From a virus, in the IMG/VR virus record IMGVR_UViG_3300046665_000305, positions 1 to 64,000 of that record: 64,000 nucleotides of DNA; one strand, given 5' to 3'. A program made the position numbers and the translations under genes. The notes under the pieces were generated by a model. That model ran no database searches. It was not told the DNA's origin and worked only from the letters and a program-made list of their open reading frames with translations. Below are positions 1 to 64,000 of the stretch, piece by piece. The first letter of the stretch is position 1. The number at the start of each line of letters is the position of its first letter.

Positions 1-13
1 ACAATGAAATTCT

Positions 14-175
14 CTATACATTATATACTAATTTTCTTAAAGTCTTTTCATTATTAATTAGTTCAAGAATTTCGTATGTCAGTCTCAACGCGACGGCTGT
101 TGCACCGGCACTCATCGCCACGTCTCGTTTCTCTGTTAATTTAGAAAGCTTATAATCAAATAATTTGATGGTCAT
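14..175 (-). CDS. hypothetical protein, 53 aa
   Basis: Small soluble protein of unknown function. The start is placed at the ATG that overlaps the stop of the preceding gene as TGATG (position 175), which makes it the downstream member of a tightly coupled leftward operon. It is rich in Leu and Lys, with no membrane segment or motif recognised. Confidence 0.55.
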   Translation of the reverse strand: MTIKLFDYKLSKLTEKRDVAMSAGATAVALRLTYEILELINNEKTLRKLVYNV

Positions 176-303
176 CAGATTTGTCTCCAAACATATTTTG
201 ACGATGGCCATTTTCTGGCCCATTCATGTAGTTCACTCAATGAGGCAAATTCGTTTGCAAGTTCAAATGAACCGTCAAACATTACCCAAGCAATTTGGAA
301 CAT
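175..303 (-). CDS. hypothetical small protein, 42 aa
   Basis: A 42-residue reading frame that exactly fills the space between its neighbours. It begins with an ATG overlapping the stop of the synthetase-like gene (TGATG at 301-305) and ends in a TGATG with the next gene. That double coupling is the main evidence it is real. The product is aromatic-rich (several Trp and Phe). Function unknown. Confidence 0.5.
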   Translation of the reverse strand: MFQIAWVMFDGSFELANEFASLSELHEWARKWPSSKYVWRQI

Positions 304-854
304 CACATCACCTTCGTAAATCTCGGCAATGCGAGGCCAGTACCACAAGTCCACGTAATGCCTAAGCCGGTTCGATAATTGTATGAGCCGATTTCGACAC
401 CGTCGATTTCGAAATCCGTATCTGTCTCAGACTCGTTTTCGAACGTCCAATAAATAGTTTTATTAGTTAAAGTTCTAAAGAAGTTGTAGGCGTCTCTGCG
501 GATTTTGTTGTAAGGGTCTTGGTCTGTTCCGAAATGAAACAGTTCGACCTTCATAAAATATTTTTGGTGGAGTTGATCTAAGACAGGCTCATTCCTGAAA
601 CATGGCGAGCAAGAAACATAATATCCGCCTTCAACTAGCTCGCCATCCACAGCCATTTGGATCATAGATTGTTCAGCCGAGCCGACAAAGACGCCATCCT
701 CAAATGGATAGGCTCTGTCGGGACTTGGGCAAGTCAGCGCCGAAATTTCGGGTCTGACATGCCAAGGAACATTAATCTCCACGTAACCTTTTGATTTGTA
801 ATAATCTAAAGCTTCGGCGATTAAGTCGTACCGGATCAGGTTATCGTCTTCCAT
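303..854 (-). CDS. class II aminoacyl-tRNA synthetase-like catalytic core, 183 aa
   Basis: The protein carries the order of motifs expected of a class II aminoacyl-tRNA synthetase catalytic domain: a motif-1-like segment ending in Pro (GYVEINVPW, near residue 25), a motif-2-like FRNE followed about 13 residues later by a strand with VELFHF (residues 85-105), and a motif-3-like glycine-rich segment with Arg (GTGLALPRF) at the extreme C-terminus. No anticodon-binding or editing domain is present, and 183 aa is much shorter than a synthetase or than the relatives EpmA, AsnA and HisZ (about 300 aa or more). It could be an amino-acid ligase acting on a protein or small molecule rather than on tRNA. 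The start is the ATG at 854, which follows a purine-rich site; an in-frame ATG at 878 would lie further inside the upstream gene. Substrate unknown. Confidence 0.55.
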   Translation of the reverse strand: MEDDNLIRYDLIAEALDYYKSKGYVEINVPWHVRPEISALTCPSPDRAYPFEDGVFVGSAEQSMIQMAVDGELVEGGYYVSCSPCFRNEPVLDQLHQKYFMKVELFHFGTDQDPYNKIRRDAYNFFRTLTNKTIYWTFENESETDTDFEIDGVEIGSYNYRTGLGITWTCGTGLALPRFTKVM

Positions 855-1012
855 GACAACTCTCTTAAAAATGAACAAGGTCGATAAGCTTCAAGCTGCG
901 CAAGTTTATCTATAATTGGTCTGGCCCGCATTTTATATTCTTGGTCCAGATGGCGCAACTGTTCCAATAGTAATTCTCTTACGCGCTGGTAATCTTCATC
1001 ATCTTCGGCCAT
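836..1012 (-). CDS. hypothetical charged helical protein, 58 aa
   Basis: Short, strongly charged, predicted mostly helical protein (runs of Glu/Leu/Arg). It overlaps the synthetase-like gene downstream by 19 nt and the MazG-like gene upstream by 14 nt. No motif recognised. Confidence 0.5.
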   Translation of the reverse strand: MAEDDEDYQRVRELLLEQLRHLDQEYKMRARPIIDKLAQLEAYRPCSFLRELSWKTIT

Positions 1013-1259
1013 TATCAAAAGCTCGCTTCGTAATTCCTGCCATTATCATTAGATCGGCAAGATTCATATCGGGATACTTGTTGTCTAGGTAAGCCTGAAT
1101 CGCGCCTACCATGTCAGATAATTCAACAAGGGCCATAACCCTACAGCCCTGTCGTTCCGCATCCTGAAGTTCAAGAATTTCTTCTAAAATCTTTGAGCTT
1201 TGACCCAAGACGCCCTTCTTGATTTCGGTGAGATGATAGCCGATTTTTGCTTTGCTCAT
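999..1259 (-). CDS. MazG-like nucleotide pyrophosphohydrolase family protein
   Basis: An 86-aa all-helical protein with the metal-binding pattern of the MazG/dUTPase-like helical superfamily: EEILELQDAE (an ExxE pair, about residues 22-31) and, after a short connector, ELSDMVGAI (ExxD-type, about residues 43-51). Such proteins hydrolyse nucleoside triphosphates to monophosphates, and phage versions tune nucleotide or alarmone pools. The start is the ATG at 1259, overlapping the upstream stop by 4 nt. Substrate cannot be told from sequence. Confidence 0.6.
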   Translation of the reverse strand: MSKAKIGYHLTEIKKGVLGQSSKILEEILELQDAERQGCRVMALVELSDMVGAIQAYLDNKYPDMNLADLMIMAGITKRAFDNGRR

Positions 1260-1450
1260 AGCGCGTCCCAAGGCTCCAACGTATTCAAAAATTCTTTTGC
1301 AATTTCGATATTTTTGTCAGCCTGTTCATATAATGCAACAACAAATTCTCTACCCTCTTGAGAATACATTTTAGTCTCGTGCATATCTATGGCATCGTCA
1401 AGTAAATCTCGAATTCCCTTTAAGATAATGATTCTATCTTCGTATCTCAT
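1256..1450 (-). CDS. hypothetical helical protein, 64 aa
   Basis: Small acidic helical protein. It starts in a TAATG overlap with the upstream gene at 1450 and overlaps the MazG-like gene by 4 nt. No family recognised. Confidence 0.5.
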   Translation of the reverse strand: MRYEDRIIILKGIRDLLDDAIDMHETKMYSQEGREFVVALYEQADKNIEIAKEFLNTLEPWDAL

Positions 1451-1644
1451 TATTTATTTCCCCAACTTGCTAGTTCGATATCGAAGTAAACTTGGCCAAC
1501 TTCTTCGTACTCATCAGGATAAAGCTCCATATAAACTTTCTTTACTTCGCTACGAAGTGGCATCTTGGGCCAAAGGAGAATGGCGATGGGATCGCCACTT
1601 TCCGTATTGCCGTGACTTACCCAAATCTCTGGTTTGTCAGTCAT
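1450..1644 (-). CDS. hypothetical protein, 64 aa
   Basis: Start chosen at the ATG at 1644, which gives an 8-nt overlap with the upstream gene; a longer version starting at 1719 would lie deep inside that gene. Contains WVSHGNTESGDP near the N-terminus and a Tyr/Glu-rich C-terminal half. Function unknown. Confidence 0.5.
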   Translation of the reverse strand: MTDKPEIWVSHGNTESGDPIAILLWPKMPLRSEVKKVYMELYPDEYEEVGQVYFDIELASWGNK

Positions 1645-2125
1645 TCTTAATATTGCTCCACGAGATGTAAGTCGTATCAAGCAGTTCCCAAGACGACAAC
1701 CTAGTGTCTTCGAAAGCATTTACGGCGTCATCCTTCGTGACATAAACGCCTTCGTCAAAGAAAATATCGTTGAAATCTGTGTCGCGAATCACGTTGATCC
1801 AGCCATCAGTTTCCATAATCTTGACAAAACCGTCATCCTCAATATCTTCTACACTTTCAAACAGCGAGATAGAGCCGTCACTAAATTTAGCAACGATCTG
1901 GCCAAACTCAGAAACAAAAATTACTTCAATTTCACCGGCTAGGGCGTCGTAGAACTTATCCCCTACAACTGCATAATCATTATCGAGAGCGTTAAGTTCG
2001 CCTGCCTCACGAACTACTTCGGGTGAAGGCGGTACATAAGAAATGTTATAAAAGTCGCTACCATGAACTTGATTCAAGGTTTCGAGATCAAAAAGTACGT
2101 AATCATTAAAAGACTCATTAGACAT
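1637..2125 (-). CDS. hypothetical acidic protein, 162 aa
   Basis: Very acidic soluble protein (many Asp and Glu). Its start overlaps the stop of the RNA ligase gene upstream by one base. No signal peptide or membrane segment. It sits directly downstream of the ligase in the operon, but there is no sequence evidence that it takes part in ligation. Confidence 0.55.
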   Translation of the reverse strand: MSNESFNDYVLFDLETLNQVHGSDFYNISYVPPSPEVVREAGELNALDNDYAVVGDKFYDALAGEIEVIFVSEFGQIVAKFSDGSISLFESVEDIEDDGFVKIMETDGWINVIRDTDFNDIFFDEGVYVTKDDAVNAFEDTRLSSWELLDTTYISWSNIKND

Positions 2126-3117
2126 TATAAATTCCTCTCAGTTGCGAGGATATACCAATCTCTCGCTTGTTGGTTTACGGCTTTAGAAACGTTCTTCCAA
2201 TCTAGGCCAGAAGCTTCCAACTCATTAACGGATTCTTTCTGCACGTCTTGGCCGATCCACTTCATGAAAGCGCCCATATTCTTCATCACGGCTTCCCCGC
2301 CGCAAGCTTCAGTTACGCCTTGTTCGCAGCGACCTTGAGTAACAAACTCCTTGGCAAAAGCCGCTGCACCTTCTAACACGGCTGGATCGATTTGGATCGA
2401 AACCTTCTTCTCCGAAGATGAGACGTGATGACTTTCACCTTTAGCCTTGAAAATGTAATCGCTGTAAACATCGAATGACATCTCATCAACTAGAGGAATA
2501 AAAACATACCCTTCGCCAATGCCTTCAATCCCGTAACGCTCTTTAATATAAGGATCAACCTTGTCACATTCTTCTACCCAAGAAGAAATGTTTTTGGTCG
2601 CGGCTTCCATTGAACTTTGAAGACGGAAATCGACCTCTACGTCAGTTCCTTTAGCCCAAGGAATAATTTCGAATGGCAAAATTTCTTTACCAAGGCACGC
2701 CTTTATGCGATCCGGGTCTACCACAATTTTATTCGTGTGCATATTTAAAATGGCGAAAACAAAGAACGTTTTCTTCTCAATTTGAGATACAGCTACTTTC
2801 TTCTGGATTCCGGGACCGGCCCACTCACCATAAATTACATAACTGAAGCCGAACGTGAACAGCTGCTTTTTAACAGTCTCCACCCAATTAGCAAATCCCG
2901 CATTATCGTTCTCGACGTTGCAGACTCCGGTTCTCTTGAAGCAAGTCACTGTGCCATCTGGATCGACGCGAATTCCGGCGTTCGTTCCGTGAAGTTTGAC
3001 TTTGCCACGGTACACCACCTTTGGCCGATTGTCAAGTTCAAAACGTCTTTTAACCGTTGCATTAACACTTGAAAACGCTTCGATAGAAGGGAATTTAATA
3101 AATTTTCCTGTCGTCAT
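2125..3117 (-). CDS. RNA ligase, Rnl2-like
   Basis: ATP-dependent nucleotidyltransferase that would seal RNA nicks (3'-OH to 5'-phosphate). Nucleotidyltransferase motifs are visible in order: motif I KLHGTN with the adenylated Lys (about residue 44), the motif Ia-like RTG, motif III-like YGEWAG, motif IV EGYVFIP and motif V FKAKG, matching the T4 Rnl2/editing-ligase group. A C-terminal helical extension of about 110 residues follows. Length is 330 aa, typical of Rnl2. The start is the ATG at 3117 (MTTGKF), overlapping the upstream gene; an earlier in-frame ATG at 3180 is less likely. A second, unrelated Rnl1-type ligase lies at 8097-9278 and a third ligase fused to HNH at 48305-49330. Confidence 0.8.
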   Translation of the reverse strand: MTTGKFIKFPSIEAFSSVNATVKRRFELDNRPKVVYRGKVKLHGTNAGIRVDPDGTVTCFKRTGVCNVENDNAGFANWVETVKKQLFTFGFSYVIYGEWAGPGIQKKVAVSQIEKKTFFVFAILNMHTNKIVVDPDRIKACLGKEILPFEIIPWAKGTDVEVDFRLQSSMEAATKNISSWVEECDKVDPYIKERYGIEGIGEGYVFIPLVDEMSFDVYSDYIFKAKGESHHVSSSEKKVSIQIDPAVLEGAAAFAKEFVTQGRCEQGVTEACGGEAVMKNMGAFMKWIGQDVQKESVNELEASGLDWKNVSKAVNQQARDWYILATERNL

Positions 3118-3595
3118 TTTGGGATAAACTTTCAATAACTTGACGCATATCAGCCTCTCCCTTTTTTCTGAAAAGTTCACCGGCTTGGCGTATCAATAAA
3201 TTTTTAATATAGTCTGAACTCTCTTCAAAATTTAATCGATAGGTATCAACATGATAATGACTTTGAAGAGGTTTGGCGCTTAAACTTATTCGGGTAAAGG
3301 GGCGCTCATCTCCCGTTTCCTGATGCTTGAACGAATATTCATAATCAGGAAACGGGAGGTATCGTTGGCCTTTAGTAAATTGAAACTTTTCCAACTCTTC
3401 CAAATTTTCTAGGCTTTGATATAATTCAAAGCTGATTTGCCTGTTTCGTGCCAGCGCGTCTTCATATTTCTCGCGGCGCACGAAGGGCCAAATAAAGTTT
3501 ACGCCTCGGTTAAGCCTTACCGCCAGCCAAATGCCAAACGGTGTTACTGTCTCCGGGTCCGTTTTGAATATCTTCAGCATCTTCAATGAATCCAT
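3095..3595 (-). CDS. hypothetical protein, about 166 aa
   Basis: Soluble protein with a central charged helical stretch and a C-terminal half rich in Ser, Arg and aromatic residues. It overlaps the RNA ligase gene by 23 nt at its 3' end and the phosphatase-like gene upstream by about 70-86 nt at its 5' end. The start is uncertain: ATG codons occur at 3595 and 3580. Function unknown. Confidence 0.55.
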   Translation of the reverse strand: MDSLKMLKIFKTDPETVTPFGIWLAVRLNRGVNFIWPFVRREKYEDALARNRQISFELYQSLENLEELEKFQFTKGQRYLPFPDYEYSFKHQETGDERPFTRISLSAKPLQSHYHVDTYRLNFEESSDYIKNLLIRQAGELFRKKGEADMRQVIESLSQNDDRKIY

Positions 3596-3860
3596 GTACG
3601 ATGTAATAGGGATCGTCATCGATCCAAATATCAATTTTAATTCCCTGAGCCTCGCAGACTTTTTTCTTGGCTCGGTACGTGCAATAGATGATGGGAATAT
3701 TTAGGGGAGTGAAATCATTAACCAGTTCAACCGGCGTGTCTCTTCCCCTTGATGTGACTAGATAGACCTTATGGCCGTGGTCCAAAAACATAGGTATGAC
3801 CATTCTCCACAGAGAAATATCAGCTGTATAGGTCGCGTCGTAATCAATCATAATATTCAT
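3510..3860 (-). CDS. HAD-superfamily phosphatase-like protein
   Basis: A compact 116-aa haloacid-dehalogenase fold protein. Motif I MIDYDATYT with the nucleophile Asp near residue 6, motif II Ser in LVTSRG, a following Lys, and motif IV IWIDDDP with paired Asp are all visible. The small size and lack of a cap domain suggest a nucleotidase or a phosphatase acting on a macromolecular end. It starts with a one-base TAATG overlap with the upstream 58-aa gene. It is the second HAD protein of the window; the other (11561-11995) looks like the PseT 3'-phosphatase. Confidence 0.65.
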   Translation of the reverse strand: MNIMIDYDATYTADISLWRMVIPMFLDHGHKVYLVTSRGRDTPVELVNDFTPLNIPIIYCTYRAKKKVCEAQGIKIDIWIDDDPYYIVHGFIEDAEDIQNGPGDSNTVWHLAGGKA

Positions 3861-4036
3861 TATTTATTATCTTTCAAAACCTGCTTCGTCATATTTTCAA
3901 TCATCTTGACAAACAGAGTCTTTGCACTATGTTCCGAAATGATATTGTTGTGGAACCGAGACGCGATTGCGTTTCCTTCGCGAAGCATATTGAAATATTT
4001 GGTAAGCTCGCCGTAGTCTCTTTCTTTTTCATTCAT
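3860..4036 (-). CDS. hypothetical helical protein, 58 aa
   Basis: A 58-codon frame filling the gap between two well supported genes, coupled at both ends: its ATG lies 8 nt inside the Ntn-hydrolase gene and its TAA overlaps the next ATG as TAATG. The product is charged and helical, with a Lys-rich C-terminus. No match recognised. Confidence 0.55.
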   Translation of the reverse strand: MNEKERDYGELTKYFNMLREGNAIASRFHNNIISEHSAKTLFVKMIENMTKQVLKDNK

Positions 4037-4529
4037 CTTCTGTGAAACTCACCTTTTGAATTTCACCACCACTGCCATTGTCATGATGCATCGCGGCTTG
4101 TACCGCTTCTTCGGCCGTAGCGCCTTGATATAACGCTCCTAATGCAATGGGGGAACCTGAGCCGATTGCGGCATATTTTGCCTTGACTTCGAAGCCCTTT
4201 AGATTGGTGCCGTCGTACATCCTGATTGAGTATTCATCATTTTCGTCGCAGGAGACGGCAATCACGGAGCAGTCATATTCTGCTTTTTCTCGTTGCGCCC
4301 CAAAGAAAATGCACTCAATAAAATCGTTAAAATCTTCAACTGAACCAGCAGCGCCTACCAAATAATCAATTTGTTCCGGCTCTTTTCGAAAAACAATTCT
4401 GTCGATCCATGACAGCTGCTCTTCTACGGTTAGTTTAAAAATCTTCTGATATTCCCCCACAAAAATACCATTACCAGTAATTTTTGAATCTGAAACTAGT
4501 ACGCCGTCACGAAATGCGATTGTGGTCAA
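4029..4529 (-). CDS. HslV/proteasome-like Ntn-hydrolase
   Basis: The N-terminus (M)TTIAFRDGVLVSDSK has the form of a proteasome/HslV beta subunit, with an N-terminal Thr that would become the nucleophile after Met removal. The second half has AIGSGSPIALGAL and GATAEEAVQAAMHHD, matching the GSG turn and helix of this fold. Length (166 aa) fits HslV. Start codon is TTG at 4529, after an AGGAATGG-like site; no ATG start is available without losing the Thr position. HslV needs an AAA+ unfoldase; no HslU is seen here, so it may use a host partner or act alone like Anbu-type peptidases. No propeptide is seen. Substrates unknown. Confidence 0.65.
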   Translation of the reverse strand: MTTIAFRDGVLVSDSKITGNGIFVGEYQKIFKLTVEEQLSWIDRIVFRKEPEQIDYLVGAAGSVEDFNDFIECIFFGAQREKAEYDCSVIAVSCDENDEYSIRMYDGTNLKGFEVKAKYAAIGSGSPIALGALYQGATAEEAVQAAMHHDNGSGGEIQKVSFTEDE

Positions 4530-4564
4530 ATGCCCATTCCTATTCTATTTTGTTTTTATTATTG

Positions 4565-4816
4565 TTATGGAACTAGAGTGAAGTGATACTCAAATGTCTG
4601 AGCACTCATTACTCCTAATAAATCTTCGCCTTCATATTTCACTATGTAACTTCCCCAAGGAGCTAAACTGTAATCTCCCTTTGAAGATTCGAACACAATG
4701 CCAACTCTGACTATTTCATAATTGGAAGGAAACCAGTCAGGGACAGGCGTAGGTCCATCATTTCCAATTTTAAAAGCCTCCACCTCTTGATTAACTTGAC
4801 GCAGGTACTTCGGCAT
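4565..4816 (-). CDS. hypothetical protein with PGDYG-like pattern, 83 aa
   Basis: Small beta-rich phage protein: an N-terminal basic strand with VEAFKIG, then a segment like GDYSLAPWGSYIVKYEGEDLLGVM and a C-terminal FEYHF. This order resembles small phage proteins annotated as PGDYG family. Its start overlaps the end of the phosphoesterase gene by 26 nt. Role unknown. Confidence 0.55.
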   Translation of the reverse strand: MPKYLRQVNQEVEAFKIGNDGPTPVPDWFPSNYEIVRVGIVFESSKGDYSLAPWGSYIVKYEGEDLLGVMSAQTFEYHFTLVP

Positions 4817-5336
4817 TTAAAGCCTTTCTATTAAACTCCTGAATTTCTTCAAACGTTGCAGGCGCAAAATTAAAATTATCAACGCCTACATCTACTCTAT
4901 TCTTCCTGATCGGAACAGTTTTCGTCATGCCATGGACATGGCCGTGCAGCATCCACGAGCCCTTGTGATAGCCGTTCCACTCTTCGATGGGATAATGGCA
5001 AAGTGTGATCAGCATGCCATTCAGTTCAAGCTCTTGGTACGGAAGCGGAGCAACTTCCCAACCATCAGCTGTGATGGTCTTTTGCTTGTCGTGGTTTCCA
5101 ACGATAAGGAATTTCCTGCCGTTGAGTTGCTTCAGATAGAAATCAGCGTCAACAGAAGACTTGTAATTGAAATCTCCGAGATGGAACACAACATCATCAG
5201 GTTTGACACGTTCGTTCCACCGCTTAATCAATTCGGCGTCGTGTTCCTGAATGGTTTTGAAGGGGCGACCCGCGCCGATAGTGACAATTCTGGCATGGCC
5301 CAAGTGGGTATCACTGGTGAAGTAAACGTTAGGCAT
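4791..5336 (-). CDS. calcineurin-like metallophosphoesterase
   Basis: All metal-ligand motifs of the calcineurin-like phosphoesterase fold are present: SDTHLGH (residues 8-14), HLGDFN (about 52-57), VGNHD (about 80-84), CHYP and LHGHVHG near residue 130. At 181 aa it matches compact phage and YfcE-like phosphodiesterases, which cleave phosphodiesters or cyclic phosphates. It lies between the kinase and the Ntn-hydrolase genes in the leftward operon. A second, divergent member is at 37286-37930. Possible substrates include 2',3'-cyclic phosphates, but nothing in the sequence decides this. Confidence 0.8.
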   Translation of the reverse strand: MPNVYFTSDTHLGHARIVTIGAGRPFKTIQEHDAELIKRWNERVKPDDVVFHLGDFNYKSSVDADFYLKQLNGRKFLIVGNHDKQKTITADGWEVAPLPYQELELNGMLITLCHYPIEEWNGYHKGSWMLHGHVHGMTKTVPIRKNRVDVGVDNFNFAPATFEEIQEFNRKALNAEVPASS

Positions 5337-5860
5337 TACTTAATTAACTCCTTCACAAAATCGGCACGAAAATCTTCATCATCTACGATCCAATCAAAAC
5401 CTTCTGAGTATTGTGGATATTCAGAGGAGCGGTCCATACTTTCCAAGACGTGAAAAGGAATATACTTCCCTTCTTCTCCTGCCCTACGGTACAACCGTCT
5501 CATCCATTCCAAATGAACATCGATTTCAAAATGTACGCATATCTTAACATAATTATCGAATTTGTCAAGGATTTTCTTCCGCTTCGAAACGGTTAAGTTA
5601 GTTTGATCCCAAACCACGTCAAGCTCTTTAATTTTAGCCACACGTGCATCTTCTTCGATACGGTGAGTAGCATCCTTGACATAGTCGGGAAACACTTCGC
5701 TGTAAGTTTTTCCTTTCGCCCTGCCCCACGATTCAATATAATCGTCGGAGGAAATGGTAAGGAATTCAAAGTCTTGCTTCAATCTTTGGCGGAACGTGGA
5801 CTTGCCGGTACAGGGTAAGCCGACTAACATGATCAAAAATTTCTTAGGCAAATTTAACAT
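5336..5860 (-). CDS. polynucleotide 5'-kinase-like P-loop protein
   Basis: P-loop kinase with Walker A GLPCTGKST at residues 14-22, an SSDDY segment after strand 2 like the DD motif of T4 polynucleotide kinase, a VVWDQTNLT segment and an RRLYRR lid-like run. This is the 5'-kinase half of the T4 PseT (Pnkp) architecture; the 3'-phosphatase half is a separate gene at 11561-11995. It would phosphorylate 5'-OH ends of RNA or DNA to prepare them for the RNA ligases. The start is the ATG at 5860, giving a 17-nt overlap with the upstream gene. Confidence 0.7.
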   Translation of the reverse strand: MLNLPKKFLIMLVGLPCTGKSTFRQRLKQDFEFLTISSDDYIESWGRAKGKTYSEVFPDYVKDATHRIEEDARVAKIKELDVVWDQTNLTVSKRKKILDKFDNYVKICVHFEIDVHLEWMRRLYRRAGEEGKYIPFHVLESMDRSSEYPQYSEGFDWIVDDEDFRADFVKELIK

Positions 5861-6086
5861 CTTCCAATTTCTCAGGCATATTACCGCCGCCGATTGCATC
5901 TAGCCACTCAAAATCAACATCTTTGTAAGTAAGACTGTAATCAGGATTGGCAGCGCCCAACTCTAGGCCGTAATCAAAATCTAGGTCGTAACGGTCGCCC
6001 CAAAAATAAAGTTCACCGTTGACGTAAATGCCTACATAAGTGTCTGCATCTACAAGAATAATTTCAGTGACAGGCGTCTCAGTCAT
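5844..6086 (-). CDS. small paralogous protein, member 1, 80 aa
   Basis: Acidic 80-aa protein of unknown function that resembles the product of 28026-28259: both have a G(I/L)Y(V/I)N segment near residue 18 and finish with a (D/E)WL...G...(L)PxxLxxVKF pattern. The shared ends make a gene duplication within this genome likely. Located immediately upstream of the kinase gene. Confidence 0.6.
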   Translation of the reverse strand: MTETPVTEIILVDADTYVGIYVNGELYFWGDRYDLDFDYGLELGAANPDYSLTYKDVDFEWLDAIGGGNMPEKLEDVKFA

Positions 6087-6088
6087 TA

Positions 6089-6295
6089 TCAGGCTCCAAA
6101 GAAAGTAAAATATCGGCGTTCGGCAGGGTCAAGTGGCACGGCATTAACATCGCCACTGGCCCAAATGACATTAATACCAACGGGAAGTTCGAACATATCT
6201 TCCTTCTCTTCTTGTGGGGCTTCTGAATTTAGATAATCGTTATAATCTAAACGGAACTGCGAATAGGCGGCACGGATTTCTTCATTCGACTTCAT
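6089..6295 (-). CDS. hypothetical protein, 68 aa
   Basis: Small acidic protein with a run of Glu in the middle (EEKEDMFE) and an aromatic C-terminus. It overlaps the upstream gene by 14 nt. No family recognised. Confidence 0.5.
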   Translation of the reverse strand: MKSNEEIRAAYSQFRLDYNDYLNSEAPQEEKEDMFELPVGINVIWASGDVNAVPLDPAERRYFTFFGA

Positions 6296-6752
6296 TTTTG
6301 ATTTCCTTTTCAGCGGTTACGCGGTAATCTGTCAGGCTGTCCCAAAAGACGCGAGTTTCAAAGCCACGAGATGCTGATAGATTACGAGTGACGCCAACAT
6401 CACCAAGAGGGGAGGCAGCAGTGATGCGAACAGTAGACAGAGCAGGGATTTTAGTGAACTTCCCTTCAATGACGCTTCCAAGTGGTACTGTTGCATAAAG
6501 TTCGGGTTCAGCATTTTCATCCTCCAAAATATCAATGGCGGTGCGGGTGAAGTAATTTAGATAGATCGCAAGGGGATCATCTTCGGCCAACGTGTCGCGA
6601 TAACCCTGCATAACTGGCACGATGGCGTCATAGAGTCGTTCCATCGCATCGGCAATTGCAGCATCTGTATAAGCCGTGGGGCGAATGTTATCTCTTAGGA
6701 AATCAAACTGGTCCACAAGAGCCATATCAGGATTGTACAAATATTCAGTCAT
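6282..6752 (-). CDS. hypothetical protein, 156 aa
   Basis: Soluble protein with an acidic helical N-terminal half and a Ser/Thr/Val-rich, likely beta-stranded C-terminal half. It lies one base from the end of the upstream gene, so the two are probably co-translated. Function unknown. Confidence 0.55.
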   Translation of the reverse strand: MTEYLYNPDMALVDQFDFLRDNIRPTAYTDAAIADAMERLYDAIVPVMQGYRDTLAEDDPLAIYLNYFTRTAIDILEDENAEPELYATVPLGSVIEGKFTKIPALSTVRITAASPLGDVGVTRNLSASRGFETRVFWDSLTDYRVTAEKEIKNEVE

Positions 6753-6753
6753 T

Positions 6754-7398
6754 TTAATCTTTTCTTCTTTTAAAACTGGACCTTAACCACGGATCGTCCA
6801 TTCTTTCGTTTGTGTCATAGAGGGCGAATTCTGTAATCACTTTGTCGAGCTTTAAGTGATTGTCTAGAAACACCTTCTGCATATCGTCAATTGATTCTAA
6901 ATAAGTTTTAGAATCAACGTCATGCCTTCGGTAAGTGACCATCTGAATTCTATCCTCACCCTTCTTCAAGAGATTACGTGAAGGATGAAGCCATTTCGCC
7001 ATCTTAAGCATTTGGTTAAGCATGTAACCGTCGCCTTCAACTTTGAACGCGAAATGCGTTTCAAAATATTGTTCCGGCTCAGGGTTGGAAGTTTTAGGGT
7101 GCCATGGAACCGTTTCGATTTTGATACGTTCTACGTCGTAACCAATATCTTCCAAGGCTTTTGCGATGGAGTGAGCCGTGACAAATGCCGCAGTGTCATT
7201 TGAATCTTTTAACGTCGAGCTAGTCATAGAATGAGTAGGCACATCGTCGCCCATGTCAATGATGACAGGCTTAACCCCTATGGCATAGCAATCGTCTACG
7301 AAAGTCTCACGGTGATCTACAGTGACATGTATTTCGTAATGAAGTGTTTCGACCGTCTCAGTGAAGGGGCAAGTGTCGCAACCTTGGCACTCACTCAT
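6754..7398 (-). CDS. hypothetical protein with N-terminal Cys cluster, 214 aa
   Basis: Begins with MSECQGCDTCPF, a Cys-x2-Cys-x2-Cys cluster that may bind a metal, followed by alternating charged strands including YEIHVTVDH and a hydrophilic C-terminal helix. The strand-helix pattern recalls a repeat of two similar halves (HYEIHVTV and ETHFAFKVEG) as in two-lobed folds, but no known family was recognised. It follows the lipoprotein genes with a 4-nt overlap. Confidence 0.55.
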   Translation of the reverse strand: MSECQGCDTCPFTETVETLHYEIHVTVDHRETFVDDCYAIGVKPVIIDMGDDVPTHSMTSSTLKDSNDTAAFVTAHSIAKALEDIGYDVERIKIETVPWHPKTSNPEPEQYFETHFAFKVEGDGYMLNQMLKMAKWLHPSRNLLKKGEDRIQMVTYRRHDVDSKTYLESIDDMQKVFLDNHLKLDKVITEFALYDTNERMDDPWLRSSFKRRKD

Positions 7399-7637
7399 TG
7401 GGAGCAGACTTCGTCAGTGACAATGAGATTGTCAGTCTTCACGGAGAAAGTTTGGCCATCGCAAAGTCTCACGACAGAAAAATCCCTATTGTATCCACCA
7501 GCAACAACGACTCCCAAAAGGGTTGGTCCGCCTTTAGCACCGACGTAAACATTCTGTCCAACTTCAGGACCACAAGATGTGAGGCCTAAAGTGATTAGGC
7601 CAAAGATTAAAAGTTTAACCGTGCTGCTCATGGGCAT
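7395..7637 (-). CDS. small lipoprotein, tandem paralogue 3 of 3
   Basis: Signal peptide with lipobox: a short N-terminus, hydrophobic core LLIFGLITLGL and TSC as lipobox end (Cys near residue 22), then a globular domain of about 58 residues with a VxVGxxVY strand, a GxVV strand and VRLCDGQTF. The same order is found in the next two genes upstream (7628-7858 and 7849-8109). The mature protein would be lipid-anchored, probably at the outer membrane of a Gram-negative host. Overlaps its neighbours by 4 and 10 nt. Confidence 0.7.
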   Translation of the reverse strand: MPMSSTVKLLIFGLITLGLTSCGPEVGQNVYVGAKGGPTLLGVVVAGGYNRDFSVVRLCDGQTFSVKTDNLIVTDEVCSQ

Positions 7638-7858
7638 ACTTCCCCGTCAGGGGCTTCAGCCATGTAGCCGCTAGATGCGCTAATCACTGTGCCGTCACAA
7701 AGTTTTACAAAGATTAAAGAATCAGGGTTCATTCCTACGACGTAACCAAAATTAGTTGGGCCTTCTGCGCTTCTGACATAGACAAAATCACCCTTATCGA
7801 TGCAGGACGTTAGACCTAAAGCAACGATTGCTAAAACTAGAATGTTTTTCATTTGCAA
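7628..7858 (-). CDS. small lipoprotein, tandem paralogue 2 of 3
   Basis: 76-aa lipoprotein: signal peptide with LVLAIVALGLTSC (lipid-modified Cys near residue 19), then DFVYVRS, GYVVG and FVKLCDGTVIS, matching position by position the strands of the two neighbouring paralogues. The conserved pair of Cys residues (in LCDGT and at the C-terminus) may form a disulphide. Role at the cell envelope unknown. Confidence 0.7.
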   Translation of the reverse strand: MQMKNILVLAIVALGLTSCIDKGDFVYVRSAEGPTNFGYVVGMNPDSLIFVKLCDGTVISASSGYMAEAPDGEVCP

Positions 7859-8109
7859 GTCTTTCCGGAAATATCTAGAGACAGTTTGTCATTATCAATG
7901 AAGAAAAATTCTCCGTTGCAAGTCTCTACAATTGTCTGAACGCCCCACTCCTGCTTAGACACTACTTTGCCAAATATAGCAGTATCGTCGCTGAGCATAC
8001 CGTTAAACTTACGAGCATATACATAATCGCCCACTTTAACATCTTCGGCGCAAGACGTTAGACCTAAAGCAATAAGACCAAAGATTATAAACTTCTTCAC
8101 CACTCGCAT
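7849..8109 (-). CDS. small lipoprotein, tandem paralogue 1 of 3
   Basis: 86-aa lipoprotein and first of the three tandem copies: signal peptide IIFGLIALGLTSC with Cys near residue 20, then VGDYVYARK, IFGKVVS, and VETCNGEFF ending with a C-terminal Cys. Slightly longer than its sisters because of an insertion between the first two strands. It overlaps the RNA ligase gene upstream by 13 nt. A role in superinfection exclusion or envelope modification is possible but not shown. Confidence 0.7.
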   Translation of the reverse strand: MRVVKKFIIFGLIALGLTSCAEDVKVGDYVYARKFNGMLSDDTAIFGKVVSKQEWGVQTIVETCNGEFFFIDNDKLSLDISGKTCK

Positions 8110-9278
8110 CCTTTCAAGATTAAGGGTTTGACTCGTTCAAATTTCTGCTCAGATTCACACGCCTCTCGGAGCCGGTTCATTATTTCATCTTCCATCTCAT
8201 CCAATGGAAAATCTTTATCCCATAGGTGGAAAATGATGGACTTAATCAATGGAGGAGCCTTTGAATTTATTGCGAAGTCCTTACGCGGAAGGCGCTGCTT
8301 CAAAATAGCGTTGACTTCACCGAACAGCGTATTGCCAAGCTCTGCAATGTTTTTGTTTAATTGAATCTCGTAAGCCTCTGCACGAGCCAAATCTTCGGCT
8401 AGCATGAATGGCTTTAGATCGTCTAGTTGCTGAGCCAAGAGGATAGCGACGAAGTGTCTTTCTTTCTGAATCTTATCCTTGGTGCGGTGAAGATTGATAT
8501 AATCTTGCGTCTTCACCTTGACCATGTGGCCGTCGTGAAAGCGAAGGACTTCACCTTCAGTCATTTCGTCGGACTTCAGTTCGTAGATGAAATTAACATA
8601 TTCTGCCATAGAATGAAGGGGAGCTTCGTTTTTGCTCACAACTTCGATGCCGTATTCTTTTACCGAGTCACAGTTAACCATTTCGTCGTAGGTCATGTAC
8701 CAACCATCAAAGGTGTGGCGAACAGCAGTCAGCACAAGCCTATCTACTGGATAATCCACAACAATTCTATTCAAACGGCTGCACCATTCAAAAATAGGAG
8801 TAAAGCCGTCATCCATAGCTTCGTTGCAAAATTCAATAATTTCCTGAAAATGATTAGCGACCAGCCAATTCTCGGTTTGCATTGAGGTATCAGTAATACC
8901 CATTTTGGTGGCCCAACGTTGAGCACCCCTGATTCGTAACGGATGAACCATAGACCCATCAAGCTTTTCCAAACGATTATAGATTTTTGAAATATCGATA
9001 GAGGGAAGAAGAGTTTCTTCACGTTCTCCCGCATTGAAAAATTTATGGTAAACACGAGATATAGTCTCGCCCGTTGTGCTGTCAAACTTAATGCCACGAA
9101 GTTCCCTACGAATCGCAGTGTTACGATCTACAACAGGCGGAAATGTCTTGTTGCATGGCAGCTTGTAGTTAATGACGGTGTAGCCATCTTTTTCCACGAC
9201 GTAGAAAAGGTCTTCATCGCCTTTGATTGCATCAAGCGCTTGCTGAATGTGAACGATCCGAGGGAATTCGTAATTCAT
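8097..9278 (-). CDS. rnlA: T4 Rnl1-like RNA ligase
   Basis: 393-aa ligase of the T4 RnlA family. It shows the family's upstream KFFNAGE segment, motif I LEKLDGSM with the adenylated Lys (about residue 104), motif III FEWCSRLNRIVVDY, motif IV EGEVLRF and motif V VKVKTQDY, and a C-terminal helical domain like the one that gives T4 Rnl1 its tRNA specificity. Rnl1 with polynucleotide kinase-phosphatase repairs tRNAs cut in the anticodon loop by host nucleases such as PrrC. The kinase (5336-5860) and phosphatase (11561-11995) are in the same leftward block, supporting that role. Confidence 0.85.
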   Translation of the reverse strand: MNYEFPRIVHIQQALDAIKGDEDLFYVVEKDGYTVINYKLPCNKTFPPVVDRNTAIRRELRGIKFDSTTGETISRVYHKFFNAGEREETLLPSIDISKIYNRLEKLDGSMVHPLRIRGAQRWATKMGITDTSMQTENWLVANHFQEIIEFCNEAMDDGFTPIFEWCSRLNRIVVDYPVDRLVLTAVRHTFDGWYMTYDEMVNCDSVKEYGIEVVSKNEAPLHSMAEYVNFIYELKSDEMTEGEVLRFHDGHMVKVKTQDYINLHRTKDKIQKERHFVAILLAQQLDDLKPFMLAEDLARAEAYEIQLNKNIAELGNTLFGEVNAILKQRLPRKDFAINSKAPPLIKSIIFHLWDKDFPLDEMEDEIMNRLREACESEQKFERVKPLILKGCEW

Positions 9279-9299
9279 TAAATTAAACTTTCTAAGTGC

Positions 9300-9632
9300 T
9301 TATCGTGTCCGTGAATGCGGTCCCATCATCCAATCTTCAATTGTCATATGATTTAAATAATCAGACATTGAGGGGATTCGACCCAAGTCTTCCATAACGT
9401 GTTGCTCGCCAATATCTCTGACTGAGACAGTTTTGCCATCACTGTTCGTGATATGATGACCAAACACGTCTGCCACTAGATAAATGCCGAACGCGGTATG
9501 AAGAATTGCTCTGTGACGCACATCGGCATGACTTGATTTTGTGCTGTCGAAATATTCATGAATTTTAATATAATCTGAAGGAGTGCCGCCAAACTTGGCG
9601 GCACTTGACCTTGCATGAATAAAGGGTTTCAT
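9300..9632 (-). CDS. DUF6915-like phage protein
   Basis: 110-aa protein with the conserved pattern HARSSAAKFGG, DYIKIHEYFDSTK, DVRHRAILH and VRDIGEQHVMEDLGRIPS seen in a widespread phage family (DUF6915). The many conserved His and Asp residues could suggest a metal-dependent function, but none is established. It stands alone between the Rnl1 ligase and a hypothetical gene. Confidence 0.65.
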   Translation of the reverse strand: MKPFIHARSSAAKFGGTPSDYIKIHEYFDSTKSSHADVRHRAILHTAFGIYLVADVFGHHITNSDGKTVSVRDIGEQHVMEDLGRIPSMSDYLNHMTIEDWMMGPHSRTR

Positions 9633-9649
9633 AAAATAAAACTACTTTG

Positions 9650-9991
9650 TTAATCGATCCAGAATACGGCGCGGCGCGGTGGCAGAAGAGAATTTGCAAC
9701 AGTGGCAAGTTCCTTACGCTTCTGATCCAAGCGATAATCCCCGATTTCCTTAATGTCTCGGATCGCGTCAGAGATGCGGGCATAAGTGGTCTTCCAACAT
9801 GCGACCCACGTAGTATCTGTGTAATCGTCAGTAACGTCGGGCGTCATCGCGATAAAATCTAGGACGTGACCACGAAGGATATTCAGGTCCTTCCCGCCAT
9901 ACTTGGCGGCGCGGGGGATAGAGAGGTTTACCAGTACCGAGAGCTTGGCGATCCGGTCTTTCTTGTTTTCGTAATAAATTTCAGGCTTCAT
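9650..9991 (-). CDS. hypothetical basic protein, 113 aa
   Basis: Basic, mostly helical protein with several Lys/Arg-rich stretches, which could be consistent with nucleic-acid binding. Start at the ATG at 9991; an in-frame ATG 7 codons earlier is also possible. No family recognised. Confidence 0.5.
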   Translation of the reverse strand: MKPEIYYENKKDRIAKLSVLVNLSIPRAAKYGGKDLNILRGHVLDFIAMTPDVTDDYTDTTWVACWKTTYARISDAIRDIKEIGDYRLDQKRKELATVANSLLPPRRAVFWID

Positions 9992-10012
9992 TTCGCATTT
10001 CCCTTTCTGCAC

Positions 10013-10369
10013 TTAAAAATCACTGAAGTCAGTTGCGTTGATAGTTCTATTGGTAAAACCGTCTTTGATTTCTAGGATGAGGCCTAGCTGCGTGTCAGTA
10101 AATATATAACTATATTGACCGCCGATTGCTCCCGTATTCTCTCTGCGGGTCGAATCAAAGAATTCTTGAACCTCTTTCGCGATTGAGGCTGATGTTTGGT
10201 ATTCGCCCATCGGGGTAGTTATGTAGCCAACCGGCTCAGGCGGCTTAGGTTTAAACAGCCACACAGTTTTTTCTTTATCTTTCAAAATATTTCTTGCCTG
10301 AGAGTGCATCTCCTTAGTGATAGCCTCACACTCGGCTTTCTCTACCTCATTCATTTCTCTAACGGCCAT
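10013..10369 (-). CDS. hypothetical protein, 118 aa
   Basis: N-terminal charged helix, a Pro-rich linker (KPKPPEPVG) and a C-terminal mixed region. Its start overlaps the methyltransferase gene by 11 nt, so the two are likely translated together. Function unknown. Confidence 0.5.
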   Translation of the reverse strand: MAVREMNEVEKAECEAITKEMHSQARNILKDKEKTVWLFKPKPPEPVGYITTPMGEYQTSASIAKEVQEFFDSTRRENTGAIGGQYSYIFTDTQLGLILEIKDGFTNRTINATDFSDF

Positions 10370-10892
10370 GGAACTTGCAGCCTCCTAATTTGTTTATATC
10401 GAAACGATACCAAGAGCAATCATCCTTACCAGACATGGTTGTATTTTCGATCCATTTAAGACGGCCAATTGCAACGATATCGGTACAATATTTTTCCATC
10501 AATGTGGAAGATTGTTTTGTGAAAGGCCACGAACTGTCAAACAGAAGCCATGTGGGGCGAAGAGATGCAAACCTTTCGATCATTGGGTGGAGCAAACTTC
10601 TGGTCCACGGCGGATTACTTATGATTAGGTCTGCATCACTAACATGGCTTTCTTCAATTGTCAATGCGTTAAGTGATTTAATTTGAGGCGCATTCGGTTC
10701 AATGTCATATTCCGCTACACAAATTAGGCCCATTACACCCGCTAACTGTTTAGTGAGAATGCCATCGCCCGCGCAAGGTTCTACGAATTTAGTTCCAGAG
10801 GGTATAAATGCTTTAAGCGCTTGTACCGCTCTAGGATCAATAGTTCTATAATAATCTTTGGGTATTTTGTCAAAATTACTACGTTTTCCCAT
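10359..10892 (-). CDS. N6-adenine DNA methyltransferase-like protein
   Basis: 177-aa SAM-dependent methyltransferase. Motif I VEPCAGDG (SAM binding, about residues 37-44) and catalytic motif IV SNPPW (about residues 91-95) are clear; an acidic residue after strand 2 fits ribose binding. The NPPW motif indicates methylation of an exocyclic amine, usually adenine N6. No target-recognition domain is seen and the protein is short, so it may recognise a short site or modify RNA. A second NPP(Y/W/H)-type methyltransferase is at 61032-61526. No cognate restriction enzyme lies beside it. Confidence 0.75.
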   Translation of the reverse strand: MGKRSNFDKIPKDYYRTIDPRAVQALKAFIPSGTKFVEPCAGDGILTKQLAGVMGLICVAEYDIEPNAPQIKSLNALTIEESHVSDADLIISNPPWTRSLLHPMIERFASLRPTWLLFDSSWPFTKQSSTLMEKYCTDIVAIGRLKWIENTTMSGKDDCSWYRFDINKLGGCKFHGR

Positions 10893-10989
10893 GTTCTTCT
10901 TTTTCTTCTAAACGCTTCAACGCGTCATTAAGTAGTTCTTTAAAAGATTTATTAGACTTAAGAACTAAGCCGTAATACCATTTAATCAT
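10879..10989 (-). CDS. hypothetical micro-protein, 36 aa
   Basis: A 36-codon frame in the gap between two genes, coupled on both sides: an ATGATTAA overlap with the upstream gene and a 14-nt overlap with the methyltransferase start. Very basic and helical, Lys/Glu-rich. Supported only by packing. Confidence 0.4.
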   Translation of the reverse strand: MIKWYYGLVLKSNKSFKELLNDALKRLEEKEEHGKT

Positions 10990-11308
10990 TTACTTTTGGC
11001 TTCCACAACTTAGCAAATTTTAGCACGTTTGGATCATCTTCCTCTAAATTAGGAAGCACAACGGCACAAGCCTTGCGACCCTCAAGAGTCTTATTCTCGT
11101 GACCGAGGTAGACGTGCTCTAGCGCAGCAATCTTATCGAATTCGCGCTGATTAACACGGACCACACATTTCTTGAAAGACATGCTGAGCCAGCCCTTATA
11201 CCTAGGCTGGTTTTGAAATTCTAGATGAGCACTTAGCACGGAGTGCGCGACAAGCGTCGGGACCATGTAGTCAGGAAACTCGTCAAGTACGGCGATGTAC
11301 ATTTTCAT
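10982..11308 (-). CDS. peptidyl-tRNA hydrolase 2-like protein (tentative)
   Basis: 108-aa protein with the secondary-structure layout of the PTH2 fold: an N-terminal strand MYIAVLDEF leading to a helix with VAHSVLSAHLEF, a strand KKCVVRVNQREFDKI typical of the PTH2 central region, and a C-terminal AVVLPN...VLKFAKLWK like the family's closing strand-helix. PTH2 releases peptidyl-tRNA. The canonical N-terminal lysine motif is not obvious, so activity is uncertain; it could be a binding protein with the same fold. Confidence 0.4.
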   Translation of the reverse strand: MKMYIAVLDEFPDYMVPTLVAHSVLSAHLEFQNQPRYKGWLSMSFKKCVVRVNQREFDKIAALEHVYLGHENKTLEGRKACAVVLPNLEEDDPNVLKFAKLWKPKVND

Positions 11309-11312
11309 TTTT

Positions 11313-11561
11313 TTAATTTTCGCAATCAGATTGATGTTTCATGAGGTACAGTTGAATGGTTTCCCACCAGCCTTCAGGAATATTTTCGGTGCAGCTGTAA
11401 AGTAGCCAACGCTCATTGTGAAGACCAAAACCCATTTCAGTATATTCAGTTTCGTCTTCGTTAAGGACGTGGACATAGAGACAATCGCTATTATAAGCCA
11501 CCGGTACATCGTCGCTAACTTGTGCCAGAGCTTCCATAATAATTTGAGGAATTTCTGCCAT
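11313..11561 (-). CDS. hypothetical acidic protein, 82 aa
   Basis: Start set at the ATG at 11561, in a TGATG overlap with the phosphatase gene. Acidic, with Trp-rich C-terminal part (ERWLLYS, EGWWETI). Function unknown. Confidence 0.5.
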   Translation of the reverse strand: MAEIPQIIMEALAQVSDDVPVAYNSDCLYVHVLNEDETEYTEMGFGLHNERWLLYSCTENIPEGWWETIQLYLMKHQSDCEN

Positions 11562-11995
11562 CAAAAGTTCCCCGGCGCGACTTGGAAGCAGGGAATACCT
11601 CTGGCTCGCCATGCCGCAACGACTTGGTCACGGTCATCAAGCGCAAAGCTAGGATTGAATCCATCTGCAATGATTTGATCCAGCAGTTCCATCTTAACGA
11701 TATCGTCGCGGCGGCTATCGTTCTTCGCTCTCATATAGAGAGCGTGATAGTTGACCCTATTCCGCAGCCATTCCTCTGTGTGATCCCTAGACTGCTCGCC
11801 ACGGCCAGAGCAAAGCACGACGCGCCAGCCAGCGGCATAAAGCGTGTTGACCAAATCAATGACATGCTGATGTGGAGGATCGTGAGGGATTCCGGCTTCG
11901 AAAGCTTTCCAGTTGGAAGGCTTGGATTGCACGTAATGTTGACGGTGCGAGCAATCAGCTACCGTGCCGTCTAGATCGACAATAATATCACGCAT
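11561..11995 (-). CDS. polynucleotide 3'-phosphatase-like HAD protein
   Basis: 144-aa HAD phosphatase closely patterned on the 3'-phosphatase half of T4 PseT: motif I IIVDLDGTVAD with catalytic Asp pair near residues 7 and 9, followed by CSHRQHYV, motif II VVLCSGRGEQ, a Lys in VKMELLD, and motif III FALDDRDQVV. It would remove 3'-phosphates or 2',3'-cyclic phosphates so that ligases can act. In T4 this domain is fused behind the kinase; here the kinase is a separate gene at 5336-5860, about 6 kb away in the same operon direction. Start at ATG 11995. Confidence 0.75.
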   Translation of the reverse strand: MRDIIVDLDGTVADCSHRQHYVQSKPSNWKAFEAGIPHDPPHQHVIDLVNTLYAAGWRVVLCSGRGEQSRDHTEEWLRNRVNYHALYMRAKNDSRRDDIVKMELLDQIIADGFNPSFALDDRDQVVAAWRARGIPCFQVAPGNF

Positions 11996-12236
11996 CAATA
12001 ATTTTCCCATACATCTTAAAAATGTAAGTAATATTTTCGATAGCAGCCGCTACGTCGTCTTCACCATAGCCGTCTTCTTCTAGATAGCTTTCGGCAAAGG
12101 ATTCAATTTCTGCTACAGTGATAGGGCCGTGCCATTTCACCAGCTCTTCTAGGAGGATTGGTTTGAAATACCCATAATCTTCAGCTGCGTTTAGGCTATC
12201 CAAAATATCAAATTTTTTAATAGTTACAGTAGTCAT
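11988..12236 (-). CDS. hypothetical acidic protein, 82 aa
   Basis: Small acidic protein with an N-terminal strand and a helical remainder rich in Glu and Tyr. It overlaps both neighbours by 4-8 nt. No family recognised. Confidence 0.5.
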   Translation of the reverse strand: MTTVTIKKFDILDSLNAAEDYGYFKPILLEELVKWHGPITVAEIESFAESYLEEDGYGEDDVAAAIENITYIFKMYGKIIDA

Positions 12237-12487
12237 AAATTTTCCTTATTTTCAGCAGTAAAAAGCAGGCCGATAGGGCTTCCCTTTCTAGGGCCTATGA
12301 ATGACATGAGTGTTTCAGTGCCGCGAATCGTGCGAATCTCGCCGTCGATCATGACCTTGGTTCCGATCCATTCCATGACACGCAACGGGTCGTCAAAAGG
12401 AGAAGGGCCACAATAAAGTGTCCCTCTCCCGCTGATCTCAAATGTCTCGACGTATTCAAATACTGGAATGTCGTCTGCCGTTGTCAT
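12233..12487 (-). CDS. hypothetical protein, 84 aa
   Basis: Beta-rich protein resembling a small barrel (FEISGRGTLYCGP, VMEWIGTKVMIDGEIRTIRG). Overlaps the recombinase gene by 4 nt and the downstream gene by 4 nt. Function unknown. Confidence 0.5.
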   Translation of the reverse strand: MTTADDIPVFEYVETFEISGRGTLYCGPSPFDDPLRVMEWIGTKVMIDGEIRTIRGTETLMSFIGPRKGSPIGLLFTAENKENL

Positions 12488-13068
12488 AGAGAGGACACCA
12501 GAGCCTTCACGCCATCGCTAGGATCGATGTAGCGCTCTGTCGTGGTCAAGCTGGCATGGCCTGCCAAGTCCTGCACATCGCGCAGCGAGGCGTTGTATAG
12601 GTTTGCCTGCCGTGCCGCCGATGTGATGAAGGTACGCCTGCCACTGTGGGACGAACATCCCTCTAGGCCAGCAGCTTGATACAGGCGGGAGAACCAAACC
12701 GTCATAGCATTCGGCGTCATGGTCTCCTTGTAGTCACCGAATCGAATAATCTCATCGTTAGGGCGTTGCTTTCTGAGGATTTCAAGGTAGTGTTTCAACT
12801 CAGGATGAATTGGGACTTGTCGATCCTTCTTCCCTCCCTTGGTGATATGGTGTCCGATATGCATGACATCAGCAATAGTGCCGTCTGGCTTAGTAACATC
12901 GATCCAACGGAGGCCAGCAATTTCAGCGGCGCGCAGACCAGCTTTGACACTAAGAAGCACAGCAACCTTGTCGCGCGTCTTGGTCTTATAATCCTTAGTG
13001 GAATCTATCAATTTAAAGACAACCTTCAAATCCTTAGATTCGATGATCTTAGCGCGCTTTACTGCCAT
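12484..13068 (-). CDS. minimal tyrosine recombinase (integrase catalytic domain)
   Basis: The catalytic residues of tyrosine recombinases are all visible: Arg I in GLRAAEIAGLRW (about residue 45), Lys in the beta-hairpin ITKGGKKDRQ, HxxR in HSGRRTF (about residues 141-145), His in DLAGHASLTTT and the nucleophile Tyr in ERYID near the C-terminus. At 194 aa it is essentially only the catalytic domain and lacks the N-terminal arm- and core-binding domains of phage integrases. It may act in resolution of concatemers or inversion rather than integration. No adjacent attachment site was recognised. The gene is embedded in the operon with ATGA and 10-nt overlaps. Confidence 0.75.
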   Translation of the reverse strand: MAVKRAKIIESKDLKVVFKLIDSTKDYKTKTRDKVAVLLSVKAGLRAAEIAGLRWIDVTKPDGTIADVMHIGHHITKGGKKDRQVPIHPELKHYLEILRKQRPNDEIIRFGDYKETMTPNAMTVWFSRLYQAAGLEGCSSHSGRRTFITSAARQANLYNASLRDVQDLAGHASLTTTERYIDPSDGVKALVSSL

Positions 13069-13301
13069 CGTTCCGATACTCCTTTTGCACCAATTGCCGC
13101 CTTGATCTGAGTGAATTCTTCTAAATCTTTAGCCGATCTAAGGTAGACGGCGTTTGTAAGAATGTCAATCGTTTCTAGGTCGGCAAGCGTATCCACATGA
13201 ATGTATTCTTCTACTCCCTCTTTGTGACGGAACTTAGTCAAATCCTCAAATTCCATCACGTCGGCACATACGATTGCGGTCTTTTTAATTATTGAAGCCA
13301 T
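13059..13301 (-). CDS. hypothetical protein, 80 aa
   Basis: Soluble protein lying just upstream of the recombinase gene and overlapping it by 10 nt. Contains many hydrophobic/acidic alternations suggesting an alpha/beta fold. No family recognised. Confidence 0.5.
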   Translation of the reverse strand: MASIIKKTAIVCADVMEFEDLTKFRHKEGVEEYIHVDTLADLETIDILTNAVYLRSAKDLEEFTQIKAAIGAKGVSERWQ

Positions 13302-13624
13302 AGTTCCTTATCCACTCCTGAGCACTTATCAAATAGTTTATAAACCCAATATTCTAGGTAGACGTAAGTCGTCATAGCTTCTTCGTTTTCGGCTATGTCG
13401 AACAGGAGCGTAATCAACGTCCGTTGAACGAAGGCGATGTGGTAAAACACTTCACACTCTTTTACATCACCTCTTTTGTAAACTTCGTCATAATCGAACT
13501 TGGCCATTAAGTCAAGATCATCGGCGGCTTCTTCGCCAAAATGATTCAGAACTTTGTCCCAATTTCCTTCACAATAACCAGTTTTGACTTGTTCCACGAC
13601 ATTGTCAATGTATTCTTGGTTCAT
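13289..13624 (-). CDS. hypothetical helical acidic protein, 111 aa
   Basis: Acidic, helical, aromatic-rich protein (many Tyr, Glu, Asp). Overlaps neighbours by 4 and 13 nt. Function unknown. Confidence 0.55.
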   Translation of the reverse strand: MNQEYIDNVVEQVKTGYCEGNWDKVLNHFGEEAADDLDLMAKFDYDEVYKRGDVKECEVFYHIAFVQRTLITLLFDIAENEEAMTTYVYLEYWVYKLFDKCSGVDKELWLQ

Positions 13625-13923
13625 TTAATTTTATAACTTTCCTTATTGATCCGAAGTTCAGTCATGGTGCGGAGATTAACCGTCTTCCACTTCCTGTCCT
13701 GCGTTCCATCCATCTCGACAACAGTAATGAGTGAACCGCGACGTACTCGCTCGCGGCTGTCGTTCTTAGCGTTGTCTGGATTGTTCTTGACCAGAGTTGC
13801 GACATTGCGGCGAAACGTCATGTCACGAATCTTGCCGTCTTTCTTCACGAAGGTAGCGCCTATAATGTTGCCACCAGCGAGAATGAGCTTGCGAAGGGCG
13901 GCGCGATAAGTGATTTCCTGCAT
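13621..13923 (-). CDS. small SH3-like barrel phage protein (tentative)
   Basis: 100-aa basic protein with the pattern ALRKLILAGGNIIGATFVKKDGKIRDMTFRR, like the strand-turn-strand opening of phage SH3-barrel proteins, followed by a linker and KWKTVNLRTMTELRI. First gene downstream of the promoter at 13961-13988 and with a clear AAGGAGAC site, so it starts an operon. Molecular role not known. Confidence 0.5.
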   Translation of the reverse strand: MQEITYRAALRKLILAGGNIIGATFVKKDGKIRDMTFRRNVATLVKNNPDNAKNDSRERVRRGSLITVVEMDGTQDRKWKTVNLRTMTELRINKESYKIK

Positions 13924-13960
13924 GACGTGTCTCCTTGTTCCGTTTTGTGAATGTAAGGAA

Positions 13961-13988
13961 AAGTTAGCACATCAGAGGAATTTGTCAA
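13961..13988 (-). promoter_or_regulatory. sigma70-like promoter
   Basis: On the minus strand TTGACA (13988-13983), a 16-bp spacer and TAACTT (13966-13961), with TGC immediately before the -10 giving an extended -10. Would drive 13621-13923 and the genes downstream of it; the first transcribed base would be about 13954. Confidence 0.5.
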
Positions 13989-14457
13989 TGGGAAATTTCC
14001 CATTCTTTAAATTATATACAGGGATGCTATATTCTTCAGCAATGACGATGGCCGTTCTGGTTCCGCCACTCGGCTTGCCATCTGGAGTCCAGCACACGAC
14101 AAAATCGACGTGAGTCTTAAAGTCGTTACCGAGGACTTGGCAAACGTTTCTGGTATGCAGTTTCTTCCCGCCTTGGGTCAGGTTATCCCAATAAGGGTGG
14201 ACCCTCATTGCGATCTTCTTGGCAAAAGTTCTGCCGCCCGCCACAATACCGTCTTCTCTGCCATTAAAACCATTCCATGGCAGAAAGATTTGCTTCTGAT
14301 CGCCTGCACCATCTTCGAATGCTGTATCGGCTCCATCAGCGCCTCCTGAGTTGAGAACATAACCGTTCTCTCTCAAAATAGCGGCGATGGTTCTCATTTC
14401 TTCTATAACCTCGTCAGGGGTTTGACGGCTCCCGATTCCCGCGTAATATTGAGTCAT
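13972..14457 (-). CDS. SLOG/DprA-like Rossmannoid protein
   Basis: 161-aa protein beginning YYAGIGSRQTP, with an LNSGGADGADTAFEDGA nucleotide-binding loop and a C-terminal GGTRTAIVIAEE, the pattern of the SLOG superfamily (DprA, YspA and cytokinin-activating LOG proteins). Members bind nucleotides or nucleotide-derived signals; in defence systems they act as sensors, while phage versions are common but uncharacterised. No DprA DNA-binding extension is seen. Gene order: downstream of the helical protein 14454-14777 with a 4-nt overlap. Confidence 0.7.
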   Translation of the reverse strand: MTQYYAGIGSRQTPDEVIEEMRTIAAILRENGYVLNSGGADGADTAFEDGAGDQKQIFLPWNGFNGREDGIVAGGRTFAKKIAMRVHPYWDNLTQGGKKLHTRNVCQVLGNDFKTHVDFVVCWTPDGKPSGGTRTAIVIAEEYSIPVYNLKNGKFPIDKFL

Positions 14458-14777
14458 AGTAACCTTAATTTTGAATGGCGTTCATAAAATGAATTAAGAA
14501 TTTTGGCCATAGCTTTTTCGTCATAAGAAATGGCATAACCGCAACCCGAACCAGCAGGTTGATCAATATCGGCTTCAGTCAGTAGATCGTTAACATCATC
14601 GATTGCGGTCTGAATCGAATCTTCAATATCGACTTTCTTCTGCCATTCTTCCAAGGCAATGGTGTACATGCCCCAATTTTGGACGCCAGCATCTTCAAGA
14701 GCTTTTAGCTTGGCTATCTTTCGTTGCATGTCATCGTATTGATATTGGTGTATTGTTATTTTTTCTAATCCGTACAT
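14454..14777 (-). CDS. hypothetical helical protein, 107 aa
   Basis: N-terminal helix rich in Lys/Ile (coiled-coil-like), followed by acidic helices and a short GCGYAISYD segment. Starts in an overlap with the DNA ligase stop at 14777. Function unknown. Confidence 0.55.
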   Translation of the reverse strand: MYGLEKITIHQYQYDDMQRKIAKLKALEDAGVQNWGMYTIALEEWQKKVDIEDSIQTAIDDVNDLLTEADIDQPAGSGCGYAISYDEKAMAKILNSFYERHSKLRLL

Positions 14778-15913
14778 CAGTAATCTCTTTTGCCTTCATG
14801 GAAAGCTTTGACTACACCGAAACGCAACTTATTGTCTTTGGTATACCCTTGATATTTAACGGTAACTTGTCCGCCGATATACTTTTTAGGGTTTTCCCAA
14901 ATGTCTTTATTGCGTTCATAGGTGCCAGCAACACCGGCTTCGGATTCTCCGTGAGGAGTTTTAACAACGACTGCTTTGGCAGCGCCACTCCAATTGCCTT
15001 GACCTTCAATGATATCTAAAAGTTCAAATTCATCTTCGTCAAAGTTTTTATATTTTAGAAGGCCTTTTGAGCGCTTGAATTCATAAGGGGAATCAGCGTC
15101 ACGAAGCATCAGTCCTTCATAACCATCAGCAAAAAAATTGTCGTGAGCCTGCTGTGTTCTTTCAAGATCAAGGCCATCGATTTGAATAGTCTTACATAGT
15201 TTAATATTTTTAATATCTAAAAAGTCTTCTTCAAAAATCTCTTCAAGAAAATCAAATCTGTCTCGATACGGGCGTTCCAAATCGTCCCAAAAAATTACGT
15301 CGTAGATGTGGAACTGGACTTTTTCCGCAATCTCTTGTAGTTCTTCCTCGCTAAGGCTTGAAAGCTTCTGCTTCTTGACCAGAGAAACGATTTTTTCGAA
15401 ATCTTCTTTGTAATCGTGATTATAAAGTTCGCCATCGAATGTGACGTTATATTTTAATGCGGCTTCAGACAGATCGGTGACAAGGTGTTCCACGGTATGG
15501 AAAGGCTTACCGGCGCGGGACGTGCCGCCATCTTCATCCATGACGCAACGAAGGCCATCAAACTTTGGCTGAAGGAACCAAGTCTTCTTCGTTTTAAAAG
15601 TTTTGATTTCGTGAAATTTATCGGCTAGCATGGGCTGGACAAAGTTTGATCGCTGAGCCGTGTCAGCCGTGAGGCTGTATTTGCGATCCAACTTCTTTTG
15701 ATAGAGAGCTTCAATTTCAGCTGTGGCTTGGCTCTCATCGCTCGTGGCATTCGTCTTGCCTACGTTCTTAGCATTTGCCTGTTTCCATTCAGAGATGACG
15801 ATCTTGCCGCCTTCAATGCCTGAGTGGGTTCGAAATTTTGAACCTTCTTGCTCCATGAACCAGATGCGAATATTATCATTATTGTCGCGGTGATATAAAG
15901 TTTTATAAATCAT
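14777..15913 (-). CDS. ATP-dependent DNA ligase
   Basis: 378-aa nucleotidyltransferase with DNA-ligase motifs: motif I QPKFDGLRC (adenylated Lys about residue 117), motif III TFDGELYNH, motif IV EGLMLRD and motif V GLLKYKNF, then an OB-fold C-terminal domain with GQVTVKYQGYT. Before the catalytic domain lies an N-terminal module of about 85 residues (IRIWFME...EGGKIVISEW) of the type found in several phage ligases, resembling a WGR-like domain. It would seal nicks during replication. Distinct from the three RNA ligases of the window. Confidence 0.85.
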   Translation of the reverse strand: MIYKTLYHRDNNDNIRIWFMEQEGSKFRTHSGIEGGKIVISEWKQANAKNVGKTNATSDESQATAEIEALYQKKLDRKYSLTADTAQRSNFVQPMLADKFHEIKTFKTKKTWFLQPKFDGLRCVMDEDGGTSRAGKPFHTVEHLVTDLSEAALKYNVTFDGELYNHDYKEDFEKIVSLVKKQKLSSLSEEELQEIAEKVQFHIYDVIFWDDLERPYRDRFDFLEEIFEEDFLDIKNIKLCKTIQIDGLDLERTQQAHDNFFADGYEGLMLRDADSPYEFKRSKGLLKYKNFDEDEFELLDIIEGQGNWSGAAKAVVVKTPHGESEAGVAGTYERNKDIWENPKKYIGGQVTVKYQGYTKDNKLRFGVVKAFHEGKRDY

Positions 15914-15941
15914 AATTTTTCTTAATTTTGAAACGGGAAGG

Positions 15942-15957
15942 GAGCGCCGAAGCGCTC
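15942..15957 (-). other. short hairpin with four-base loop
   Basis: GAGCGC-TTCG-GCGCTC on the minus strand, overlapping the stop codon of 15956-16339 and lying before the DNA ligase gene. It is not followed by a T run, so it may be an mRNA-stabilising UUCG hairpin rather than a terminator. Confidence 0.4.
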
Positions 15958-16339
15958 ATTTATTTAGTTTAGGCTCTATTCTAAATTTAATAGGATCGGC
16001 GCAATCCGCCGTGATAATGTTTCTGTACCAAGACAGCCACTTGATGCGCTTACCATAAACTTTCATGGTGCATGTCGCGCCTTTAACGAGAAAACGATTT
16101 ACGTCCGAAGAATTATATTTTAGGAAAACCCATTCATCGGTATTTTCGTAAGTTTCGTTCTGCCCAAATGCGATGTACTTACACTTCTGAGCATCGTCTT
16201 GGGAGCAGACACGCTCACTGTCTCGCGTGAACGTGTCAGTGACTGTGGTTGTCGTCGCAGCTACATATATGTATCTCACGCCGTAGGTGACGGCCATGAT
16301 AGCCGCCACACCTAGTAGAACCTTGTAACGAAATTTCAT
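15956..16339 (-). CDS. single-pass membrane protein, 127 aa
   Basis: N-terminal signal-anchor (FRYKVLLGVAAIMAVTYGV) then a periplasmic domain of about 100 residues with a Cys-containing CSQDDAQKCKY segment. Located directly downstream of rIIB. May be an envelope protein connected to rII function, but nothing proves it. Confidence 0.6.
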   Translation of the reverse strand: MKFRYKVLLGVAAIMAVTYGVRYIYVAATTTTVTDTFTRDSERVCSQDDAQKCKYIAFGQNETYENTDEWVFLKYNSSDVNRFLVKGATCTMKVYGKRIKWLSWYRNIITADCADPIKFRIEPKLNK

Positions 16340-17326
16340 TTAATCCTCCTGTGAAGTGATTTCCTTCGCCTTCTTGACCCAATCGCCAAATGTGGATTTA
16401 GCAATTCTGAGGGCTCGACCCGCACCCCTGATAGAACCGATTTCATTCACTTTGTCAAGGATTTCCTGTGCCGTGTAAATGTCGCCAAAGAGAAGATCAC
16501 TAGGAGTATCACCAAGAGCTAGTTCAGCTGTGTCTTCCTCTGGCGCATCCCACGAATCATCTACCGCAACATCAAAACGCTTTTCACGCTCGCCGTCGCC
16601 GGGATTATCGATTTCGCTTACGACTTCGTAGGTCCAAGCCCTGCCCTTGGCATTAGCATAATCCGAAGGGATAGCCACAACATCAGCGGGATTGATCTTA
16701 ACGACAACAACACGTGATTTTGAGGCATCACCAAAATGAGTTAAGTAACTATGAGCACAAAAATGTAGACCACGGCTGCAAGTAGAATTACGGTTGGGAT
16801 CGACCGTTTCACGAGGCATAGAAGGCTTTGAGCCAATACTGTTATCTGTTTTGTTGTCGTAAATACTGGTATAGTCATTATTTACCTTCTTAAATGCTAG
16901 GAAGTGACCATCTGATGTTAGAGGCATTTGCGCCGCTTCAAGGAACAGATACAGTTCGTCAATAGCAGTTTGTGAAGGGTTCTTCATCACATTATTCAAG
17001 AAGTTAGCCCAAATGGCAATGTCCCAACCTTCTCTCATGACTTCAATCATCTTAGTGGTCAAAGTATTGTGAAGCGGTCTGTTCTTGTAGTAAATCTGGC
17101 CATCTGTGACAGTCACGTCGCCAAAGAGTTTACCTTTGATCGTCTCAGGAATATTTGAAAGTTCCTTGACGCGGGCCACATCAAAATTGCCGTGACCCTT
17201 CTTCAGTTCGGTAACAATGTCTTCGAAATAAAGATGTGTCTTATCAACGGGTACTGACTTACCGTCAAAAAACAAAAGGACGCCTTTTGCGGTCAGAATA
17301 AAACCTAGTTCATGCATGTTGCTCAT
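16340..17326 (-). CDS. rIIB: rIIB-like protein
   Basis: 328-aa protein with the typical rIIB order: an N-terminal strand-rich region, a central PLTSDGHFLAFKKV segment followed by DYTSIYD, RETVD and CSRGLHFCAHSYL, then VVVVKINPADVVAIPSDYANAKGR, and a C-terminal helix-turn-helix-like tail. rIIA and rIIB are T4 lysis-inhibition/superinfection-exclusion related proteins that block the RexAB defence. Its start overlaps rIIA by 17 nt, as in other phages with the pair. Confidence 0.8.
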   Translation of the reverse strand: MSNMHELGFILTAKGVLLFFDGKSVPVDKTHLYFEDIVTELKKGHGNFDVARVKELSNIPETIKGKLFGDVTVTDGQIYYKNRPLHNTLTTKMIEVMREGWDIAIWANFLNNVMKNPSQTAIDELYLFLEAAQMPLTSDGHFLAFKKVNNDYTSIYDNKTDNSIGSKPSMPRETVDPNRNSTCSRGLHFCAHSYLTHFGDASKSRVVVVKINPADVVAIPSDYANAKGRAWTYEVVSEIDNPGDGEREKRFDVAVDDSWDAPEEDTAELALGDTPSDLLFGDIYTAQEILDKVNEIGSIRGAGRALRIAKSTFGDWVKKAKEITSQED

Positions 17327-19421
17327 TCTCTCTATCTACCATTTTAATATAATTAAAAATATTATTCAAATTATTTAAGAACGTGCCGTCATCATAGGAA
17401 ATAATGTATTTGTCGATCAACGGATAATCTTCTTTGATCTTTGTGACCCAATGTTTTAGGGCCTCATCAGAAGAAACTTCTATCGTGAATTCAGCTATCT
17501 TTTCGCTATAAACTTGGGGCGGGACAAGTTGCTGCCAAAGCAGAATGTTTTTCGCGTTCTCTGTTTGTTCATCCTCGCTCTTAGCATATCTACGCATAAA
17601 GTCAAGCACTTTTTTGAATGAAGTATCATTTTCATATTCTAAAACGCTTAATTCTTCGGCGTAATTTTTGAGCCAATGATTCATTTCCTTTTCTAGATTG
17701 CTTTTCTCAACAAAAGACTTGAAATCTAGACCCTTGGCCAATTCGTCGCGAGCCTCGGTCAGCGCGTTTGTCACGCCAGCCGCTTTGACCTTATTAAGAG
17801 ACTTCTGCTTGACAACAAAAATATTCGTCTTATCTTCGAACAGGTTATGTATTGTGTGGTTGTAAACGTATTTATCGTAAGACTCGTCTACCCACAAACT
17901 TCCGTTGTGTGTAATAATATAACGAGTGTCAGGCGTTAAGTTTTTCAGGTCTAGGACAGCATCACCTATCCCAAAGCCGACAACTCTTACCTCGCTATGT
18001 TTAATCCTTGGCAGATAAGATGATGGATCGGGCTTTTCGCGCTCAGGAAGATTGAAATCTTCTAGGCGGTAGAACTTCGGCGGATAACCTAAAAGCTTTT
18101 TTAATTTTCTTAATTGTTCAGGACTTGCACCATAGTCTCTGATCCAGACAACGTTATCGTGGTCTCCGATATTATTTTTGACCCTAGCATTAATTAATTT
18201 AACTTTTTTAGCTTTGGTATAATCTTCAACCAAGAACATAGTATCACTATCGACACTCCACTTAGTTGTGTATTCCTTCTCACTAAATTTAAGGTTTTTA
18301 TTTCTAAAATCATAAGCGCTGGTATAATGAATCGCGACGTTGTAGACTTGTCTGATCCTGTCGCGATTCATTGCTGATGCCACGTTAACCGGCTTATCGT
18401 TAAATCTCAGATGGGCGATATAGCTCTTGACACATGCAATAACAGAATGTTGATGCTCAGCAGCAAAGCAGCGCGCCTCATGCATCGTCTTGATTTTGGA
18501 GAACTTTTCCTTGTAGTCCTTGGTAATTTCTTCACTGACACAATCAGCCATATCAACGATATTTTGAATCGTTGCGTCGTCATAGCTGAGAGATTCACGG
18601 CTCGGCGTTACGTCGAGTTGCCCTATAGGAAAATCAATGAGAATATTAGATGTTAAAATATCCCTCTGAGCATAGGTCAGTTTGCCCAAGGCATCAGTAT
18701 CAATGGGATAAATTACGCAACCTTGCTTGGCGCGGGCCTTGCCGACGCCTTTAAAGATTTCAAAATTTGAACCGGTATAAAAAGGCTCGCCACGCGTTTT
18801 GAGTTTTACCTCGCCGCCACGGATGTTGGGAACAACGTCGAAACCCTCTAAGACGCGCTCCATCTCCTGCCTGAAGCGTTCACAATCCTTAGAGTTGACA
18901 GGGAACGATACCATCAAGCCATCTAGCTCGTTTGTGTCTTCTGACATCATGAGCGAGATTTGAGGAATGCCTTGAGGATTAAGGTAAGCACCATAGACAC
19001 GCTTCGTGCCGCGCATAAACGCAGTGACGGTGAAGCTATCGGTGTAAGCAAAAGGCGTCTTCGATCCGAGGCCAAACTTGCCAATCGCTAGGTTCGTATT
19101 CTCCTTCGTGCTGCGGAACACGGTGGTATAAAGGCCCATAATGTCTTCGTGAGACAATGAGGTGCCATAGTCTCGAACCGAGAAAATAGGGTCAAGGAGA
19201 TTGGGAAGCTGAACCTCGAAAGCGAAGTCGCTACGATCAGCTGCAATTTGAGCGTCATAAGCGTTTGAACTTAGCTCTCTGATGATGGCTTGAATTTTAT
19301 TGGAATAAAGGCCGTCGATTAGGATTTTGAATGCTTTTCCATTTGCGTCGATGGAAAAATTGCCTGTGTCTGCCGCGCCGTGAACAATCACGTCGGCACT
19401 TAACGCGTTATTAGAAATCAT
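17310..19421 (-). CDS. rIIA: rIIA-like GHKL ATPase
   Basis: 703-aa protein whose N-terminal third has GHKL-fold ATPase motifs: IIRELSSNAYDAQ (N box, Asn about residue 53), FSVRDYGTSLS (G1, DxG), and GKFGLGSKTPFAYTDSF (G2). This is the rIIA protein of T4-type phages. The large C-terminal part has no recognised domain. Coupled to rIIB. Host defence escape or lysis timing is the known role of the family; here it is inferred from homology only. Confidence 0.85.
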   Translation of the reverse strand: MISNNALSADVIVHGAADTGNFSIDANGKAFKILIDGLYSNKIQAIIRELSSNAYDAQIAADRSDFAFEVQLPNLLDPIFSVRDYGTSLSHEDIMGLYTTVFRSTKENTNLAIGKFGLGSKTPFAYTDSFTVTAFMRGTKRVYGAYLNPQGIPQISLMMSEDTNELDGLMVSFPVNSKDCERFRQEMERVLEGFDVVPNIRGGEVKLKTRGEPFYTGSNFEIFKGVGKARAKQGCVIYPIDTDALGKLTYAQRDILTSNILIDFPIGQLDVTPSRESLSYDDATIQNIVDMADCVSEEITKDYKEKFSKIKTMHEARCFAAEHQHSVIACVKSYIAHLRFNDKPVNVASAMNRDRIRQVYNVAIHYTSAYDFRNKNLKFSEKEYTTKWSVDSDTMFLVEDYTKAKKVKLINARVKNNIGDHDNVVWIRDYGASPEQLRKLKKLLGYPPKFYRLEDFNLPEREKPDPSSYLPRIKHSEVRVVGFGIGDAVLDLKNLTPDTRYIITHNGSLWVDESYDKYVYNHTIHNLFEDKTNIFVVKQKSLNKVKAAGVTNALTEARDELAKGLDFKSFVEKSNLEKEMNHWLKNYAEELSVLEYENDTSFKKVLDFMRRYAKSEDEQTENAKNILLWQQLVPPQVYSEKIAEFTIEVSSDEALKHWVTKIKEDYPLIDKYIISYDDGTFLNNLNNIFNYIKMVDRENEQHA

Positions 19422-19428
19422 TAATTAC

Positions 19429-19653
19429 CTACAATATAAGATTATTTAAATGCTCGATTATATAATCATGCCCAACGACTTTTGTCAAGTTCTTATTTTG
19501 TTCCATGTCCCAAATTTCGTCAATTTCTATGTCGTGAATAATAGGATCGCCGGTTACGGGGCATGGTTCAGTCATGACGCGGCCAGAGACTCCATACTCT
19601 TCGACAATTTCAAAGAAGGGAATCCACTGGAAATTATTAAATGCTAAAATCAT
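19429..19653 (-). CDS. hypothetical protein, 74 aa
   Basis: First gene of the leftward operon after the divergent promoter. Acidic, mostly hydrophobic/charged alternation; a VTGDPIIHDIEIDEIWD segment near the middle. Function unknown; position at the promoter suggests early expression. Confidence 0.55.
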   Translation of the reverse strand: MILAFNNFQWIPFFEIVEEYGVSGRVMTEPCPVTGDPIIHDIEIDEIWDMEQNKNLTKVVGHDYIIEHLNNLIL

Positions 19654-19661
19654 TTAAGGTA

Positions 19662-19713
19662 TTGACTTTCTTTAAATTTTGTGCTAGATATCATGGCATA
19701 ATCACTTTGTCAA
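19662..19713. promoter_or_regulatory. bidirectional promoter with shared -10 element
   Basis: Plus strand: TTGACT (19662-19667), 17 bp, TAGATA (19685-19690). Minus strand: TTGACA (19713-19708), 17 bp, TATCTA (19690-19685). The two -10 hexamers are the same six base pairs read on opposite strands. It drives 19429-19653 with rIIA leftward and 19728 onward rightward. Confidence 0.65.
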
Positions 19714-19727
19714 GATAAAAGAACATA

Positions 19728-19892
19728 ATGACTGAAGAAAAAATTTGCACATGTGATCCTGTTCAAGGGAACATTAAAGCCTCCGAAGCTATTGACTTCA
19801 TCAGACCAGACGGTAAGATAGTGGCACGGTATCACAAAGATTGTGCCGTTCACGGTTTTAAACGTATTGAAAATGAGGAAAAGTCGGAATGA
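19728..19892 (+). CDS. small Cys-rich protein, 54 aa
   Basis: 54-residue protein with CTCDP near the N-terminus and a CAVHG later, a spacing that could bind zinc (C-x-C plus C/H). First gene of a short rightward operon, ending in an ATGA overlap with the next gene. Function unknown. Confidence 0.55.
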   Translation: MTEEKICTCDPVQGNIKASEAIDFIRPDGKIVARYHKDCAVHGFKRIENEEKSE

Positions 19893-20137
19893 AATATTAC
19901 GTAGTGCTGAGAATGATTACTAAGGACGGGGTGTTTTCGTATGTCTCCTCGCCGTTCGATATTGAAGGAGAGGCTGACGTGTTTGCTGATGAAACCAGAG
20001 AGCTTGTGGCAGGCGTAGATTTCGACACTCATAACTACGAATTTGACAGCACAATTATTCCACTGAGCAAGGCTTACGGGATTGGTGTTTTTGTAATTAA
20101 TTCTGACAAAATTGCGGAAGTAATTGAATGCCAGTAA
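19889..20137 (+). CDS. hypothetical protein, 82 aa
   Basis: Alpha/beta protein with an N-terminal strand YYVVLRMITKDG and an acidic remainder. It overlaps both neighbours (ATGA at 19889 and 10 nt at the end). No family recognised. Confidence 0.5.
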   Translation: MKYYVVLRMITKDGVFSYVSSPFDIEGEADVFADETRELVAGVDFDTHNYEFDSTIIPLSKAYGIGVFVINSDKIAEVIECQ

Positions 20138-20517
20138 TTTACCAAAAATTCATTTACCGTGCCGATCTTCAAGCTAACCCCTTCGTCCTATATCTCTTCG
20201 GAGACAACCTTAAGCGACAAGGCATGGGTGGACAGGCCAAAGAAATGCGAGGCGAACCAAATGCCGTTGGCATCGCGACAAAGAAACTCCCATCTCAATA
20301 TGATAACAGCTTTTTCAGCGATGATGACTTCGATCTGTTTGAAGAGAATTACCTTGCTGACATGGAAATGGTTTATAGCCATCTCGACCATAAGGGTACA
20401 GTCATCGTCCCGCTCGACGGCCTAGGCACTGGCCTCTCTGAACTTCCCACACGTGCCCCAAAAATCGACACCTACATCAAAACAGCAATCAGGAACTTAG
20501 TAGAAGTTTATGGCTAA
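20128..20517 (+). CDS. conserved phage protein with FGDN/GGQA motifs
   Basis: 129-aa protein with a strongly patterned N-terminal half: LYLFGDNLKRQGMGGQAKEMRGEPNAVGIATKK, and a later GTVIVPLDGLGTGLSELP. The conserved loops resemble those of nucleotide-binding Rossmann or macrodomain-like folds; related proteins occur in many large phages without a known function (I believe the DUF7831 group). It is the largest protein of this short operon. Confidence 0.5.
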   Translation: MPVIYQKFIYRADLQANPFVLYLFGDNLKRQGMGGQAKEMRGEPNAVGIATKKLPSQYDNSFFSDDDFDLFEENYLADMEMVYSHLDHKGTVIVPLDGLGTGLSELPTRAPKIDTYIKTAIRNLVEVYG

Positions 20518-20641
20518 CGCAGAAAAAGACCAACTTGAAAGTATTATAGATTTTCTTTGCCACAAGTACGATACGACAGGCAACGAAATCTACCAAAAAG
20601 AACTTAAAGAACTGATCAAGGAGAACGAAATCAATGGGTAA
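20510..20641 (+). CDS. hypothetical micro-protein, 43 aa
   Basis: 43-codon helical, Glu/Lys-rich frame that overlaps its neighbours by 8 nt at each end (ATGGCTAA and ATGGGTAA), the same packing as the rest of the operon. Function unknown. Confidence 0.45.
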   Translation: MANAEKDQLESIIDFLCHKYDTTGNEIYQKELKELIKENEING

Positions 20642-20771
20642 TCCAGTTACGAAGCGCGAAGCAGACATTTTGGACGAATATGCTGCGATTATGGAAGAGC
20701 TTAACAATACTGATGACGATGATTTCAGTGCTTATGCCGGTAAGAGAGATGATGAGGATGGGGATTGGTAG
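20634..20771 (+). CDS. hypothetical acidic micro-protein, 45 aa
   Basis: Last gene of the rightward operon, 45 aa, C-terminal run of Asp/Glu. Followed 40 nt later by a strong terminator. Function unknown; an acidic small protein could be an inhibitor or DNA mimic, which is speculation. Confidence 0.45.
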   Translation: MGNPVTKREADILDEYAAIMEELNNTDDDDFSAYAGKRDDEDGDW

Positions 20772-20811
20772 CACAAAAGTAGTGCGATAACAATTCAATA
20801 AACTAGTGTAG

Positions 20812-20836
20812 GCCCGCGTCAGCGGGCTTTCTTTTT
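20812..20836 (+). terminator. rho-independent terminator, rightward
   Basis: Perfect stem GCCCGC/GCGGGC with a GTCA loop followed by TTTCTTTTT. Ends the operon 19728-20771. Confidence 0.85.
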
Positions 20837-20853
20837 GACTACATTCAGGACAG

Positions 20854-20876
20854 CAAAAAGCCCGCCGAAGCGGGCT
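20854..20876 (-). terminator. rho-independent terminator, leftward
   Basis: On the minus strand AGCCCGC-TTCG-GCGGGCT followed by TTTTT. Ends the leftward operon after the NAMPT gene. It uses the same stem sequence as the rightward terminator 20 bp away; together they insulate the converging operons. Confidence 0.85.
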
Positions 20877-20883
20877 AAATGTT

Positions 20884-22308
20884 TTAGATCGAAGCGTTAG
20901 CCCTGACCTCTGTGAACGTGATTGGTAGCTTCAGCCATTTACCTGTGTTCCAAATAGGCTTTAGGTAATTCTCGGTCCCATGTGAAGCATTAGCCAAGTC
21001 ACTGAACTTGACAGACACTAGCTTGGTGCCGTTGTGAACCACGGCTTGACGGCCACCCTTGCTCGACTTGCTCATGTCGGTCTTAGGCTTCTTTTGAACC
21101 TCGATTCGTTCATTTCCGATACGAATTTCGTTCGTCTTCATGGCCCAAGAGAAATCATCGCGCATTGGAGCCTGCAAAAGCTGTCCGCCCATCCCGAAGC
21201 AAATATTCTCGGCTGAGAAGCCAAAATCTTCCACAGCTTCAAGAATATCTTCAATAGAATTGAGATTTACGCCGTCGCCTTGGATGACACGAACTTTAGG
21301 ATTTAATACTTTAAAGCCCTTAGAGTTGATCGTGCTGCCAAACTTTTCATCCAGAAGTTCTAGAACATGAGGTACGATTTCGGTCGGTTCACCACTATCA
21401 GGTCGGACCACGATCCAGCCGTCACGAGCCTCAATCTTTTCCTTATGATCCATGCCGATGTACTGAGACACGAAGCGGTCAAGATCGTAACTATCTCCAA
21501 CGATTGAGATAATTGGATATCCCATCTCGGTAAACGTATCAATTACACGTCCAACGAAGGCAGATTCCCCTGCTTCGCCATTCATAGTCGTTACGCTATG
21601 TTCGGTAGCTGGCACTGAAATGATAACAGGACCATCTCGCTCAAGATCATGTTCATAATAATCTTCAGCCGCACCAATTGCTTCGACAGTATCGGAACCG
21701 AGGAAGTTAATGGCATGCGCTAATCCGCCAAGTGCTGCTGTTTCACCGGATGATGTGCCACGAGCGCCGAAGTCATTGAGGGCGCAAGCCAGTGTCATAG
21801 GGTCTTTAATGTCAAGATCGGACGTGTATTTATAAGCACTGGCGATTGTTTGCTTGATTTTGCGGCTCAGTGTTGCGACCGTGCTAGGATACCAAATCGC
21901 ACGAAGCAAACTAGTCTCGATATCAGCTACGATTTCAGGCATAGCATCGGAACTGACCTGGACCACGACAACGCCGGGACTAACGACAGTGCCTTCGGCC
22001 AAAGCTTCAATCTTTACCGGAACATAACCGCCATATTCATTGACGACACGTTCCCACAATTTGCGGTGAAACGGGACCATTGCCGACTTGGCATGGCGTT
22101 CCGCTCTGTCAATATCAACCCAAGACAACCTCTTGGTCAGATATTCCTTGATCCAAGCCTGAAGGCCGAAGAAGACGATTTCGTCGGTGTAAGCCGTCTT
22201 GCGCGCTTCGATATAAGAGGTAGCGCCTGTAATATCCTTTCGGACCACAAACGGATGGCTAAATTTGTAATTGTCGGTACTGGTAATTAGTGAACGTGTA
22301 AGTAGCAT
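20884..22308 (-). CDS. nadV: nicotinamide phosphoribosyltransferase (NAMPT/NadV)
   Basis: 474-aa enzyme that makes NMN from nicotinamide and PRPP. The N-terminus with NYKFSHP, the segments FGARGTSSGETAALGG, SVPATEHSV, VVRPDSGEPTEI, VIQGDGVN and FGMGGQLLQ are all hallmark segments of NAMPT, including the catalytic His of PATEHS and the PRPP/ribose-binding DSGEP. Length fits the family. It is encoded immediately downstream of the NMN adenylyltransferase gene, giving a two-step nicotinamide to NAD+ pathway. The pair is expressed from the promoter at 23429-23457 and ends at the terminator at 20854-20876. Confidence 0.9.
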   Translation of the reverse strand: MLLTRSLITSTDNYKFSHPFVVRKDITGATSYIEARKTAYTDEIVFFGLQAWIKEYLTKRLSWVDIDRAERHAKSAMVPFHRKLWERVVNEYGGYVPVKIEALAEGTVVSPGVVVVQVSSDAMPEIVADIETSLLRAIWYPSTVATLSRKIKQTIASAYKYTSDLDIKDPMTLACALNDFGARGTSSGETAALGGLAHAINFLGSDTVEAIGAAEDYYEHDLERDGPVIISVPATEHSVTTMNGEAGESAFVGRVIDTFTEMGYPIISIVGDSYDLDRFVSQYIGMDHKEKIEARDGWIVVRPDSGEPTEIVPHVLELLDEKFGSTINSKGFKVLNPKVRVIQGDGVNLNSIEDILEAVEDFGFSAENICFGMGGQLLQAPMRDDFSWAMKTNEIRIGNERIEVQKKPKTDMSKSSKGGRQAVVHNGTKLVSVKFSDLANASHGTENYLKPIWNTGKWLKLPITFTEVRANASI

Positions 22309-22325
22309 ATTAGAAACTCCTTCGC

Positions 22326-23390
22326 TTATGCGTTGATAATATCATTAATAATTTGTTCGTGATCCTCAAAGAACTGACCACGCATAGTGGGCAGCATTGA
22401 AATAGGAATCCACTGAGCATGTTTCGCGTCGTCGGACCCTTTCACTTCAGGCAATCCAGCCTTCACATTTTCAAGAACAAACTTGAAGCAATGAGAGATG
22501 ATGTGACTTCTGTTGCTCCTGAAAGGGTTGTCATAAACCTTAGAGGCTTGCAATGATCCAAACAGAACCTTTTCAGGTACTTTCAGTCTTGTCTCTTCAC
22601 GCAGTTCACGAACAGCGGCATGAATCAGACGTTCGCGATTAACGAAGCCTCCCGGCATGGCCCACAGATCGCGGCCATAATCATTTCCACGTTTAATAAG
22701 GAGAATGTGACCAGCTTGAATCACTGCGCTGTCTACCGTGGTGTGTGGACCACGGCCCCATGCCGCTTCATATCCCTTCTCATATTCCCAATCAGATCGC
22801 AGACCTTCCCAAATCTCGGGTTTAACCTTAATATGATTACCGATTGCGGTTTTCACTCTCGGATCAAGGTGAGGCGCTGTTGCGATGTTACCAGCGAAAA
22901 GGTATTCTCGAACAGCTGTAGCGCTAAGCACTTCGCCTTCGTAATCCGCTGGACTAACGGCTATTGACTCGTACTGAGGAAATAGTTTCAAATAGAAGCT
23001 AGTCTCGTCTTTCGACATACCGGCGAGCGCGATGGAATGAGTGTAATCCTTGAAACCGCGATTTGTATATTTCGCTACTGGTTCATGATTACGAATCGCG
23101 CTATTTACGGCATGTTGAACTTCCGCGAGCCAGAGATTATCGTTATACGGATAATCACCAACACTTGTGAGCAGAATCCGTTCGTCGTGATTCGTAGCGA
23201 TACGAATCATTTCCTGACGTTCCAAAGCTGTAAAGGGGGTTCTTGTGTTCCGCGCCAAGTTGTCGGAACCGCAAACTACGATAAGATAATCGCATTTCGC
23301 AAGCGCTTCCATCATTACTTTGACGTGGCCGTCGTGGATGGGAGCAAAACGTCCAATGAAGACGCCATAGTCGTATTTAATACCCGGCAT
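22326..23390 (-). CDS. nadM: bifunctional NMN adenylyltransferase / Nudix hydrolase
   Basis: 354 aa. N-terminal adenylyltransferase domain: GVFIGRFAPIHDGHVKVM (HxGH-type nucleotide-binding site at residues 7-24) and SATAVREYLF (ISSTxxR-like) near residue 168. C-terminal Nudix domain: GGFVNRERLIHAAVRELREETRL carries the Nudix box (GX5EX7REUXEEXGU-like) around residues 245-270. The first domain joins NMN and ATP to NAD+; Nudix partners usually hydrolyse ADP-ribose or damaged NAD. Start at ATG 23390, preceded by AGAAGGAG; a longer ATG start at 23417 has no such site. Confidence 0.9.
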   Translation of the reverse strand: MPGIKYDYGVFIGRFAPIHDGHVKVMMEALAKCDYLIVVCGSDNLARNTRTPFTALERQEMIRIATNHDERILLTSVGDYPYNDNLWLAEVQHAVNSAIRNHEPVAKYTNRGFKDYTHSIALAGMSKDETSFYLKLFPQYESIAVSPADYEGEVLSATAVREYLFAGNIATAPHLDPRVKTAIGNHIKVKPEIWEGLRSDWEYEKGYEAAWGRGPHTTVDSAVIQAGHILLIKRGNDYGRDLWAMPGGFVNRERLIHAAVRELREETRLKVPEKVLFGSLQASKVYDNPFRSNRSHIISHCFKFVLENVKAGLPEVKGSDDAKHAQWIPISMLPTMRGQFFEDHEQIINDIINA

Positions 23391-23428
23391 TTGAAACTCC
23401 TTCTCTTGCCATTTCATTTAACGTGCAA

Positions 23429-23457
23429 CTTATAACAGAAGATTCCACTTTTGTCAA
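23429..23457 (-). promoter_or_regulatory. strong sigma70-like promoter of the NAD operon
   Basis: TTGACA (23457-23452), 17 bp, TATAAG (23434-23429) on the minus strand, about 40 bp before the NMN adenylyltransferase start. The -35 is inside the inverted repeat at 23437-23469. Confidence 0.75.
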
Positions 23458-23469
23458 GTGGAATCTTCT
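23437..23469. repeat. perfect 14-bp inverted repeat over the -35 region
   Basis: Arms 23437-23450 (AGAAGATTCCACTT) and 23456-23469 around a 5-bp centre. In RNA it would fold into a strong hairpin after gene 23480-23731. As DNA it covers the -35 element, so it could be an operator, an upstream terminator, or both. There is no T run after the stem. Confidence 0.7.
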
Positions 23470-23479
23470 TTCTCAAAAA

Positions 23480-23731
23480 TTAAAATACGATATCGACTTC
23501 TTCGCCAAAAACAGAAATAATATCTTGAATTAGCTGGTTCTTATCTTTGCCCCAACCTTCTGTTTCCGCGAGTGGTTCGCCGTCTGCTGTGAGCCAAAAA
23601 TATGCTCGATAGCCTTCTTCTTTATCATAATCAATTGAGACATGAAATTCATCAATTTCATAGCCCTCAAGAGCTTCCGACATGTCGTCTAGATTTTCAA
23701 TAATGTACTGCTGAAATAGTGACCTACGCAT
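23480..23731 (-). CDS. small protein, paralogue of 55425-55688
   Basis: 83-aa acidic protein; its N-terminal FQQYIIENLDDMSEALEG, a central beta-rich region with EEGYRAYFWLTADGE, and the C-terminal KDKNQLIQDIISVFG align with the product of 55425-55688 (IEEAL, EEGEFHGFTATID, SKEQLINDLI). The two are therefore likely copies. No known domain. Confidence 0.6.
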   Translation of the reverse strand: MRRSLFQQYIIENLDDMSEALEGYEIDEFHVSIDYDKEEGYRAYFWLTADGEPLAETEGWGKDKNQLIQDIISVFGEEVDIVF

Positions 23732-23736
23732 TTATG

Positions 23737-26700
23737 TTATTCTTCCGTAATGTTAATCATGTCAAGTTTGATTTTTAATTTATTTTGAATGTGGTCCATA
23801 ATAGTCTCTAGAGGAGGTAGTTTCATCCAAACTTCGTTATTTTGTCTCTTCCTTCTAACCATTTTTGCGAGCAAGTATTGATCGGCTAGCTTTTGGAATG
23901 TTTTTGGATCGGCTTTATATCTGGATTGGGATGTTTTCAAACTATTATAATAATGTTGTCTAAGAATTTTAGGGTCTACCCAATTATCTATGCCATAATC
24001 TAACTCTACCTTATCTAAATCTTGTGAAGATACTTCATCAATGCCCATATTTTCTACGAGAGTGACAAAGAACTTCTCCCAAACATGCATTGATTGTGTT
24101 ACTTGCTGTCTCAAAGCATCAGTCTTTGGAGGCTGTCTCAGAACGTCCCAACCAGCTGATCCCTGTGGCTCAAAGTGAAGAAGGTCATACATCATCGCTT
24201 CCTTGCCACCATTTTCCATTTGTTCAATGATGCCTTTGAAGTAAACGATATCGTCTTTATATTTGTCTGAAGCTTCAGTCACAAAATATCGACGCTCATC
24301 GGATGAAGCATTGACGACCCATTCTTCGTTTGAGATAATGACGATGCGAAGATAGTTTTCCATCTGGAACGCATCGATACCCTTCGGCTCCATGAGAAGA
24401 GACGAACCTGTAATCAGTTCTTTAAGGATTGAGTCTTCTCTGGCATTACCGGCGAATAGACCTTCTTCAGCGATCATGAACAGCTTGTCTCTAAAGTGCC
24501 AGTTGAATTGGCCCGTAATGTGAGACGCGTTGGCCGAACTCATGCCGTACTTGCCCATAATGTCTTGGAAGATAGTGAAGACAAGAGACTTACCGACACC
24601 CTTTAGGCCGCGCACAACAATGGCTGAGCCCTTCTTTTCCCAAGGACGTTGAACGATGTGTGCGAGCCACGTCAATACCCATAGATAATGCTCTTCATTA
24701 TTATGGCAAATCACTTCGAAGATGTGATTTTTGAGCTTGTCCCAATTACCTTTTCGGGCAATTGTCTCAAAACCCTTGAAAAGATTAAACTTTGAAGGAT
24801 CAGGATTGGGACGAGGATCGAACGTGACACCTTCATAGGTACGGCGCTGTTCCCATTCGAGCCAAAGCTTTGAAACGTGCTCCAATCGTGGTTCATTTCC
24901 TTCGTGGATCAAAATTTTCTCATTCGCTTTAAGGGCTTTCCAGTCATCTCGACCGGTAAAAGTCATATCTTTTTTATGGGAATCCATGATAACTACTTTA
25001 GAACCAGTATCGACCATGGCATATCGTTCATTGTATTTGTGAAGCCTTTTGTCCAATTCGTCAAGCTTTTTATTCTTGTCTTCCTCAGTCTTTTCGTATT
25101 TAGTTGGGAGATGCTTCTTTAGAATTTTCTTAGGTATTTTTGTCTTTCTACTTATTTTTGAAAGGTAAACCTCGAAATCGTCCTCATCTAAATCGTCTAA
25201 ACGGCCAATCTGCCTTACAATATCAATTACGTCGTCTTTTTGACTGGCTTGCGATATTGAATCAATCAGTGCTGGAATGTTAACTTCGGCTTGAGTTAGC
25301 GGCTTCTTTTCGTCACTTTTTTCTTCAGGCTCTTCCCTGATAAGGCTAGGGCAAAAGCGTTCGTCCTGAAGGTCATCAACCGTGAACCATTCAAGCTCGA
25401 CCATGCCCTGCACATATTCTAATTTGTTTCGGCCCGCACATGAGTTATGGGTGCAGTGAATCATGAAGCCAGTATCGCCGTCTGAGGCGTTAATAGCGTA
25501 AGTTCCTGCGCCGCCTGCCTTGCTATGCTCATCTTCGAAAGGGCATTCGATATGGAAGCCGGGACCATTGGTACGCGGCGTTCTAATAGCGTCTGGATAA
25601 TACTCTTCAATGAGATCAACAATCTCACAGTCTCTTGTTGCGATCCAACGCTTCAAGTTGTAGCCATCAACGTAAAGACCTTCGCCCTTCGCGCCTAGTG
25701 ACTTACCTGCGTCTTGGAAAGCGTTACTCGCATCAGACTTGTCGCCGCGCTTCATTTCGATGCGGTCGTAAGAGCGTAGATCAACATATTCGCCGTCTAC
25801 GAATCTAGTTTCATATGGGCTATCTTTGGCATGGCGCGGCATATAAAATAGACGTGCCGGATCGGTGCATGAATGGTCATACACAAAGCCTAACTCAGTG
25901 CCTAAGCCGTGATAATGCTCTTTCCACGCCTTCTGTTCTTCTCTTTGATTGGCCTTGCCTTGGAAGACAAAAGGCTCTGAAAGGAAGAAAATGATACGAT
26001 GTTTAGGCATCTGCTTGTGCCTAATAATCGTCAGTGTGCCCTCTTGTGACACCTTAGCATCTTCGATAATGTCGAGAGTTTCAACAACGCGAGGGAGGAA
26101 ACCTCTCTCAGAGATCAGGTACTTCCTGAGAAGATTGATTTCAACGTTCTTTGTTGCATCTCTTCCGCTCCATCTGAAAAAAGCATCACGCTTCACTTCA
26201 GATTCGTCTTTCATATGCGAGTGAGTCGTGTATCGCACATAAGCTAGGCCAGTCTCAGCCAAACGGGCGTCAATTTCTTCGGCGGTTTCACCTGTATCCA
26301 GATCGAAGCCGATAAAATAGTTTTTGACCAGAGCGTTACCGGAACGATCATTCCCGGCCAATTCGCCTTGAAGAAAGCAAGTTCCATCCTTCTTACCCTC
26401 TTGGTGGAGAGTAAGCATTTCAATAACGCCGCCGAAGGTGCCTTCAACGTTTTTCCAGCCGCCCTTCTTAGCCGCAGCAGTGGGAGCCAATGCGATAGAG
26501 ATTTTTGTTGATTTATCAACCTTGGATAGGAGCTTAGAATCCTTGACTACTTCCTCGAAATCAAACGTCTCGTAGAAATTGTCTTCGTTGAAGGTGTAGG
26601 AAATAAGAGGAATCTCTACGACAGGCTCGCCATATTGGGGAATGAGATCACCATCAATGGCGCTTTCGTAAAACCATAGCTTCAAACCGCCGCCTTCAGC

Positions 26701-26937
26701 TGAAGGTGCGGGGAAGTGACTAGGGACTTCATCTGCGGGCAGGCCAAAGCCTACAAGCTCATTGGCCGTCGTTTCTAAGCTGATGTGAGTGGGATCAAAA
26801 TCAATGACTTCGTCTAAATCGCGAGTTTGAAGCGGAACGTCGTCTTTATCATTAAAAAATTCAATATTGCCCTGAGTAAGACCGTCACCAAATAAACCAG
26901 CAACAAGCCTTTCAAGCTCGTCTTCAGTAATCTTCAT
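23737..26937 (-). CDS. primase-helicase (AEP primase plus SF3/D5-type ATPase)
   Basis: 1066-aa replication protein. The N-terminal half has an archaeo-eukaryotic-primase-like core: IGFDLDTGE (metal-binding DxD, about residues 206-214), a THSH segment, and HRIIFFLS. A Cys/His patch (HCTHNSCAG, about residues 490-505) may bind zinc. The C-terminal third has a helicase ATPase: Walker A RGLKGVGKS (about residue 778), LFMIAEEG (Walker B-like), and a sensor region IVIISNEE. This combines priming and unwinding in one polypeptide. Start at ATG 26937 (MKITED). A promoter lies directly upstream at 26964-26992. Confidence 0.8.
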   Translation of the reverse strand: MKITEDELERLVAGLFGDGLTQGNIEFFNDKDDVPLQTRDLDEVIDFDPTHISLETTANELVGFGLPADEVPSHFPAPSAEGGGLKLWFYESAIDGDLIPQYGEPVVEIPLISYTFNEDNFYETFDFEEVVKDSKLLSKVDKSTKISIALAPTAAAKKGGWKNVEGTFGGVIEMLTLHQEGKKDGTCFLQGELAGNDRSGNALVKNYFIGFDLDTGETAEEIDARLAETGLAYVRYTTHSHMKDESEVKRDAFFRWSGRDATKNVEINLLRKYLISERGFLPRVVETLDIIEDAKVSQEGTLTIIRHKQMPKHRIIFFLSEPFVFQGKANQREEQKAWKEHYHGLGTELGFVYDHSCTDPARLFYMPRHAKDSPYETRFVDGEYVDLRSYDRIEMKRGDKSDASNAFQDAGKSLGAKGEGLYVDGYNLKRWIATRDCEIVDLIEEYYPDAIRTPRTNGPGFHIECPFEDEHSKAGGAGTYAINASDGDTGFMIHCTHNSCAGRNKLEYVQGMVELEWFTVDDLQDERFCPSLIREEPEEKSDEKKPLTQAEVNIPALIDSISQASQKDDVIDIVRQIGRLDDLDEDDFEVYLSKISRKTKIPKKILKKHLPTKYEKTEEDKNKKLDELDKRLHKYNERYAMVDTGSKVVIMDSHKKDMTFTGRDDWKALKANEKILIHEGNEPRLEHVSKLWLEWEQRRTYEGVTFDPRPNPDPSKFNLFKGFETIARKGNWDKLKNHIFEVICHNNEEHYLWVLTWLAHIVQRPWEKKGSAIVVRGLKGVGKSLVFTIFQDIMGKYGMSSANASHITGQFNWHFRDKLFMIAEEGLFAGNAREDSILKELITGSSLLMEPKGIDAFQMENYLRIVIISNEEWVVNASSDERRYFVTEASDKYKDDIVYFKGIIEQMENGGKEAMMYDLLHFEPQGSAGWDVLRQPPKTDALRQQVTQSMHVWEKFFVTLVENMGIDEVSSQDLDKVELDYGIDNWVDPKILRQHYYNSLKTSQSRYKADPKTFQKLADQYLLAKMVRRKRQNNEVWMKLPPLETIMDHIQNKLKIKLDMINITEE

Positions 26938-26963
26938 TATTATGCCTTTTTTCACATGCTTGT

Positions 26964-26992
26964 TATATGGCACAAAAAACCAAAAAAGTCAA
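26964..26992 (-). promoter_or_regulatory. sigma70-like promoter of the primase gene
   Basis: TTGACT (26992-26987), 17 bp, CATATA (26969-26964) on the minus strand, about 27 bp before the primase-helicase start. Confidence 0.6.
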
Positions 26993-27009
26993 TACTTTCT
27001 AGGTCCATT

Positions 27010-27051
27010 TTTAAAAAATAAAAAGTCCTGACAATGGCTTGACAGGACTTT
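27010..27051 (-). terminator. rho-independent terminator, leftward
   Basis: Minus-strand stem AAAGTCCTG/CAGGACTTT (arms 27043-27051 and 27022-27030), followed by a TTTTTATTTTTT tract. Ends the operon of the small genes at 27075-27409, and the primase promoter begins just after it. Confidence 0.75.
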
Positions 27052-27074
27052 CATAAGTAAAATCAAAGGCTAGA

Positions 27075-27218
27075 TTACTTACGCAGGAGCTTCTTCCAGA
27101 AAGCTCCAAGGTATTCATCGAGAGGGGAAACAGAATTTCCGCGTTCAGTGTAAGTTGAATACGCAGTATAAACGGCATAACCAACAAGGGCGAGGAGGAT
27201 AAGATCGAGGATAAACAT
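27075..27218 (-). CDS. small membrane protein, 47 aa
   Basis: Single transmembrane helix at the N-terminus (FILDLILLALVGYAVY), then a basic tail ending in AFWKKLLRK. Preceded by a GGAAC-like site. Last gene before the terminator at 27010-27051. Function unknown. Confidence 0.6.
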   Translation of the reverse strand: MFILDLILLALVGYAVYTAYSTYTERGNSVSPLDEYLGAFWKKLLRK

Positions 27219-27265
27219 ATTTAGTTCCTTTTCAGTGGTTGTTGTGACTTAAGTGGGGAAGCTTC

Positions 27266-27409
27266 TTACTTCCCACCACCCTTCATTCTGCGCTGCATTT
27301 CATATTCCGCCGCAGCTGAGCTAAGGCTTCCGCTCTGGATAATTGCCTTAAGCTCTTCCGTGCTCTTCTTCTTCATCTTTTCGGTGCGCGTTTCATTAAC
27401 TTTAGACAT
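27266..27409 (-). CDS. hypothetical small basic protein, 47 aa
   Basis: Lys- and Glu-rich helical protein with a glycine-rich C-terminus, preceded by a clear AAGGAGC site. Located between the 47-aa membrane protein and the 94-aa gene. Function unknown. Confidence 0.6.
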   Translation of the reverse strand: MSKVNETRTEKMKKKSTEELKAIIQSGSLSSAAAEYEMQRRMKGGGK

Positions 27410-27420
27410 TTAAGCTCCTT

Positions 27421-27705
27421 CTAAATTTTTTCGTAAACTAAAATAGTGCGTTCCACCTGAGCAACTTCGTCGCATTCAATTTCATCTGGACCATATTCAA
27501 ATGGGCGCTCATCCTGTTGTTCTGTAGCACCAATAGAATAATTTGTCAAGTAAAATTTTCCAGTCTCAACGTCTTTGAAAACCATTTCATGATGTACGGA
27601 CCAGCGGCCAGTGTCAGTGATATCGTCTTTAATCAGTTCAAGTAATTCAGAATCTTCCCAAATCACCAGCTTAAGCTGTTCCTTATCAAAGGTCTTGGAA
27701 GGCAT
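27421..27705 (-). CDS. hypothetical protein, 94 aa
   Basis: Start at ATG 27705 after an AGAGGA site, overlapping the upstream gene by 20 nt. Beta-rich with a central Trp and acidic C-terminal part. No family recognised. Confidence 0.5.
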   Translation of the reverse strand: MPSKTFDKEQLKLVIWEDSELLELIKDDITDTGRWSVHHEMVFKDVETGKFYLTNYSIGATEQQDERPFEYGPDEIECDEVAQVERTILVYEKI

Positions 27706-28039
27706 AACGGAAGTCCTCTGGAATAGTTTCGGGATCAAAATCAATTAATTCATAAAGTGAATAATGGGTCTTGGCAAAAGTTCTGCCATTCTCGACATAA
27801 ATCTTTTCTACTTTGCTTGTAGAAATGACCTCGCCGCCGAGAAATCGACCCTTCGTGTCAATCTCAATCGTGCCACCAAGATTCGGATAACGAGCGCCAT
27901 TCATGGGAAGGCCGGGAGTCTTGAAATGAACATTGGTCAGGACACCGGTAATGCCTTCTTCGATGAGGCTACCTTTAAGTTCGCGTTTCGCGGCGAAAAA
28001 CTTGTCCGCAAGTTCTAGATATTCTTTATACGTTGTCAT
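27686..28039 (-). CDS. hypothetical protein, 117 aa
   Basis: Soluble alpha/beta protein with a Gly/Pro-rich middle (FKTPGLPMNGARYPNLGG). Overlaps its neighbours by 14 and 20 nt. Function unknown. Confidence 0.5.
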   Translation of the reverse strand: MTTYKEYLELADKFFAAKRELKGSLIEEGITGVLTNVHFKTPGLPMNGARYPNLGGTIEIDTKGRFLGGEVISTSKVEKIYVENGRTFAKTHYSLYELIDFDPETIPEDFRYAFQDL

Positions 28040-28259
28040 TTAAAAATTTAACCTTCTTAAGTTCTTGGGGTAAGTCGCCTCGGACATGAAGCCATTCATA
28101 GTCAGCTTCTTTCCATTCATACGTAATGTCTAGACGAATCAAGCGTTCAGAAATAGCCTGAACAACTTCTCTCACAGTGACTTTATGACCTTCGGTGATA
28201 AGACAGTCGTTTATATACAGACCTTCCCAATCATCGCCACTTACTAAAACAATTTTCAT
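28026..28259 (-). CDS. small paralogous protein, member 2, 77 aa
   Basis: Shares with 5844-6086 the GLYIN segment near residue 13 and a C-terminal DYEWL...LPQELKKVKF pattern, so it is probably a duplicate. Central part differs. Function unknown. Confidence 0.6.
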   Translation of the reverse strand: MKIVLVSGDDWEGLYINDCLITEGHKVTVREVVQAISERLIRLDITYEWKEADYEWLHVRGDLPQELKKVKFLNDNV

Positions 28260-28262
28260 AAA

Positions 28263-28442
28263 CTAAATCTTTCTTAAAATTTTGGCCCACCAAGGAATAT
28301 CACCTGAGCCGGGACTATAAGCGTCGTAATACGAACAGTAACATCCATGTTCTATCATGCCGATGCAATTTTCACAGTCGTAATATGGATAGGCCCAACG
28401 GCGAACCAGTAGCCGAAGCCTTAATCTAAAATTGTGTACCAA
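28263..28442 (-). CDS. possible zinc-binding micro-protein
   Basis: Between 28259 and 28426 a frame encodes a basic N-terminus followed by DCENC...GCYC, four Cys that could bind zinc, and a Trp-rich C-terminus. It would need a TTG start at 28442 with no good ribosome-binding site; from the first ATG (28358) only 31 residues remain, losing two Cys. Could also be a relic. Confidence 0.3.
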   Translation of the reverse strand: MVHNFRLRLRLLVRRWAYPYYDCENCIGMIEHGCYCSYYDAYSPGSGDIPWWAKILRKI

Positions 28443-28647
28443 TTAAATAAAATCCGTAACATAGCCAAGCAATTGGCAGAATAAAAATTGAACACCAAAC
28501 CGTGTAACCGACAAGAATTGCGCCGCCTAGTCCAAAATAACGTTCAGAGACGGCGAACATAACAAAGGCATACAATGTAAGGCCTAAATATTCACAAATT
28601 CCTACAAAAAACCACCAGCCAAAAAGGCTCCAAAAATCCACCGTCAC
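28426..28647 (-). CDS. membrane protein, 73 aa, two helices
   Basis: Two long hydrophobic segments (WSLFGWWFFVGICEYLGLTLY and a C-terminal FILPIAWLCYGFYLIG) separated by a short glycine-rich loop. Part of a run of small overlapping membrane-protein genes. Overlaps the upstream gene by 4 nt. Confidence 0.6.
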   Translation of the reverse strand: MTVDFWSLFGWWFFVGICEYLGLTLYAFVMFAVSERYFGLGGAILVGYTVWCSIFILPIAWLCYGFYLIGTQF

Positions 28648-28865
28648 CTAAGTTCCCTTTTCAATGATCTGAAGTCGGCACAAGTGCCGCGATATGCACC
28701 TACGACCTGCCCGCGAGGAACAGGGATGCGGTAAATCTGAGATTCGTTTTCACAATCTTGCACGTAAGTAATAGAGCCAGACTTCTTGACCACTTTACCA
28801 ACCTTAATTTCCCCGTTCTGGATGAAGAGGATGTTAGCGCTTAGCACGAGGGCTGTGATAATCAT
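28644..28865 (-). CDS. small secreted protein, distant relative of the lipoproteins at 7.4-8.1 kb
   Basis: 73 aa with a signal peptide-like N-terminus (MIITALVLSANILF) and a mature part VGKVVKKSGSITYVQDCENESQIYRI with two Cys. The VGKVV strand and the C-x-N segment before the closing strand are like those of the tandem lipoproteins, but there is no lipobox Cys. Start ATG at 28865, after GGAGAA. Confidence 0.55.
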   Translation of the reverse strand: MIITALVLSANILFIQNGEIKVGKVVKKSGSITYVQDCENESQIYRIPVPRGQVVGAYRGTCADFRSLKRELR

Positions 28866-28878
28866 GTCTGGTTCTCCT

Positions 28879-29220
28879 TTAATCAACAAACAAACCTTCT
28901 GGTTCGGCGTCGATTATATCCGCGATTTGGGCAAAGGTCAAGCCTTCCACGTCGTTGTGACGGAACAAAGCATTCGTGCTGTACTCCCCTAACACGTCAC
29001 GAAGGCCAAAAGTTTTAGCCACAAGCGCGTAAGGGTTAACAGACATATTGCGGATATCTCGTAACTCATAGTCACTCAGTCCAATGACTTTACCAGCCAC
29101 ACCGAGGCAGCAATATGCCCCGTCAGGGGTGCATAGGTCTTTCTTGCCCTGCTCATATTCGCCGGATCGCAGCGCAGCGGTCCACTTGGCGCGCAATTCT
29201 TTGTGGTTATGCTCAGTCAT
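28879..29220 (-). CDS. small phage protein with CCLG motif
   Basis: 113-aa protein of a family common in phages: KWTAALRSGEYEQGKKDLCTPDGAYCCLGVAGKV is the conserved block. The W..AL.SG.Y.Q....L......CCLG pattern is often seen without known function. A related protein with the same CCLG core is at 34794-35267. Confidence 0.65.
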   Translation of the reverse strand: MTEHNHKELRAKWTAALRSGEYEQGKKDLCTPDGAYCCLGVAGKVIGLSDYELRDIRNMSVNPYALVAKTFGLRDVLGEYSTNALFRHNDVEGLTFAQIADIIDAEPEGLFVD

Positions 29221-29452
29221 TATTTTTCTTCCTTCCACGGATGATTACTCTGTCTAAAATTTTAAATTCTGAGCAGAAATACGATATAGCCATCACGGCA
29301 ACAAAAGGTCCAATAATTAGAGCAAGAGTGATAAATCCTAGCAAATCCTTTAATCTAGAGTCATTCCCTAGATAATAATCTATATAGAATCCTATGACAC
29401 AGCCCAAAAGCCCCGAACCGGCCCAAAGTAAATAATAATCTAATAGAGTCAT
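29213..29452 (-). CDS. membrane protein, 79 aa
   Basis: Two transmembrane segments (LLDYYLLWAGSGLLGCVIGF and FITLALIIGPFVAVMAISYF) and a basic C-terminus. Part of the small membrane-protein ladder; overlaps neighbours by 4 and 8 nt. Confidence 0.6.
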   Translation of the reverse strand: MTLLDYYLLWAGSGLLGCVIGFYIDYYLGNDSRLKDLLGFITLALIIGPFVAVMAISYFCSEFKILDRVIIRGRKKNND

Positions 29453-29661
29453 CGTCTTTTTGAACCATCAATTTTAAGAGCGATTAGAAATAGAAGAACG
29501 AGAATTGCGATAATTACTAGGGGCGCGATCCAGAGCGGAGACAGTACCCATAGCCAAGACCAAGCAATGAAGCCGGTTAGCTTCAGAGCGATGAAAAGAA
29601 TGGTGAGGAGACCGACGAAACCAATACCACTTGAAGATGAAGAACTTACATTATTTGTCAT
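29449..29661 (-). CDS. membrane protein, 70 aa
   Basis: Ser-rich N-terminus followed by three short hydrophobic segments (GFVGLLTILFIALKL, WSWLWVLSPLWI, LVIIAILVLLFLIAL) and a basic end. Start coupled by ATGA to the stop of 29658-29777. Confidence 0.6.
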   Translation of the reverse strand: MTNNVSSSSSSGIGFVGLLTILFIALKLTGFIAWSWLWVLSPLWIAPLVIIAILVLLFLIALKIDGSKRR

Positions 29662-29777
29662 TCGAATGTGTCTTTCGTACCATTAATTTTGTTGTTAATA
29701 ATTATTAAAATCCATTTCACAGTGAAATACAATGCTATCACGGCGAAGACTTGTGTCAGAGGATCGGAGGGCCACAT
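29658..29777 (-). CDS. membrane micro-protein, 39 aa
   Basis: 39-residue protein with one hydrophobic helix (VFAVIALYFTVKWILIII). Coupled at both ends: its ATG overlaps the TAA of 29777-29986 as TAATG, and its TGA overlaps the next ATG as ATGA. This exact packing supports it. Function unknown. Confidence 0.6.
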   Translation of the reverse strand: MWPSDPLTQVFAVIALYFTVKWILIIINNKINGTKDTFE

Positions 29778-29986
29778 TATTCAATTCCTTCAAGAAGGTG
29801 ACGGACCATTGCTTCGGCTTGAACCGCGTCGAGCAGATTGGTGCCATAGGGTTGATGCTTCTTGGGCCACGGAGTGTTCTCATTAAAATCTGGCTTAAAG
29901 CTAATTCCTGCGTCTGGATTAAAGTTTTCAGGCAGTTTCCATGTCAGAAACCGGTTAACCATGTGTTTAATCTGAGCTTCAGTCAT
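29777..29986 (-). CDS. conserved small phage protein, 69 aa
   Basis: Contains the pattern FLTWKLPENFNPDAGISF, PYGTNLLDAVQAEAMVRHLLEG, seen in a small protein family of phages and prophages. Helical at both ends. Function unknown. Confidence 0.65.
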   Translation of the reverse strand: MTEAQIKHMVNRFLTWKLPENFNPDAGISFKPDFNENTPWPKKHQPYGTNLLDAVQAEAMVRHLLEGIE

Positions 29987-30185
29987 TTACTTCGCCAATC
30001 CACGGCCCTAGTGACACGTACATGTTTTTATCTAAGTGCCAATAACCGCGATCAAAACCACTGTGAATAATAGTTTGAACATCTCTTTTATTGAAGTTTA
30101 AATCAGTAAAAATTTTAAGTATAGTTCCGGGGCTTAATGCGCCCTGAGCCAAAAAATACTCGATATGTTCCTTTAAAAGTTTCAT
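29979..30185 (-). CDS. hypothetical small protein, possible helix-turn-helix, 68 aa
   Basis: N-terminal helical region with LSPGTILKIFTDLNFNKRDVQTIIHSGFDRG, which could fold as a winged helix, then an aromatic C-terminus. Overlaps neighbours by 4 and 8 nt. Confidence 0.45.
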   Translation of the reverse strand: MKLLKEHIEYFLAQGALSPGTILKIFTDLNFNKRDVQTIIHSGFDRGYWHLDKNMYVSLGPWIGEVND

Positions 30186-30676
30186 GCTGATAAAACCTTT
30201 TCAATCGCTGCTTCAAGCTTCTCTCTCACACCAGCGTACCTCTTGTTGAGGTAGGCTTTAAACTTATCATCAAGATCAGCATTGCGTCCAATTGATGTAT
30301 TATCCATATTGTCGGCCAGCTTGCCGATCAGAGCAGTGATATTACCGCTGGCGCAGAGCGTATCGATATAGTCTGAATAACTTCCATCTTCGTTATAGTG
30401 AGTCAAAAGCTCTACCGCGTCGATAATGGCATTGCTATATCCATAGAGATGGAGATCATAAGCCGTAATATCGCTATCTTCAAGTACGTCGTGGAGCAGT
30501 GCGACTTGATAAATATCACTTGCGAGCTTTTCGTCCGCAATGTCGTAACGCTTCACCAGCATTAATGCATTATTAGAAACCCTGACACAGTGATCGTACT
30601 TAGATACTTTCTGCTTGTCGTATTGGCCAGATAGAGCAGCTTTGACGAGGATCATAGTTTTTAAATTACTTGGCAT
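30182..30676 (-). CDS. HD-domain hydrolase, MESH1/SpoT-like
   Basis: 164 aa. Metal-site motifs of the HD superfamily in the SpoT/RelA order: a first His in KYDHCVRVS (about residue 28), LLHDVLEDSDIT (HD pair, about residue 57, followed by ED) and KLADNMDNT (about residue 120). This matches the hydrolase domain of (p)ppGpp-degrading enzymes such as SpoT and MESH1. It might degrade alarmones or related nucleotides during infection. The synthetase domain is absent. Confidence 0.65.
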   Translation of the reverse strand: MPSNLKTMILVKAALSGQYDKQKVSKYDHCVRVSNNALMLVKRYDIADEKLASDIYQVALLHDVLEDSDITAYDLHLYGYSNAIIDAVELLTHYNEDGSYSDYIDTLCASGNITALIGKLADNMDNTSIGRNADLDDKFKAYLNKRYAGVREKLEAAIEKVLSA

Positions 30677-30983
30677 TGATTAATTCAAACCTTCCATCTG
30701 CAAATTCACTATCTTTTCTAACATACATTTCGTCAGAGTCAATATCTCGATAAACAAAAACTCTATCGTCATCTTTAAGTGCATCAGCGGTTTGGACCGT
30801 GGCAAAACCTATGATTTCGTAATAAGAGCCTCGGACTTTATGTCTTACTCTGTCACGAGGGGTTTGGCCCATCTTCCATGCCGCAAAAGCCATGAAACAT
30901 GTAATATTGACGCCAACACTAAGTAGTAATGGGAATAGGTAAGACAACTTTGACACCTTTATCGACGCGTTTAAATTCTTCAA
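30666..30983 (-). CDS. membrane protein with DUF1653-like domain
   Basis: 105 aa: one transmembrane segment (LSYLFPLLLSVGVNITCFMAF) then a C-terminal domain VRHKVRGSYYEIIGFATVQTADALKDDDRVFVYRD...MYVRKDSEF resembling the DUF1653 fold (VYR.. and VR...F signatures). Overlaps the upstream gene by 65 nt when started at the ATG 30983; a TTG at 30947 would give a shorter overlap. Confidence 0.5.
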   Translation of the reverse strand: MKNLNASIKVSKLSYLFPLLLSVGVNITCFMAFAAWKMGQTPRDRVRHKVRGSYYEIIGFATVQTADALKDDDRVFVYRDIDSDEMYVRKDSEFADGRFELINAK

Positions 30984-31158
30984 ATCCTAGTGCAATCACT
31001 TCAGGAAAAGATGTTTCGCGCCATGTATCCCACTTCTTTCCGAATCTGGTATGGCGCTTAAATTCTCTAACAAAAGTCTTTCCATCTCGCCTACTTAAGG
31101 CGACTTGAATACTATGTTTCTCGTCGCCAGCTTGATAAACTACAACAGCTTTAGTCAT
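30919..31158 (-). CDS. hypothetical basic protein, 79 aa
   Basis: Basic protein with KHSIQVALSRRDGKTFVREFKRHTRF. Start at 31158 gives an 8-nt overlap with the upstream gene. Function unknown. Confidence 0.5.
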   Translation of the reverse strand: MTKAVVVYQAGDEKHSIQVALSRRDGKTFVREFKRHTRFGKKWDTWRETSFPEVIALGFEEFKRVDKGVKVVLPIPITT

Positions 31159-31378
31159 CGGAAGGAAACAACTCCCCATATTTACTGAGGCAAGAGTCGA
31201 TTGCTTCTTGCTCTGTTAATTCTGTTCCATCAAAAATGTCATACGGAGTGCATTCGCCTTCGTAATAAAATTTAGCCTTCCAATACCATCTGCGCCAGAA
31301 AATACAGACCGCAATTTCTTGGACATAGGCTTCGCACTTACAGTTTTCAATCAAGTAATATGCAGGTTTCACGATCAT
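31151..31378 (-). CDS. hypothetical Cys/Trp-rich protein, 75 aa
   Basis: Aromatic- and Cys-rich N-terminal half (CKCEAYVQEIAVCIFWRRWYW), acidic C-terminus. Overlaps the upstream membrane-module gene by 4 nt. Function unknown. Confidence 0.5.
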   Translation of the reverse strand: MIVKPAYYLIENCKCEAYVQEIAVCIFWRRWYWKAKFYYEGECTPYDIFDGTELTEQEAIDSCLSKYGELFPSDD

Positions 31379-31842
31379 CCTTCCTTCTGAAGGATATTTT
31401 GATCCTTCATCTCTACGCCTTCGATATCGCCCATACTGGATTGACCTTCACCTTTGCCCATTTTACCTTTTTTATTGTTTTTCTTAATAATGGCGGCTTG
31501 GCCGTTCTTGATTTTTTTGGTAAGCTGGTTAAATATTGCCCTATTTTCAGCATTATTTGGCATGCTGACGAGACGTGGTTCCTTGACGCCTTTCTCTATG
31601 ATGAGAAGGTAGATAGACTTACCGCCGTCATAACCGCTGATCATTAGGGCTTGGTTTTCCATTTCAGCGAAATTGATTGGCACGGCATAGCCAAAGTATT
31701 TTGGAACCTGAGTGGCTACGGTCCAATAACCGAGATAAAGCATTGGAATGAAAATAGCCAGTGAGAGCTTCCAATTATATCGGAAGCCGACAAAAACTGT
31801 AACAAGTAGAAGTCCAAGAATGATGATAGATGGAATGATCAT
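31375..31842 (-). CDS. membrane protein of the TolQR-like module, 155 aa
   Basis: Two N-terminal transmembrane helices (IIILGLLLVTVFVGF and LAIFIPMLYLGYWTVA), followed by a soluble domain and a Lys/Gly-rich tail (KKNNKKGKMGKGEGQS). It is fused into the same operon as the ExbD-like and TolQ-like genes with a 4-nt overlap, and may be their third component. Confidence 0.6.
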   Translation of the reverse strand: MIIPSIIILGLLLVTVFVGFRYNWKLSLAIFIPMLYLGYWTVATQVPKYFGYAVPINFAEMENQALMISGYDGGKSIYLLIIEKGVKEPRLVSMPNNAENRAIFNQLTKKIKNGQAAIIKKNNKKGKMGKGEGQSSMGDIEGVEMKDQNILQKEG

Positions 31843-32423
31843 GCCTTTAGCCTCGCAAAGAGAGAAATCTGTTCATCTTCAGACTTACTAATAAAGTTGC
31901 CATCCTTGTCGATATCGAACTGTAAAATAGTGGATTCCTGTTTAACAGTTTCCAGTACAACCACTTTTTCAATAATATCTTTATAAGGATTTAGCTTGAA
32001 GACCCTGATTTTGACCGTTTCTGGTCCTTTAGTTGGTTTATCAAAAAGCATTACATTGACGGTGTAAGTGCCTGCCATGACTACTCTAATGCTGGCTACC
32101 TCTCGGCGTGTGTGATTAACAATTAGGTTGCCGCTAGGGTCAGTAAAAGTATTATTTCTGCCTAGATTATCTGTGTCTAGGGTCATGCCGCCGATTTCTC
32201 TGGTGTGATAGTAGACAATGTCGTTATTTGGATTACTCATCCAGAGATCAACATCGTTTGGACTATCATCGGTCCACGTCATTTCGACTAGGAATTGAGA
32301 CGGATCAATGATCGTTCCCTTTGATTCTTCCTTCTTCGGCGTAGAGAGAATAATTACAACGAAAAATACTGCTATAAGGCATTGAAGTACATCAATGTAT
32401 GCAATTTTGACAGGGCCTTTCAT
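31839..32423 (-). CDS. ExbD/TolR-like protein with DUF2135-like extracytoplasmic domain
   Basis: 194 aa. The N-terminus is a single membrane helix with a conserved Asp at its beginning (AYIDVLQCLIAVFFVVIIL), the position and context of the proton-carrying Asp of ExbD (PFIDVML...). The remainder has EMTWTDDSPNDVDLWMSNPNNDIVYYHTREIGGMTLDTD, like the DUF2135 (YfaP) family, a beta-sandwich usually found outside the cytoplasm. It fits a stator-type partner of the TolQ-like protein next to it. Confidence 0.6.
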   Translation of the reverse strand: MKGPVKIAYIDVLQCLIAVFFVVIILSTPKKEESKGTIIDPSQFLVEMTWTDDSPNDVDLWMSNPNNDIVYYHTREIGGMTLDTDNLGRNNTFTDPSGNLIVNHTRREVASIRVVMAGTYTVNVMLFDKPTKGPETVKIRVFKLNPYKDIIEKVVVLETVKQESTILQFDIDKDGNFISKSEDEQISLFARLKA

Positions 32424-32443
32424 TAGGCTCTTCCTTTCAAAAA

Positions 32444-32851
32444 TTAAACTTCGTCATAATTATCGAAGCATAGCGCGATCTGATAATCAAGGGCAATGCT
32501 GCTGGCTAGGCCAAACAAGCCAGTGAGGAAAACTGGACCAACTTCGGTCAAGATATTCTGTCTAAAAGCCTCCATATCGTCAGCGCCCATGAACATTAGA
32601 ATAAGGCCTGTCATGGTGCCAATCAGGCCCCACATCGTAAAGCGATTTAGATGAAATCTAATTTTTTTAAAGTTGATTTTATCACCCATAATCCCTAAAT
32701 AGGCCGAACAGGTCACATAAAGTGCCAGAATTACCAGCGTGATGTGAGTCTTATCCATGGTCCAGATAAAGTTAGCTGCGTCATAAAATTGGATCAGAAA
32801 TGCCATGATGAAGAGCGAGACGCAGTTGAAGGTAAGCCATTTGTAGTTCAT
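32444..32851 (-). CDS. TolQ/ExbB/MotA-like membrane protein
   Basis: 135 aa with four hydrophobic segments. The third and fourth, WGLIGTMTGLILMFMGA and GPVFLTGLFGLASSIALDYQ, reproduce the paired pore helices of the MotA/TolQ/ExbB proton-channel family (LGLLGTV.GM, ..T..GL..AI). It would pair with the ExbD-like protein encoded just downstream to harness the proton gradient. About half the length of TolQ, with little cytoplasmic part. Confidence 0.6.
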   Translation of the reverse strand: MNYKWLTFNCVSLFIMAFLIQFYDAANFIWTMDKTHITLVILALYVTCSAYLGIMGDKINFKKIRFHLNRFTMWGLIGTMTGLILMFMGADDMEAFRQNILTEVGPVFLTGLFGLASSIALDYQIALCFDNYDEV

Positions 32852-32852
32852 A

Positions 32853-33041
32853 TCAAAGTTCCTTGTAACGCGCCGTTGCGCTATAGACTGCGAATGCGGT
32901 GATTAGTAGTGGAACGAAGTCACGAACCGTGACATCTAAATATAAGGCGAGACCATATATTCCAAAGAAAATACCGGCACAGAATACGAGATCGATAAAG
33001 AGTAACTTAAGCCAAAGAAAAAATAAGCTATGTGACGGCAT
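32853..33041 (-). CDS. small membrane protein upstream of the TolQ-like gene, 62 aa
   Basis: Start at ATG 33041 (MPSHSLF). Two hydrophobic helices (FFLWLKLLFIDLVFCAGIFFGIYGLAL, and LLITAFAVYSAT). It ends one base before the TolQ-like gene begins and overlaps the upstream gene by 14 nt, so it probably belongs to the same complex. Confidence 0.55.
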   Translation of the reverse strand: MPSHSLFFLWLKLLFIDLVFCAGIFFGIYGLALYLDVTVRDFVPLLITAFAVYSATARYKEL

Positions 33042-33366
33042 TTGACTTCTTTCCCGCCAGATATGCCGCTTCGGCGTGGCGTTCCACAATGTTTCTAAAT
33101 TCGGCGTTGTGGCCATATTCTTGAGGATAATAGCTGTTCCACCAAGAACAGAACGTTTGCTCATCGGCAGGAGCGGAGACGAAAAACTCAAACTCGTGTC
33201 CATTAGGATTACCAGAGTCGTCAGCCTCAATTCCCAACATGTCAGGAAAATCTTGGAAAAACTTTCCACCAACGGTGTAGATCTTTCCTACCGTAAAATT
33301 CCAGCCACCGTACCTGTGATTTGGATCGACAAAGATAACTTTGTCACCTTTTTTGTATTCAGTCAC
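33028..33366 (-). CDS. hypothetical protein with KGDKV barrel, 112 aa
   Basis: Starts with YKKGDKVIFVDPNHRYGGWNFTVGKIYTV, typical of a small SH3-like barrel, then an acidic linker and a helical C-terminus. Overlaps NadR by 8 nt. Function unknown. Confidence 0.5.
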   Translation of the reverse strand: MTEYKKGDKVIFVDPNHRYGGWNFTVGKIYTVGGKFFQDFPDMLGIEADDSGNPNGHEFEFFVSAPADEQTFCSWWNSYYPQEYGHNAEFRNIVERHAEAAYLAGKKSNAVT

Positions 33367-34375
33367 GAATGAATTCCTCTATCTCTCGTAGATCAGTGAA
33401 AAAATCGTAAACAGCTTCTACAACTTCTTTGCGCTGTTTCTTAATGTCAGTGCTTTCCACGACATGATATTTGCAGTCATATTCGTCCAGAAGGTCGATC
33501 CAGAACTGCATCTCACTTTCCCTCTTATCTCCGCCATATCTCAAAGGATCGGGCTCGAAAGGGATATTGTCATTTAACATTACATAAAGATCGCTTTTTG
33601 TCAAGTTAAATTTTTGGATAAGTTCTTCAGGCATTTTACCGCCGTAGATTTTATAATATCCAATGGTTGAAAGGAGATCAGTATCTCTTATATTAAACAA
33701 TGCAGTAGGTGCGGAAACCATGACAGCGTACTGACCACGCACAATGTTTAACATTTTTTCATCCGTGACTTCAGCGCCGACTTCTTCAAGATAAGGTCTG
33801 GCCCATTCATGAATCCAACGGCCTTCAAGCTTCGTGGCGAGCCACTTTGACATTGTGGTTTTGCCTACCGATTCTTGTCCGTAGAGGCAAACCGTTTTTG
33901 CCAATTTGCCTTGGTATTCGGGGAGGATATATTTAAAATTCTCAGCGAGATTTTGTCTCACACGCGTTCCTGTGACGCTCAGGATTTCCCTGCCAATATC
34001 GACAGGAACAAAAGTGACGCCAAGAGCTTCAGCAAATCGAGCGCCATACTTTTCAGAGGCGAAGAAATAATCAATCTTTTTGCGTTTAGTGACGGCTTTA
34101 TCTACAAGATTGGCCCAATAGTCCCAAAACTCCGTCGTGCCATCGTCATTTTGAGGCGCATCGTCGGCGTAATGCTCATGAACTGTTACATTCGTACCGG
34201 CATAATGTTTTGCTAAAACTTCGGCACGATCCAGCGTGAGACGAGGCTCAAACGATCTGATACAGACTATGACGTGGAGTCGATCAACGAATTTAGATGC
34301 AAAATCAATTAGATATTGATGACCACGAGTTGGAAGCAAGCCGCTAATTACTGTCAGTCCCGTCGTAGTTGTCAC
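33359..34375 (-). CDS. nadR: NadR-like NMN adenylyltransferase / nicotinamide riboside kinase
   Basis: 338 aa. N-terminal adenylyltransferase domain with SGLLPTRGHQYLIDFA (nucleotide-binding GH motif, residues 11-26) and SVTGTRVRQNL (ISGTxxR motif). C-terminal kinase domain with P-loop LYGQESVGKTTM (about residue 164), and DTDLLS after strand 3. The pair matches NadR, which phosphorylates nicotinamide riboside to NMN and adenylates NMN to NAD+. The N-terminal repressor domain of enterobacterial NadR is absent. With PnuC (35764-36411) it forms an NR import and salvage route. Confidence 0.85.
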   Translation of the reverse strand: MTTTTGLTVISGLLPTRGHQYLIDFASKFVDRLHVIVCIRSFEPRLTLDRAEVLAKHYAGTNVTVHEHYADDAPQNDDGTTEFWDYWANLVDKAVTKRKKIDYFFASEKYGARFAEALGVTFVPVDIGREILSVTGTRVRQNLAENFKYILPEYQGKLAKTVCLYGQESVGKTTMSKWLATKLEGRWIHEWARPYLEEVGAEVTDEKMLNIVRGQYAVMVSAPTALFNIRDTDLLSTIGYYKIYGGKMPEELIQKFNLTKSDLYVMLNDNIPFEPDPLRYGGDKRESEMQFWIDLLDEYDCKYHVVESTDIKKQRKEVVEAVYDFFTDLREIEEFIRD

Positions 34376-34556
34376 CCAAAATCTCCTTTAATAAGCTCTC
34401 AGCAATCTCGCCTAGCCGATCTTCAACTGGAACAAAATCATCCTGACTCATCGTACCATATGACCAAGCTTCCCAAACTCGGATGCAGTCATACGCGCCA
34501 TATAGCTCTGGTCCTAAAACTTTAATAATCTTTTCGCGTAGCTCAGACTCATTCAT
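34344..34556 (-). CDS. hypothetical protein, 70 aa
   Basis: Acidic helical protein overlapping NadR by 32 nt and the upstream gene by 8 nt. Has a central Trp-rich stretch (CIRVWEAWSYGTMSQDDF). Function unknown. Confidence 0.5.
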   Translation of the reverse strand: MNESELREKIIKVLGPELYGAYDCIRVWEAWSYGTMSQDDFVPVEDRLGEIAESLLKEILGDNYDGTDSN

Positions 34557-34797
34557 ATTTGTGATCTACTTCTTTTAAAATTTGTGCCACGGTTTCAAGA
34601 TTATTGGCCCAAGACATTCCGTCAATATCGATGATATAAGCAGTTCGATTCAGACTATCACCCATTTCAACTGAATACGCAATATCGAAATCAATATCTT
34701 CCTCAAGTAAAAGTTTAATAGCTTTAACGGCTTGTTCTTTGGTGAAGAATCTGGCCCTCAAATCCCAATGGCAAATCGATGCTTTACCAGCGCTCAT
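34549..34797 (-). CDS. hypothetical protein, 82 aa
   Basis: N-terminal AGKASICHWDLRARFFTKEQAVKAIKLLLEE, then acidic helices. Overlaps upstream by 4 nt. Function unknown. Confidence 0.5.
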   Translation of the reverse strand: MSAGKASICHWDLRARFFTKEQAVKAIKLLLEEDIDFDIAYSVEMGDSLNRTAYIIDIDGMSWANNLETVAQILKEVDHKYE

Positions 34798-35267
34798 TCA
34801 GGGTACTCCGACAGTGGGCGAAACGGAGTGTCATCGCCGCCTTCGATCACGGTGAGGAGATATGTCCCAATCATTTGAGGAGTGATGTTTATTTCGCTGC
34901 TTTCAACGCCTGTTTCAAAGGCATAATGTCTATCAGCATCATTGGCACCAGCTAATGAAGAAAAGTTAAGACCATTAATAACTAAATCCTCGCCTTCAGT
35001 CATGCCATCACTGTCCCACAGTCCGACAAGCTCTACCAATTCAGAAGGAGCGGAATATGCTGCGTCCTCATCTCCATATTCGAAACACGCATTATCCAGT
35101 CCATTAACTATGTTGCGGCGCGGCACGCCTAAGCAATACGCGCCATGACCTAAGCAGCATCTAGCACCGTCGCCTTTATCAAGAACACTAATAGCTTTCT
35201 TCCTCTTTTTATTTAGAAGGAAATTGGCCCACTTGATTCGATTCGCTTTAACTTCGTCTCTTGTCAT
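34794..35267 (-). CDS. CCLG-motif phage protein, relative of 28879-29220
   Basis: 157 aa: KWANFLLNKKRKKAISVLDKGDGARCCLGHGAYCLGV matches the conserved block of the CCLG phage family, with a second CLG. The C-terminal part is longer than in 28879-29220. Start at ATG 35267. Function unknown. Confidence 0.6.
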   Translation of the reverse strand: MTRDEVKANRIKWANFLLNKKRKKAISVLDKGDGARCCLGHGAYCLGVPRRNIVNGLDNACFEYGDEDAAYSAPSELVELVGLWDSDGMTEGEDLVINGLNFSSLAGANDADRHYAFETGVESSEINITPQMIGTYLLTVIEGGDDTPFRPLSEYPE

Positions 35268-35272
35268 AAAAT

Positions 35273-35485
35273 TTAAACTCCTTCCACGGCCCATCGAGCC
35301 AATACATTCGCAATATCGCCTTCCGTAACTCTGACATAATTATGCCACCAAGTCACGAAGCCTGTGTTTTTATCAACGTCAACGGAAATTACATCTTCAC
35401 CGGAATTCACATCAGCGCTGAACTTGGGAGATGATAGGGCAACATTCAGGAGATGCGCCGTGGTCCATTTTTTATTCAAACGCAT
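35273..35485 (-). CDS. hypothetical protein, 70 aa
   Basis: Beta-rich, moderately basic protein; ends a few bases before the CCLG gene. No family recognised. Confidence 0.5.
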   Translation of the reverse strand: MRLNKKWTTAHLLNVALSSPKFSADVNSGEDVISVDVDKNTGFVTWWHNYVRVTEGDIANVLARWAVEGV

Positions 35486-35498
35486 GACATTCCTCCTT

Positions 35499-35705
35499 TT
35501 AAAAAAGATTTCCGCATGTGACTGGTTTTGAAATTCTATCGGTCGTGGCGCTAGTAATTGCTAGACCGGCGAAGAAGGGCCACACAATCCCTGCCATGAC
35601 CGGCCCGTATGAAAACTTTTCTGACGGGCAAGCTTCTCTATAAATTCTGTCATATCCGGCCCACGTCCCAAAAGCGATAAGGCCATAAATTATTAGAAAT
35701 TTCAT
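35499..35705 (-). CDS. membrane protein, 68 aa
   Basis: Two hydrophobic segments (FLIIYGLIAFGTWAGY, MAGIVWPFFAGLAITSA). Start at the ATG at 35705 with an AAAGGAGGG site just before it; first gene after the promoter at 35731-35759. Function unknown. Confidence 0.6.
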   Translation of the reverse strand: MKFLIIYGLIAFGTWAGYDRIYREACPSEKFSYGPVMAGIVWPFFAGLAITSATTDRISKPVTCGNLF

Positions 35706-35730
35706 AACACCCTCCTTTGTTCTAGATAGA

Positions 35731-35759
35731 AGTGTAGCCCCGTTAGGGGCTACTGTCAA
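35731..35759 (-). promoter_or_regulatory. sigma70-like promoter with hairpin in spacer
   Basis: TTGACA (35759-35754), 17 bp, TACACT (35736-35731) on the minus strand. The spacer contains an inverted repeat (35734-35741 and 35746-35753, GTAGCCCC/GGGGCTAC) that could end transcription from pnuC. Confidence 0.6.
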
Positions 35760-35763
35760 TCAT

Positions 35764-36411
35764 TTAGTTGAAGACTTCTTCAGATTTACGCCACTCAAAG
35801 TGACCATAAAGTGTATTTCCGAGGAAGTAAATGTACTGGATCACCACGAAATAAGCTTCCTGCTTGAAGTATAGGTAGATCGACAAGACATTGAGGACAA
35901 AGAATACGGCCCACGATGTGCGATGCTTATTGTCGAGCATGGCTTGAGCCACGGCATAGACTACAGCTGTCGTAACATCTACCCAAGTCTGCTCGTAGCC
36001 GAAATATCCATTGACGATGGTCAGGATCAAATAAGTGGCAAGCCCGATTCCGACATATCCGAGCCACCAAGCCGCATTCGGATTAGTAACGGGGCGGGTC
36101 ACGTCATCGCTGCGCCAGCGGAACCAGCCATAAATCAGGTTGATCGATAGGAGGATGTTGAACAGGCCGACCGCAGGTAGATCGGCTCTGTAAGACAAAA
36201 TGGCATAAAGAATGGTGGAAACCGCGCCGAGCGGGTAATTCCATCTCGTTTGGAACACGCACATCAGAGTGCAGACATAACTGGTCCAAATTGCAAAGAA
36301 TTCGACATAGTTAAAATTATGCACATCAACGAGACCAAGTGCCGCGCCCATTACATAAGTGATAATGGTAAGGTTTGTGCCCCAACCCAAGCTAGCCCAA
36401 TATTTATTCAT
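35764..36411 (-). CDS. pnuC: PnuC-family nicotinamide riboside transporter
   Basis: 215-aa polytopic membrane protein with seven hydrophobic helices. Family signatures: RWNYPLGAVSTILYAILSYRADLPAVGLFNILLSINLIYGWFRWR near the middle and FFVLNVLSIYLYFKQEAYFVVIQYIYFLGNTLYGHFEW at the end, as in PnuC transporters. It moves nicotinamide riboside inward by facilitated diffusion with trapping by phosphorylation. Together with NadR 1.4 kb downstream it completes NR salvage. Own promoter at 36480-36508. Confidence 0.9.
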   Translation of the reverse strand: MNKYWASLGWGTNLTIITYVMGAALGLVDVHNFNYVEFFAIWTSYVCTLMCVFQTRWNYPLGAVSTILYAILSYRADLPAVGLFNILLSINLIYGWFRWRSDDVTRPVTNPNAAWWLGYVGIGLATYLILTIVNGYFGYEQTWVDVTTAVVYAVAQAMLDNKHRTSWAVFFVLNVLSIYLYFKQEAYFVVIQYIYFLGNTLYGHFEWRKSEEVFN

Positions 36412-36429
36412 CTAAATCTCCTTTGCGGT

Positions 36430-36501
36430 TTACTTTTTCATTCTGTCTCTTATCTCAACCAATAAATAGACAATGATGCTTAGTAAAATGATTGTGAGCA
36501 C
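36430..36501 (-). CDS. possible membrane micro-protein, 23 aa
   Basis: GTG-initiated 23-residue frame after a good AGAGG site: one hydrophobic helix (IILLSIIVYLLVEI) with a basic end. It sits between 36505-36729 and pnuC. The predicted pnuC transcript would begin inside it, so it would be translated only from read-through mRNA. Confidence 0.35.
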   Translation of the reverse strand: MLTIILLSIIVYLLVEIRDRMKK

Positions 36502-36508
36502 GTGTCAA
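36480..36508 (-). promoter_or_regulatory. sigma70-like promoter of pnuC
   Basis: TTGACA (36508-36503), 17 bp, TACTAA (36485-36480) on the minus strand; transcription would start about 60 nt before the pnuC ATG. Confidence 0.55.
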
Positions 36509-36729
36509 TCCTCTCGCTCAACTAATTTTCCTACCACAACCGCTGTATCTTGAATTGACTTCAATTTAAGTTCCGCGTCGGTCCACGTCTTGGCCCACAG
36601 GTCGGTCACAAATTTCCTGCCGTCGTGAAAATACTCAATGGTGTAGCAAAATTCTTCCGTCTCTTTGTTATAAAGTTTAGGATTAGTTTCAACTTTGGCT
36701 TTAAAAAGATTAAAATCAATTACTGACAT
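36505..36729 (-). CDS. hypothetical protein, 74 aa
   Basis: Acidic-basic alternating helical protein with a Trp in DLWAKTWTDAEL. Overlaps the homing endonuclease gene by 10 nt. Function unknown. Confidence 0.5.
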   Translation of the reverse strand: MSVIDFNLFKAKVETNPKLYNKETEEFCYTIEYFHDGRKFVTDLWAKTWTDAELKLKSIQDTAVVVGKLVERED

Positions 36730-37289
36730 TTTCGTTTTCCATGGTTTTCGTGATAGCCATACTCGATTTCTGCTTTAGCTCTGGATTCAGCTGCTTCTTC
36801 TTTAGTTAGAAAATAACCTAAAAATTTGCGTTTGCCGTCTCCTGTTGAAATACGTGCTACCCATTGTTTAGGAGGGGAGGCAGAAGGCCAAAAATCTACA
36901 CCTATAATTCCGCTTTTGTTATTTCTGGCTAAAGATTTATTTTGGTCATTTTCAATTTTAGTCACATCTCGTAGATTTTCAATTCGATTATCCCAAGGTT
37001 TCCCATTGATGTGATCAATGATTCCATTCGGCCATGAACCATAAACATAGAGCCAAGCAATATTATGCGCTCTATACCCTTTTGTGAAAATGGTCCCAAG
37101 TTTGTAACCATCTTTATCATTTGAAGTAAAAGCCCTAGCATAGGCATAACGACTGTTCCAACTAGCTGATCCCGGTCCAGTTGGGTTGTCAAACCATTTT
37201 TTGTCTCTGAATTTCCAATAAAAATGGCCAGTATGAGGTTCGTAATGTATCAGTTCTTTTAGGATATCTTGAGTTAATTCTATTTTCAT
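36720..37289 (-). CDS. HNH homing endonuclease with AP2-like DNA-binding domain
   Basis: 189 aa. N-terminal region with a FYWKFRDKKW module, central HNH core RAHNIAWLYVYGSWPNGIIDHINGKPWDNRIENLRDV (DHxNG...DNRxxNLR) and a C-terminal AP2-type domain (SGIIGVDFWPSASPPKQWVARIS...FLGYFLTKEEAA). Free-standing homing endonuclease of phages, here placed between tightly spaced genes with 4- and 10-nt overlaps. Such enzymes cut at cognate sites in related phages. Confidence 0.85.
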   Translation of the reverse strand: MKIELTQDILKELIHYEPHTGHFYWKFRDKKWFDNPTGPGSASWNSRYAYARAFTSNDKDGYKLGTIFTKGYRAHNIAWLYVYGSWPNGIIDHINGKPWDNRIENLRDVTKIENDQNKSLARNNKSGIIGVDFWPSASPPKQWVARISTGDGKRKFLGYFLTKEEAAESRAKAEIEYGYHENHGKRKCQ

Positions 37290-37930
37290 AGTTCCAAATC
37301 TATATAACTAAGTTCGTTTAAGCAAATAAATCTAGTGCCATCAATGACTTGATCGATATCGACGTGCCAATGACCGAATAAAAATATTTCTGGTCTGTGA
37401 ATTTCCAGCATTCCTTGAAGGGCCTGCCTAGTCCGCGACGGTCTTAAGATTTTATTTTTGTTGTGACCTTTCATGATCGTGTCCGCGATGCTTTCGGGGC
37501 ACTCGTGGCAAATCATGACGCGAGGCCTGACCATGTCGTACACGTCTACAAAATGATTCAGCTGAGCCAGCGAGCATTCTTCATCGGCCCACCACGACAA
37601 GCCCTCAGTTCTGAGATGGATATCGATAGACAGAGCGCCACCGATATACATTACATCATTTTCGACCGTGCCATCTGGAATCCACTGAGATTGATTACGA
37701 CACACGTTAGGGTTATCGTGGTTTCCACGTATGTATCGACAGTTGCGTTTCACCATTGCATCATGAGGAGGATTGGCTGCGTGCCTAAGTTCGCGGCCCG
37801 CGTCATAATATCTGAATCCGACACCCATATCGCCCACACAAATAGACCTAGATGCGTTTCTGATGATATTTTTGAAACGTCTATATTTGCCATGACAATC
37901 GCCAATGACGCGGGTCAGCTGCCTAGCCAT
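37286..37930 (-). CDS. metallophosphoesterase, second copy
   Basis: 214 aa with phosphoesterase motifs VIGDCHGKY, CVGDMGVG, IRGNHDNP, a central ICHECPE and FLFGHWHVD. Differs in length and spacing from 4791-5336, so it is a distinct subfamily. Start at ATG 37930 overlapping the upstream gene by 8 nt. Substrate unknown. Confidence 0.75.
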   Translation of the reverse strand: MARQLTRVIGDCHGKYRRFKNIIRNASRSICVGDMGVGFRYYDAGRELRHAANPPHDAMVKRNCRYIRGNHDNPNVCRNQSQWIPDGTVENDVMYIGGALSIDIHLRTEGLSWWADEECSLAQLNHFVDVYDMVRPRVMICHECPESIADTIMKGHNKNKILRPSRTRQALQGMLEIHRPEIFLFGHWHVDIDQVIDGTRFICLNELSYIDLEL

Positions 37931-38321
37931 AATATGGCACCCTGACAATGTCGAGTAGTTCTACGCGCTCGCCTGTGGCAATGTCGTAAGGTTCTTCGTC
38001 ATAAGCTTTCTGCGCCTCTTCACGGCTGAAATAAAGCCCATCATTGAAATCAACGCCGTCGCGGAATCGGCAAACAATGAGCCATGTTTCAGCTAAAGGT
38101 GTCTGTTCCACTTCTGGCTCGATTTCTTTGACAAAAACCCAAGCTTCAAGAAAATCTTCTACCGAACCGCCCCAAATCCAACTATCTCCAAGTCTGGTAT
38201 ATTTATCCGTTGGATCATAGCCGCCAGTCATTGTAAGGCGAATCACGCCATCTTCATCCACCGAAGCCGTTGCATGAAGTACGCCGTTCCAAAGCCATTC
38301 ACAATTATTTCTAATAGTCAT
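37923..38321 (-). CDS. hypothetical protein, 132 aa
   Basis: Begins with NCEWLWNGVLHATASVDEDGVIRLTM, a strand-rich part, followed by an acidic C-terminal half. Function unknown. Located after the terminator at 38341-38381. Confidence 0.5.
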   Translation of the reverse strand: MTIRNNCEWLWNGVLHATASVDEDGVIRLTMTGGYDPTDKYTRLGDSWIWGGSVEDFLEAWVFVKEIEPEVEQTPLAETWLIVCRFRDGVDFNDGLYFSREEAQKAYDEEPYDIATGERVELLDIVRVPYYG

Positions 38322-38340
38322 AAAATGTTATCCTTTAAAT

Positions 38341-38381
38341 AAAAAGACCCTCTCCCTGCTAACAGCTGCAAAGGAGAGGGG
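38341..38381 (-). terminator. rho-independent terminator, leftward
   Basis: Minus-strand stem CCCTCTCC/GGAGAGGG with a 17-nt loop that itself contains an internal CAGCTG, followed by TCTTTTTATTT. Ends the operon of 38395-38956. Confidence 0.75.
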
Positions 38382-38394
38382 GATTTCTGGTATT

Positions 38395-38631
38395 TTAGTG
38401 ATGCATGCCAGTGGGTACAAAATCTCCATCTGCGAAGCATTGAGCCATTGAGATAGGCATTCCCATATGACCGTTATACATAAGCCTGATTTCGCCAACG
38501 ATGTTGAATAGGCTTATGTGTCTTTTTTCTAGCTCCGCGCTTAGTTGTCCGTCTTCGTCATAGTCAATGACAGTGTTACCATTTACGTCGTCTGTTTTTC
38601 TATAGGTCACAAATGCAGTAAAGCGAGCCAT
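38395..38631 (-). CDS. hypothetical protein, 78 aa
   Basis: Mixed alpha/beta protein with His-rich C-terminus. Last gene before the terminator at 38341-38381. Function unknown. Confidence 0.5.
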   Translation of the reverse strand: MARFTAFVTYRKTDDVNGNTVIDYDEDGQLSAELEKRHISLFNIVGEIRLMYNGHMGMPISMAQCFADGDFVPTGMHH

Positions 38632-38647
38632 TCTCAGAAATCCCCCG

Positions 38648-38956
38648 TTAATCTAGGCCAAGGTCTTGTTTTATGGCGCGAGAAATTCGCGACATAATAG
38701 TGTGTACACGATCTACATCATTCTTCTCAAGTAGTTGAATCTCACTATTGACATGCCAGTCTATCGGTGATTCGTTCAAACTCTGAGCATAAACAAGTAC
38801 ATCACGCTTTTGCTTGAAAGGAGCGATGATCCACATCGCCTTTAATCCTGATTGTATGTGATAATTATACCACAATCCATCGTCTGGATTTTTGACTAGG
38901 GCGAAATGCCCTTCTTGGTAGGCCGGGAGGTTTTTGAAAAAGAATTTTGTAGCCAA
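38648..38956 (-). CDS. hypothetical protein, 102 aa, TTG start
   Basis: Start codon TTG at 38956, 7-8 nt after an AAGGAGG ribosome-binding site that lies in the arm of the hairpin at 38961-38990. Soluble protein with VRxxLLEKNDVDRVHTIMSRISRAIKQ-like helix at the end. Function unknown; the RBS geometry suggests it is made from its own promoter only. Confidence 0.6.
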   Translation of the reverse strand: MATKFFFKNLPAYQEGHFALVKNPDDGLWYNYHIQSGLKAMWIIAPFKQKRDVLVYAQSLNESPIDWHVNSEIQLLEKNDVDRVHTIMSRISRAIKQDLGLD

Positions 38957-38960
38957 AGAA

Positions 38961-38990
38961 AAACCTCCTTATTTTGCAATAAGGAGGTTT
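38961..38990 (-). terminator. terminator-like hairpin that contains the RBS of 38648-38956
   Basis: Perfect 12-bp arms (38961-38972 and 38979-38990; AAACCTCCTTAT on one side) with a 6-nt loop. On the minus strand the 3' arm is AAGGAGG-containing and followed by TTTCT. It may both end the gene 39026-39439 and hide the downstream ribosome-binding site. Confidence 0.75.
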
Positions 38991-39017
38991 AATAGCAGAA
39001 CGTATCGTGAATGTCAA
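38989..39017 (-). promoter_or_regulatory. sigma70-like promoter overlapping a hairpin
   Basis: TTGACA (39017-39012), 17 bp, TATTAA (38994-38989) on the minus strand. The start site, about 38982, would lie inside the hairpin, so the transcript would lack most of one arm. Confidence 0.6.
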
Positions 39018-39025
39018 TAGAAATG

Positions 39026-39439
39026 TTACAGTTTGGGAACCAGAATCACTTCTTCGTTGATGATCGAGTTGATGATCGAAGGGTGTGTTTTGGCGAATTC
39101 CATGACCTTATCCTCCAAGGTATTCGTTTTCACCCTGATCTGGCGATCTTCTACTGCATTTTCCTTGACAGCAGAGGCGGACGTGGTGTTACGTGCCATT
39201 TCCTGCTTCATCTTTTCTTCGCGAGCCCTCGCACCGGCCTGAACAATCTTCTGCCGGATTTCACCAAGAGAACCACGTCCCATGCGATTGATCGACAGAA
39301 GTTCGTCATCCTTCATGCTATCGAGATCGGCAAGCGTCTTGTCCAGAAAGCCGCCATTCTTCAGTGCAGCGGCGGCACGGCCACCCCAAGCAATTTCGTT
39401 AACCTTGATCGTTGCGAGTTCGTTATTAACATTAGCCAT
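39026..39439 (-). CDS. RNA polymerase alpha-CTD-like helix-hairpin-helix protein
   Basis: 137 aa. Residues about 15-55 (AALKNGGF, TLADLDSMKDDELLSINRMGRGSLGEIRQKI) follow the pattern of the C-terminal domain of the RNA polymerase alpha subunit: a first helix, then dL...dLL.I.n.G..S..EI. The remaining 80 residues are charged and helical. Start at ATG 39439 after GGAGAA. It could bind DNA or the RNA polymerase as a decoy or activator; it could also be another HhH protein. Confidence 0.55.
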   Translation of the reverse strand: MANVNNELATIKVNEIAWGGRAAAALKNGGFLDKTLADLDSMKDDELLSINRMGRGSLGEIRQKIVQAGARAREEKMKQEMARNTTSASAVKENAVEDRQIRVKTNTLEDKVMEFAKTHPSIINSIINEEVILVPKL

Positions 39440-39530
39440 GACATTTCTCCTGTTTCGTTTCCGTTGTTTGTGACACCGCCCCTTGCGTTTGTCTGACGGA
39501 ATAATGGATAACATAAAGAAATGTTCCGTG

Positions 39531-39556
39531 AAAAGTAACCTCTTTTGATTACTTTT
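39531..39556 (-). terminator. bidirectional terminator-like hairpin
   Basis: Arms AAAAGTAA (39531-39538) and TTACTTTT (39549-39556) with flanking A/T runs. It lies after the gene 39612-39881 in the leftward direction and in the leader of 39026-39439. Confidence 0.5.
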
Positions 39557-39611
39557 TTATAAGCCATTGAAAATGCTTGGATTTATTTTCGACAGATATC
39601 TGGAACTTCGC

Positions 39612-39881
39612 CTAATCAGCCTTGTTTTGGTCGTAAACCAGCTCGATTACATCATTTAAGGAACCGCTAACGAAGCTTGGTTGCGCACCTTGACCCATCA
39701 AACTTTGCCACACGCAACGCGTCCTGACTATTTCTTCTATCTCTACATCTGACAAATACCAACAAGAAATGTAGTAATTATCGACGTGATGGACCGGCAT
39801 GCTTCGAACCTCTTCCTCAGTCATACCTTTCGGCGGGCCAAGAGTTAGATTCGCACCGGGAAAATCAACAGGAACTGCCAC
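39612..39881 (-). CDS. hypothetical protein, 89 aa, GTG start
   Basis: Starts with GTG at 39881 preceded by GGAGAG. It has a Gly/Pro-rich N-terminus, then DVEIEEIVRTRCVWQSLMGQGAQP and an acidic end. Function unknown. The region 39882-39965 holds a weak C-rich hairpin but no gene. Confidence 0.5.
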   Translation of the reverse strand: MAVPVDFPGANLTLGPPKGMTEEEVRSMPVHHVDNYYISCWYLSDVEIEEIVRTRCVWQSLMGQGAQPSFVSGSLNDVIELVYDQNKAD

Positions 39882-39965
39882 GCAACACTCTCCATATAGT
39901 GATAAAAATATTAGGGATACCCTTCCTTCCGGGAGGGCATGGTTTTGGTCTACTATTCGTCATTG

Positions 39966-40154
39966 TTAGGGGAACCTCAAATGATGGCCGGGGATGATAG
40001 CGCCTAGCTTCTTGTCTGAACCAAACGCGTCAGCCGCGACTCGATATGCCGTTGGTATGTCGTCCGCTTCGCATTGGAAAACGGCAGTGGCGCGAAACGT
40101 TTTGCCAGCGTCGTCTTGAGCTTGATAGTGAACCTGTATCGACCACTTAGCCAT
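39966..40154 (-). CDS. hypothetical protein, 62 aa
   Basis: Small beta/alpha protein (SIQVHYQAQDDAGKTFRATAVFQCEAD). Begins at the last base of the upstream gene. Function unknown. Confidence 0.5.
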   Translation of the reverse strand: MAKWSIQVHYQAQDDAGKTFRATAVFQCEADDIPTAYRVAADAFGSDKKLGAIIPGHHLRFP

Positions 40155-40978
40155 TACAAGCCTTCGCCATCTTCGTAATCGCCATCTTCGGCATCGATCT
40201 TGAGCCGCTTCTCTGCCGCGATTTCAATCATCACATCAGCCAATTCGAGATAGGTCTCATAGTTGTCGTACTGGCCACCATAATTCGAAGGCCTGTAGTG
40301 TTTCCACATCTGATCCATATTGGTCTCAAAAATGAATTGCTTATAAAGCTCATGGGCGAGCCCTAGGCTCACGGCATGATCCAGAGGTTCGTAGGATTTA
40401 GCAGCGGTGATTTTATTAAAAATTTTCCAACCAATCTTGCTATGAGTCCAGCCAAAGGCGTGAGAATTCTCTAGATACATATGGAACATGTGATGTTTGA
40501 CAGGATTGTCAGGGAGTTCGGATTCCGTCATCTTCTTAGCGTCTTCGAACGCGTCAATGAAATAAGATGGACCTTGTTCGAAGATTTCGCGCCGATAGTT
40601 GAACAGGTCGCCAGAATCGATCACTTTAGAGCTAAATTTCTCGTAGACCTGTGGATGAATAAGGAATAGAGTATCAGCTATGCTATACTTCGCGCCAAGG
40701 TCATCCGTATCAATGGTCCTATCTTCTCCATCATTTTCAATCTTGAGGCCGAGGAATTCATTGAGAGGATTAGGCTTGAAATCTTCCGCCACTGAGCCAT
40801 AGTCATAATATGACGTTAGCTGTGGGAAAGAAATGGGTTGCCATTCCTGATCCGGGTTGAAAACTATAGCGCCGGTACGATACACATGCTTCTGGCGTTC
40901 CAACCGTGTCACGTAACACGGCTCGCCCCATCCAATCGTCATACCAGTGATACCGCAAACTTTATTAAAACTTCCCAT
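40154..40978 (-). CDS. conserved phage protein, 274 aa
   Basis: N-terminus MGSFNKVCGITGMTIGWGEPCYV with paired Cys is typical of a phage protein family of unknown function; the rest is hydrophilic and helical with several His (HHMFHMYLENSHAFGW). Starts in an overlap with the upstream stop. May bind metal through the N-terminal Cys; not shown. Confidence 0.55.
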   Translation of the reverse strand: MGSFNKVCGITGMTIGWGEPCYVTRLERQKHVYRTGAIVFNPDQEWQPISFPQLTSYYDYGSVAEDFKPNPLNEFLGLKIENDGEDRTIDTDDLGAKYSIADTLFLIHPQVYEKFSSKVIDSGDLFNYRREIFEQGPSYFIDAFEDAKKMTESELPDNPVKHHMFHMYLENSHAFGWTHSKIGWKIFNKITAAKSYEPLDHAVSLGLAHELYKQFIFETNMDQMWKHYRPSNYGGQYDNYETYLELADVMIEIAAEKRLKIDAEDGDYEDGEGL

Positions 40979-41238
40979 TAAATATCACTCGTTTCAAAAG
41001 GGTAATGTGAAAATAGTACACCAATGTCTTCATCGCTAAAAACTTTTGCGTCGTACAAGGCTTGAGCCATATACGCGACAAGGCTTGTCAATGCTTCTAT
41101 CTGCCTACTGTTATTACTATCCAAATCTGAATAGGTATCGTGTTTGTCATCTATTAGCTTTTCCACAGCCTCTTGGACCGTTAGTTCTTTTATAGATTCA
41201 CCGCGCCACGATCTATTATAATAAATAATCTTTTTCAC
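40978..41238 (-). CDS. hypothetical protein, 86 aa
   Basis: Helical protein beginning KKIIYYNRSWRGESIKELTVQEAV. Overlaps both neighbours by one base. Function unknown. Confidence 0.5.
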   Translation of the reverse strand: MKKIIYYNRSWRGESIKELTVQEAVEKLIDDKHDTYSDLDSNNSRQIEALTSLVAYMAQALYDAKVFSDEDIGVLFSHYPFETSDI

Positions 41239-41429
41239 TATTCCACTTCCTCATAATTAATTTTATAAATTTTGTAATCGTTGTGTTCTGGACTTCTAAG
41301 TTTGACGTAATCCAGTAAAATTCTGGCACTCTCTATCGAGCCGTGGTGAACCTGAGTATGATAGGTATAGATGCACTTAGAACCATTGTCCCAATGGCGA
41401 GCTATAACGTAATCAAATGTTTTCGCCAT
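41238..41429 (-). CDS. hypothetical protein, 63 aa
   Basis: Start at ATG 41429, within the last 17 nt of the ATP-grasp gene. Alpha/beta, rich in Tyr and His. Function unknown. Confidence 0.5.
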   Translation of the reverse strand: MAKTFDYVIARHWDNGSKCIYTYHTQVHHGSIESARILLDYVKLRSPEHNDYKIYKINYEEVE

Positions 41430-42255
41430 ATTCAGCCTCTGCAATTTCTGTGACTCTTGATATAATTTTCTTTTGATCTGCGGCGTACCAACCGGCGCTT
41501 GCAAATCCATTTAGCTCAACAATTTTAGGAACACCATCTGCCATTAGTGCAACGTCACAGGTGTAGACCGTGTCGAGTTGCCATGGCAGGCGTGCCACAG
41601 CTGCTGCGACTTCTTCACATTCCGCTGGCCAATCTCTGCGAATATCCAGATTTCCATCCCAACGATATTCCGAACCGGCAATAACTTCGCCAGCACCTAT
41701 GATGAATCGAAATTCGCCTTTAATGTCATGCTTTTTCGATTTCGCAATCATGACGATTGTTTCATCCGTAACAGCAGTTAATTGCTGCGTCGAATTAGCT
41801 TCGAAAAGGAAATCGCTATAGAAGATGGCTTGGCCAGTGAAACTCTTATCGCCACTCATGGGGCGAATGAAAATTTCATAACACTGAAGCAGTTCGTAAA
41901 TCGATTGCCATCTCGCCTTCAGGTCGCCCCATGTCAGCATGATATAGTCAGAGTTGAGGAACCAGTCATGAGGAATGTTCGTCATGTAGACATTACACTG
42001 ACGATTCTGAGTGTAGCCATAAGCGCCGGGGGCGAAAACTCGTGGGCACTTCTTGACGAAGTTGATTGTTCCATAAATGACGACAGGATCGCCATCTTTG
42101 AAAGGGCCATAGTCTTGGTCTTTCGCGTCAGCGAAAGGAATATATTGGGCATAGTAATAAGGAATGCCTAATTCTTTAAAATTTTCATCCATGTTCCGAT
42201 ACAGCGGACTGCGATCAAACATGTAATTGTCGATTAGCCATGAAATTTTGGTCAA
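41413..42255 (-). CDS. ATP-grasp ligase-like protein (R2K clade)
   Basis: 280 aa. Central IFIRPMSGDKSFTGQAI fits the ATP-binding Arg/Lys strand of R2K-type ATP-grasp proteins; GEFRFIIGAGEVIAGSEYR and the C-terminal metal-binding VALMADGVPKIVELNGFASAGWY (D...E-x-N) complete the fold. ATP-grasp enzymes form C-N or C-S bonds through acyl-phosphates; phage and toxin-associated R2K members are predicted to modify peptides or proteins. Not near an obvious peptide substrate gene. Confidence 0.65.
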   Translation of the reverse strand: MTKISWLIDNYMFDRSPLYRNMDENFKELGIPYYYAQYIPFADAKDQDYGPFKDGDPVVIYGTINFVKKCPRVFAPGAYGYTQNRQCNVYMTNIPHDWFLNSDYIMLTWGDLKARWQSIYELLQCYEIFIRPMSGDKSFTGQAIFYSDFLFEANSTQQLTAVTDETIVMIAKSKKHDIKGEFRFIIGAGEVIAGSEYRWDGNLDIRRDWPAECEEVAAAVARLPWQLDTVYTCDVALMADGVPKIVELNGFASAGWYAADQKKIISRVTEIAEAEYGENI

Positions 42256-42752
42256 GAGATTACACCTTTTCTCTTAGCAAATTCAATGGTATGCTTTGTA
42301 TTCTCGTGCGTAGCAAATTCTGTCATGCCAAACAATTTTTGCCTCAAAAGGGTCTCGCCCTCAGACATTTTATCCCATTCGTCAAAGCTCGCCTGACCTA
42401 GTTTAGTGAGACTGCGCAAGAGTTTTTCGTAACGCTCAATCTTAGCTTCTGCTTTGGTGAGAGGGTCGATTGCATTAAACATCTGAATGACGTTGTTACC
42501 TCGCTCCAACTCCTTCGCAAGCTCTTCTGGATCAGAGTTGAGGTTGTAATCCACGTGAATCTTTGTCGCGCCAATGGCGATACGATGCGCTTCTATTACT
42601 TCTTCGTGGGTACGTTTTGTCATAACAGGTCTCCTATATTCTGTGTCAGCAGGTGGCTCGATGCCAAATGCACACGGCCCTAAAATAGCTTTGGCATAGT
42701 TGGGAATTAAAGGCTTTACCGTGACAATGGTTGCATTTCTGATCCCTACCAT
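42252..42752 (-). CDS. hypothetical protein, 166 aa (or 123 aa)
   Basis: Helical C-terminal part rich in Glu/Lys. The ATG at 42752 gives a 7-nt ATGGTAG overlap with the HNH gene, but an ATG at 42623 has a far better GGAG site; the shorter form would be 123 aa. Function unknown. Confidence 0.5.
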   Translation of the reverse strand: MVGIRNATIVTVKPLIPNYAKAILGPCAFGIEPPADTEYRRPVMTKRTHEEVIEAHRIAIGATKIHVDYNLNSDPEELAKELERGNNVIQMFNAIDPLTKAEAKIERYEKLLRSLTKLGQASFDEWDKMSEGETLLRQKLFGMTEFATHENTKHTIEFAKRKGVIS

Positions 42753-43093
42753 CCCTTTTCAAACCTTTCTAGTGCCAAATTGATCCTTCGGCGCGACCAT
42801 GTCAAAATTATCTTGTAGTTCATGCCGGATGGGAAACTTTTAATAAGTTTCTTGAACTTGGCGTCTGTAATGGCTCCCTTTGCCTCATTACAAGCCCTAC
42901 AAGAGCCTGCGATGTTTTCCTTAGCGTCGGACCCATTCTTGCTTCTTGGCTGCTTATGCTCCGCTGTGACGCTTTTAAACGTTAAAAGATCGTGGCAATA
43001 GCAGCACTTCTTGTCTTGGCTCAATAGAGCTTCCTCTCGATAGACTTTGACAAAAGCTCTATCTAGTTTTGATAAATTATATTGCTTCGACAT
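42746..43093 (-). CDS. HNH endonuclease
   Basis: 115 aa with CCYCHDLLTFKSVTAEHKQPRSKNGSDAKENIAGSCRACN: zinc Cys pairs around a catalytic EH and a following N, i.e. an HNH nuclease core of the McrA type, with a basic C-terminus for DNA binding. Free-standing in the operon; probably a homing endonuclease. Confidence 0.8.
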   Translation of the reverse strand: MSKQYNLSKLDRAFVKVYREEALLSQDKKCCYCHDLLTFKSVTAEHKQPRSKNGSDAKENIAGSCRACNEAKGAITDAKFKKLIKSFPSGMNYKIILTWSRRRINLALERFEKGW

Positions 43094-43103
43094 AGGCTAG
43101 AGT

Positions 43104-43385
43104 TTAAACTCCGTTTGCCTTGGCAAACTCGGTCCAGACTTCGGCTGAAATAGCGAGGTCTCTATCAACTACGGCGTACCAGACTTCAGGAGGAATTGTT
43201 TCGTCAAAGAATACAGCATTTGCAGGGCTGTTTGCCGCTCCATTGTGCGCCTCAATCACTTTGCAGAGACGGTCGATCAAAACAGCAACGTCCGAAAATA
43301 GGACAAACTTGCCAGTGGGATGAGGAATTGCGAAATCATCCATAACGGCGTAACGATCCAGAGTTAGCTCTTCATTCATTTTCAA
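43104..43385 (-). CDS. hypothetical protein, 93 aa
   Basis: Mixed alpha/beta acidic protein with a DDFAIPHPTGKFVLFSDVAVLIDRL segment. Overlaps upstream by 4 nt. Function unknown. Confidence 0.5.
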   Translation of the reverse strand: MKMNEELTLDRYAVMDDFAIPHPTGKFVLFSDVAVLIDRLCKVIEAHNGAANSPANAVFFDETIPPEVWYAVVDRDLAISAEVWTEFAKANGV

Positions 43386-43558
43386 CCCTCCTTTTCATAT
43401 TCAGCGATCATTGCATCTAATTCCGTGTCTGTCAACTTACAATGCAACTTTACCCATGCAGCGCCTTTTTCAATATCTTTATTACTGTAAAGAGTGATGC
43501 TGCCGTATTTGACTTCAACAAATCCGACAGGTTTAGAATTTCTAAAACGGTATTTCAT
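43382..43558 (-). CDS. hypothetical protein, 58 aa
   Basis: Start at ATG 43558, overlapping the upstream membrane protein by 4 nt. Basic N-terminus, acidic C-terminus. Function unknown. Confidence 0.5.
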   Translation of the reverse strand: MKYRFRNSKPVGFVEVKYGSITLYSNKDIEKGAAWVKLHCKLTDTELDAMIAEYEKEG

Positions 43559-43746
43559 TTTGCGCCAAAATAATAAAAAGTTAAACTGATTGGCGCTACC
43601 ACGATAAAGAGTGGGGAAGCCCACGACAAGGCGCTAAGGGCTTTCTCATTGGTAATCATATTTTCGAGTTTGATGCAGAACCAAATCATTATCAATGACA
43701 TAGAGATAACGAAAAATACGGGCGCGAGTAATTCAGGTACGGTCAT
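43555..43746 (-). CDS. membrane protein, 63 aa
   Basis: Two hydrophobic segments (LLAPVFFVISMSLIMIWF and FIVVAPISLTFYYF). Start at ATG 43746 in a TAATG overlap with the upstream micro-gene. Function unknown. Confidence 0.55.
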   Translation of the reverse strand: MTVPELLAPVFFVISMSLIMIWFCIKLENMITNEKALSALSWASPLFIVVAPISLTFYYFGAK

Positions 43747-43859
43747 TAACTTGCTCCTAGCAAAAGGAGCACAATCGCCCAAGTAAGTTGGTAGTTATAA
43801 AGCAGCACACCTAAAATAGAAAGCGTAACACCGTAACAAAAATAATTAATTATTTTCAA
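43746..43859 (-). CDS. membrane micro-protein, 37 aa, TTG start
   Basis: Begins with TTG at 43859 after a GGGA site and ends in a TAATG with the next gene. Hydrophobic over most of its length (CYGVTLSILGVLLYNY...IVLLLLG). Part of the membrane-protein ladder. Function unknown. Confidence 0.5.
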   Translation of the reverse strand: MKIINYFCYGVTLSILGVLLYNYQLTWAIVLLLLGAS

Positions 43860-44049
43860 TTGAGATCATCCCTATAATTTGATAAAGTTTTGTAAGAGAT
43901 TGGCGGTCATCGAGCGAGCCGTGAAAAATTTCTTCACTCCTACTCTTGAGCCATTTTAGCTGATTTTCAAGTTCGTCACTAATATAACGCTCTCCATCGA
44001 TATAAACTTCCTTAAGTTTGCTTCTCGGTCCCATGCTTGAAACGTACAT
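43846..44049 (-). CDS. hypothetical protein, 67 aa
   Basis: Basic, helical protein with Ser/Leu-rich C-terminus. Overlaps the following micro-gene by 14 nt. Function unknown. Confidence 0.5.
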   Translation of the reverse strand: MYVSSMGPRSKLKEVYIDGERYISDELENQLKWLKSRSEEIFHGSLDDRQSLTKLYQIIGMISIENN

Positions 44050-44051
44050 TT

Positions 44052-44393
44052 TTACCCCTTTGTGAGAACGGTGATAATGGTATTATCTTTTACGACGTAG
44101 CCTACCTTATTTTCGGGGTCGGGTACGCGCTCTTCGACATGTCCGTTATTTTTTGCCATGTTTTTCTGCTGCGCCGACATACACTTCCAGACGCGCTTAG
44201 ACAATTTATCTCTGAAGATTCCGAGGCCTTCAATTTCATGCTCGCACCACGAGATGAAATCTGAATCTATAATGTGATTTAATGACGGAAGACCACGCTC
44301 AATCATAAACAGAAGTCGAAGTTCGGAAAAATCAAACTTCAAGACGCGCTCCATGTACCGATATAGGGCATGCTGTGAAACTTTCAAAATCAT
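44052..44393 (-). CDS. hypothetical protein, possibly DUF4258-like, 113 aa
   Basis: Starts SQHALYRYMERVLKFDF and ends with YVVKDNTIITVLTKG, the two ends typical of small RelE/DUF4258-like proteins. Central helix with Cys (SWCEHEI, WKCMSAQQ). First gene of this leftward operon after the divergent promoter at 44413-44462. No toxin activity can be claimed. Confidence 0.45.
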   Translation of the reverse strand: MILKVSQHALYRYMERVLKFDFSELRLLFMIERGLPSLNHIIDSDFISWCEHEIEGLGIFRDKLSKRVWKCMSAQQKNMAKNNGHVEERVPDPENKVGYVVKDNTIITVLTKG

Positions 44394-44412
44394 TTATACC
44401 CCTTAATTCGGC

Positions 44413-44462
44413 TTGACTTTTTGTTATTCATCCTCTATGACACCTTTCTATTAGCAAGTCAA
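44413..44462. promoter_or_regulatory. bidirectional promoter with overlapping -10 elements
   Basis: Plus strand: TTGACT (44413-44418), 17 bp, TATGAC (44436-44441). Minus strand: TTGACT (44462-44457), 17 bp, CATAGA (44439-44434). The -10 elements overlap by four base pairs. Drives 44474 onward rightward and 44052-44393 leftward. Confidence 0.6.
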
Positions 44463-44473
44463 TAGGATTTTTA

Positions 44474-44731
44474 ATGTCACTTCATTCAGTTTATGACGCC
44501 ATGTTCGCTGGCTTTAACGACAAGTTAAATGATTTACCTTCCCGCCTTGATGATTATGATTATTTCACAGGGCCACGTTACGAGATCGGAAGACACTTAG
44601 CCACTTGGTTAACCGTTATAGGTGAAGACACTTCCAAAGTCACTTCATATAACATAATGCAATTTTACGCAAAATATCAAAAAGAGATTTATCCAAAACA
44701 TGTCAGGCAGCTTCGTAGAGCGAGAAATTAG
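44474..44731 (+). CDS. hypothetical helical protein, 85 aa
   Basis: First gene of the long rightward operon. Helical, Tyr-rich, basic C-terminus (HVRQLRRARN). Overlaps the nuclease gene by 32 nt. Function unknown. Confidence 0.55.
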   Translation: MSLHSVYDAMFAGFNDKLNDLPSRLDDYDYFTGPRYEIGRHLATWLTVIGEDTSKVTSYNIMQFYAKYQKEIYPKHVRQLRRARN

Positions 44732-45341
44732 AAATACAGTAATTGATAAAGTCAGACAGCTTCGTCCCAATTCCCGAATCATTCACGAATTGAATACGGC
44801 AGGAACTGGTAGCCCGCGCGCCGATTTAGCCGTGGTAGGGCTTTCTGAAATTTTATTATTTGAAATCAAGAGTGAGAAGGACGTGTTGAAGCGTTTGGAT
44901 CATCAATGGAAAGCATTTAGTCAATGCTCACATCAGACGTTCCTTGTCCTCGATAAAAAGTTTTTTGTCGAGAAAATTTATGCCAACGGTGCAGGTTCGC
45001 GTTATGATCCAAGTGATGCACTTACCGCTATTTTGGGCAGTCATGTCAAAGACTTTGTCTGGCCTTATCCTGAGCCATTAAGGAATTCAAATCGTTATAT
45101 GGATCAGACGTGGAAAATTAAAGGACTTTATAACACTCCTAATACGAGGGCCATGCTTAATTTGCTGTGGAAGGCCGAATTAGTGTCACTTTGTGTGAAT
45201 TTAGGCTTGCCATATCGATCCAATGATAATATGATGAAATTAGTTGAACGTATTATCCTAGGCGCAACTGGTAGGCAAATCACTGAAGGTGTCTGCGCCG
45301 CGTTAAGAACAAGACCATTCGCAGAGGCGGACGAAGTTTAA
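44700..45341 (+). CDS. PD-(D/E)xK-type nuclease
   Basis: 213 aa. N-terminal VEREIRNTVIDKVRQL (Glu of the first helix), HELNTAGTGSPRADLAVVG with catalytic Asp, and LLFEIKSEKDVLKRLDHQW with E-x-K are the hallmarks of the nuclease fold (VRR-NUC/MmcB-like). The C-terminal half is less conserved. It might digest host DNA or act in repair. Encoded early after a promoter. Confidence 0.7.
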   Translation: MSGSFVEREIRNTVIDKVRQLRPNSRIIHELNTAGTGSPRADLAVVGLSEILLFEIKSEKDVLKRLDHQWKAFSQCSHQTFLVLDKKFFVEKIYANGAGSRYDPSDALTAILGSHVKDFVWPYPEPLRNSNRYMDQTWKIKGLYNTPNTRAMLNLLWKAELVSLCVNLGLPYRSNDNMMKLVERIILGATGRQITEGVCAALRTRPFAEADEV

Positions 45342-45352
45342 AGAGGAGTGAC

Positions 45353-45790
45353 ATGACGCCGGAACAGAAACAGCAGCTTAAAGACTATCTTGCCTTTATT
45401 CCTTCCATACCTACAAAATGGGCGAGAAATCGGCACAGAAAAAAGGCCAAGCTGTTTAAGCAACAAGATGGGTTGTGTTGCTTGTGTCACAAGCCTATGA
45501 CGATCCGGCTCGGTACGAGTAAAGGTAGGCCTTCGAAAAGTGATGCTACATTTGAGCATAAGCATTTAAAATCCGAAGGCGGTACTAATGCTTGTAGTAA
45601 CGTTCCTCTCAGCCATTCACGTTGTAATCATCATCGAGGCGTCGAAGATTTTGAGACATTCAAAACTAGGATAGCTGAACATGGTGGTAAACTTCCGCCT
45701 CCTGCTCCGGGTAATCACGATTTAAAAAGACGTATGGCTGTCAAAGGTGACGCAGAAGCTATGGAAGCAATCATAGCCAAAAAAACTTAA
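45353..45790 (+). CDS. HNH endonuclease
   Basis: 145 aa; CCLCHKPMTIR...DATFEHKHLKSEGGTNACSNVPLSHSRCNHHRG carries the zinc Cys, the EH of the catalytic pair and N/H of the HNH core. Basic N-terminus. Probably a free-standing homing endonuclease. Confidence 0.8.
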   Translation: MTPEQKQQLKDYLAFIPSIPTKWARNRHRKKAKLFKQQDGLCCLCHKPMTIRLGTSKGRPSKSDATFEHKHLKSEGGTNACSNVPLSHSRCNHHRGVEDFETFKTRIAEHGGKLPPPAPGNHDLKRRMAVKGDAEAMEAIIAKKT

Positions 45791-45797
45791 ACTTTCG

Positions 45798-45893
45798 TTG
45801 TACATTCTCGCCCTAGAAGAAGGTTGGGAAAGGAATGACAAAGTGAGCCTTGAGAGTTTGAAAACTTTGCACGATCAACCTATAAAATTATGA
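45798..45893 (+). pseudogene. possible remnant frame, 31 aa
   Basis: Between the HNH gene and 45905, one open frame from a TTG reads YILALEEGWERNDKVSLE and continues to a TGA at 45891-45893. No ribosome-binding site. It may be a relic; the whole stretch 45791-45904 holds no convincing gene. Confidence 0.2.
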
Positions 45894-45904
45894 TGGAGTA
45901 ATAA

Positions 45905-46114
45905 ATGGTCTATCAAATCAAGCATGAGCAGTGGCGTGGCGAAATCGGTAACTGCATCGCTGCACCCGGATTTGAATTTAAGGTAGGCACGGCGAACACG
46001 ATTCGTAAGGTTCACTGCCTTAAAATGGAACGACTCGGAAATATAGACATATTTACAGTTTATTGGGGCATTATCATGCCGGGAGAAGAAGTAAGTGGTC
46101 GAAGTAAAAATTAA
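45905..46114 (+). CDS. hypothetical protein, 69 aa
   Basis: Alpha/beta protein with VYQIKHEQWRGEIGNCIAAPGFEF. Preceded by a GGAG site. Function unknown. Confidence 0.5.
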   Translation: MVYQIKHEQWRGEIGNCIAAPGFEFKVGTANTIRKVHCLKMERLGNIDIFTVYWGIIMPGEEVSGRSKN

Positions 46115-46469
46115 AGTGTTTGAACCTATTGACGAAGATGAATATGAGTGCCCTAATCCTGCCGAGCCTTCAACGATCCTGTTCCAAATAGAATATGTTG
46201 ACGGCGATGATTGGGATATTTATGAGATTCAATACGAAGGTGGCGCGGCAGAATATGAAAACAGCTATGGCTGCGGGCTGGATTACACTCTAAAAGAAAT
46301 TTTTAGTGTCAAGGATGATGGGCTGGTCGAGGGTGAATGGTACGTCATCGAAGGCTTTACCATTCATTTTTATCGAACCGGTTATTGGGAAGAAGAAATC
46401 GATTGTGATTTTAACTTCACCAAGTTCCGCGCCGCTTCGATTTACGACCGTCTCTATTTTGGAGTCTAA
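46095..46469 (+). CDS. hypothetical acidic protein, 124 aa, GTG start
   Basis: Starts GTG at 46095, inside the end of the previous gene. Very acidic; many Tyr and Asp. Possible beta-sandwich. Function unknown. Confidence 0.5.
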   Translation: MVEVKIKVFEPIDEDEYECPNPAEPSTILFQIEYVDGDDWDIYEIQYEGGAAEYENSYGCGLDYTLKEIFSVKDDGLVEGEWYVIEGFTIHFYRTGYWEEEIDCDFNFTKFRAASIYDRLYFGV

Positions 46470-46470
46470 T

Positions 46471-46647
46471 ATGACCTTTTGGATACTCGTTATCATATAT
46501 TCCTTTGGCATCTTTGTTTCTGCCGGTTACCTAAATCGGCAAGGCTTGCCAGACGTATTTTGGGCTTCGGTATTGTGGCCCGTCGTAATTGTTGCTGCGT
46601 TGCCTTACTTTATCGGTAAGAAGATTGCGGAATGGAGTGGATATTAA
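46471..46647 (+). CDS. membrane protein, 58 aa
   Basis: Two hydrophobic segments (FWILVIIYSFGIFVSA and FWASVLWPVVIVAALPYF). Ends in a TAATG with the next gene. Function unknown; part of a pair of small membrane proteins. Confidence 0.6.
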   Translation: MTFWILVIIYSFGIFVSAGYLNRQGLPDVFWASVLWPVVIVAALPYFIGKKIAEWSGY

Positions 46648-46853
46648 TGGATTTGCCAAATTTAATTATTTTGGTGGCTTATGTCGCTGGCTATTTTTTC
46701 TCATTCGGAATGATGAAGAATATTTTCGATCTAAATTGGAATGACTACTGTGATCCTATTCCTCTAGTTGGGCTTCTCTTCATAATGATTGTTTGGCCAA
46801 TTTGGTGGGTCTGTTACATTCCTTATAAAGTCGGGACGTGGCTCGCGAAGTGA
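46647..46853 (+). CDS. membrane protein, 68 aa
   Basis: Two hydrophobic segments (IILVAYVAGYFFSFGMM and IPLVGLLFIMIVWPIWWVCY). Start by TAATG at 46647. Function unknown. Confidence 0.6.
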   Translation: MDLPNLIILVAYVAGYFFSFGMMKNIFDLNWNDYCDPIPLVGLLFIMIVWPIWWVCYIPYKVGTWLAK

Positions 46854-47233
46854 ATTATTTTAATACTAAGGCCAAGAATGAAACTGTTTTTAATAAACTT
46901 TTTGAGGCAGCTGAAACTGTTACAGACTGCGATCAGCACAGGCATGCCGCTGCCATTGTTTACAAAAAACAAATCCTTTCCATCGGTAGGAATCAATTAA
47001 AAACTCATCCTATTATGCTGAAATATCAAACTGATAAATATAAAATTTATCTCCATGCCGAGATCGACGCAATTATCAAAACTATTAATCAATATGGTTC
47101 CGACGTTTTAAAACGGTGTGACCTATACGTTATGAGATTGACGGGTGGAGGCAATATTGGTATGTCTAAACCCTGTCAAGGTTGCCAGAAAGCTATCGAC
47201 GCTTTCGGAATTAAAGGAGTTTATTGGACATGA
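46850..47233 (+). CDS. deoxycytidylate/cytidine deaminase-like protein
   Basis: 127 aa zinc deaminase: HAE motif in IYLHAEIDAI (about residue 68), and PCQGCQKAI (PCxxC, about residue 109) provide zinc ligands and catalytic Glu. N-terminal region has DQHRHAAAIVYKKQILSIGRNQ. It could deaminate dCMP or a base in RNA. GTG start at 46850 gives the GTGA overlap favoured in this genome; an upstream GTG at 46838 is possible. Confidence 0.7.
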   Translation: MNYFNTKAKNETVFNKLFEAAETVTDCDQHRHAAAIVYKKQILSIGRNQLKTHPIMLKYQTDKYKIYLHAEIDAIIKTINQYGSDVLKRCDLYVMRLTGGGNIGMSKPCQGCQKAIDAFGIKGVYWT

Positions 47234-47580
47234 TTGAGGTTAATAAGTTTTATACTTATTCTGCTAATCCACTTGAAATGCAGTGTTTGGCGCGTTACGC
47301 AGCTGGCGGTGTGGCTGTTCATCATACCACTAGGTATGACAAAACGCCTGCGTTTGGTGCGGTTTACCTCTCTGACGAAGACTTTGAAAAAGGGCTTATT
47401 AAGGAAATCACTCCTCCTGTCAGAGGTTTTGTAAATTTAGTTTACGACGGAAACATAGATCAGCAGTATTTCGTTAGTCAGGTTTATGCTACTATGGCTC
47501 TTGCTGCGGAGGGATTTAATCTATTGAAGACCGAAAATCCTTATGCACGTTTAATGAGAACTTTGGAGCTTAAGCCTTGA
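47230..47580 (+). CDS. hypothetical protein, 116 aa
   Basis: Starts at the ATGA overlap at 47230. Alpha/beta protein without recognised motifs (ends YARLMRTLELKP). Function unknown. Confidence 0.5.
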   Translation: MIEVNKFYTYSANPLEMQCLARYAAGGVAVHHTTRYDKTPAFGAVYLSDEDFEKGLIKEITPPVRGFVNLVYDGNIDQQYFVSQVYATMALAAEGFNLLKTENPYARLMRTLELKP

Positions 47581-47789
47581 CCACCAGTCCTGAATACATC
47601 TGGCTCGTAACTGAAGATGGTGGAGTAGAAGCATTGGAGCGCGACAAAGGCGGGGAGATTTCTCAGGCCAAAGTCATTGACGGAAAGCTAGACGCTCTGT
47701 TTCGGGACGCTAGAGGCGTTATGGTCGCTATCGTACCAGAGAACTATATTAAAGAATATAAAAAGTGGAAGAAGGGACTTTTGAAGTGA
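47577..47789 (+). CDS. hypothetical protein, 70 aa, TTG start
   Basis: TTG start in a TTGA overlap at 47577. Contains YIWLVTEDGGVEALERDKGG and a basic C-terminus. Function unknown. Confidence 0.5.
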   Translation: MTTSPEYIWLVTEDGGVEALERDKGGEISQAKVIDGKLDALFRDARGVMVAIVPENYIKEYKKWKKGLLK

Positions 47790-47974
47790 CAATTGTTATT
47801 GGTTATTGGGGCATTCCTGCCCTGCTTACTATACTTTTCTACGCATTCGCTATAATCTTTCCGATCGCTGCTAAGGTGGATGAATTTACGGAAGGTTTTT
47901 ATACTCTGCTTTTTGGAATGCTTGCTACCATCGTCTCACTTCTGACTTGGTGCGTCTACTTCGCGGTGACTTAA
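47786..47974 (+). CDS. membrane protein, 62 aa, GTG start
   Basis: Two hydrophobic segments (IVIGYWGIPALLTILFYAFAIIF and LLFGMLATIVSLLTWCVYF). GTGA overlap start at 47786. Function unknown. Confidence 0.55.
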   Translation: MTIVIGYWGIPALLTILFYAFAIIFPIAAKVDEFTEGFYTLLFGMLATIVSLLTWCVYFAVT

Positions 47975-47977
47975 ATT

Positions 47978-48304
47978 ATGAATATTTTTCTTGATGACGA
48001 ACGGCTTCCTGCAAACTATCGTGACTTTGTCATTGTGAGGAGCTATGGTGAATTCGTTGATGCGCTTCTTTATGCCAAGGAGCCTATCAATTTTATCAGC
48101 TTTGACCATGACTTGGGTGACGATAGTCTTGACGGTTACGAGTGTGCCAAGTATCTTGTTGATCTAGACGAAGATCGGGGCGGAACAGTGATCGGAGAAG
48201 ATTTTGAGTGGTACGTCCATAGTCAAAATCCTATCGGGGCGGCAAACATTCACGAATATCTAGACGGATACATGAATTTTAAATATCCAACGGAGGCAGA
48301 TTAA
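47978..48304 (+). CDS. cyclic-phosphate-processing receiver (cREC)-like protein
   Basis: 108 aa receiver-like domain: NIFLDDERLP at the start, FISFDHDLGDDSLDGYECAKYL in the middle, and YVHSQNPIGAANIHEYL at the end. The D-H-D-L-G and H-S-x-N-P-x-G motifs are those of the cREC family, predicted to process cyclic phosphates in RNA-repair settings. It lies 1 nt upstream of the HNH-RNA ligase fusion, so it may clean 2',3'-cyclic phosphate ends before ligation. Confidence 0.6.
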   Translation: MNIFLDDERLPANYRDFVIVRSYGEFVDALLYAKEPINFISFDHDLGDDSLDGYECAKYLVDLDEDRGGTVIGEDFEWYVHSQNPIGAANIHEYLDGYMNFKYPTEAD

Positions 48305-49330
48305 GTGGCTAAGCTTTTGACACGAGATGATTTCAGAGAAGGCGTCTTTGCCAGAGATGGTCATCGCTGTGTCGTATGCGGAATAGGCGGAAAACTTGAT
48401 GCTCATCACATCTTAGAACGCAGATTGTTTGCCGAGGGTGGTTACTACTTAGAAAATGGTGCCAGCGTCTGTGGAATCCATCACATCGCTTGTGAGGCTA
48501 CAGACATTTCGGTGGAAGAAATCAGGGGATACGCGGGGATCACAAAGAAAGTTATCCCTGAACATTTCTATGACGATCAGGTCTACGACAAATGGGGAAA
48601 TCCTATCCTGCCTAACGGAACTAGGTTGATCGGAGAGCTTTTCTTTGATGAATCGGTTCAAAAGATTCTACATGATAAGCTCCCATTGTTCACCCATTAT
48701 GTCAAATATCCTCGCACGACTCATGTTCCTTGGTCACCGGGGATGAATGAGGATGACAGAATGTTGAAAGACATGACCGCTTTCAGCGGTATGGAAGTTG
48801 TTGTAACAGAGAAAATGGATGGCGAAAACACTACGCTTTATAATGATTATATTCACGCCAGAAGTCTTGATGGTCGAAATCATCCTAGTCGCAATTGGGT
48901 TAAAAACTTTTGGAGTTCCATTGCCATAGACATTCCTGAGCGTTGGAGAGTATGCGGTGAAAACCTCTTTGCCAAGCACTCCATCGGTTACGATAATCTC
49001 GAAACTTATTTTTACGGCTTCTCTATCTGGAACGATAAAAATGTTTGCCTTTCGTGGGATGAGACTTTGGAATGGTTTAAACTTTTAAACATTGTTCCAG
49101 TGCCTACTCTGTACCGAGGCGTATATGACGAAAAACTCATTAAAAACATAGTCTTATCGTGGGACGATCATGAAGGTTATGTCGTTCGGACTGCAAGTGA
49201 ATTTTCTTTCGGGGAATTCAAAAAATATGTTGCAAAGTGTGTAAGAAAAGGTCATATACAGACCACGAAACATTGGATGCATGGGCAGAAGATGAAAGTT
49301 AACGAACTAAAGGAGAAAATTTATGAGTGA
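48305..49330 (+). CDS. HNH nuclease-RNA ligase fusion protein
   Basis: 341 aa, GTG start. N-terminal HNH domain of about 75 residues: RDGHRCVVCGIGGKLDAHHILERR, then GASVCGIHHIACEA (zinc Cys and HH/N-H core). C-terminal ligase domain: motif I VVTEKMDGENTTLY (Lys about residue 170), motif III-like VCGENLFAKHS, motif IV DHEGYVVR and motif V KYVAKCVRKGH, as in the DraRnl/Rnl5-type RNA ligases. One polypeptide thus has a potential nick-making and nick-sealing activity. It may instead use the HNH domain as a DNA-/RNA-binding module. Neighbour of the cREC-like protein. Confidence 0.75.
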   Translation: MAKLLTRDDFREGVFARDGHRCVVCGIGGKLDAHHILERRLFAEGGYYLENGASVCGIHHIACEATDISVEEIRGYAGITKKVIPEHFYDDQVYDKWGNPILPNGTRLIGELFFDESVQKILHDKLPLFTHYVKYPRTTHVPWSPGMNEDDRMLKDMTAFSGMEVVVTEKMDGENTTLYNDYIHARSLDGRNHPSRNWVKNFWSSIAIDIPERWRVCGENLFAKHSIGYDNLETYFYGFSIWNDKNVCLSWDETLEWFKLLNIVPVPTLYRGVYDEKLIKNIVLSWDDHEGYVVRTASEFSFGEFKKYVAKCVRKGHIQTTKHWMHGQKMKVNELKEKIYE

Positions 49331-50969
49331 TTTTGGAGCAGCAAAGCTTAAGGAAGCACGTCAGGCACGAATCGCGGAAATTACCGGCGTCAAGGCTAAG
49401 ACGGTTCAGACCGAAACGGCAAAAGATACCCGCGCCGAAAATATTGCAACGAACACGTTCTATAAGATCGTGCTCGATCCTGCTCTTTCACCCGAAGATA
49501 AGCAGAAAGCAGTAGCGAAAACGCTTGCTACCGTTGGTACGAAGGAAGAAAACAAGGCTACGATTAAGGCTCTGGATGAATTCAAGGAATTCCTTCAGCT
49601 TAAGCGCGAGCAAATGGCTGGTAACATCATCGATGTGACCAATACCAACACAACGGCGCAGCTTCAGCAAGTTTATACCACAATGAATGACGGCCTGATC
49701 GAATTCAATGAAGCGATGGAGCCAATTCTTGGAATCATTAATGCTATGCACGTGGTGCGCAAAGAAGGGAAGACGAATGAAATCTTCTCCGATATCCGTA
49801 ACGACCGCAGCGTTGAAACGGAATATAATCTAAAGGTCGAAAATATCAAACAGCGTTTCACATCAACGCAGCAGCTAATCGATGAGTTGACCAACGAAAA
49901 TGCACGACTCAGCGAAGACAAAGCTCTGTTCGGCCTGCTTGGGATTCGCCAGTCTTCGCGCGAAAAGATTGCACTGAATGAAATTTCTATCATTCAGGCC
50001 AAGGACAATCTTATCAGGCTGGAACAGGAACTGACAACTGTCTCGGCTCAAGCTCCGGTCTCTGTGGCAGATGACTCGGAATTTGGCAAGGCCAAGGCAA
50101 CGATCCGCGCCATGCTTGACCTTTCGGCGGAAGAACATCAGCGGAATTCAGCTAACACTGTTGAAAAGGCTAAGAAATTCGTTGAAGTTTCTAAGTCTGC
50201 TCTCGGTGGTATTCGCGGTAGTCTTAGCGGCATGGGTGAGCAAATCGACAATCTTACCGATGCGAACCAGTCCATGATTTCTGCATATGCCATTCTAGGT
50301 GAAGGCATTAAGGAAGCTGGCTCGGAAATCAAGACGAAGCGCGAAACTCTTGCGACCCCTGCCGAAGAAGAATCGATGATCACAAAGATGAAGCGCGACA
50401 ACGAACTTCGCGACATTGACGATCATCTCACTGTCTTGTCCAGTTCTGCCGTCGATACCGAAACGACCTTTGCCGATCTTTCGTCTCAGTCCGTGCGTAT
50501 CAAGACCATGGCAGATGCCAACTCGTCTCAGGTCGAAAAGGTGCGCAAGATGCATACCCAAGGTGTCGCTGGTGTCGCTGATCGACTTTCTGTCGTGCTT
50601 CAGGCCGTGGGTCAAGCCGCAATCGCTGAAAGCTCTGCCATTGCGCGTGACACAATGGTTCAGATGAGCGATGCGACGAACGAAATCGCGATGAAGGAAA
50701 GCATGCGTGTCGCTCTGGCAACGGGTGATGTGAATGACGAACTTGTCAAAGCCATGGAAGACCTTGGTGCATATGGTGAGGTGGTTCAGAAGGCTACCGA
50801 AATCACCCGCGAAAACGTAGCTGAGCTTGAACAGAACCTTGTCGCGATCCGCGAAATCGCTTCGTCGGTTCAGGATGCGGTCAAGGATAACGCTGCGGTC
50901 CACTCTTCGATCAAGGTTGAGAAGCCGGAAGAGCCCAAGCCTGCCGAAAACGCATCATTCAAGATTTAA
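49323..50969 (+). CDS. TelA-like coiled-coil protein, 548 aa
   Basis: Long, almost wholly helical soluble protein with extended coiled-coil segments, e.g. LIDELTNENARLSEDKALFG and several Ala/Glu/Lys-rich repeats. The pattern resembles TelA/toxic-anion-resistance proteins. A Pro/Glu-rich tail ends the protein. It overlaps the ligase gene by 8 nt and precedes an Hsp100 ATPase and a membrane protein. Codon use shows more GC at third positions than its neighbours. Function unknown. Confidence 0.5.
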   Translation: MSDFGAAKLKEARQARIAEITGVKAKTVQTETAKDTRAENIATNTFYKIVLDPALSPEDKQKAVAKTLATVGTKEENKATIKALDEFKEFLQLKREQMAGNIIDVTNTNTTAQLQQVYTTMNDGLIEFNEAMEPILGIINAMHVVRKEGKTNEIFSDIRNDRSVETEYNLKVENIKQRFTSTQQLIDELTNENARLSEDKALFGLLGIRQSSREKIALNEISIIQAKDNLIRLEQELTTVSAQAPVSVADDSEFGKAKATIRAMLDLSAEEHQRNSANTVEKAKKFVEVSKSALGGIRGSLSGMGEQIDNLTDANQSMISAYAILGEGIKEAGSEIKTKRETLATPAEEESMITKMKRDNELRDIDDHLTVLSSSAVDTETTFADLSSQSVRIKTMADANSSQVEKVRKMHTQGVAGVADRLSVVLQAVGQAAIAESSAIARDTMVQMSDATNEIAMKESMRVALATGDVNDELVKAMEDLGAYGEVVQKATEITRENVAELEQNLVAIREIASSVQDAVKDNAAVHSSIKVEKPEEPKPAENASFKI

Positions 50970-50982
50970 AACGTTCTTTCAC

Positions 50983-51011
50983 TTGACAAAGTAACTTAAG
51001 GCGCTTTAAAT
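50983..51011 (+). promoter_or_regulatory. sigma70-like promoter with -10 in a hairpin loop
   Basis: TTGACA (50983-50988), 17 bp, TTAAAT (51006-51011). The -10 is exactly the loop between two 8-bp arms of an inverted repeat (50998-51005 and 51012-51019; AAGGCGCT/AGCGCCTT). Drives 51051 onward; may also end transcription of 49323-50969. Confidence 0.6.
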
Positions 51012-51050
51012 AGCGCCTTAATTACATCTAAACTTATAAGGAGAAAAATT

Positions 51051-53048
51051 TTGGATTACCTGATTCGTGGTTCTGAATATCTGGCACAGCACGTAGGATT
51101 CAATCTCGTGGGTCGAAATCACGACTTGGACCGGCTCAGCGCTATTTTGATGCGCAGCGCGGCTAACTCTGTCGTGCTTGTCGGTCCCGGTGGTGTAGGT
51201 ATTACCGCGCTGTGCCTTGGACTTCAGATGAGGAAGGCTGATCCAGACGCGCCATTTGATATCGTGGCGAAGCGATTGTTCTGGCTAGATACCGATGGTC
51301 TTTTCTCATCCGGCGATTCCAACAAGACGAGTGAAGATTTCCGAAAGATCATGGCTCGTCTCGAAAAGACGCCTGATTCTATTCTGATCATCGAAGATAC
51401 GCGTGATTTCATTGAGGCTTGCCGTAACAATGGCGCGGTTCATTTCATTAATGACCTAATGTCGTCCGTTAAGCGGAACCTGACTCAGGTTATCTTTGAA
51501 ACGCGCGACGAAGATGCTGAAACTGTCATGAGGGTTCATAGTGACCTGAAGGAATGTTTCACAATGATGGACGTGATTGAGCCTGTCAAAGAGGCGCTTC
51601 ATGAAATCGTCACGAAGACAGCTGAAGGTCTGTCAAAGTATCACGAGATTGTAATCAACGATGACGCTATTCTTGAGGCGATTACACTTACGAACAAATA
51701 TCGTACCCGCGATCCGGGTCTCAGCCGTGCTCAGCCAGAGCGTAGCGTCACACTTCTGGATCGTGCACTTGCCAGTTATCGTCTCAAGGCTCACGCCGGT
51801 CTAGACGAAACTGTTTCTGCAAAGCTACGAGAATTTAATAAAAACAAAAGAGACGGCGAAATCGAAATCGCCAATCTTGAAGAAAATATTGAGCAAAAGC
51901 TGAAGGAAATCAAGGACAAGGGCGACAGTTTCAATATCGGGATTGAGCCTCCCGCCGTTATGGAACTTCGCAAAACTATTAAAGAATTCCAAAAAGTAGT
52001 TGATGCGAATAAGGCAGAATTTGATAAGTTAAAACTTCAAATTAATGCCGATCTACGCTTGACGAAAGAAATGGTGACGGAAGAATTTTCCACGATTTCA
52101 GGAATTGCGGCGTCGAAGCTTAATGAAAACGAGCGTGAAAAGCTGAAGGGTCTTGAGAACGCTTTGGGTCAGCGTATCTTCGGGCAAGCACAGGCCGTTG
52201 GTAAGTTGGCAAATGCGGTCAAAGTGGCTCGCGCCGTGCGTCGTAATAAGGAATCTCCGCAAGCTTCGTTCATGTTTCTCGGTCCATCTGGCGTTGGTAA
52301 AACCGAAATTGCAAAGGCTTTGGCCTCAATCCTCCTAGGTAGTGAGAAATCGCTGGCTCGCTTCGACATGTCGGAATACTCGGAAAAGCATGCCGTGGCA
52401 AAGCTTATCGGTGCGCCTCCCGGCTATGAACTGGCTGAGGCTGGTGGTGTTTTGACCAACTTGATGCGAACCAATCCTAATCAGATTCTTCTCTTCGATG
52501 AAATTGAAAAGGCTGATCCTCAGATTTTCAATCTCTTCCTTCAGATTCTTTCTGATGGGCGTCTCACTGATAACTTGGGCCGTACCGTATCGTTCGCAGA
52601 TTCCATCATTATCATGACAACGAATATTGGTCAGCCCCATTTCCTCAATGAGGAATTGACGTGGGAGGAGGCTGAAACTCTTGCGTATGAAGACCTAAAC
52701 AATACCTATCGTCCTGAATTCCTTAACAGATTTGCGGGCCGTGAGAACATTGTTTGCTTCAGAAAGCTTGAAGTGGAACATATCGAACATATTGTTATGC
52801 GCGAAATTAATAAAATTTCTGGCGTCTATGGCGAGGAAGGGATTGTTATCACTATTCAGGGACAAACGATCACGAATTTCTGCGCCGATCACTATGACCC
52901 TGTCATTGGGGCTCGCGGCTTGCCGGGATACATCGAAACCAATCTTGAGCCTATTTTCGCTGATTTTGCCATCGATGGCTTTACAGGTAATCTCTCTGTA
53001 AAGTATGATACTGAAACAAAATCATTTAAGGTGGAGAAGGAGCAATAA
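51051..53048 (+). CDS. Hsp100/ClpB-like double AAA+ ATPase with a degenerate first P-loop
   Basis: 665 aa, TTG start after AAGGAG. First AAA+ module: LVGRNHDLDRL, then GPGGVGITAL where the Walker A Lys is replaced by Ile, and SILIIEDTRDF as Walker B. A long coiled-coil of about 90 residues (KNKRDGEIEIANLEENIEQK...) lies between, like the ClpB middle domain. Second module is intact: GPSGVGKTEIAKAL, ILLFDEIEKAD, a pore-loop-like GAPPGYELAEAGG, and an IIMTTNIG sensor. No N-domain and no IGF-type ClpP-binding loop seen. Probably a remodelling ATPase that works with the neighbours. Confidence 0.8.
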   Translation: MDYLIRGSEYLAQHVGFNLVGRNHDLDRLSAILMRSAANSVVLVGPGGVGITALCLGLQMRKADPDAPFDIVAKRLFWLDTDGLFSSGDSNKTSEDFRKIMARLEKTPDSILIIEDTRDFIEACRNNGAVHFINDLMSSVKRNLTQVIFETRDEDAETVMRVHSDLKECFTMMDVIEPVKEALHEIVTKTAEGLSKYHEIVINDDAILEAITLTNKYRTRDPGLSRAQPERSVTLLDRALASYRLKAHAGLDETVSAKLREFNKNKRDGEIEIANLEENIEQKLKEIKDKGDSFNIGIEPPAVMELRKTIKEFQKVVDANKAEFDKLKLQINADLRLTKEMVTEEFSTISGIAASKLNENEREKLKGLENALGQRIFGQAQAVGKLANAVKVARAVRRNKESPQASFMFLGPSGVGKTEIAKALASILLGSEKSLARFDMSEYSEKHAVAKLIGAPPGYELAEAGGVLTNLMRTNPNQILLFDEIEKADPQIFNLFLQILSDGRLTDNLGRTVSFADSIIIMTTNIGQPHFLNEELTWEEAETLAYEDLNNTYRPEFLNRFAGRENIVCFRKLEVEHIEHIVMREINKISGVYGEEGIVITIQGQTITNFCADHYDPVIGARGLPGYIETNLEPIFADFAIDGFTGNLSVKYDTETKSFKVEKEQ

Positions 53049-53797
53049 TGGCTGACAATGATCTTCTTGAGCAAATGCGCAGGGCTCGCGAGACTCAGGA
53101 AAAAATTGAGCTAGACAGGGCCAAGGTAAAATCGGAATCTCGCGTCGAGCGCATGTCGGAAGATTTGAACATGTTCCACAGGTTCATTCTTCAGGTCGTA
53201 GCGGCGTGCCAGTGGTCGTTCTGGAACGTTGGTATTCCGACATGGAAAGTTGTTCGTTGGCCGTTCTGGAAGCTCCTGAAGCAGTACAGACGCCTTTGGA
53301 GCCTTGTCGTGTATCAGCGTGACGAATTTGAAAATCTCCGGTTCTCCAAGGTGAGGGCCGGGATGCTTCTCACTGGTTCAGTGATCTTTGTCTGGTTCTT
53401 CCTGTGGCCCATGATATTCTTTGCCGGTGAGGCGGTGAGTTATGGTTTGACCGCAAAAGTCAATGAAAAAATTTACTTGCACAATAGTCAAGAAATTGAT
53501 TCGGAAAATAACATTCACTCAGTGCAAGGCGCGACACGCCTACCGTTGGATGAGAATGACACCATCTATTTTAGAATCGAAGGGACGCTGTTCAACCACC
53601 TGTGGAGCTTGATGCATAGCCATGGTCTGTTCTACAGCGATTATGTCAGTGCCACCGTTCCCCCCGGCCTTAATATCTGCACCACAACGTCATACGGCTT
53701 CAGGTTAAAGCTCCTGATGCGCAATTGGGAAATTTATCCTCATTTGTTGAGTGCTACATGTAATCCAGTAAATGGCGAGGGTTTGAAAGATAAATGA
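53048..53797 (+). CDS. single-pass membrane protein of the ATPase operon
   Basis: 249 aa: charged N-terminal cytoplasmic part, one transmembrane helix (GMLLTGSVIFVWFFLWPMIFF, about residue 110) and a periplasmic domain whose end (TTTSYGFRLKLLMRNWEIYPHLLSA) resembles DUF1523 proteins. TAATG overlap with the ATPase. It would anchor the system at the envelope. Confidence 0.6.
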   Translation: MADNDLLEQMRRARETQEKIELDRAKVKSESRVERMSEDLNMFHRFILQVVAACQWSFWNVGIPTWKVVRWPFWKLLKQYRRLWSLVVYQRDEFENLRFSKVRAGMLLTGSVIFVWFFLWPMIFFAGEAVSYGLTAKVNEKIYLHNSQEIDSENNIHSVQGATRLPLDENDTIYFRIEGTLFNHLWSLMHSHGLFYSDYVSATVPPGLNICTTTSYGFRLKLLMRNWEIYPHLLSATCNPVNGEGLKDK

Positions 53798-54030
53798 CGA
53801 CAAATAAAGACATTTGGTATCAAGGAAGTCTCCTTGTCACAAATATTACCCGAAAGTTTGATAAAAATACGTGGGAGGAATATGACAGGGAAGAGAAGCG
53901 CAAAGTTTTTAGACATTTTTATCCCTATGACGAGGGTCGGTCCAGAGAACTTGTTGCTATCTTTTTAAACGCTGATGATGCGGCACGTGCCGTGGCTGAT
54001 CACAACATTAGAGGAGAAAACAATGTCTGA
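53794..54030 (+). CDS. hypothetical protein, 78 aa
   Basis: Starts in an ATGA overlap. Basic and aromatic with a C-terminal AVADHNIRGENNV. Function unknown. Confidence 0.5.
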   Translation: MTTNKDIWYQGSLLVTNITRKFDKNTWEEYDREEKRKVFRHFYPYDEGRSRELVAIFLNADDAARAVADHNIRGENNV

Positions 54031-54436
54031 CACTCTGACCAAAATTCGTACACATTTTCTGGACAGTCGCAAGGCTCGCGACACTGAAACATCGGCCTTC
54101 CTGTCAACCATCATTGGTGAGATCGAATCTAACGCTAAAATGGTTGATGGCATAAAGGTCGTGACAGAAGAGGACGTGGTCAAGGTTCTTAAATCTTTTG
54201 AAAAGAAGACAATTGAATTTTTGCTCGTCGTGCCTGAGAACGCTAAGTCACTTAAGGAGAAGGCTATCATCGAATCTTTCCTGCCTAAGCAACTTAATGA
54301 GCAAGAAATCCTTGACATTCTCGAAAAAAGTGGTACAGAGAAGGTAATGGGTTCTTTGATGAAATATCTCAAAGATCATTATGCCGGTCAATATGACGGC
54401 AAAACTGCTTCGAAAGTTGTGAAGGGGATGCTTTGA
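54023..54436 (+). CDS. YqeY-like (GatB/YqeY family) protein
   Basis: 137 aa, start at ATG 54023 after AGAGGAG. Helical protein with the YqeY pattern: RKARDTETSAFLSTIIGEIES, then EEDVVKVLKSFEKKTIEF, KSLKEKAIIESFLPKQLNEQEI (characteristic ..LP.QL..E) and a C-terminal segment. YqeY resembles the tail of the tRNA-amidating GatB but is uncharacterised. It may bind tRNA. Confidence 0.7.
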   Translation: MSDTLTKIRTHFLDSRKARDTETSAFLSTIIGEIESNAKMVDGIKVVTEEDVVKVLKSFEKKTIEFLLVVPENAKSLKEKAIIESFLPKQLNEQEILDILEKSGTEKVMGSLMKYLKDHYAGQYDGKTASKVVKGML

Positions 54437-54633
54437 TGAGTTATTACGACAAGACAAGGGAAGAACGACGCCAGAGGCTTAGTCGTGAAGCTTCCGACAT
54501 GACGACGGCTCAGCTGCGGTCAGCACTGGAATGGCAGATGGCTCTTGAGGATCATGGCGCTGAAATTGGTGAGAGCCTAGCTTCTTCATCTAAGATAGAA
54601 ATTATTAGACTAGAATTAGCGAGGCGTTATTGA
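54436..54633 (+). CDS. hypothetical helical protein, 65 aa
   Basis: Start in a TGATG overlap. Charged helical protein (DKTREERRQRLSREASDM). Function unknown. Confidence 0.5.
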   Translation: MSYYDKTREERRQRLSREASDMTTAQLRSALEWQMALEDHGAEIGESLASSSKIEIIRLELARRY

Positions 54634-54634
54634 C

Positions 54635-54823
54635 ATGGCCACTGCAATCGTTTGGGACGCTTATCATCGAGACCAATATGAAGGCACTTTGTTTAAGCGT
54701 TATCCAGACGGTATAACTATTGACTTGTCAAATGGAATCAGATACTTTGCTAAAAACGTTAACATCGTTTCAGTTGAAGGAGAAGAAAAGGAGGAATTGG
54801 AAAGTGGAGAGCAAAGCGTTTGA
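54635..54823 (+). CDS. hypothetical protein, 62 aa
   Basis: Small beta-rich protein; overlaps the Rmf-like gene by 20 nt. Function unknown. Confidence 0.45.
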   Translation: MATAIVWDAYHRDQYEGTLFKRYPDGITIDLSNGIRYFAKNVNIVSVEGEEKEELESGEQSV

Positions 54824-54986
54824 AGAAGGTTGGGACGCATATTTCTTTGGGTCTGACCGGGGCGAAAATCCTTACAAAATGTCTCAGGACGAATATCAAG
54901 ATTGGGAATCAGGATATCTTGATGCCATGGATTTCGACCTGTTTAAAGAATCAGAGGAGGGCGAGTCGTGGAGGGTAACGGCTTGA
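54804..54986 (+). CDS. Rmf-like small protein, 60 aa, GTG start
   Basis: FEEGWDAYFFGSDRGENPYKMS...DWESGYLDAMD matches the pattern of ribosome modulation factor-like proteins (..Gy.AG..G...CPY....W..GW). GTG start 9 nt after AGGAGG. Rmf dimerises ribosomes into 100S particles in starved cells; here it might act on translation, but only the pattern supports this. Confidence 0.5.
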   Translation: MESKAFEEGWDAYFFGSDRGENPYKMSQDEYQDWESGYLDAMDFDLFKESEEGESWRVTA

Positions 54987-55270
54987 AGATGGAGATTAGG
55001 GTAACGAGTTACGTCAATGCATTCGACCTAGCTCTTTATCTTTCCAAGAAAATTGGCAAATCTGTTGAGGTTGGCGATACAAATAATTATTCAGATTATG
55101 CCGTTTTGGTTCAGAGAAAAGAACTTGATCAATGGGATCAAAATGTTCTTGATGAATTCTTAAGTACCGGTTGGCTTAGCATGGAGCGTAGTCGTCGGGT
55201 TGTCATGACTTATGCCGCCAATATGGGTTGGATCGAAGAAGGGAATTACGTAATCCGCGTATCATGGTAA
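54968..55270 (+). CDS. hypothetical protein, 100 aa, GTG start
   Basis: GTG start at 54968 after GAGGAGG; an ATG at 54989 is an alternative. Alpha/beta protein with FDLALYLSKKIGKSVEVGDTNN. Function unknown. Confidence 0.5.
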   Translation: MEGNGLKMEIRVTSYVNAFDLALYLSKKIGKSVEVGDTNNYSDYAVLVQRKELDQWDQNVLDEFLSTGWLSMERSRRVVMTYAANMGWIEEGNYVIRVSW

Positions 55271-55428
55271 AATATTTTATCCATGCCTTAGCGCCGCGCC
55301 GATACGTAATTATGTGTAAAGTGTGGTACAGGCCTTTTAAACGTTTCTTTTTAAATGGCGAATATCGATCTATGGATGATGTTCAAGAAGCCATTGATGA
55401 ACTGAGAGATAAGGAGACCGGTGAATGA
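55264..55428 (+). CDS. hypothetical basic protein, 54 aa
   Basis: Start at the ATGGTAA overlap at 55264. Basic, aromatic N-terminus (APRRYVIMCKVWYRPFKRFF) then an acidic helix. Function unknown. Confidence 0.45.
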   Translation: MVKYFIHALAPRRYVIMCKVWYRPFKRFFLNGEYRSMDDVQEAIDELRDKETGE

Positions 55429-55688
55429 AGAGGAATTTTTTTGGCGATCCAGTGCCAGCAAATTTTGATGAGATCGAGGAAGCTCTCATGGAGATAGACG
55501 CTGTTGTCGAAACTGTCGCTGTCTTGGTTGAGTTTAACCATGAAGAGGGTGAATTTCATGGCTTTACCGCTACAATCGATGACGAAAGTGGTAGCGCCTT
55601 CACCACGCTTGGATATGAATCCAAGGAACAACTAATTAATGATCTTATCGCTGCTGGTATTGGCCATCGTCAAATTGACGAAATTTAA
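55425..55688 (+). CDS. small protein, paralogue of 23480-23731
   Basis: 87 aa; the order of IEEALMEID, EEGEFHGFTATIDDE, and KEQLINDLI resembles the 83-aa protein at 23480-23731. The two share the same general layout but are divergent. Function unknown. Confidence 0.6.
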   Translation: MKRNFFGDPVPANFDEIEEALMEIDAVVETVAVLVEFNHEEGEFHGFTATIDDESGSAFTTLGYESKEQLINDLIAAGIGHRQIDEI

Positions 55689-55691
55689 TAC

Positions 55692-55720
55692 TTGACTTGC
55701 GTTGAAGAATCATGTGTAGT
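55692..55720 (+). promoter_or_regulatory. sigma70-like promoter
   Basis: TTGACT (55692-55697), 17 bp, TGTAGT (55715-55720), upstream of 55754. Confidence 0.55.
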
Positions 55721-55753
55721 GTCCTTCTAGTATATAACATAGGAGGACTTGCC

Positions 55754-56035
55754 ATGAATAGAAAGATTGTAATGCCGTTTGTCGTATTAGCCATCCCTTT
55801 ACTAGGTTCGATGGCTTATGTCTACCGAGACAGTTTAGGCCTGCCGCAGACCGAAGAGGGTAGGACGCAGCAGATTGCGAAAAACATTTTCGACAACTGC
55901 GTCACCGAAATGCCTAAATATATGAAACAACTCCCGGTCTATAAGATCAACGAGGCGTGCTCCATCACTGCGATGGATGAGGCAAAGAAGCAGTACGCCA
56001 TCGAGAAGCTGACCGGCAAAAAAGGCCTGCTATAA
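55754..56035 (+). CDS. membrane-anchored or secreted small protein, 93 aa
   Basis: N-terminal hydrophobic stretch KIVMPFVVLAIPLLGSMAYVY (signal anchor), then a soluble part with two Cys (FDNCVTEM, NEACSITAM). ATG at 55754 after ATAGGAGG. First gene of its operon. Function unknown. Confidence 0.6.
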   Translation: MNRKIVMPFVVLAIPLLGSMAYVYRDSLGLPQTEEGRTQQIAKNIFDNCVTEMPKYMKQLPVYKINEACSITAMDEAKKQYAIEKLTGKKGLL

Positions 56036-56251
56036 ATGGCGTTCAAGAAGATGTACCACGGCACGATGCTTGCCGTGGGAAACGGGAAGCGAATAGTTAT
56101 CAAGCATGACGGCACGATCAATCGCCAAGACTTGGATAAGCTGACGATGGAAGAATTATACATCGTGATGCGGGCGTATTGCAGCGGTCGGATAAAGGAA
56201 GACATGATCGATCTTATCATGAAAGAAGTTGAAGCTCATGCCGAGTCTTGA
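56036..56251 (+). CDS. hypothetical basic protein, 71 aa
   Basis: Begins immediately after the previous stop. Basic, with KRIVIKHDGTINRQDLDKLTMEELYIVMRAYCSG. Could bind nucleic acid; unknown. Confidence 0.5.
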   Translation: MAFKKMYHGTMLAVGNGKRIVIKHDGTINRQDLDKLTMEELYIVMRAYCSGRIKEDMIDLIMKEVEAHAES

Positions 56252-56495
56252 GGAAGACAGGGAGCTTATGGCCTTCTTCCTTGGCGGTACGTGTCAGACC
56301 ATAGTTATGGCATGCGAGGCTTTGGACCTAGACGAAAGTCTGGATTGGGAAGACGAGCTTTTAAACGCTCGCCCTAGCATTGAGTGCTGCTCCGATTGCG
56401 GGTGGTGGATGGAAAGCGCCGTTCTCGAATTTATCGAGGATGGTAATGGAAAAGTTTTATGTGAAGAGTGTTTTAAAGATTTTTATGAAGAATGA
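56238..56495 (+). CDS. zinc-ribbon-like protein, 85 aa
   Basis: C-terminal half has CCSDCGWW and CEECFKDF separated by about 25 residues, a C-x2-C...C-x2-C site for zinc. N-terminal half acidic and helical. Start at ATG 56238 overlapping the previous gene. Function unknown. Confidence 0.55.
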   Translation: MPSLEEDRELMAFFLGGTCQTIVMACEALDLDESLDWEDELLNARPSIECCSDCGWWMESAVLEFIEDGNGKVLCEECFKDFYEE

Positions 56496-56673
56496 ATTAT
56501 TTGAATTAATTAAAGAATCTTGGGAAAATGCCTGCCGTAACGGTTATGGGCCTGAACTTACGGCGCTTCCTCTTGATCGCAGAGTTGACGATATGATGGA
56601 CTGTGACGCCTTAGTGGCTGAGTATCCAAGAGAAAATATTTTAAAAATTATGGAACAAATATTTAATGTCTAA
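56485..56673 (+). CDS. hypothetical acidic protein, 62 aa
   Basis: Starts at ATG 56485 within the end of the zinc-ribbon gene. Helical, acidic, with RRVDDMMDCDALVAEYPREN. Function unknown. Confidence 0.5.
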   Translation: MKNELFELIKESWENACRNGYGPELTALPLDRRVDDMMDCDALVAEYPRENILKIMEQIFNV

Positions 56674-56953
56674 AGCAGAAATTGAAAAACTACTAGAACA
56701 AGCCCTGTCTCTTATTACTGAGGCAGAAGAAATTGCAAACAGTACCGGCGAAACCTTTCATTTCGATTTAGCCTACGGCATGGGCGGTACATATTATCCA
56801 GAGCGTATGTCTAAGGATGACGCACTGGCACTTCTAAGGTCGGGCAAGGACCTTAGCGCGGAACAGCGTAAAAATATTGCCAAAATAATTGACGAAGATG
56901 ACAACAATTATTACAACCGAAGCGGTTGGGTATCTTCATCATCCATGTGCTAA
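56666..56953 (+). CDS. tandem paralogue A (LLRSG-x-L-x-x-EQR family), 95 aa
   Basis: N-terminal helix, then MGGTYYPERMSKDDALALLRSG, DLSAEQRKNIAKIIDEDD and a Ser-rich end with terminal Cys. The last 48 residues align with the whole 45-aa protein encoded next (56981-57118), so one arose by partial duplication. Function unknown. Confidence 0.6.
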   Translation: MSKAEIEKLLEQALSLITEAEEIANSTGETFHFDLAYGMGGTYYPERMSKDDALALLRSGKDLSAEQRKNIAKIIDEDDNNYYNRSGWVSSSSMC

Positions 56954-56980
56954 CATTAACTTTTAAAAAGGAAATATATT

Positions 56981-57118
56981 ATGACAAAGACTGAAGCCCT
57001 TGAACTACTTCGTTCCGGCGTAGAGCTTACCGAAGAGCAGCGCACCACTATCGCGGAAGCAATCGAAGACGCTGAACTTTATGACGATTGGACTTCTTGG
57101 GAAGGCTCTAGCTGCTAA
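56981..57118 (+). CDS. tandem paralogue B, 45 aa
   Basis: Short version of the preceding protein: KTEALELLRSG, ELTEEQRTTIAEAIED, and an end with Trp-Glu-Gly-Ser-Ser-Cys. ATG preceded by AAGGAAA. Function unknown. Confidence 0.6.
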   Translation: MTKTEALELLRSGVELTEEQRTTIAEAIEDAELYDDWTSWEGSSC

Positions 57119-57165
57119 AACCTTCCTCAAATTAATTTAAAGAAGGTTATTAAAGGAGTAATGTT

Positions 57166-58044
57166 ATGCTTTTAGTCGGTTCTCAAGCATTTGATTTCGG
57201 TCGGGTCCCTAGTGATATCGACTATATCGCAACTCCCGGTGAGTTAGAACTTTTTAAAGAAGTAAATAGTGATAAAATCGTTCTCGTCAAGCCTACAAAA
57301 TTTGGCGAGACGATTTTCATGCAAGGGTCTGATCCGGTGGAATTTGACACGTCGGAAACGGGTCAAGAATTAATGTTTATAAGCGATAAGGATTACGATT
57401 TAGCTCGTCTTCAACACGATGGGCATTTGATCGCTGAGCCTAATCTGCTTCTGACACTTAAAATGTCGCATAGGTTTCTTAAAAATAGCCCTCATTTTCT
57501 TAAAACTATGAAAGATATCTGGTACTTGAGAATGCTTGGAGCTACAGTTCCTGAAAGTCTGACAGATTGGCTCAAGCGCCGATCCAAAGTGACTTACGAT
57601 TACGGTCATCCTAGTTTAAAGAGAAATAAAGAAAACTTTTTCAGTAATGATGAAGTTCCTTATATCTACGATCATGATACGATTCATGAATCTGTAAAAA
57701 CATTCTCGACGCCTGCATTCGAACTTATTAAAGATGATGCAGCGGAAGTGTTTTGCTCGAAAGAGAAATTCATGGCTCAGCCTGAAGAGATTAAGCTAGC
57801 TACTGTTTTAGAGGAAAGCCTGACGCTCGCGCTAGAACGTAGCCAAATTCCGTTTAATTTTGAGCCTGATCGGTATAAGTCATTTACTACAGCGCTTGAA
57901 AAAGTGTGCACCAGCATTGCCTCTGGTTGGTGGCGGACCTACGCATGGGAAAATTACTTTACCGTGTTAGAAATGTATAACGAAAATTATGTTGACCGCT
58001 TTAAAACAGCACTCTCAGAAGGTATTATTAAACCTTATGCGTAA
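57166..58044 (+). CDS. nucleotidyltransferase-like protein, 292 aa
   Basis: N-terminus LLVGSQAFDFGRVPSDIDYI has the GS...(D)xD pattern of the DNA polymerase beta-type nucleotidyltransferase superfamily (G-S, then D-I-D). Further helical domain with RxxLxxSxxFLKTMKDIWYLR, and a C-terminal EENY-type tail. It may transfer a nucleotide to a protein or RNA, or be a minor member with lost activity. ATG after TAAAGGAG. Confidence 0.6.
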   Translation: MLLVGSQAFDFGRVPSDIDYIATPGELELFKEVNSDKIVLVKPTKFGETIFMQGSDPVEFDTSETGQELMFISDKDYDLARLQHDGHLIAEPNLLLTLKMSHRFLKNSPHFLKTMKDIWYLRMLGATVPESLTDWLKRRSKVTYDYGHPSLKRNKENFFSNDEVPYIYDHDTIHESVKTFSTPAFELIKDDAAEVFCSKEKFMAQPEEIKLATVLEESLTLALERSQIPFNFEPDRYKSFTTALEKVCTSIASGWWRTYAWENYFTVLEMYNENYVDRFKTALSEGIIKPYA

Positions 58045-58201
58045 TATTTTACCTGTTGTTGGAATTACTATATTCATTATTCTCGCCGGTTTCGGTCTCT
58101 ATGCCAAAGGCGTAGCGAGTTACCACTGCGGACTAGGTAATTCTATTCTCTTTGGAAAGAACGTTGTTTGGGCCTATTACATGGGATATTGTGATAAGTG
58201 A
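58037..58201 (+). CDS. membrane protein, 54 aa
   Basis: One transmembrane helix (ILPVVGITIFIILAGFGLYA), then a soluble C-terminus with two Cys (YHCGLGNS, MGYCDK). ATG overlaps the previous gene. Function unknown. Confidence 0.55.
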   Translation: MRNILPVVGITIFIILAGFGLYAKGVASYHCGLGNSILFGKNVVWAYYMGYCDK

Positions 58202-58449
58202 CTAAAATCATTCATGTCAACAGACATTTCATCGCAGCAAATGCAAAAGATGGTGGAAATAGGCCTGTCTATACCATTAAGGACCGAGGCAAGACGAGAT
58301 ACGCCAGAGAAGTCATTATCGATGGCCCATCTAAACTAGTTTATGATGGCTCACAGCTTAATTGTGGCGCTAGGGCGTGGATCGAAACTGATTCAAATCT
58401 AATTCTTGTAGACGAGATGAGCTTCGCGGAAGCCAAACTAAATGACTAA
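58198..58449 (+). CDS. hypothetical protein, 83 aa, GTG start
   Basis: GTG at 58198 in a GTGA overlap. Beta-rich with a VIIDGPSKLVYDGSQL segment. Function unknown. Confidence 0.5.
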   Translation: MTKIIHVNRHFIAANAKDGGNRPVYTIKDRGKTRYAREVIIDGPSKLVYDGSQLNCGARAWIETDSNLILVDEMSFAEAKLND

Positions 58450-58783
58450 ACAAGAAATCTTCGACACTATCTACCTCGGAATGAAATCTCAAGGCTTTCG
58501 TCAAAGCACTATAGGCTACGATTGTCGTTACAGAAATAAACGAAGAAAGTTAAAGTGCGTCGGAGGTTGGTTAATTCCAGATGAAGTGTATTCGGCTCGA
58601 AAAATGGAAGGTTTAACCATTAGGGAACTTGACTTTTTTATGGGAATGGAGCATTTAGATTTCATTGAAGAAGCTCAAGAGATTCACGATGAATCAATGA
58701 TGATTGAGGAAATGCGTTGGAGGCTTCAAAAGTTAGCTCAGCGCCACAAATTGGAGATTCCAGATGACACAATTTTCGAATGA
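58442..58783 (+). CDS. tandem paralogue 1 (CRYR...C family), 113 aa
   Basis: EIFDTIYLGMKSQGFRQS, DCRYRNKRRKLKCVGGWLIPDEVY, and a C-terminal AQEIHDESMMIEEMRWRLQKLAQRHKLEIP line up with the next gene (58764-59144). Conserved Cys residues suggest metal binding. Function unknown. Confidence 0.6.
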   Translation: MTKQEIFDTIYLGMKSQGFRQSTIGYDCRYRNKRRKLKCVGGWLIPDEVYSARKMEGLTIRELDFFMGMEHLDFIEEAQEIHDESMMIEEMRWRLQKLAQRHKLEIPDDTIFE

Positions 58784-59144
58784 ACAAGAACTTTTTGACG
58801 CGGTGTTTACCGCTCTTGAGAAGCAGGGTTTTATCAAGTCTGTCGTGCCTGAGCAGGTAGATGAGATGTGGGACATTGATCCAAGTTTTGTTCAGTGCAG
58901 GTATCGAGGCGCTAATGGCTGCCGCTGCGCTGCGGGGCATATCCTTCCAGATGCTGATTACAAAGAAGAATTTGAAAGGATATCTGTTAATGGCGTGAAG
59001 TACTTTGTGAATAATCTTTCCGACCAACAACTCACACTTATTCGTGAGCTACAGCAGGCTCATGATTTTGCCAAAAGCCCCGAAGATATGAAACAACGCC
59101 TCATTGGGGCAGCGCGGTATGCAGGCTTGGCTGTACCAGCTTAA
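58764..59144 (+). CDS. tandem paralogue 2 (CRYR...C family), 126 aa
   Basis: ELFDAVFTALEKQGFIKS, QCRYRGANGCRCAAGHILPDADY, and the ending AHDFAKSPEDMKQRLIGAARYAGLAVP match the preceding protein. The CRCAAGHI core recalls the CCLG families elsewhere in the window. Function unknown. Confidence 0.6.
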   Translation: MTQFSNEQELFDAVFTALEKQGFIKSVVPEQVDEMWDIDPSFVQCRYRGANGCRCAAGHILPDADYKEEFERISVNGVKYFVNNLSDQQLTLIRELQQAHDFAKSPEDMKQRLIGAARYAGLAVPA

Positions 59145-59146
59145 GA

Positions 59147-59186
59147 CGACGTGACGAAAGAAACTGTTACAACTCTCGTCACGTCG
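59147..59186 (+). terminator. hairpin at operon end
   Basis: Arms CGACGTGACGA (59147-59157) and TCGTCACGTCG (59176-59186), perfect 11-bp stem with a 18-nt loop, just after the stop of 58764-59144. Followed by C's not T's, so it may be a processing or protection signal. Confidence 0.5.
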
Positions 59187-59218
59187 CCCCGCTCGCTTCT
59201 CCCTTAGATACTCCTCTC

Positions 59219-59249
59219 AAAGTAGTAACTGACCTAAAACTACTACTTT
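59219..59249 (+). terminator. terminator-like hairpin
   Basis: Arms AAAGTAGTA (59219-59227) and TACTACTTT (59241-59249). The region 59145-59340 between genes holds this hairpin and the previous one; no coding frame or promoter was recognised there. Confidence 0.5.
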
Positions 59250-59340
59250 GATTACTGAGAAATACTAAGGAAGCCCTCAAATTGTCATGTATCAAGATGT
59301 GTAACACACCATTAATAATTGATCAAGGCGGTATTTATAT

Positions 59341-59739
59341 ATGACTATTCCTATTAGTAAAAGATTTCCTTCAGACCAGCATTTTGCCGTCGTTCTGTTT
59401 GACACGAATATTGGTTGTGATGGCGAGGGATGGTGGAACGGTGATAATGCTGTGAATTATCTTGTCATGACATATGAAGAGATCGTTCAGTGGGTAGCAA
59501 AAAACAAAGATAGAAAATTTAAAGTTGTCGAAGTTTACCCTATGACGGTTGAGATTCCTGAGCCTGTTGTTATTAGTACTAAGCCTTATGAAATGCCTCC
59601 TCATTTAGTAGAAATGAAGAACGAAGTTCTGGACCAAGCAAGAGAATATGCTAAGTTGCAACGCGAAAGATTGGATAGCATTCAAGACCCTGTCATGAAG
59701 GCTGCGTTGATCAAAGATTTAAAAAAAGAGGGTTGGTGA
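59341..59739 (+). CDS. hypothetical protein, 132 aa
   Basis: Alpha/beta protein with aromatic N-terminal half (NIGCDGEGWWNGDNAVNY), a Pro-rich hinge, and a helical basic C-terminus. It is followed by the next gene in a TGATG overlap. Function unknown. Confidence 0.5.
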   Translation: MTIPISKRFPSDQHFAVVLFDTNIGCDGEGWWNGDNAVNYLVMTYEEIVQWVAKNKDRKFKVVEVYPMTVEIPEPVVISTKPYEMPPHLVEMKNEVLDQAREYAKLQRERLDSIQDPVMKAALIKDLKKEGW

Positions 59740-60320
59740 TGGATTTTAGAGTAGGTGATAGAGTTAAATTGGTTCAGCGGCGCGATCTTTACGGTGAAAC
59801 TATTCCTGATATAGCTAATGAATGGAAGCTCGATACGCCTTACATCATTTCGGCGATTAATAATCGTAACACTTGGTTAGGCCCTAATTATGCCTTTCAA
59901 GGCACATGGGATTGCGTGAACTTTGAGGGTCTTGAAGGTTACTGGTTCAGGAGCGACGATCTTGAGTACGCGGCTGAGCCGGGAACTTATTGCTCACTAG
60001 GCGGTGAGAAAGTCTATTTCGTTGGCGTCGATCCTAATAATTCTGAGCTTGCTGTGATCATTGATCATGAGCGCGATGTGACGCGGTGCTATATCCACAA
60101 CTTCATGCCGTGGCGCGAGCCGCCTAAGAAGGTCGTAGGTTACGCTGTTGTGGTGCGAGGCGCAATCAAGACCAAAGAATTATTTTTCTTGGAAAATATT
60201 CAAGATACAGAAAAAGAAGCGCATGAAGTTTTTGAGCGTGAAAATGATGGCTCAATTGAATTAGTTGAAATTTTAAAAATTGAATATGAAGAAAAATCTG
60301 AAAAACCTGTTGACATTTGA
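59739..60320 (+). CDS. hypothetical protein, 193 aa
   Basis: Begins DFRVGDRVKLVQRRDLYGETIPDIA, a small barrel, then two similar strand-rich parts and an acidic helical tail. Its 3' end contains the promoter of the tRNA locus. Function unknown. Confidence 0.5.
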   Translation: MDFRVGDRVKLVQRRDLYGETIPDIANEWKLDTPYIISAINNRNTWLGPNYAFQGTWDCVNFEGLEGYWFRSDDLEYAAEPGTYCSLGGEKVYFVGVDPNNSELAVIIDHERDVTRCYIHNFMPWREPPKKVVGYAVVVRGAIKTKELFFLENIQDTEKEAHEVFERENDGSIELVEILKIEYEEKSEKPVDI

Positions 60321-60338
60321 TACGGAATGTCTTAGATA
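60310..60338 (+). promoter_or_regulatory. sigma70-like promoter of the tRNA locus
   Basis: TTGACA (60310-60315), 17 bp, TAGATA (60333-60338). Includes a 6-bp inverted repeat (60312-60317, 60326-60331). A hairpin about 60360-60383 (CTTC.TCAAC/GTTGA.GAAG) lies in the leader, before the first tRNA. Confidence 0.65.
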
Positions 60339-60388
60339 GGAATAACAAGATAACTAAATCTTCCTCAACTGTTGTTGAAGAAGTTTAA

Positions 60389-60638
60389 CCAAGAGTAGCT
60401 CCAAAGTATGCCTTGTGTCAAAAGGTAGCAGGTAGAGCACCACGACCTGATTTAGTGTAACGATGTGGCAAATCGTGTTACGACACTAAATAGAATTGGA
60501 TAGGATACTGCCGCAGAACAGGATTAAGTAGTGGGTCAGATCAACTCATGAAAAAGACTTAGTACCGCGTCAGTAAAATTGAAAAGGATTGGGTAGAAAA
60601 CGTGGGGGCTGGTGGTTCGAATCCATTCTCTTGGACCA
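60389..60638 (+). tRNA. interrupted tRNA gene 1 (insertions in D loop and anticodon loop)
   Basis: A complete tRNA can be assembled only by skipping two stretches. Acceptor CCAAGAG (60389-60395) pairs with CTCTTGG (60628-60634), followed by A and encoded CCA (60636-60638). D stem GCTC (60398-60401)/GAGC (60435-60438) encloses the canonical loop AGCAGGTA (60427-60434) plus 25 extra nt (60402-60426). Anticodon stem CCACG (60440-60444) pairs perfectly with CGTGG (60601-60605), but 156 nt lie between instead of 7. T arm GGTGG-TTCGAAT-CCATT is at 60611-60627. The anticodon cannot be fixed because no U33 fits at either edge. Confidence 0.6.
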
Positions 60639-60662
60639 GTTTGCCGAAAGGCTACGAGTAAC

Positions 60663-60679
60663 GCCGGTTCAATTCCGGC
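60663..60679 (+). tRNA. isolated T arm (tRNA 3'-half remnant)
   Basis: GCCGG-TTCAATT-CCGGC, a perfect T arm. The expected 3' acceptor would be TCGCTAA without CCA; no 5' half with matching acceptor was found nearby. Likely remnant or a displaced half. Confidence 0.4.
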
Positions 60680-60706
60680 TCGCTAATCGAGGTTTGGTAA
60701 GGAAAA

Positions 60707-60725
60707 GTAGGGTTCAAGTCCCTAC
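60707..60725 (+). tRNA. second isolated T arm (tRNA 3'-half remnant)
   Basis: G-TAGGG-TTCAAGT-CCCTA-C, a T arm followed by CCGAAGC and no CCA. No 5' partner was found. Between it and 60794 are three simple hairpins (GCGGCA/TGCCGC, CCGGA/TCCGG and a GTCT/AGAC-based one), possibly also relics. Confidence 0.4.
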
Positions 60726-60793
60726 CGAAGCGGCACATGCCGCAGGACCGGACGGTTCCGGGGATTTGGCAGTCTGGAAAGACAGACACATTG

Positions 60794-61017
60794 CCGGGGT
60801 TAGCTCAGCTGGTAGAGCACTGTGAGCCTGATTCATTTCGACTGGCTTGATCACCGATAGAAGTGAATTGAACCTGAGATGAGTCGATAACATGAAAGGA
60901 ATGAAGTAATGAGAGTAATTAACTCAAGAACCGGCCCAAGTAATGTTGGAGATGATTTGAAGGGGATAAGGGGTGAAACTACAGGTGTCGGGGGTTCGAA
61001 TCCTTCACCTCGGACCA
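60794..61017 (+). tRNA. interrupted tRNA gene 2, probably tRNA-Phe(GAA)
   Basis: Acceptor CCGGGGT (60794-60800) pairs with ACCTCGG (61007-61013), then A and CCA. D arm GCTC-AGCTGGTA-GAGC is perfect. Anticodon stem CTGTG (60820-60824) pairs with TACAG (60980-60984) with one G-U. Variable loop GTGTC and T arm GGGGG-TTCGAAT-CCTTC follow. Between the stem arms are 155 nt instead of 7. The right edge TGAAAC supplies U33, anticodon GAA and A37, and GTGTC is the usual variable loop of tRNA-Phe. If the first loop base is kept, 148 nt (60826-60973) must be removed. Confidence 0.6.
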
Positions 61018-61044
61018 TTCTTCCTCCATTAATGGAGGGAAGAA
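61018..61044 (+). terminator. hairpin after the tRNA locus
   Basis: TTCTTCCTCCATT/AATGGAGGGAAGAA with one bulged base, directly after the CCA of tRNA 2. Likely ends or processes the tRNA transcript; the ATG of the next gene lies in its second arm. Confidence 0.55.
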
Positions 61045-61526
61045 CTAATTTACAAGCAACGAACACGCCGTCATGGCTCGCCGCCGATATGGCAGCGCTT
61101 GCGGATATCATAATTCATGACAGGGTACTTGAACCTAGCGCTGGAACTGGCGCTATCGTGGAAGCTGTTAGTGTCTACGCTCAAAACATCACGGCGATAG
61201 AGCTTAACAAGCCTATGTTCGCTGAATTGGTGGAATCATATCCGTCTGTGGAATGTCTGAACACCAATTTCCTGAGATATAGTTTTGACAATCTGTTCGA
61301 CCGCGTCGTCATGAATCCGCCGCACAAGAATTGTGTCGAGCATGTCAGACATGCGGCGGACCAACTTGCAGAAGGTGGCCGTCTCGTCGCCCTGCTCCAT
61401 GCAACTTACTGTGACGAAATTTGTAAGATTCTCCCTGATGTAAGATTTTATCATTTACCTCGCGAAACGTTTGTGATAGGAGATAACTACATCGAAGCAG
61501 TTATCGCGGTTTGGGACAAAATTTAA
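61032..61526 (+). CDS. SAM-dependent methyltransferase, N6-adenine type
   Basis: 164 aa. Motif I RVLEPSAGTGAIVEA (SAM binding, about residues 32-46), an acidic residue in AIELNKP, and motif IV VVMNPPHKN (about residue 96). Ends ETFVIGDNYIEAVIAVW. No target-recognition domain. Start at ATG 61032 in the hairpin arm, with no ribosome-binding site; a longer frame into the tRNA is an artefact. Second methyltransferase of the window. Confidence 0.75.
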   Translation: MEGRTNLQATNTPSWLAADMAALADIIIHDRVLEPSAGTGAIVEAVSVYAQNITAIELNKPMFAELVESYPSVECLNTNFLRYSFDNLFDRVVMNPPHKNCVEHVRHAADQLAEGGRLVALLHATYCDEICKILPDVRFYHLPRETFVIGDNYIEAVIAVWDKI

Positions 61527-61537
61527 AGGAGGTTGAT

Positions 61538-61714
61538 ATGACGATGATTTCGTTCAAGTGCTATCTTAATGATGGCAATTCTTTCTCAGTTGCATTACCT
61601 GTTGTTCCTCAGACAGGAAACACTTTCTTTAAAAACAATGTTCGATATAAGGTCGTTGATGTTGTTTTTGAGCACGACGATCCCGAAATTCAGCTATATG
61701 TCGAACTATCATGA
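61538..61714 (+). CDS. hypothetical protein, 58 aa
   Basis: ATG at 61538 after AAAGGAGG, which is a strong site. Small beta protein, ending ATGA with the cupin gene. Function unknown. Confidence 0.55.
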   Translation: MTMISFKCYLNDGNSFSVALPVVPQTGNTFFKNNVRYKVVDVVFEHDDPEIQLYVELS

Positions 61715-62184
61715 AAATCATCTGGAACCGTGCCGGTGGCCTTCCCGAATGTCCATATTTCCGGCTATGGGCCGTCCTGTTCAAGAAGTGGAGCGTTAGG
61801 CTTCACCAATGGCTCGGAGATGACGATCACCGTCATCCACACAATCATCCTTATTGGTTCGTTACTGTCGTGCTACGAGGCGGCTATGACGATGTGACAT
61901 ACGAAACGATTGACAACGCTGTTCTGGTAAAAGACGTTGAACGGATGCGGGCCGGAATGATTCGGTTTAGGCCAGCCGATCACATGCATTCGGTTCAAAA
62001 CGTCAGACCTAATACGTGGACCTTTCTCATCACTGGTGCTCCAATGTTTCGTTGGGGATTCCTTGTCAAGGGGAAAATCATTAAGAGAGATAAATATTTC
62101 GCGGTGCACGGTCATCATCCTTGCGATGGAACGGGCGAGGGAGTTAGGCTGAAGCCGGATGGGACAAGGATTAGTGATGCTTAA
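61711..62184 (+). CDS. cupin-like protein, 157 aa
   Basis: DDDHRHPHNHPYWFVTVVLRGGYDD has clustered His typical of the first cupin motif, and RFRPADHMHSVQNV the second. A RWGFLVKGK strand follows. Cupins bind metal ions; this one could be a dioxygenase-, isomerase- or binding-type. Function not clear. Confidence 0.65.
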   Translation: MKIIWNRAGGLPECPYFRLWAVLFKKWSVRLHQWLGDDDHRHPHNHPYWFVTVVLRGGYDDVTYETIDNAVLVKDVERMRAGMIRFRPADHMHSVQNVRPNTWTFLITGAPMFRWGFLVKGKIIKRDKYFAVHGHHPCDGTGEGVRLKPDGTRISDA

Positions 62185-62389
62185 CACCAAAAATGTCAGG
62201 AAATTCATCGCGATTCGCAACAAGGCGAGGCTACATTCGAATCTCCAATTCAGCATTGATCTGAGAGCGGCGGGGCTAGAGATGGCCGACCTAGGCAAAC
62301 CAGTCGTGACAGGGATAGGCAACTATGAATGGAACCTTGGTAGGATAGGAACGTTGGTTGAGTGTAACGGTCACATGAGCTTGGAGTAG
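62177..62389 (+). CDS. hypothetical protein, 70 aa
   Basis: ATG at 62177 (ATGCTTAA overlap with the cupin). Basic N-terminal half. Function unknown. Confidence 0.5.
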   Translation: MLNTKNVRKFIAIRNKARLHSNLQFSIDLRAAGLEMADLGKPVVTGIGNYEWNLGRIGTLVECNGHMSLE

Positions 62390-62405
62390 CAGAAGGAGAC
62401 ACGCT

Positions 62406-62654
62406 ATGGATGAATATGTCACCGTACCTGAGATGGTTGAGGCCGTCTACGAGGAGGGACGCGACAACTCATTCGGGAGCTTTACTCGTATCGAAGTTGT
62501 GAACGGTTGTATAATTGAGCTTCATGAGGATCGCGGCGAGTTCGTGATTTGGGAAGAAGTGGATCAATTCGTGGTCACTGCTAAGCATATTAACAGGCTT
62601 GGTATTGGTGATACATTGGTCGAAGCGGTGCGAGACGCGTTAAGCAAAGCATGA
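62406..62654 (+). CDS. hypothetical protein, 82 aa
   Basis: Alpha/beta acidic protein, preceded by AGAAGGAG. Ends just before the promoter and hairpin at 62665-62703. Function unknown. Confidence 0.5.
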   Translation: MDEYVTVPEMVEAVYEEGRDNSFGSFTRIEVVNGCIIELHEDRGEFVIWEEVDQFVVTAKHINRLGIGDTLVEAVRDALSKA

Positions 62655-62664
62655 CAGAAAGTGA

Positions 62665-62693
62665 TTGACTTGGACTCTAAATCGCGTCATAGT
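62665..62693 (+). promoter_or_regulatory. sig70-like promoter with -10 in a hairpin loop
   Basis: TTGACT (62665-62670), 17 bp, CATAGT (62688-62693). The -10 is the last part of the 10-nt loop between perfect 10-bp arms ACTCTAAATC (62674-62683) and GATTTAGAGT (62694-62703). Drives 62729 onward and may end the preceding transcript. Confidence 0.55.
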
Positions 62694-62728
62694 GATTTAG
62701 AGTTCATTTAGTTTAAAGGAAAAATTTA

Positions 62729-62896
62729 ATGTTTAGAGAGCTTGGTTTTGATATTTTGACTGTGGCGCTAACAATTTTATCTCTGTGGATATTCTCTTGG
62801 GTTCACAAAAATTATGCGCCAGAAATCAGTGTTACCGATTTTGCGGCGATAAGTGCGCTAATTTTTGGCATCAGAAATTTGTTTGAGAGGTCTTAA
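62729..62896 (+). CDS. membrane protein, 55 aa
   Basis: Two hydrophobic helices (FDILTVALTILSLWIFSWV, TDFAAISALIFGIRNL). ATG after AAAGGA. Not separately listed by longer frames because of its size. Function unknown. Confidence 0.6.
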   Translation: MFRELGFDILTVALTILSLWIFSWVHKNYAPEISVTDFAAISALIFGIRNLFERS

Positions 62897-62900
62897 TTAC

Positions 62901-63107
62901 ATGACAGTTACAATTCTCCAATTCATCGCTCTGGCCTGTCTCGCCACGAAATACTTCCTGTTTTACAGCGTTGCTAGGACTAGAAACGACTTACTGGCGC
63001 AAGGTCGAGACATAACTGCGGCAGAGAAATTTTATTTTATCACAGCGTTTCTTGGCCTAACCGTGACATGGCTGGCTGTCATGACGTATATTATTTGGGG
63101 GATGTGA
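62901..63107 (+). CDS. membrane protein, 68 aa
   Basis: Two hydrophobic helices (ILQFIALACLATKYFLFYSV and FYFITAFLGLTVTWLAVMTYIIW). ATG at 62901. Function unknown. Confidence 0.6.
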   Translation: MTVTILQFIALACLATKYFLFYSVARTRNDLLAQGRDITAAEKFYFITAFLGLTVTWLAVMTYIIWGM

Positions 63108-63109
63108 CT

Positions 63110-63514
63110 ATGGAAATGCACGTCTCAGATTTAAAAACTGACGGCTTCGCCATGACAGGGGAGCGCTACCTAGGCATGACGGTTATTGCTTATTACGCCG
63201 TGGAGGACATTGAGGGCGTGGGTGAAACATATCGTTTCGCCTCGCATTGGAGCACGCTACCAGAACATCGTAATCCTGTCAGGCTTTTTGATGAGTACCA
63301 AATCAAAGATATCAGGAACTTGCGACACATTCTTAACGAGATGGGCTATGCCATTGTCCCGCTTGAGCCGAGTGAAACAAAAATTAATAAAATGAATGAT
63401 GCGTATTGGCGGAAGCGGAGCGATATCATGTCTCAGTCTCCGACAGAAGAGCCGAGCGCGGGAGGCGGACCAATGGGTTATGCCTATAGAGCTATGATCA
63501 GTGAAGGAGAATAA
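63110..63514 (+). CDS. hypothetical protein, 134 aa
   Basis: ATG at 63110 after GGGGGA. Alpha/beta protein with YAVEDIEGVGETYRFASHW and a Pro/Gly-rich C-terminus. Function unknown. Confidence 0.5.
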   Translation: MEMHVSDLKTDGFAMTGERYLGMTVIAYYAVEDIEGVGETYRFASHWSTLPEHRNPVRLFDEYQIKDIRNLRHILNEMGYAIVPLEPSETKINKMNDAYWRKRSDIMSQSPTEEPSAGGGPMGYAYRAMISEGE

Positions 63515-63516
63515 TA

Positions 63517-63813
63517 GTGTATAAATTTCCAGTGTTTGTTGATGAGAAGGGGAATCGTTTCATCTTTCCCGGATTGTATACCTCTGACATAGATGGACGT
63601 AGCGCGACATGGAGCTACTGTCTCCAACTCGAAATCGCTCTGAAAGTTAAAAAGGAAGAAGAAACTTTTGATGTGGTTCCCGGTATCGGCTATTCCTATG
63701 TCCGATCAGAAGCCACGAGCCCTAGCTTCGCGCATGGCGGTGACATAGTCCATCTCATCGGCGGGCCGCTGTTTGACGAAGTCTCTAGGGAGTGCGACGC
63801 GAGTGAACAGTAA
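63517..63813 (+). CDS. hypothetical protein, 98 aa, GTG start
   Basis: GTG at 63517 after AAGGAG. Beta-rich, starting YKFPVFVDEKGNRFIFPGLY. Function unknown. Confidence 0.5.
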   Translation: MYKFPVFVDEKGNRFIFPGLYTSDIDGRSATWSYCLQLEIALKVKKEEETFDVVPGIGYSYVRSEATSPSFAHGGDIVHLIGGPLFDEVSRECDASEQ

Positions 63814-64000
63814 TTTTGGTTATTATCCCGGTAGCGTGGCACAAAAATTTAATGGTTTAAAAATTTACTATACCGAAGCAGCGCAGCAACCAACTTGGGT
63901 GAGAAATTTTCCATATTCTAAACACCGAAGTAAGCGTATTTTTAAAAAATTAATAAAGAGATATGGCTCTGAATTTGTTATGGAGGCTTGCATTTTCTAT
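63803..64000 (+). CDS. hypothetical protein, partial at window end, GTG start
   Basis: GTG at 63803, overlapping the previous gene by 11 nt; open through the last base of the window (66 codons so far). Basic with an RSKRIFKKLIKRYG stretch. Function unknown. Confidence 0.5.
   Translation, partial: MNSNFGYYPGSVAQKFNGLKIYYTEAAQQPTWVRNFPYSKHRSKRIFKKLIKRYGSEFVMEACIFY

Follow-up and report, generated by a model that had tools for sequence, protein, structure and literature searches.

A three-gene membrane module of the MotA/TolQ/ExbB motor class in phages and proteobacteria, with a predicted beta-sandwich head

Introduction

What would a phage do with a small operon that looks like an ion-driven motor of the bacterial inner membrane? 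Known motors of the ion-driven 5:2 kind serve motility, the Ton and Tol systems and Zorya. The question is raised by a row of leftward genes in the 64,000-nucleotide stretch analyzed here (the window; positions 1 to 64,000 of IMG/VR record IMGVR_UViG_3300046665_000305, a virus record of 119,575 bases), which a first-pass annotation had read as a phage-encoded TolQ/TolR-like module with an unusual extracytoplasmic domain. Three of these genes, called Q, R and X below, form an undescribed set common to many rhizobial and aquatic phages and some proteobacteria, and resemble a miniature proton-driven motor whose periplasmic head is of a new type.

Results

The ORF check found four leftward reading frames at the annotated positions, all on the minus strand between 33041 and 31375, with stop and start codons that overlap or abut along the row: TGATATG joins a hydrophobic ORF of 62 aa (32853..33041, minus strand) to the abutting Q, and ATGA joins R to X. 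Q (32444..32851, minus strand) encodes a MotA/TolQ/ExbB-type subunit of 135 aa, R (31839..32423, minus strand) a protein of 194 aa with one transmembrane helix, a linker and a periplasmic domain, and X (31375..31842, minus strand) a protein of 155 aa with two transmembrane helices near its N-terminus, a small conserved periplasmic region and a low-complexity C-terminal tail. Hydropathy gave four transmembrane segments for Q, one for R, two for X, in keeping with its annotation as a two-helix protein, and one clear segment for the 62-aa ORF. The last has no counterpart in the nearest relative, contig L007, so the conserved unit consists of three genes, not four as annotated, and the 62-aa ORF probably lies outside the core. 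It was also considered as a duplicated N-terminal half of Q, and this was rejected, the similarity being marginal (E = 0.03).

Compared with Pfam MotA_ExbB (PF01618), the window Q gave E = 3e-4 (21 bits; gathering cut-off 22.9) and its relatives exceeded the cut-off (E 2e-8 to 5e-6, 27-34 bits); the match covers both channel helices. The profile of the 73-member Q family matched solved structures of MotA (8gqy, 9e-10), TolQ (8odt, 5e-7), ZorA (8qyy, 1e-6) and PomA (2e-5), and hhalign paired Q with E. coli TolQ at P = 93.6. GLIGTM.G occupies residues 75-82 and GLFGLASSIA residues 111-120, and glycines G75, G78, G82 and G114 are kept in at least 70 of the 73 family members, T79 in 57, Thr or Ser at position 110 in 71 and Thr at column 111 in 67. 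Gly at this last position in the window Q counts against the motor reading, as does the Pfam score below cut-off. With the profile matches and the conserved channel residues, the assignment of Q-R-X to the MotA/TolQ/ExbB motor class is well supported. The cytoplasmic domain is almost nil in the window Q and nearly missing in phage Q proteins, unlike TolQ or MotA.

The Asp of the IDVL motif, annotated as the ExbD-like residue of the R helix, is Asp11, which lies within the transmembrane segment and is kept in 105 of 106 homologues. An AlphaFold2 model of R made from 106 sequences (pLDDT 91.2, pTM 0.74) has a helix at residues 4-27 and an all-beta domain at 44-181. This model had no fold match among solved structures at E < 1e-3, so the head is of neither the TolR/ExbD nor the OmpA type. 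No Pfam match was found for R, including ExbD/TolR (PF02472) and DUF2135 (PF09906), and its relatives likewise had no ExbD/TolR match; hhalign gave P < 3 for TolR/ExbD and P = 3 for MotB, with the helix alone aligned. The view that R carries something other than a TolR periplasmic domain was thus upheld. As to what it carries, profile comparison matched R with E. coli YfaP (DUF2135; E = 1.4e-5, probability 80) and with the C-terminal beta domain of the subtilisin-like protease 3afg (1.2e-3), and the motif W..DxDLxxxxPxGxxVxY links the head to both, so that it appears to resemble the DUF2135/PPC beta-sandwiches. Residues W50, D57, D59, D85, E108 and N123 are invariant, which suggests that the head carries a candidate metal site. 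Two other matches were discarded: one to DUF4425, which came from a poor single-sequence model (pLDDT 60) and disappeared with the good one, and one to a Salmonella phage SSBI34 protein, which is large, has a weakly similar domain and is not accompanied by Q or X.

X has no recognisable relative, and comparison with solved structures gave nothing below E = 0.04. A short motif of the type FYxxPxPxLPxK closes the X tail in cellular copies and in many copies from aquatic phages; it is missing from the window X.

The three genes travel together. Q lies upstream of R in 188 of 191 R loci, a few of them duplicates, and X follows R in 173; in a second viral scan, X followed R in 55/55 loci and all three genes were present in 54. 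The order Q-R-X is fixed at almost all loci, whether in viruses or in cells. The expectation that the operon recurs in other phages therefore held: in IMG/VR, 71 loci from the first scan and 55 from the second, with nine contigs common by name, correspond to ~117 distinct contigs (the longest 527 kb), and the module was found in 27 rhizobial phage records, among them Sinorhizobium meliloti phage 16-3 (p038, p040, p042). The isolates with the module are 16-3-like temperate phages, N3_19-like 68-kb phages, Pootjesviridae and RHph_I1_18. Contamination with cellular DNA was rejected, since isolate phages carry the module and the genes beside IMG/VR copies include those for UvsX, SSB, phage helicases and a head-closure protein.

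Among genome contigs, 293 relatives were found and 80 kept. Chromosomal carriers include Azospirillum, Skermanella, Geminicoccaceae, Tistrella, Kiloniellaceae, Granulosicoccaceae and others, mostly proteobacterial, and R was present in 37 of 289 sampled genomes (~13%) of the alphaproteobacterial class of Tistrella. Both phage 16-3 and chromosomal Azospirillum operons are found in laboratory strains. The module is thus phage-encoded, as annotated, but not phage-specific. Since 11 of 14 QRX genomes hold their own tolQ above the cut-off, QRX was rejected as a cellular Tol-Pal substitute. Chromosomal copies have ordinary, varied surroundings with no universal neighbor, so competition between phages need not be what the module basically serves.

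On a tree of 145 R sequences, whose deep branches are weakly supported, the virus/cell label changes 4 times, compared with 48 in shuffles. From this tree, viral and cellular copies appear to be old, largely separate lineages, which argues for a long residence of the module in phages; a recent pick-up from hosts finds no support in it.

Q and the R helix also differ jointly between close phages. The window and contig L007/L080 are mostly ~85-95% identical in nucleotides on the flanks, but within 32304..33150 (minus strand), which holds the 62-aa ORF, Q and the transmembrane half of R, identity is 50-56% or there is no counterpart. By gene, nucleotide identity is 56% for Q, 52% for the helix part of R, 86% for the R head and 90% for X, and amino acid identity between the two nearest phages is 41%, 35%, 95% and 94%, respectively. 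The boundary falls at the R linker, and a contrast this sharp was absent from the other close pairs compared; the block may have been exchanged or may have diverged in place. Joint divergence of this kind is expected where helix and ring must match, and it speaks independently for Q and R as a physical pair.

In lytic phages the module lies among replication/early-type genes, and in 16-3-like temperate phages between the lysis genes and att/int, directly after a trypsin-like protease, so it does not have a tail or packaging location. In the window it adjoins NadR-type (33359-34375) and PnuC-type (35764-36411) genes, which with genes for NAMPT (20884-22308) and an NMNAT-Nudix-like protein (22326-23417, by eye) make up an NAD salvage set. 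A Trypsin_2 (DegP/trypsin-like) protease was found in 26/39 QRX phage records of at least 40 kb, including the window's own genome (109743-110156; L196:2558-3325, ~109.6-110.3 kb; with an N-terminal signal or anchor), and in 0/6 tailed rhizobial phages without QRX that were picked without looking (Fisher p ~0.003 by hand, uncorrected for relatedness). The link depends on lineage, phiM9 having the protease without QRX, and an obligate protease-motor system was rejected on the 26/39 count. Neither TonB_C (PF03544) nor an OmpA/Pal-type domain (PF00691) was found in 12 QRX phage records.

Discussion

Work on the envelope powered by the proton motive force (PMF) is the most economical reading of these data. 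Together, Q, R and X would be a MotAB/TolQR/ExbBD-class machine of the inner membrane, a putative 5:2 ion motor in which several Q subunits make the channel ring and the single helices of a pair of R subunits sit inside it. Asp11 of R would relay the ion past the Q Thr residues, and rotation or conformational cycling would move the beta-sandwich head in the periplasm. X may act as a third, membrane-anchored partner in docking, coupling or gating. Made by the phage during infection, the machine would use the PMF for work on the host envelope and might alter the wall or the outer membrane in a way that keeps the infected cell intact and refractory to other phages; in many phages it would work beside the periplasmic DegP-like protease. 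We regard it as probable that Q-R-X is a 5:2-type motor that draws on the PMF and acts on the envelope of the infected host; superinfection exclusion would be a plausible use, one among several possible purposes.

Placement next to lysis genes invites a different account, in which motor and protease loosen or break the outer membrane or wall late in infection, replacing the spanins or acting beside them. The block does follow lysozyme/endopeptidase genes in the 16-3-like temperate clade, but these phages keep ordinary lysis genes, the module occupies early/replication regions in lytic phages, chromosomal copies exist, and a PMF-driven device stops once holins collapse the PMF; we consider a role in lysis unlikely. 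The motor might instead sense envelope damage and defend the infected cell against competing phages in the manner of Zorya, given the common motor class and the weak matches of Q to PADLOC ZorA models (2.6e-4 for the window, 1.8e-6 for Azospirillum). Such defense seems improbable for a Q of 135 aa without the long ZorA tail, an R without an OmpA-like head, and a locus with no effector or adjacent defense gene, in which none of the ten proteins neighboring the module has a PADLOC match.

The near absence of a cytoplasmic domain in Q would also suit simplified Q and R proteins that dissipate the PMF, or that mix with host TolQR, ExbBD or MotAB and block them. Host machines are often targeted by phages, and interference with host stators, raised in the first-pass annotation, may be a role. 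The R head is elaborate and conserved, X is conserved as well, and the chromosomal operons are independent; all this points to a constructive function, and a leak or poison is accordingly very unlikely. Acquisition from hosts of a TonB-like module for PMF-powered uptake or auxiliary metabolism would account for the SbmA/BacA-type transporter that follows some aquatic phage copies and the PQQ/alcohol-dehydrogenase ABC genes beside some chromosomal ones. Against it stand the 12 QRX phages without a TonB_C protein, neighbors that vary between lineages and the few phage-cell transfers on the R tree, which make it a highly doubtful explanation.

A PMF-driven envelope motor of this kind would differ from each of its known relatives. 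TolQR and ExbBD share the Q-R gene order, the Q channel helices and the Asp of the R helix, whereas the Q of the module has four predicted transmembrane segments and almost no cytoplasmic loop, its R head is all-beta and DUF2135/PPC-like with no TonB_C or Pal-type protein found (12 phages), and its X has no counterpart there. MotAB and PomAB include the best solved-structure match of Q (the MotA structure 8gqy) and share its four-helix layout and the Asp in the B-subunit helix; unlike them, the module has neither a torque-generating cytoplasmic domain nor an OmpA-like peptidoglycan-binding domain, and no flagellar genes were seen nearby. ZorAB is alike in motor class and differs in the features given above. 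The vWA-type TolQ partners likewise pair a TolQ-like protein with an Asp-bearing helix and a non-TolR head, but that head has the vWA fold where R has a beta-sandwich, and X is absent (PMC12204202); neither DUF2135 nor a module encoded by phages is mentioned in the text of that paper. YfaP/DUF2135 and the beta-jelly-roll domain of Tk-SP share the motif and beta fold of R and are not motor subunits.

The literature search found no phage TolQ/ExbB system, in line with the annotation, by which no characterised phage system of this form is known, and the recent surveys of the motor class that were read contain no mention of DUF2135 or of such a member encoded by a phage; as far as searched, the R head and the third subunit X are new to the class. 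If the proposal is right, phages possess a tool that spends the host PMF on the envelope, a compact motor in which both the head and the third subunit are new. More tentatively, and with some doubt, Q-R-X may represent a separate class of 5:2-type PMF motor, with a metal-site-like beta-sandwich head and the new partner X, that serves many phage lineages as a machine for envelope takeover or superinfection exclusion and bacteria in an undescribed envelope function.

Several further features of these loci were recorded. Homing-endonuclease-type genes separate Q from R in temperate rhizobial phages (L010:4273-5010, L011:4216-4974), and in aquatic phages an SbmA/BacA-type peptide transporter gene is located soon 3′ of X (L058:6628-7620; also L055, L068 and L078). 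In small-genome alphaproteobacteria, X is followed by a fourth gene for a putative lipoprotein of ~230 aa (L180:3426-4118, L178:5858-6565, L179:6328-7113, L182:5752-6441), two of which were tested and had no NCBIfam match. Chromosomal QRX adjoins PQQ-dependent dehydrogenase, PQQ-associated ABC or beta-propeller genes in L176, L184 and L188, and a portal-like gene (by eye) is found ~3 kb from the operon, on the other strand, in Kiloniellaceae-type loci such as L155. Elsewhere in the window, 49323-53797 encodes, in a row, a TelA-reminiscent coiled protein with no PHROG match, a ClpA-type AAA protein (phrog_4871) and a membrane protein without a family match, and 16340-19421 holds tandem rIIA- and rIIB-type genes.
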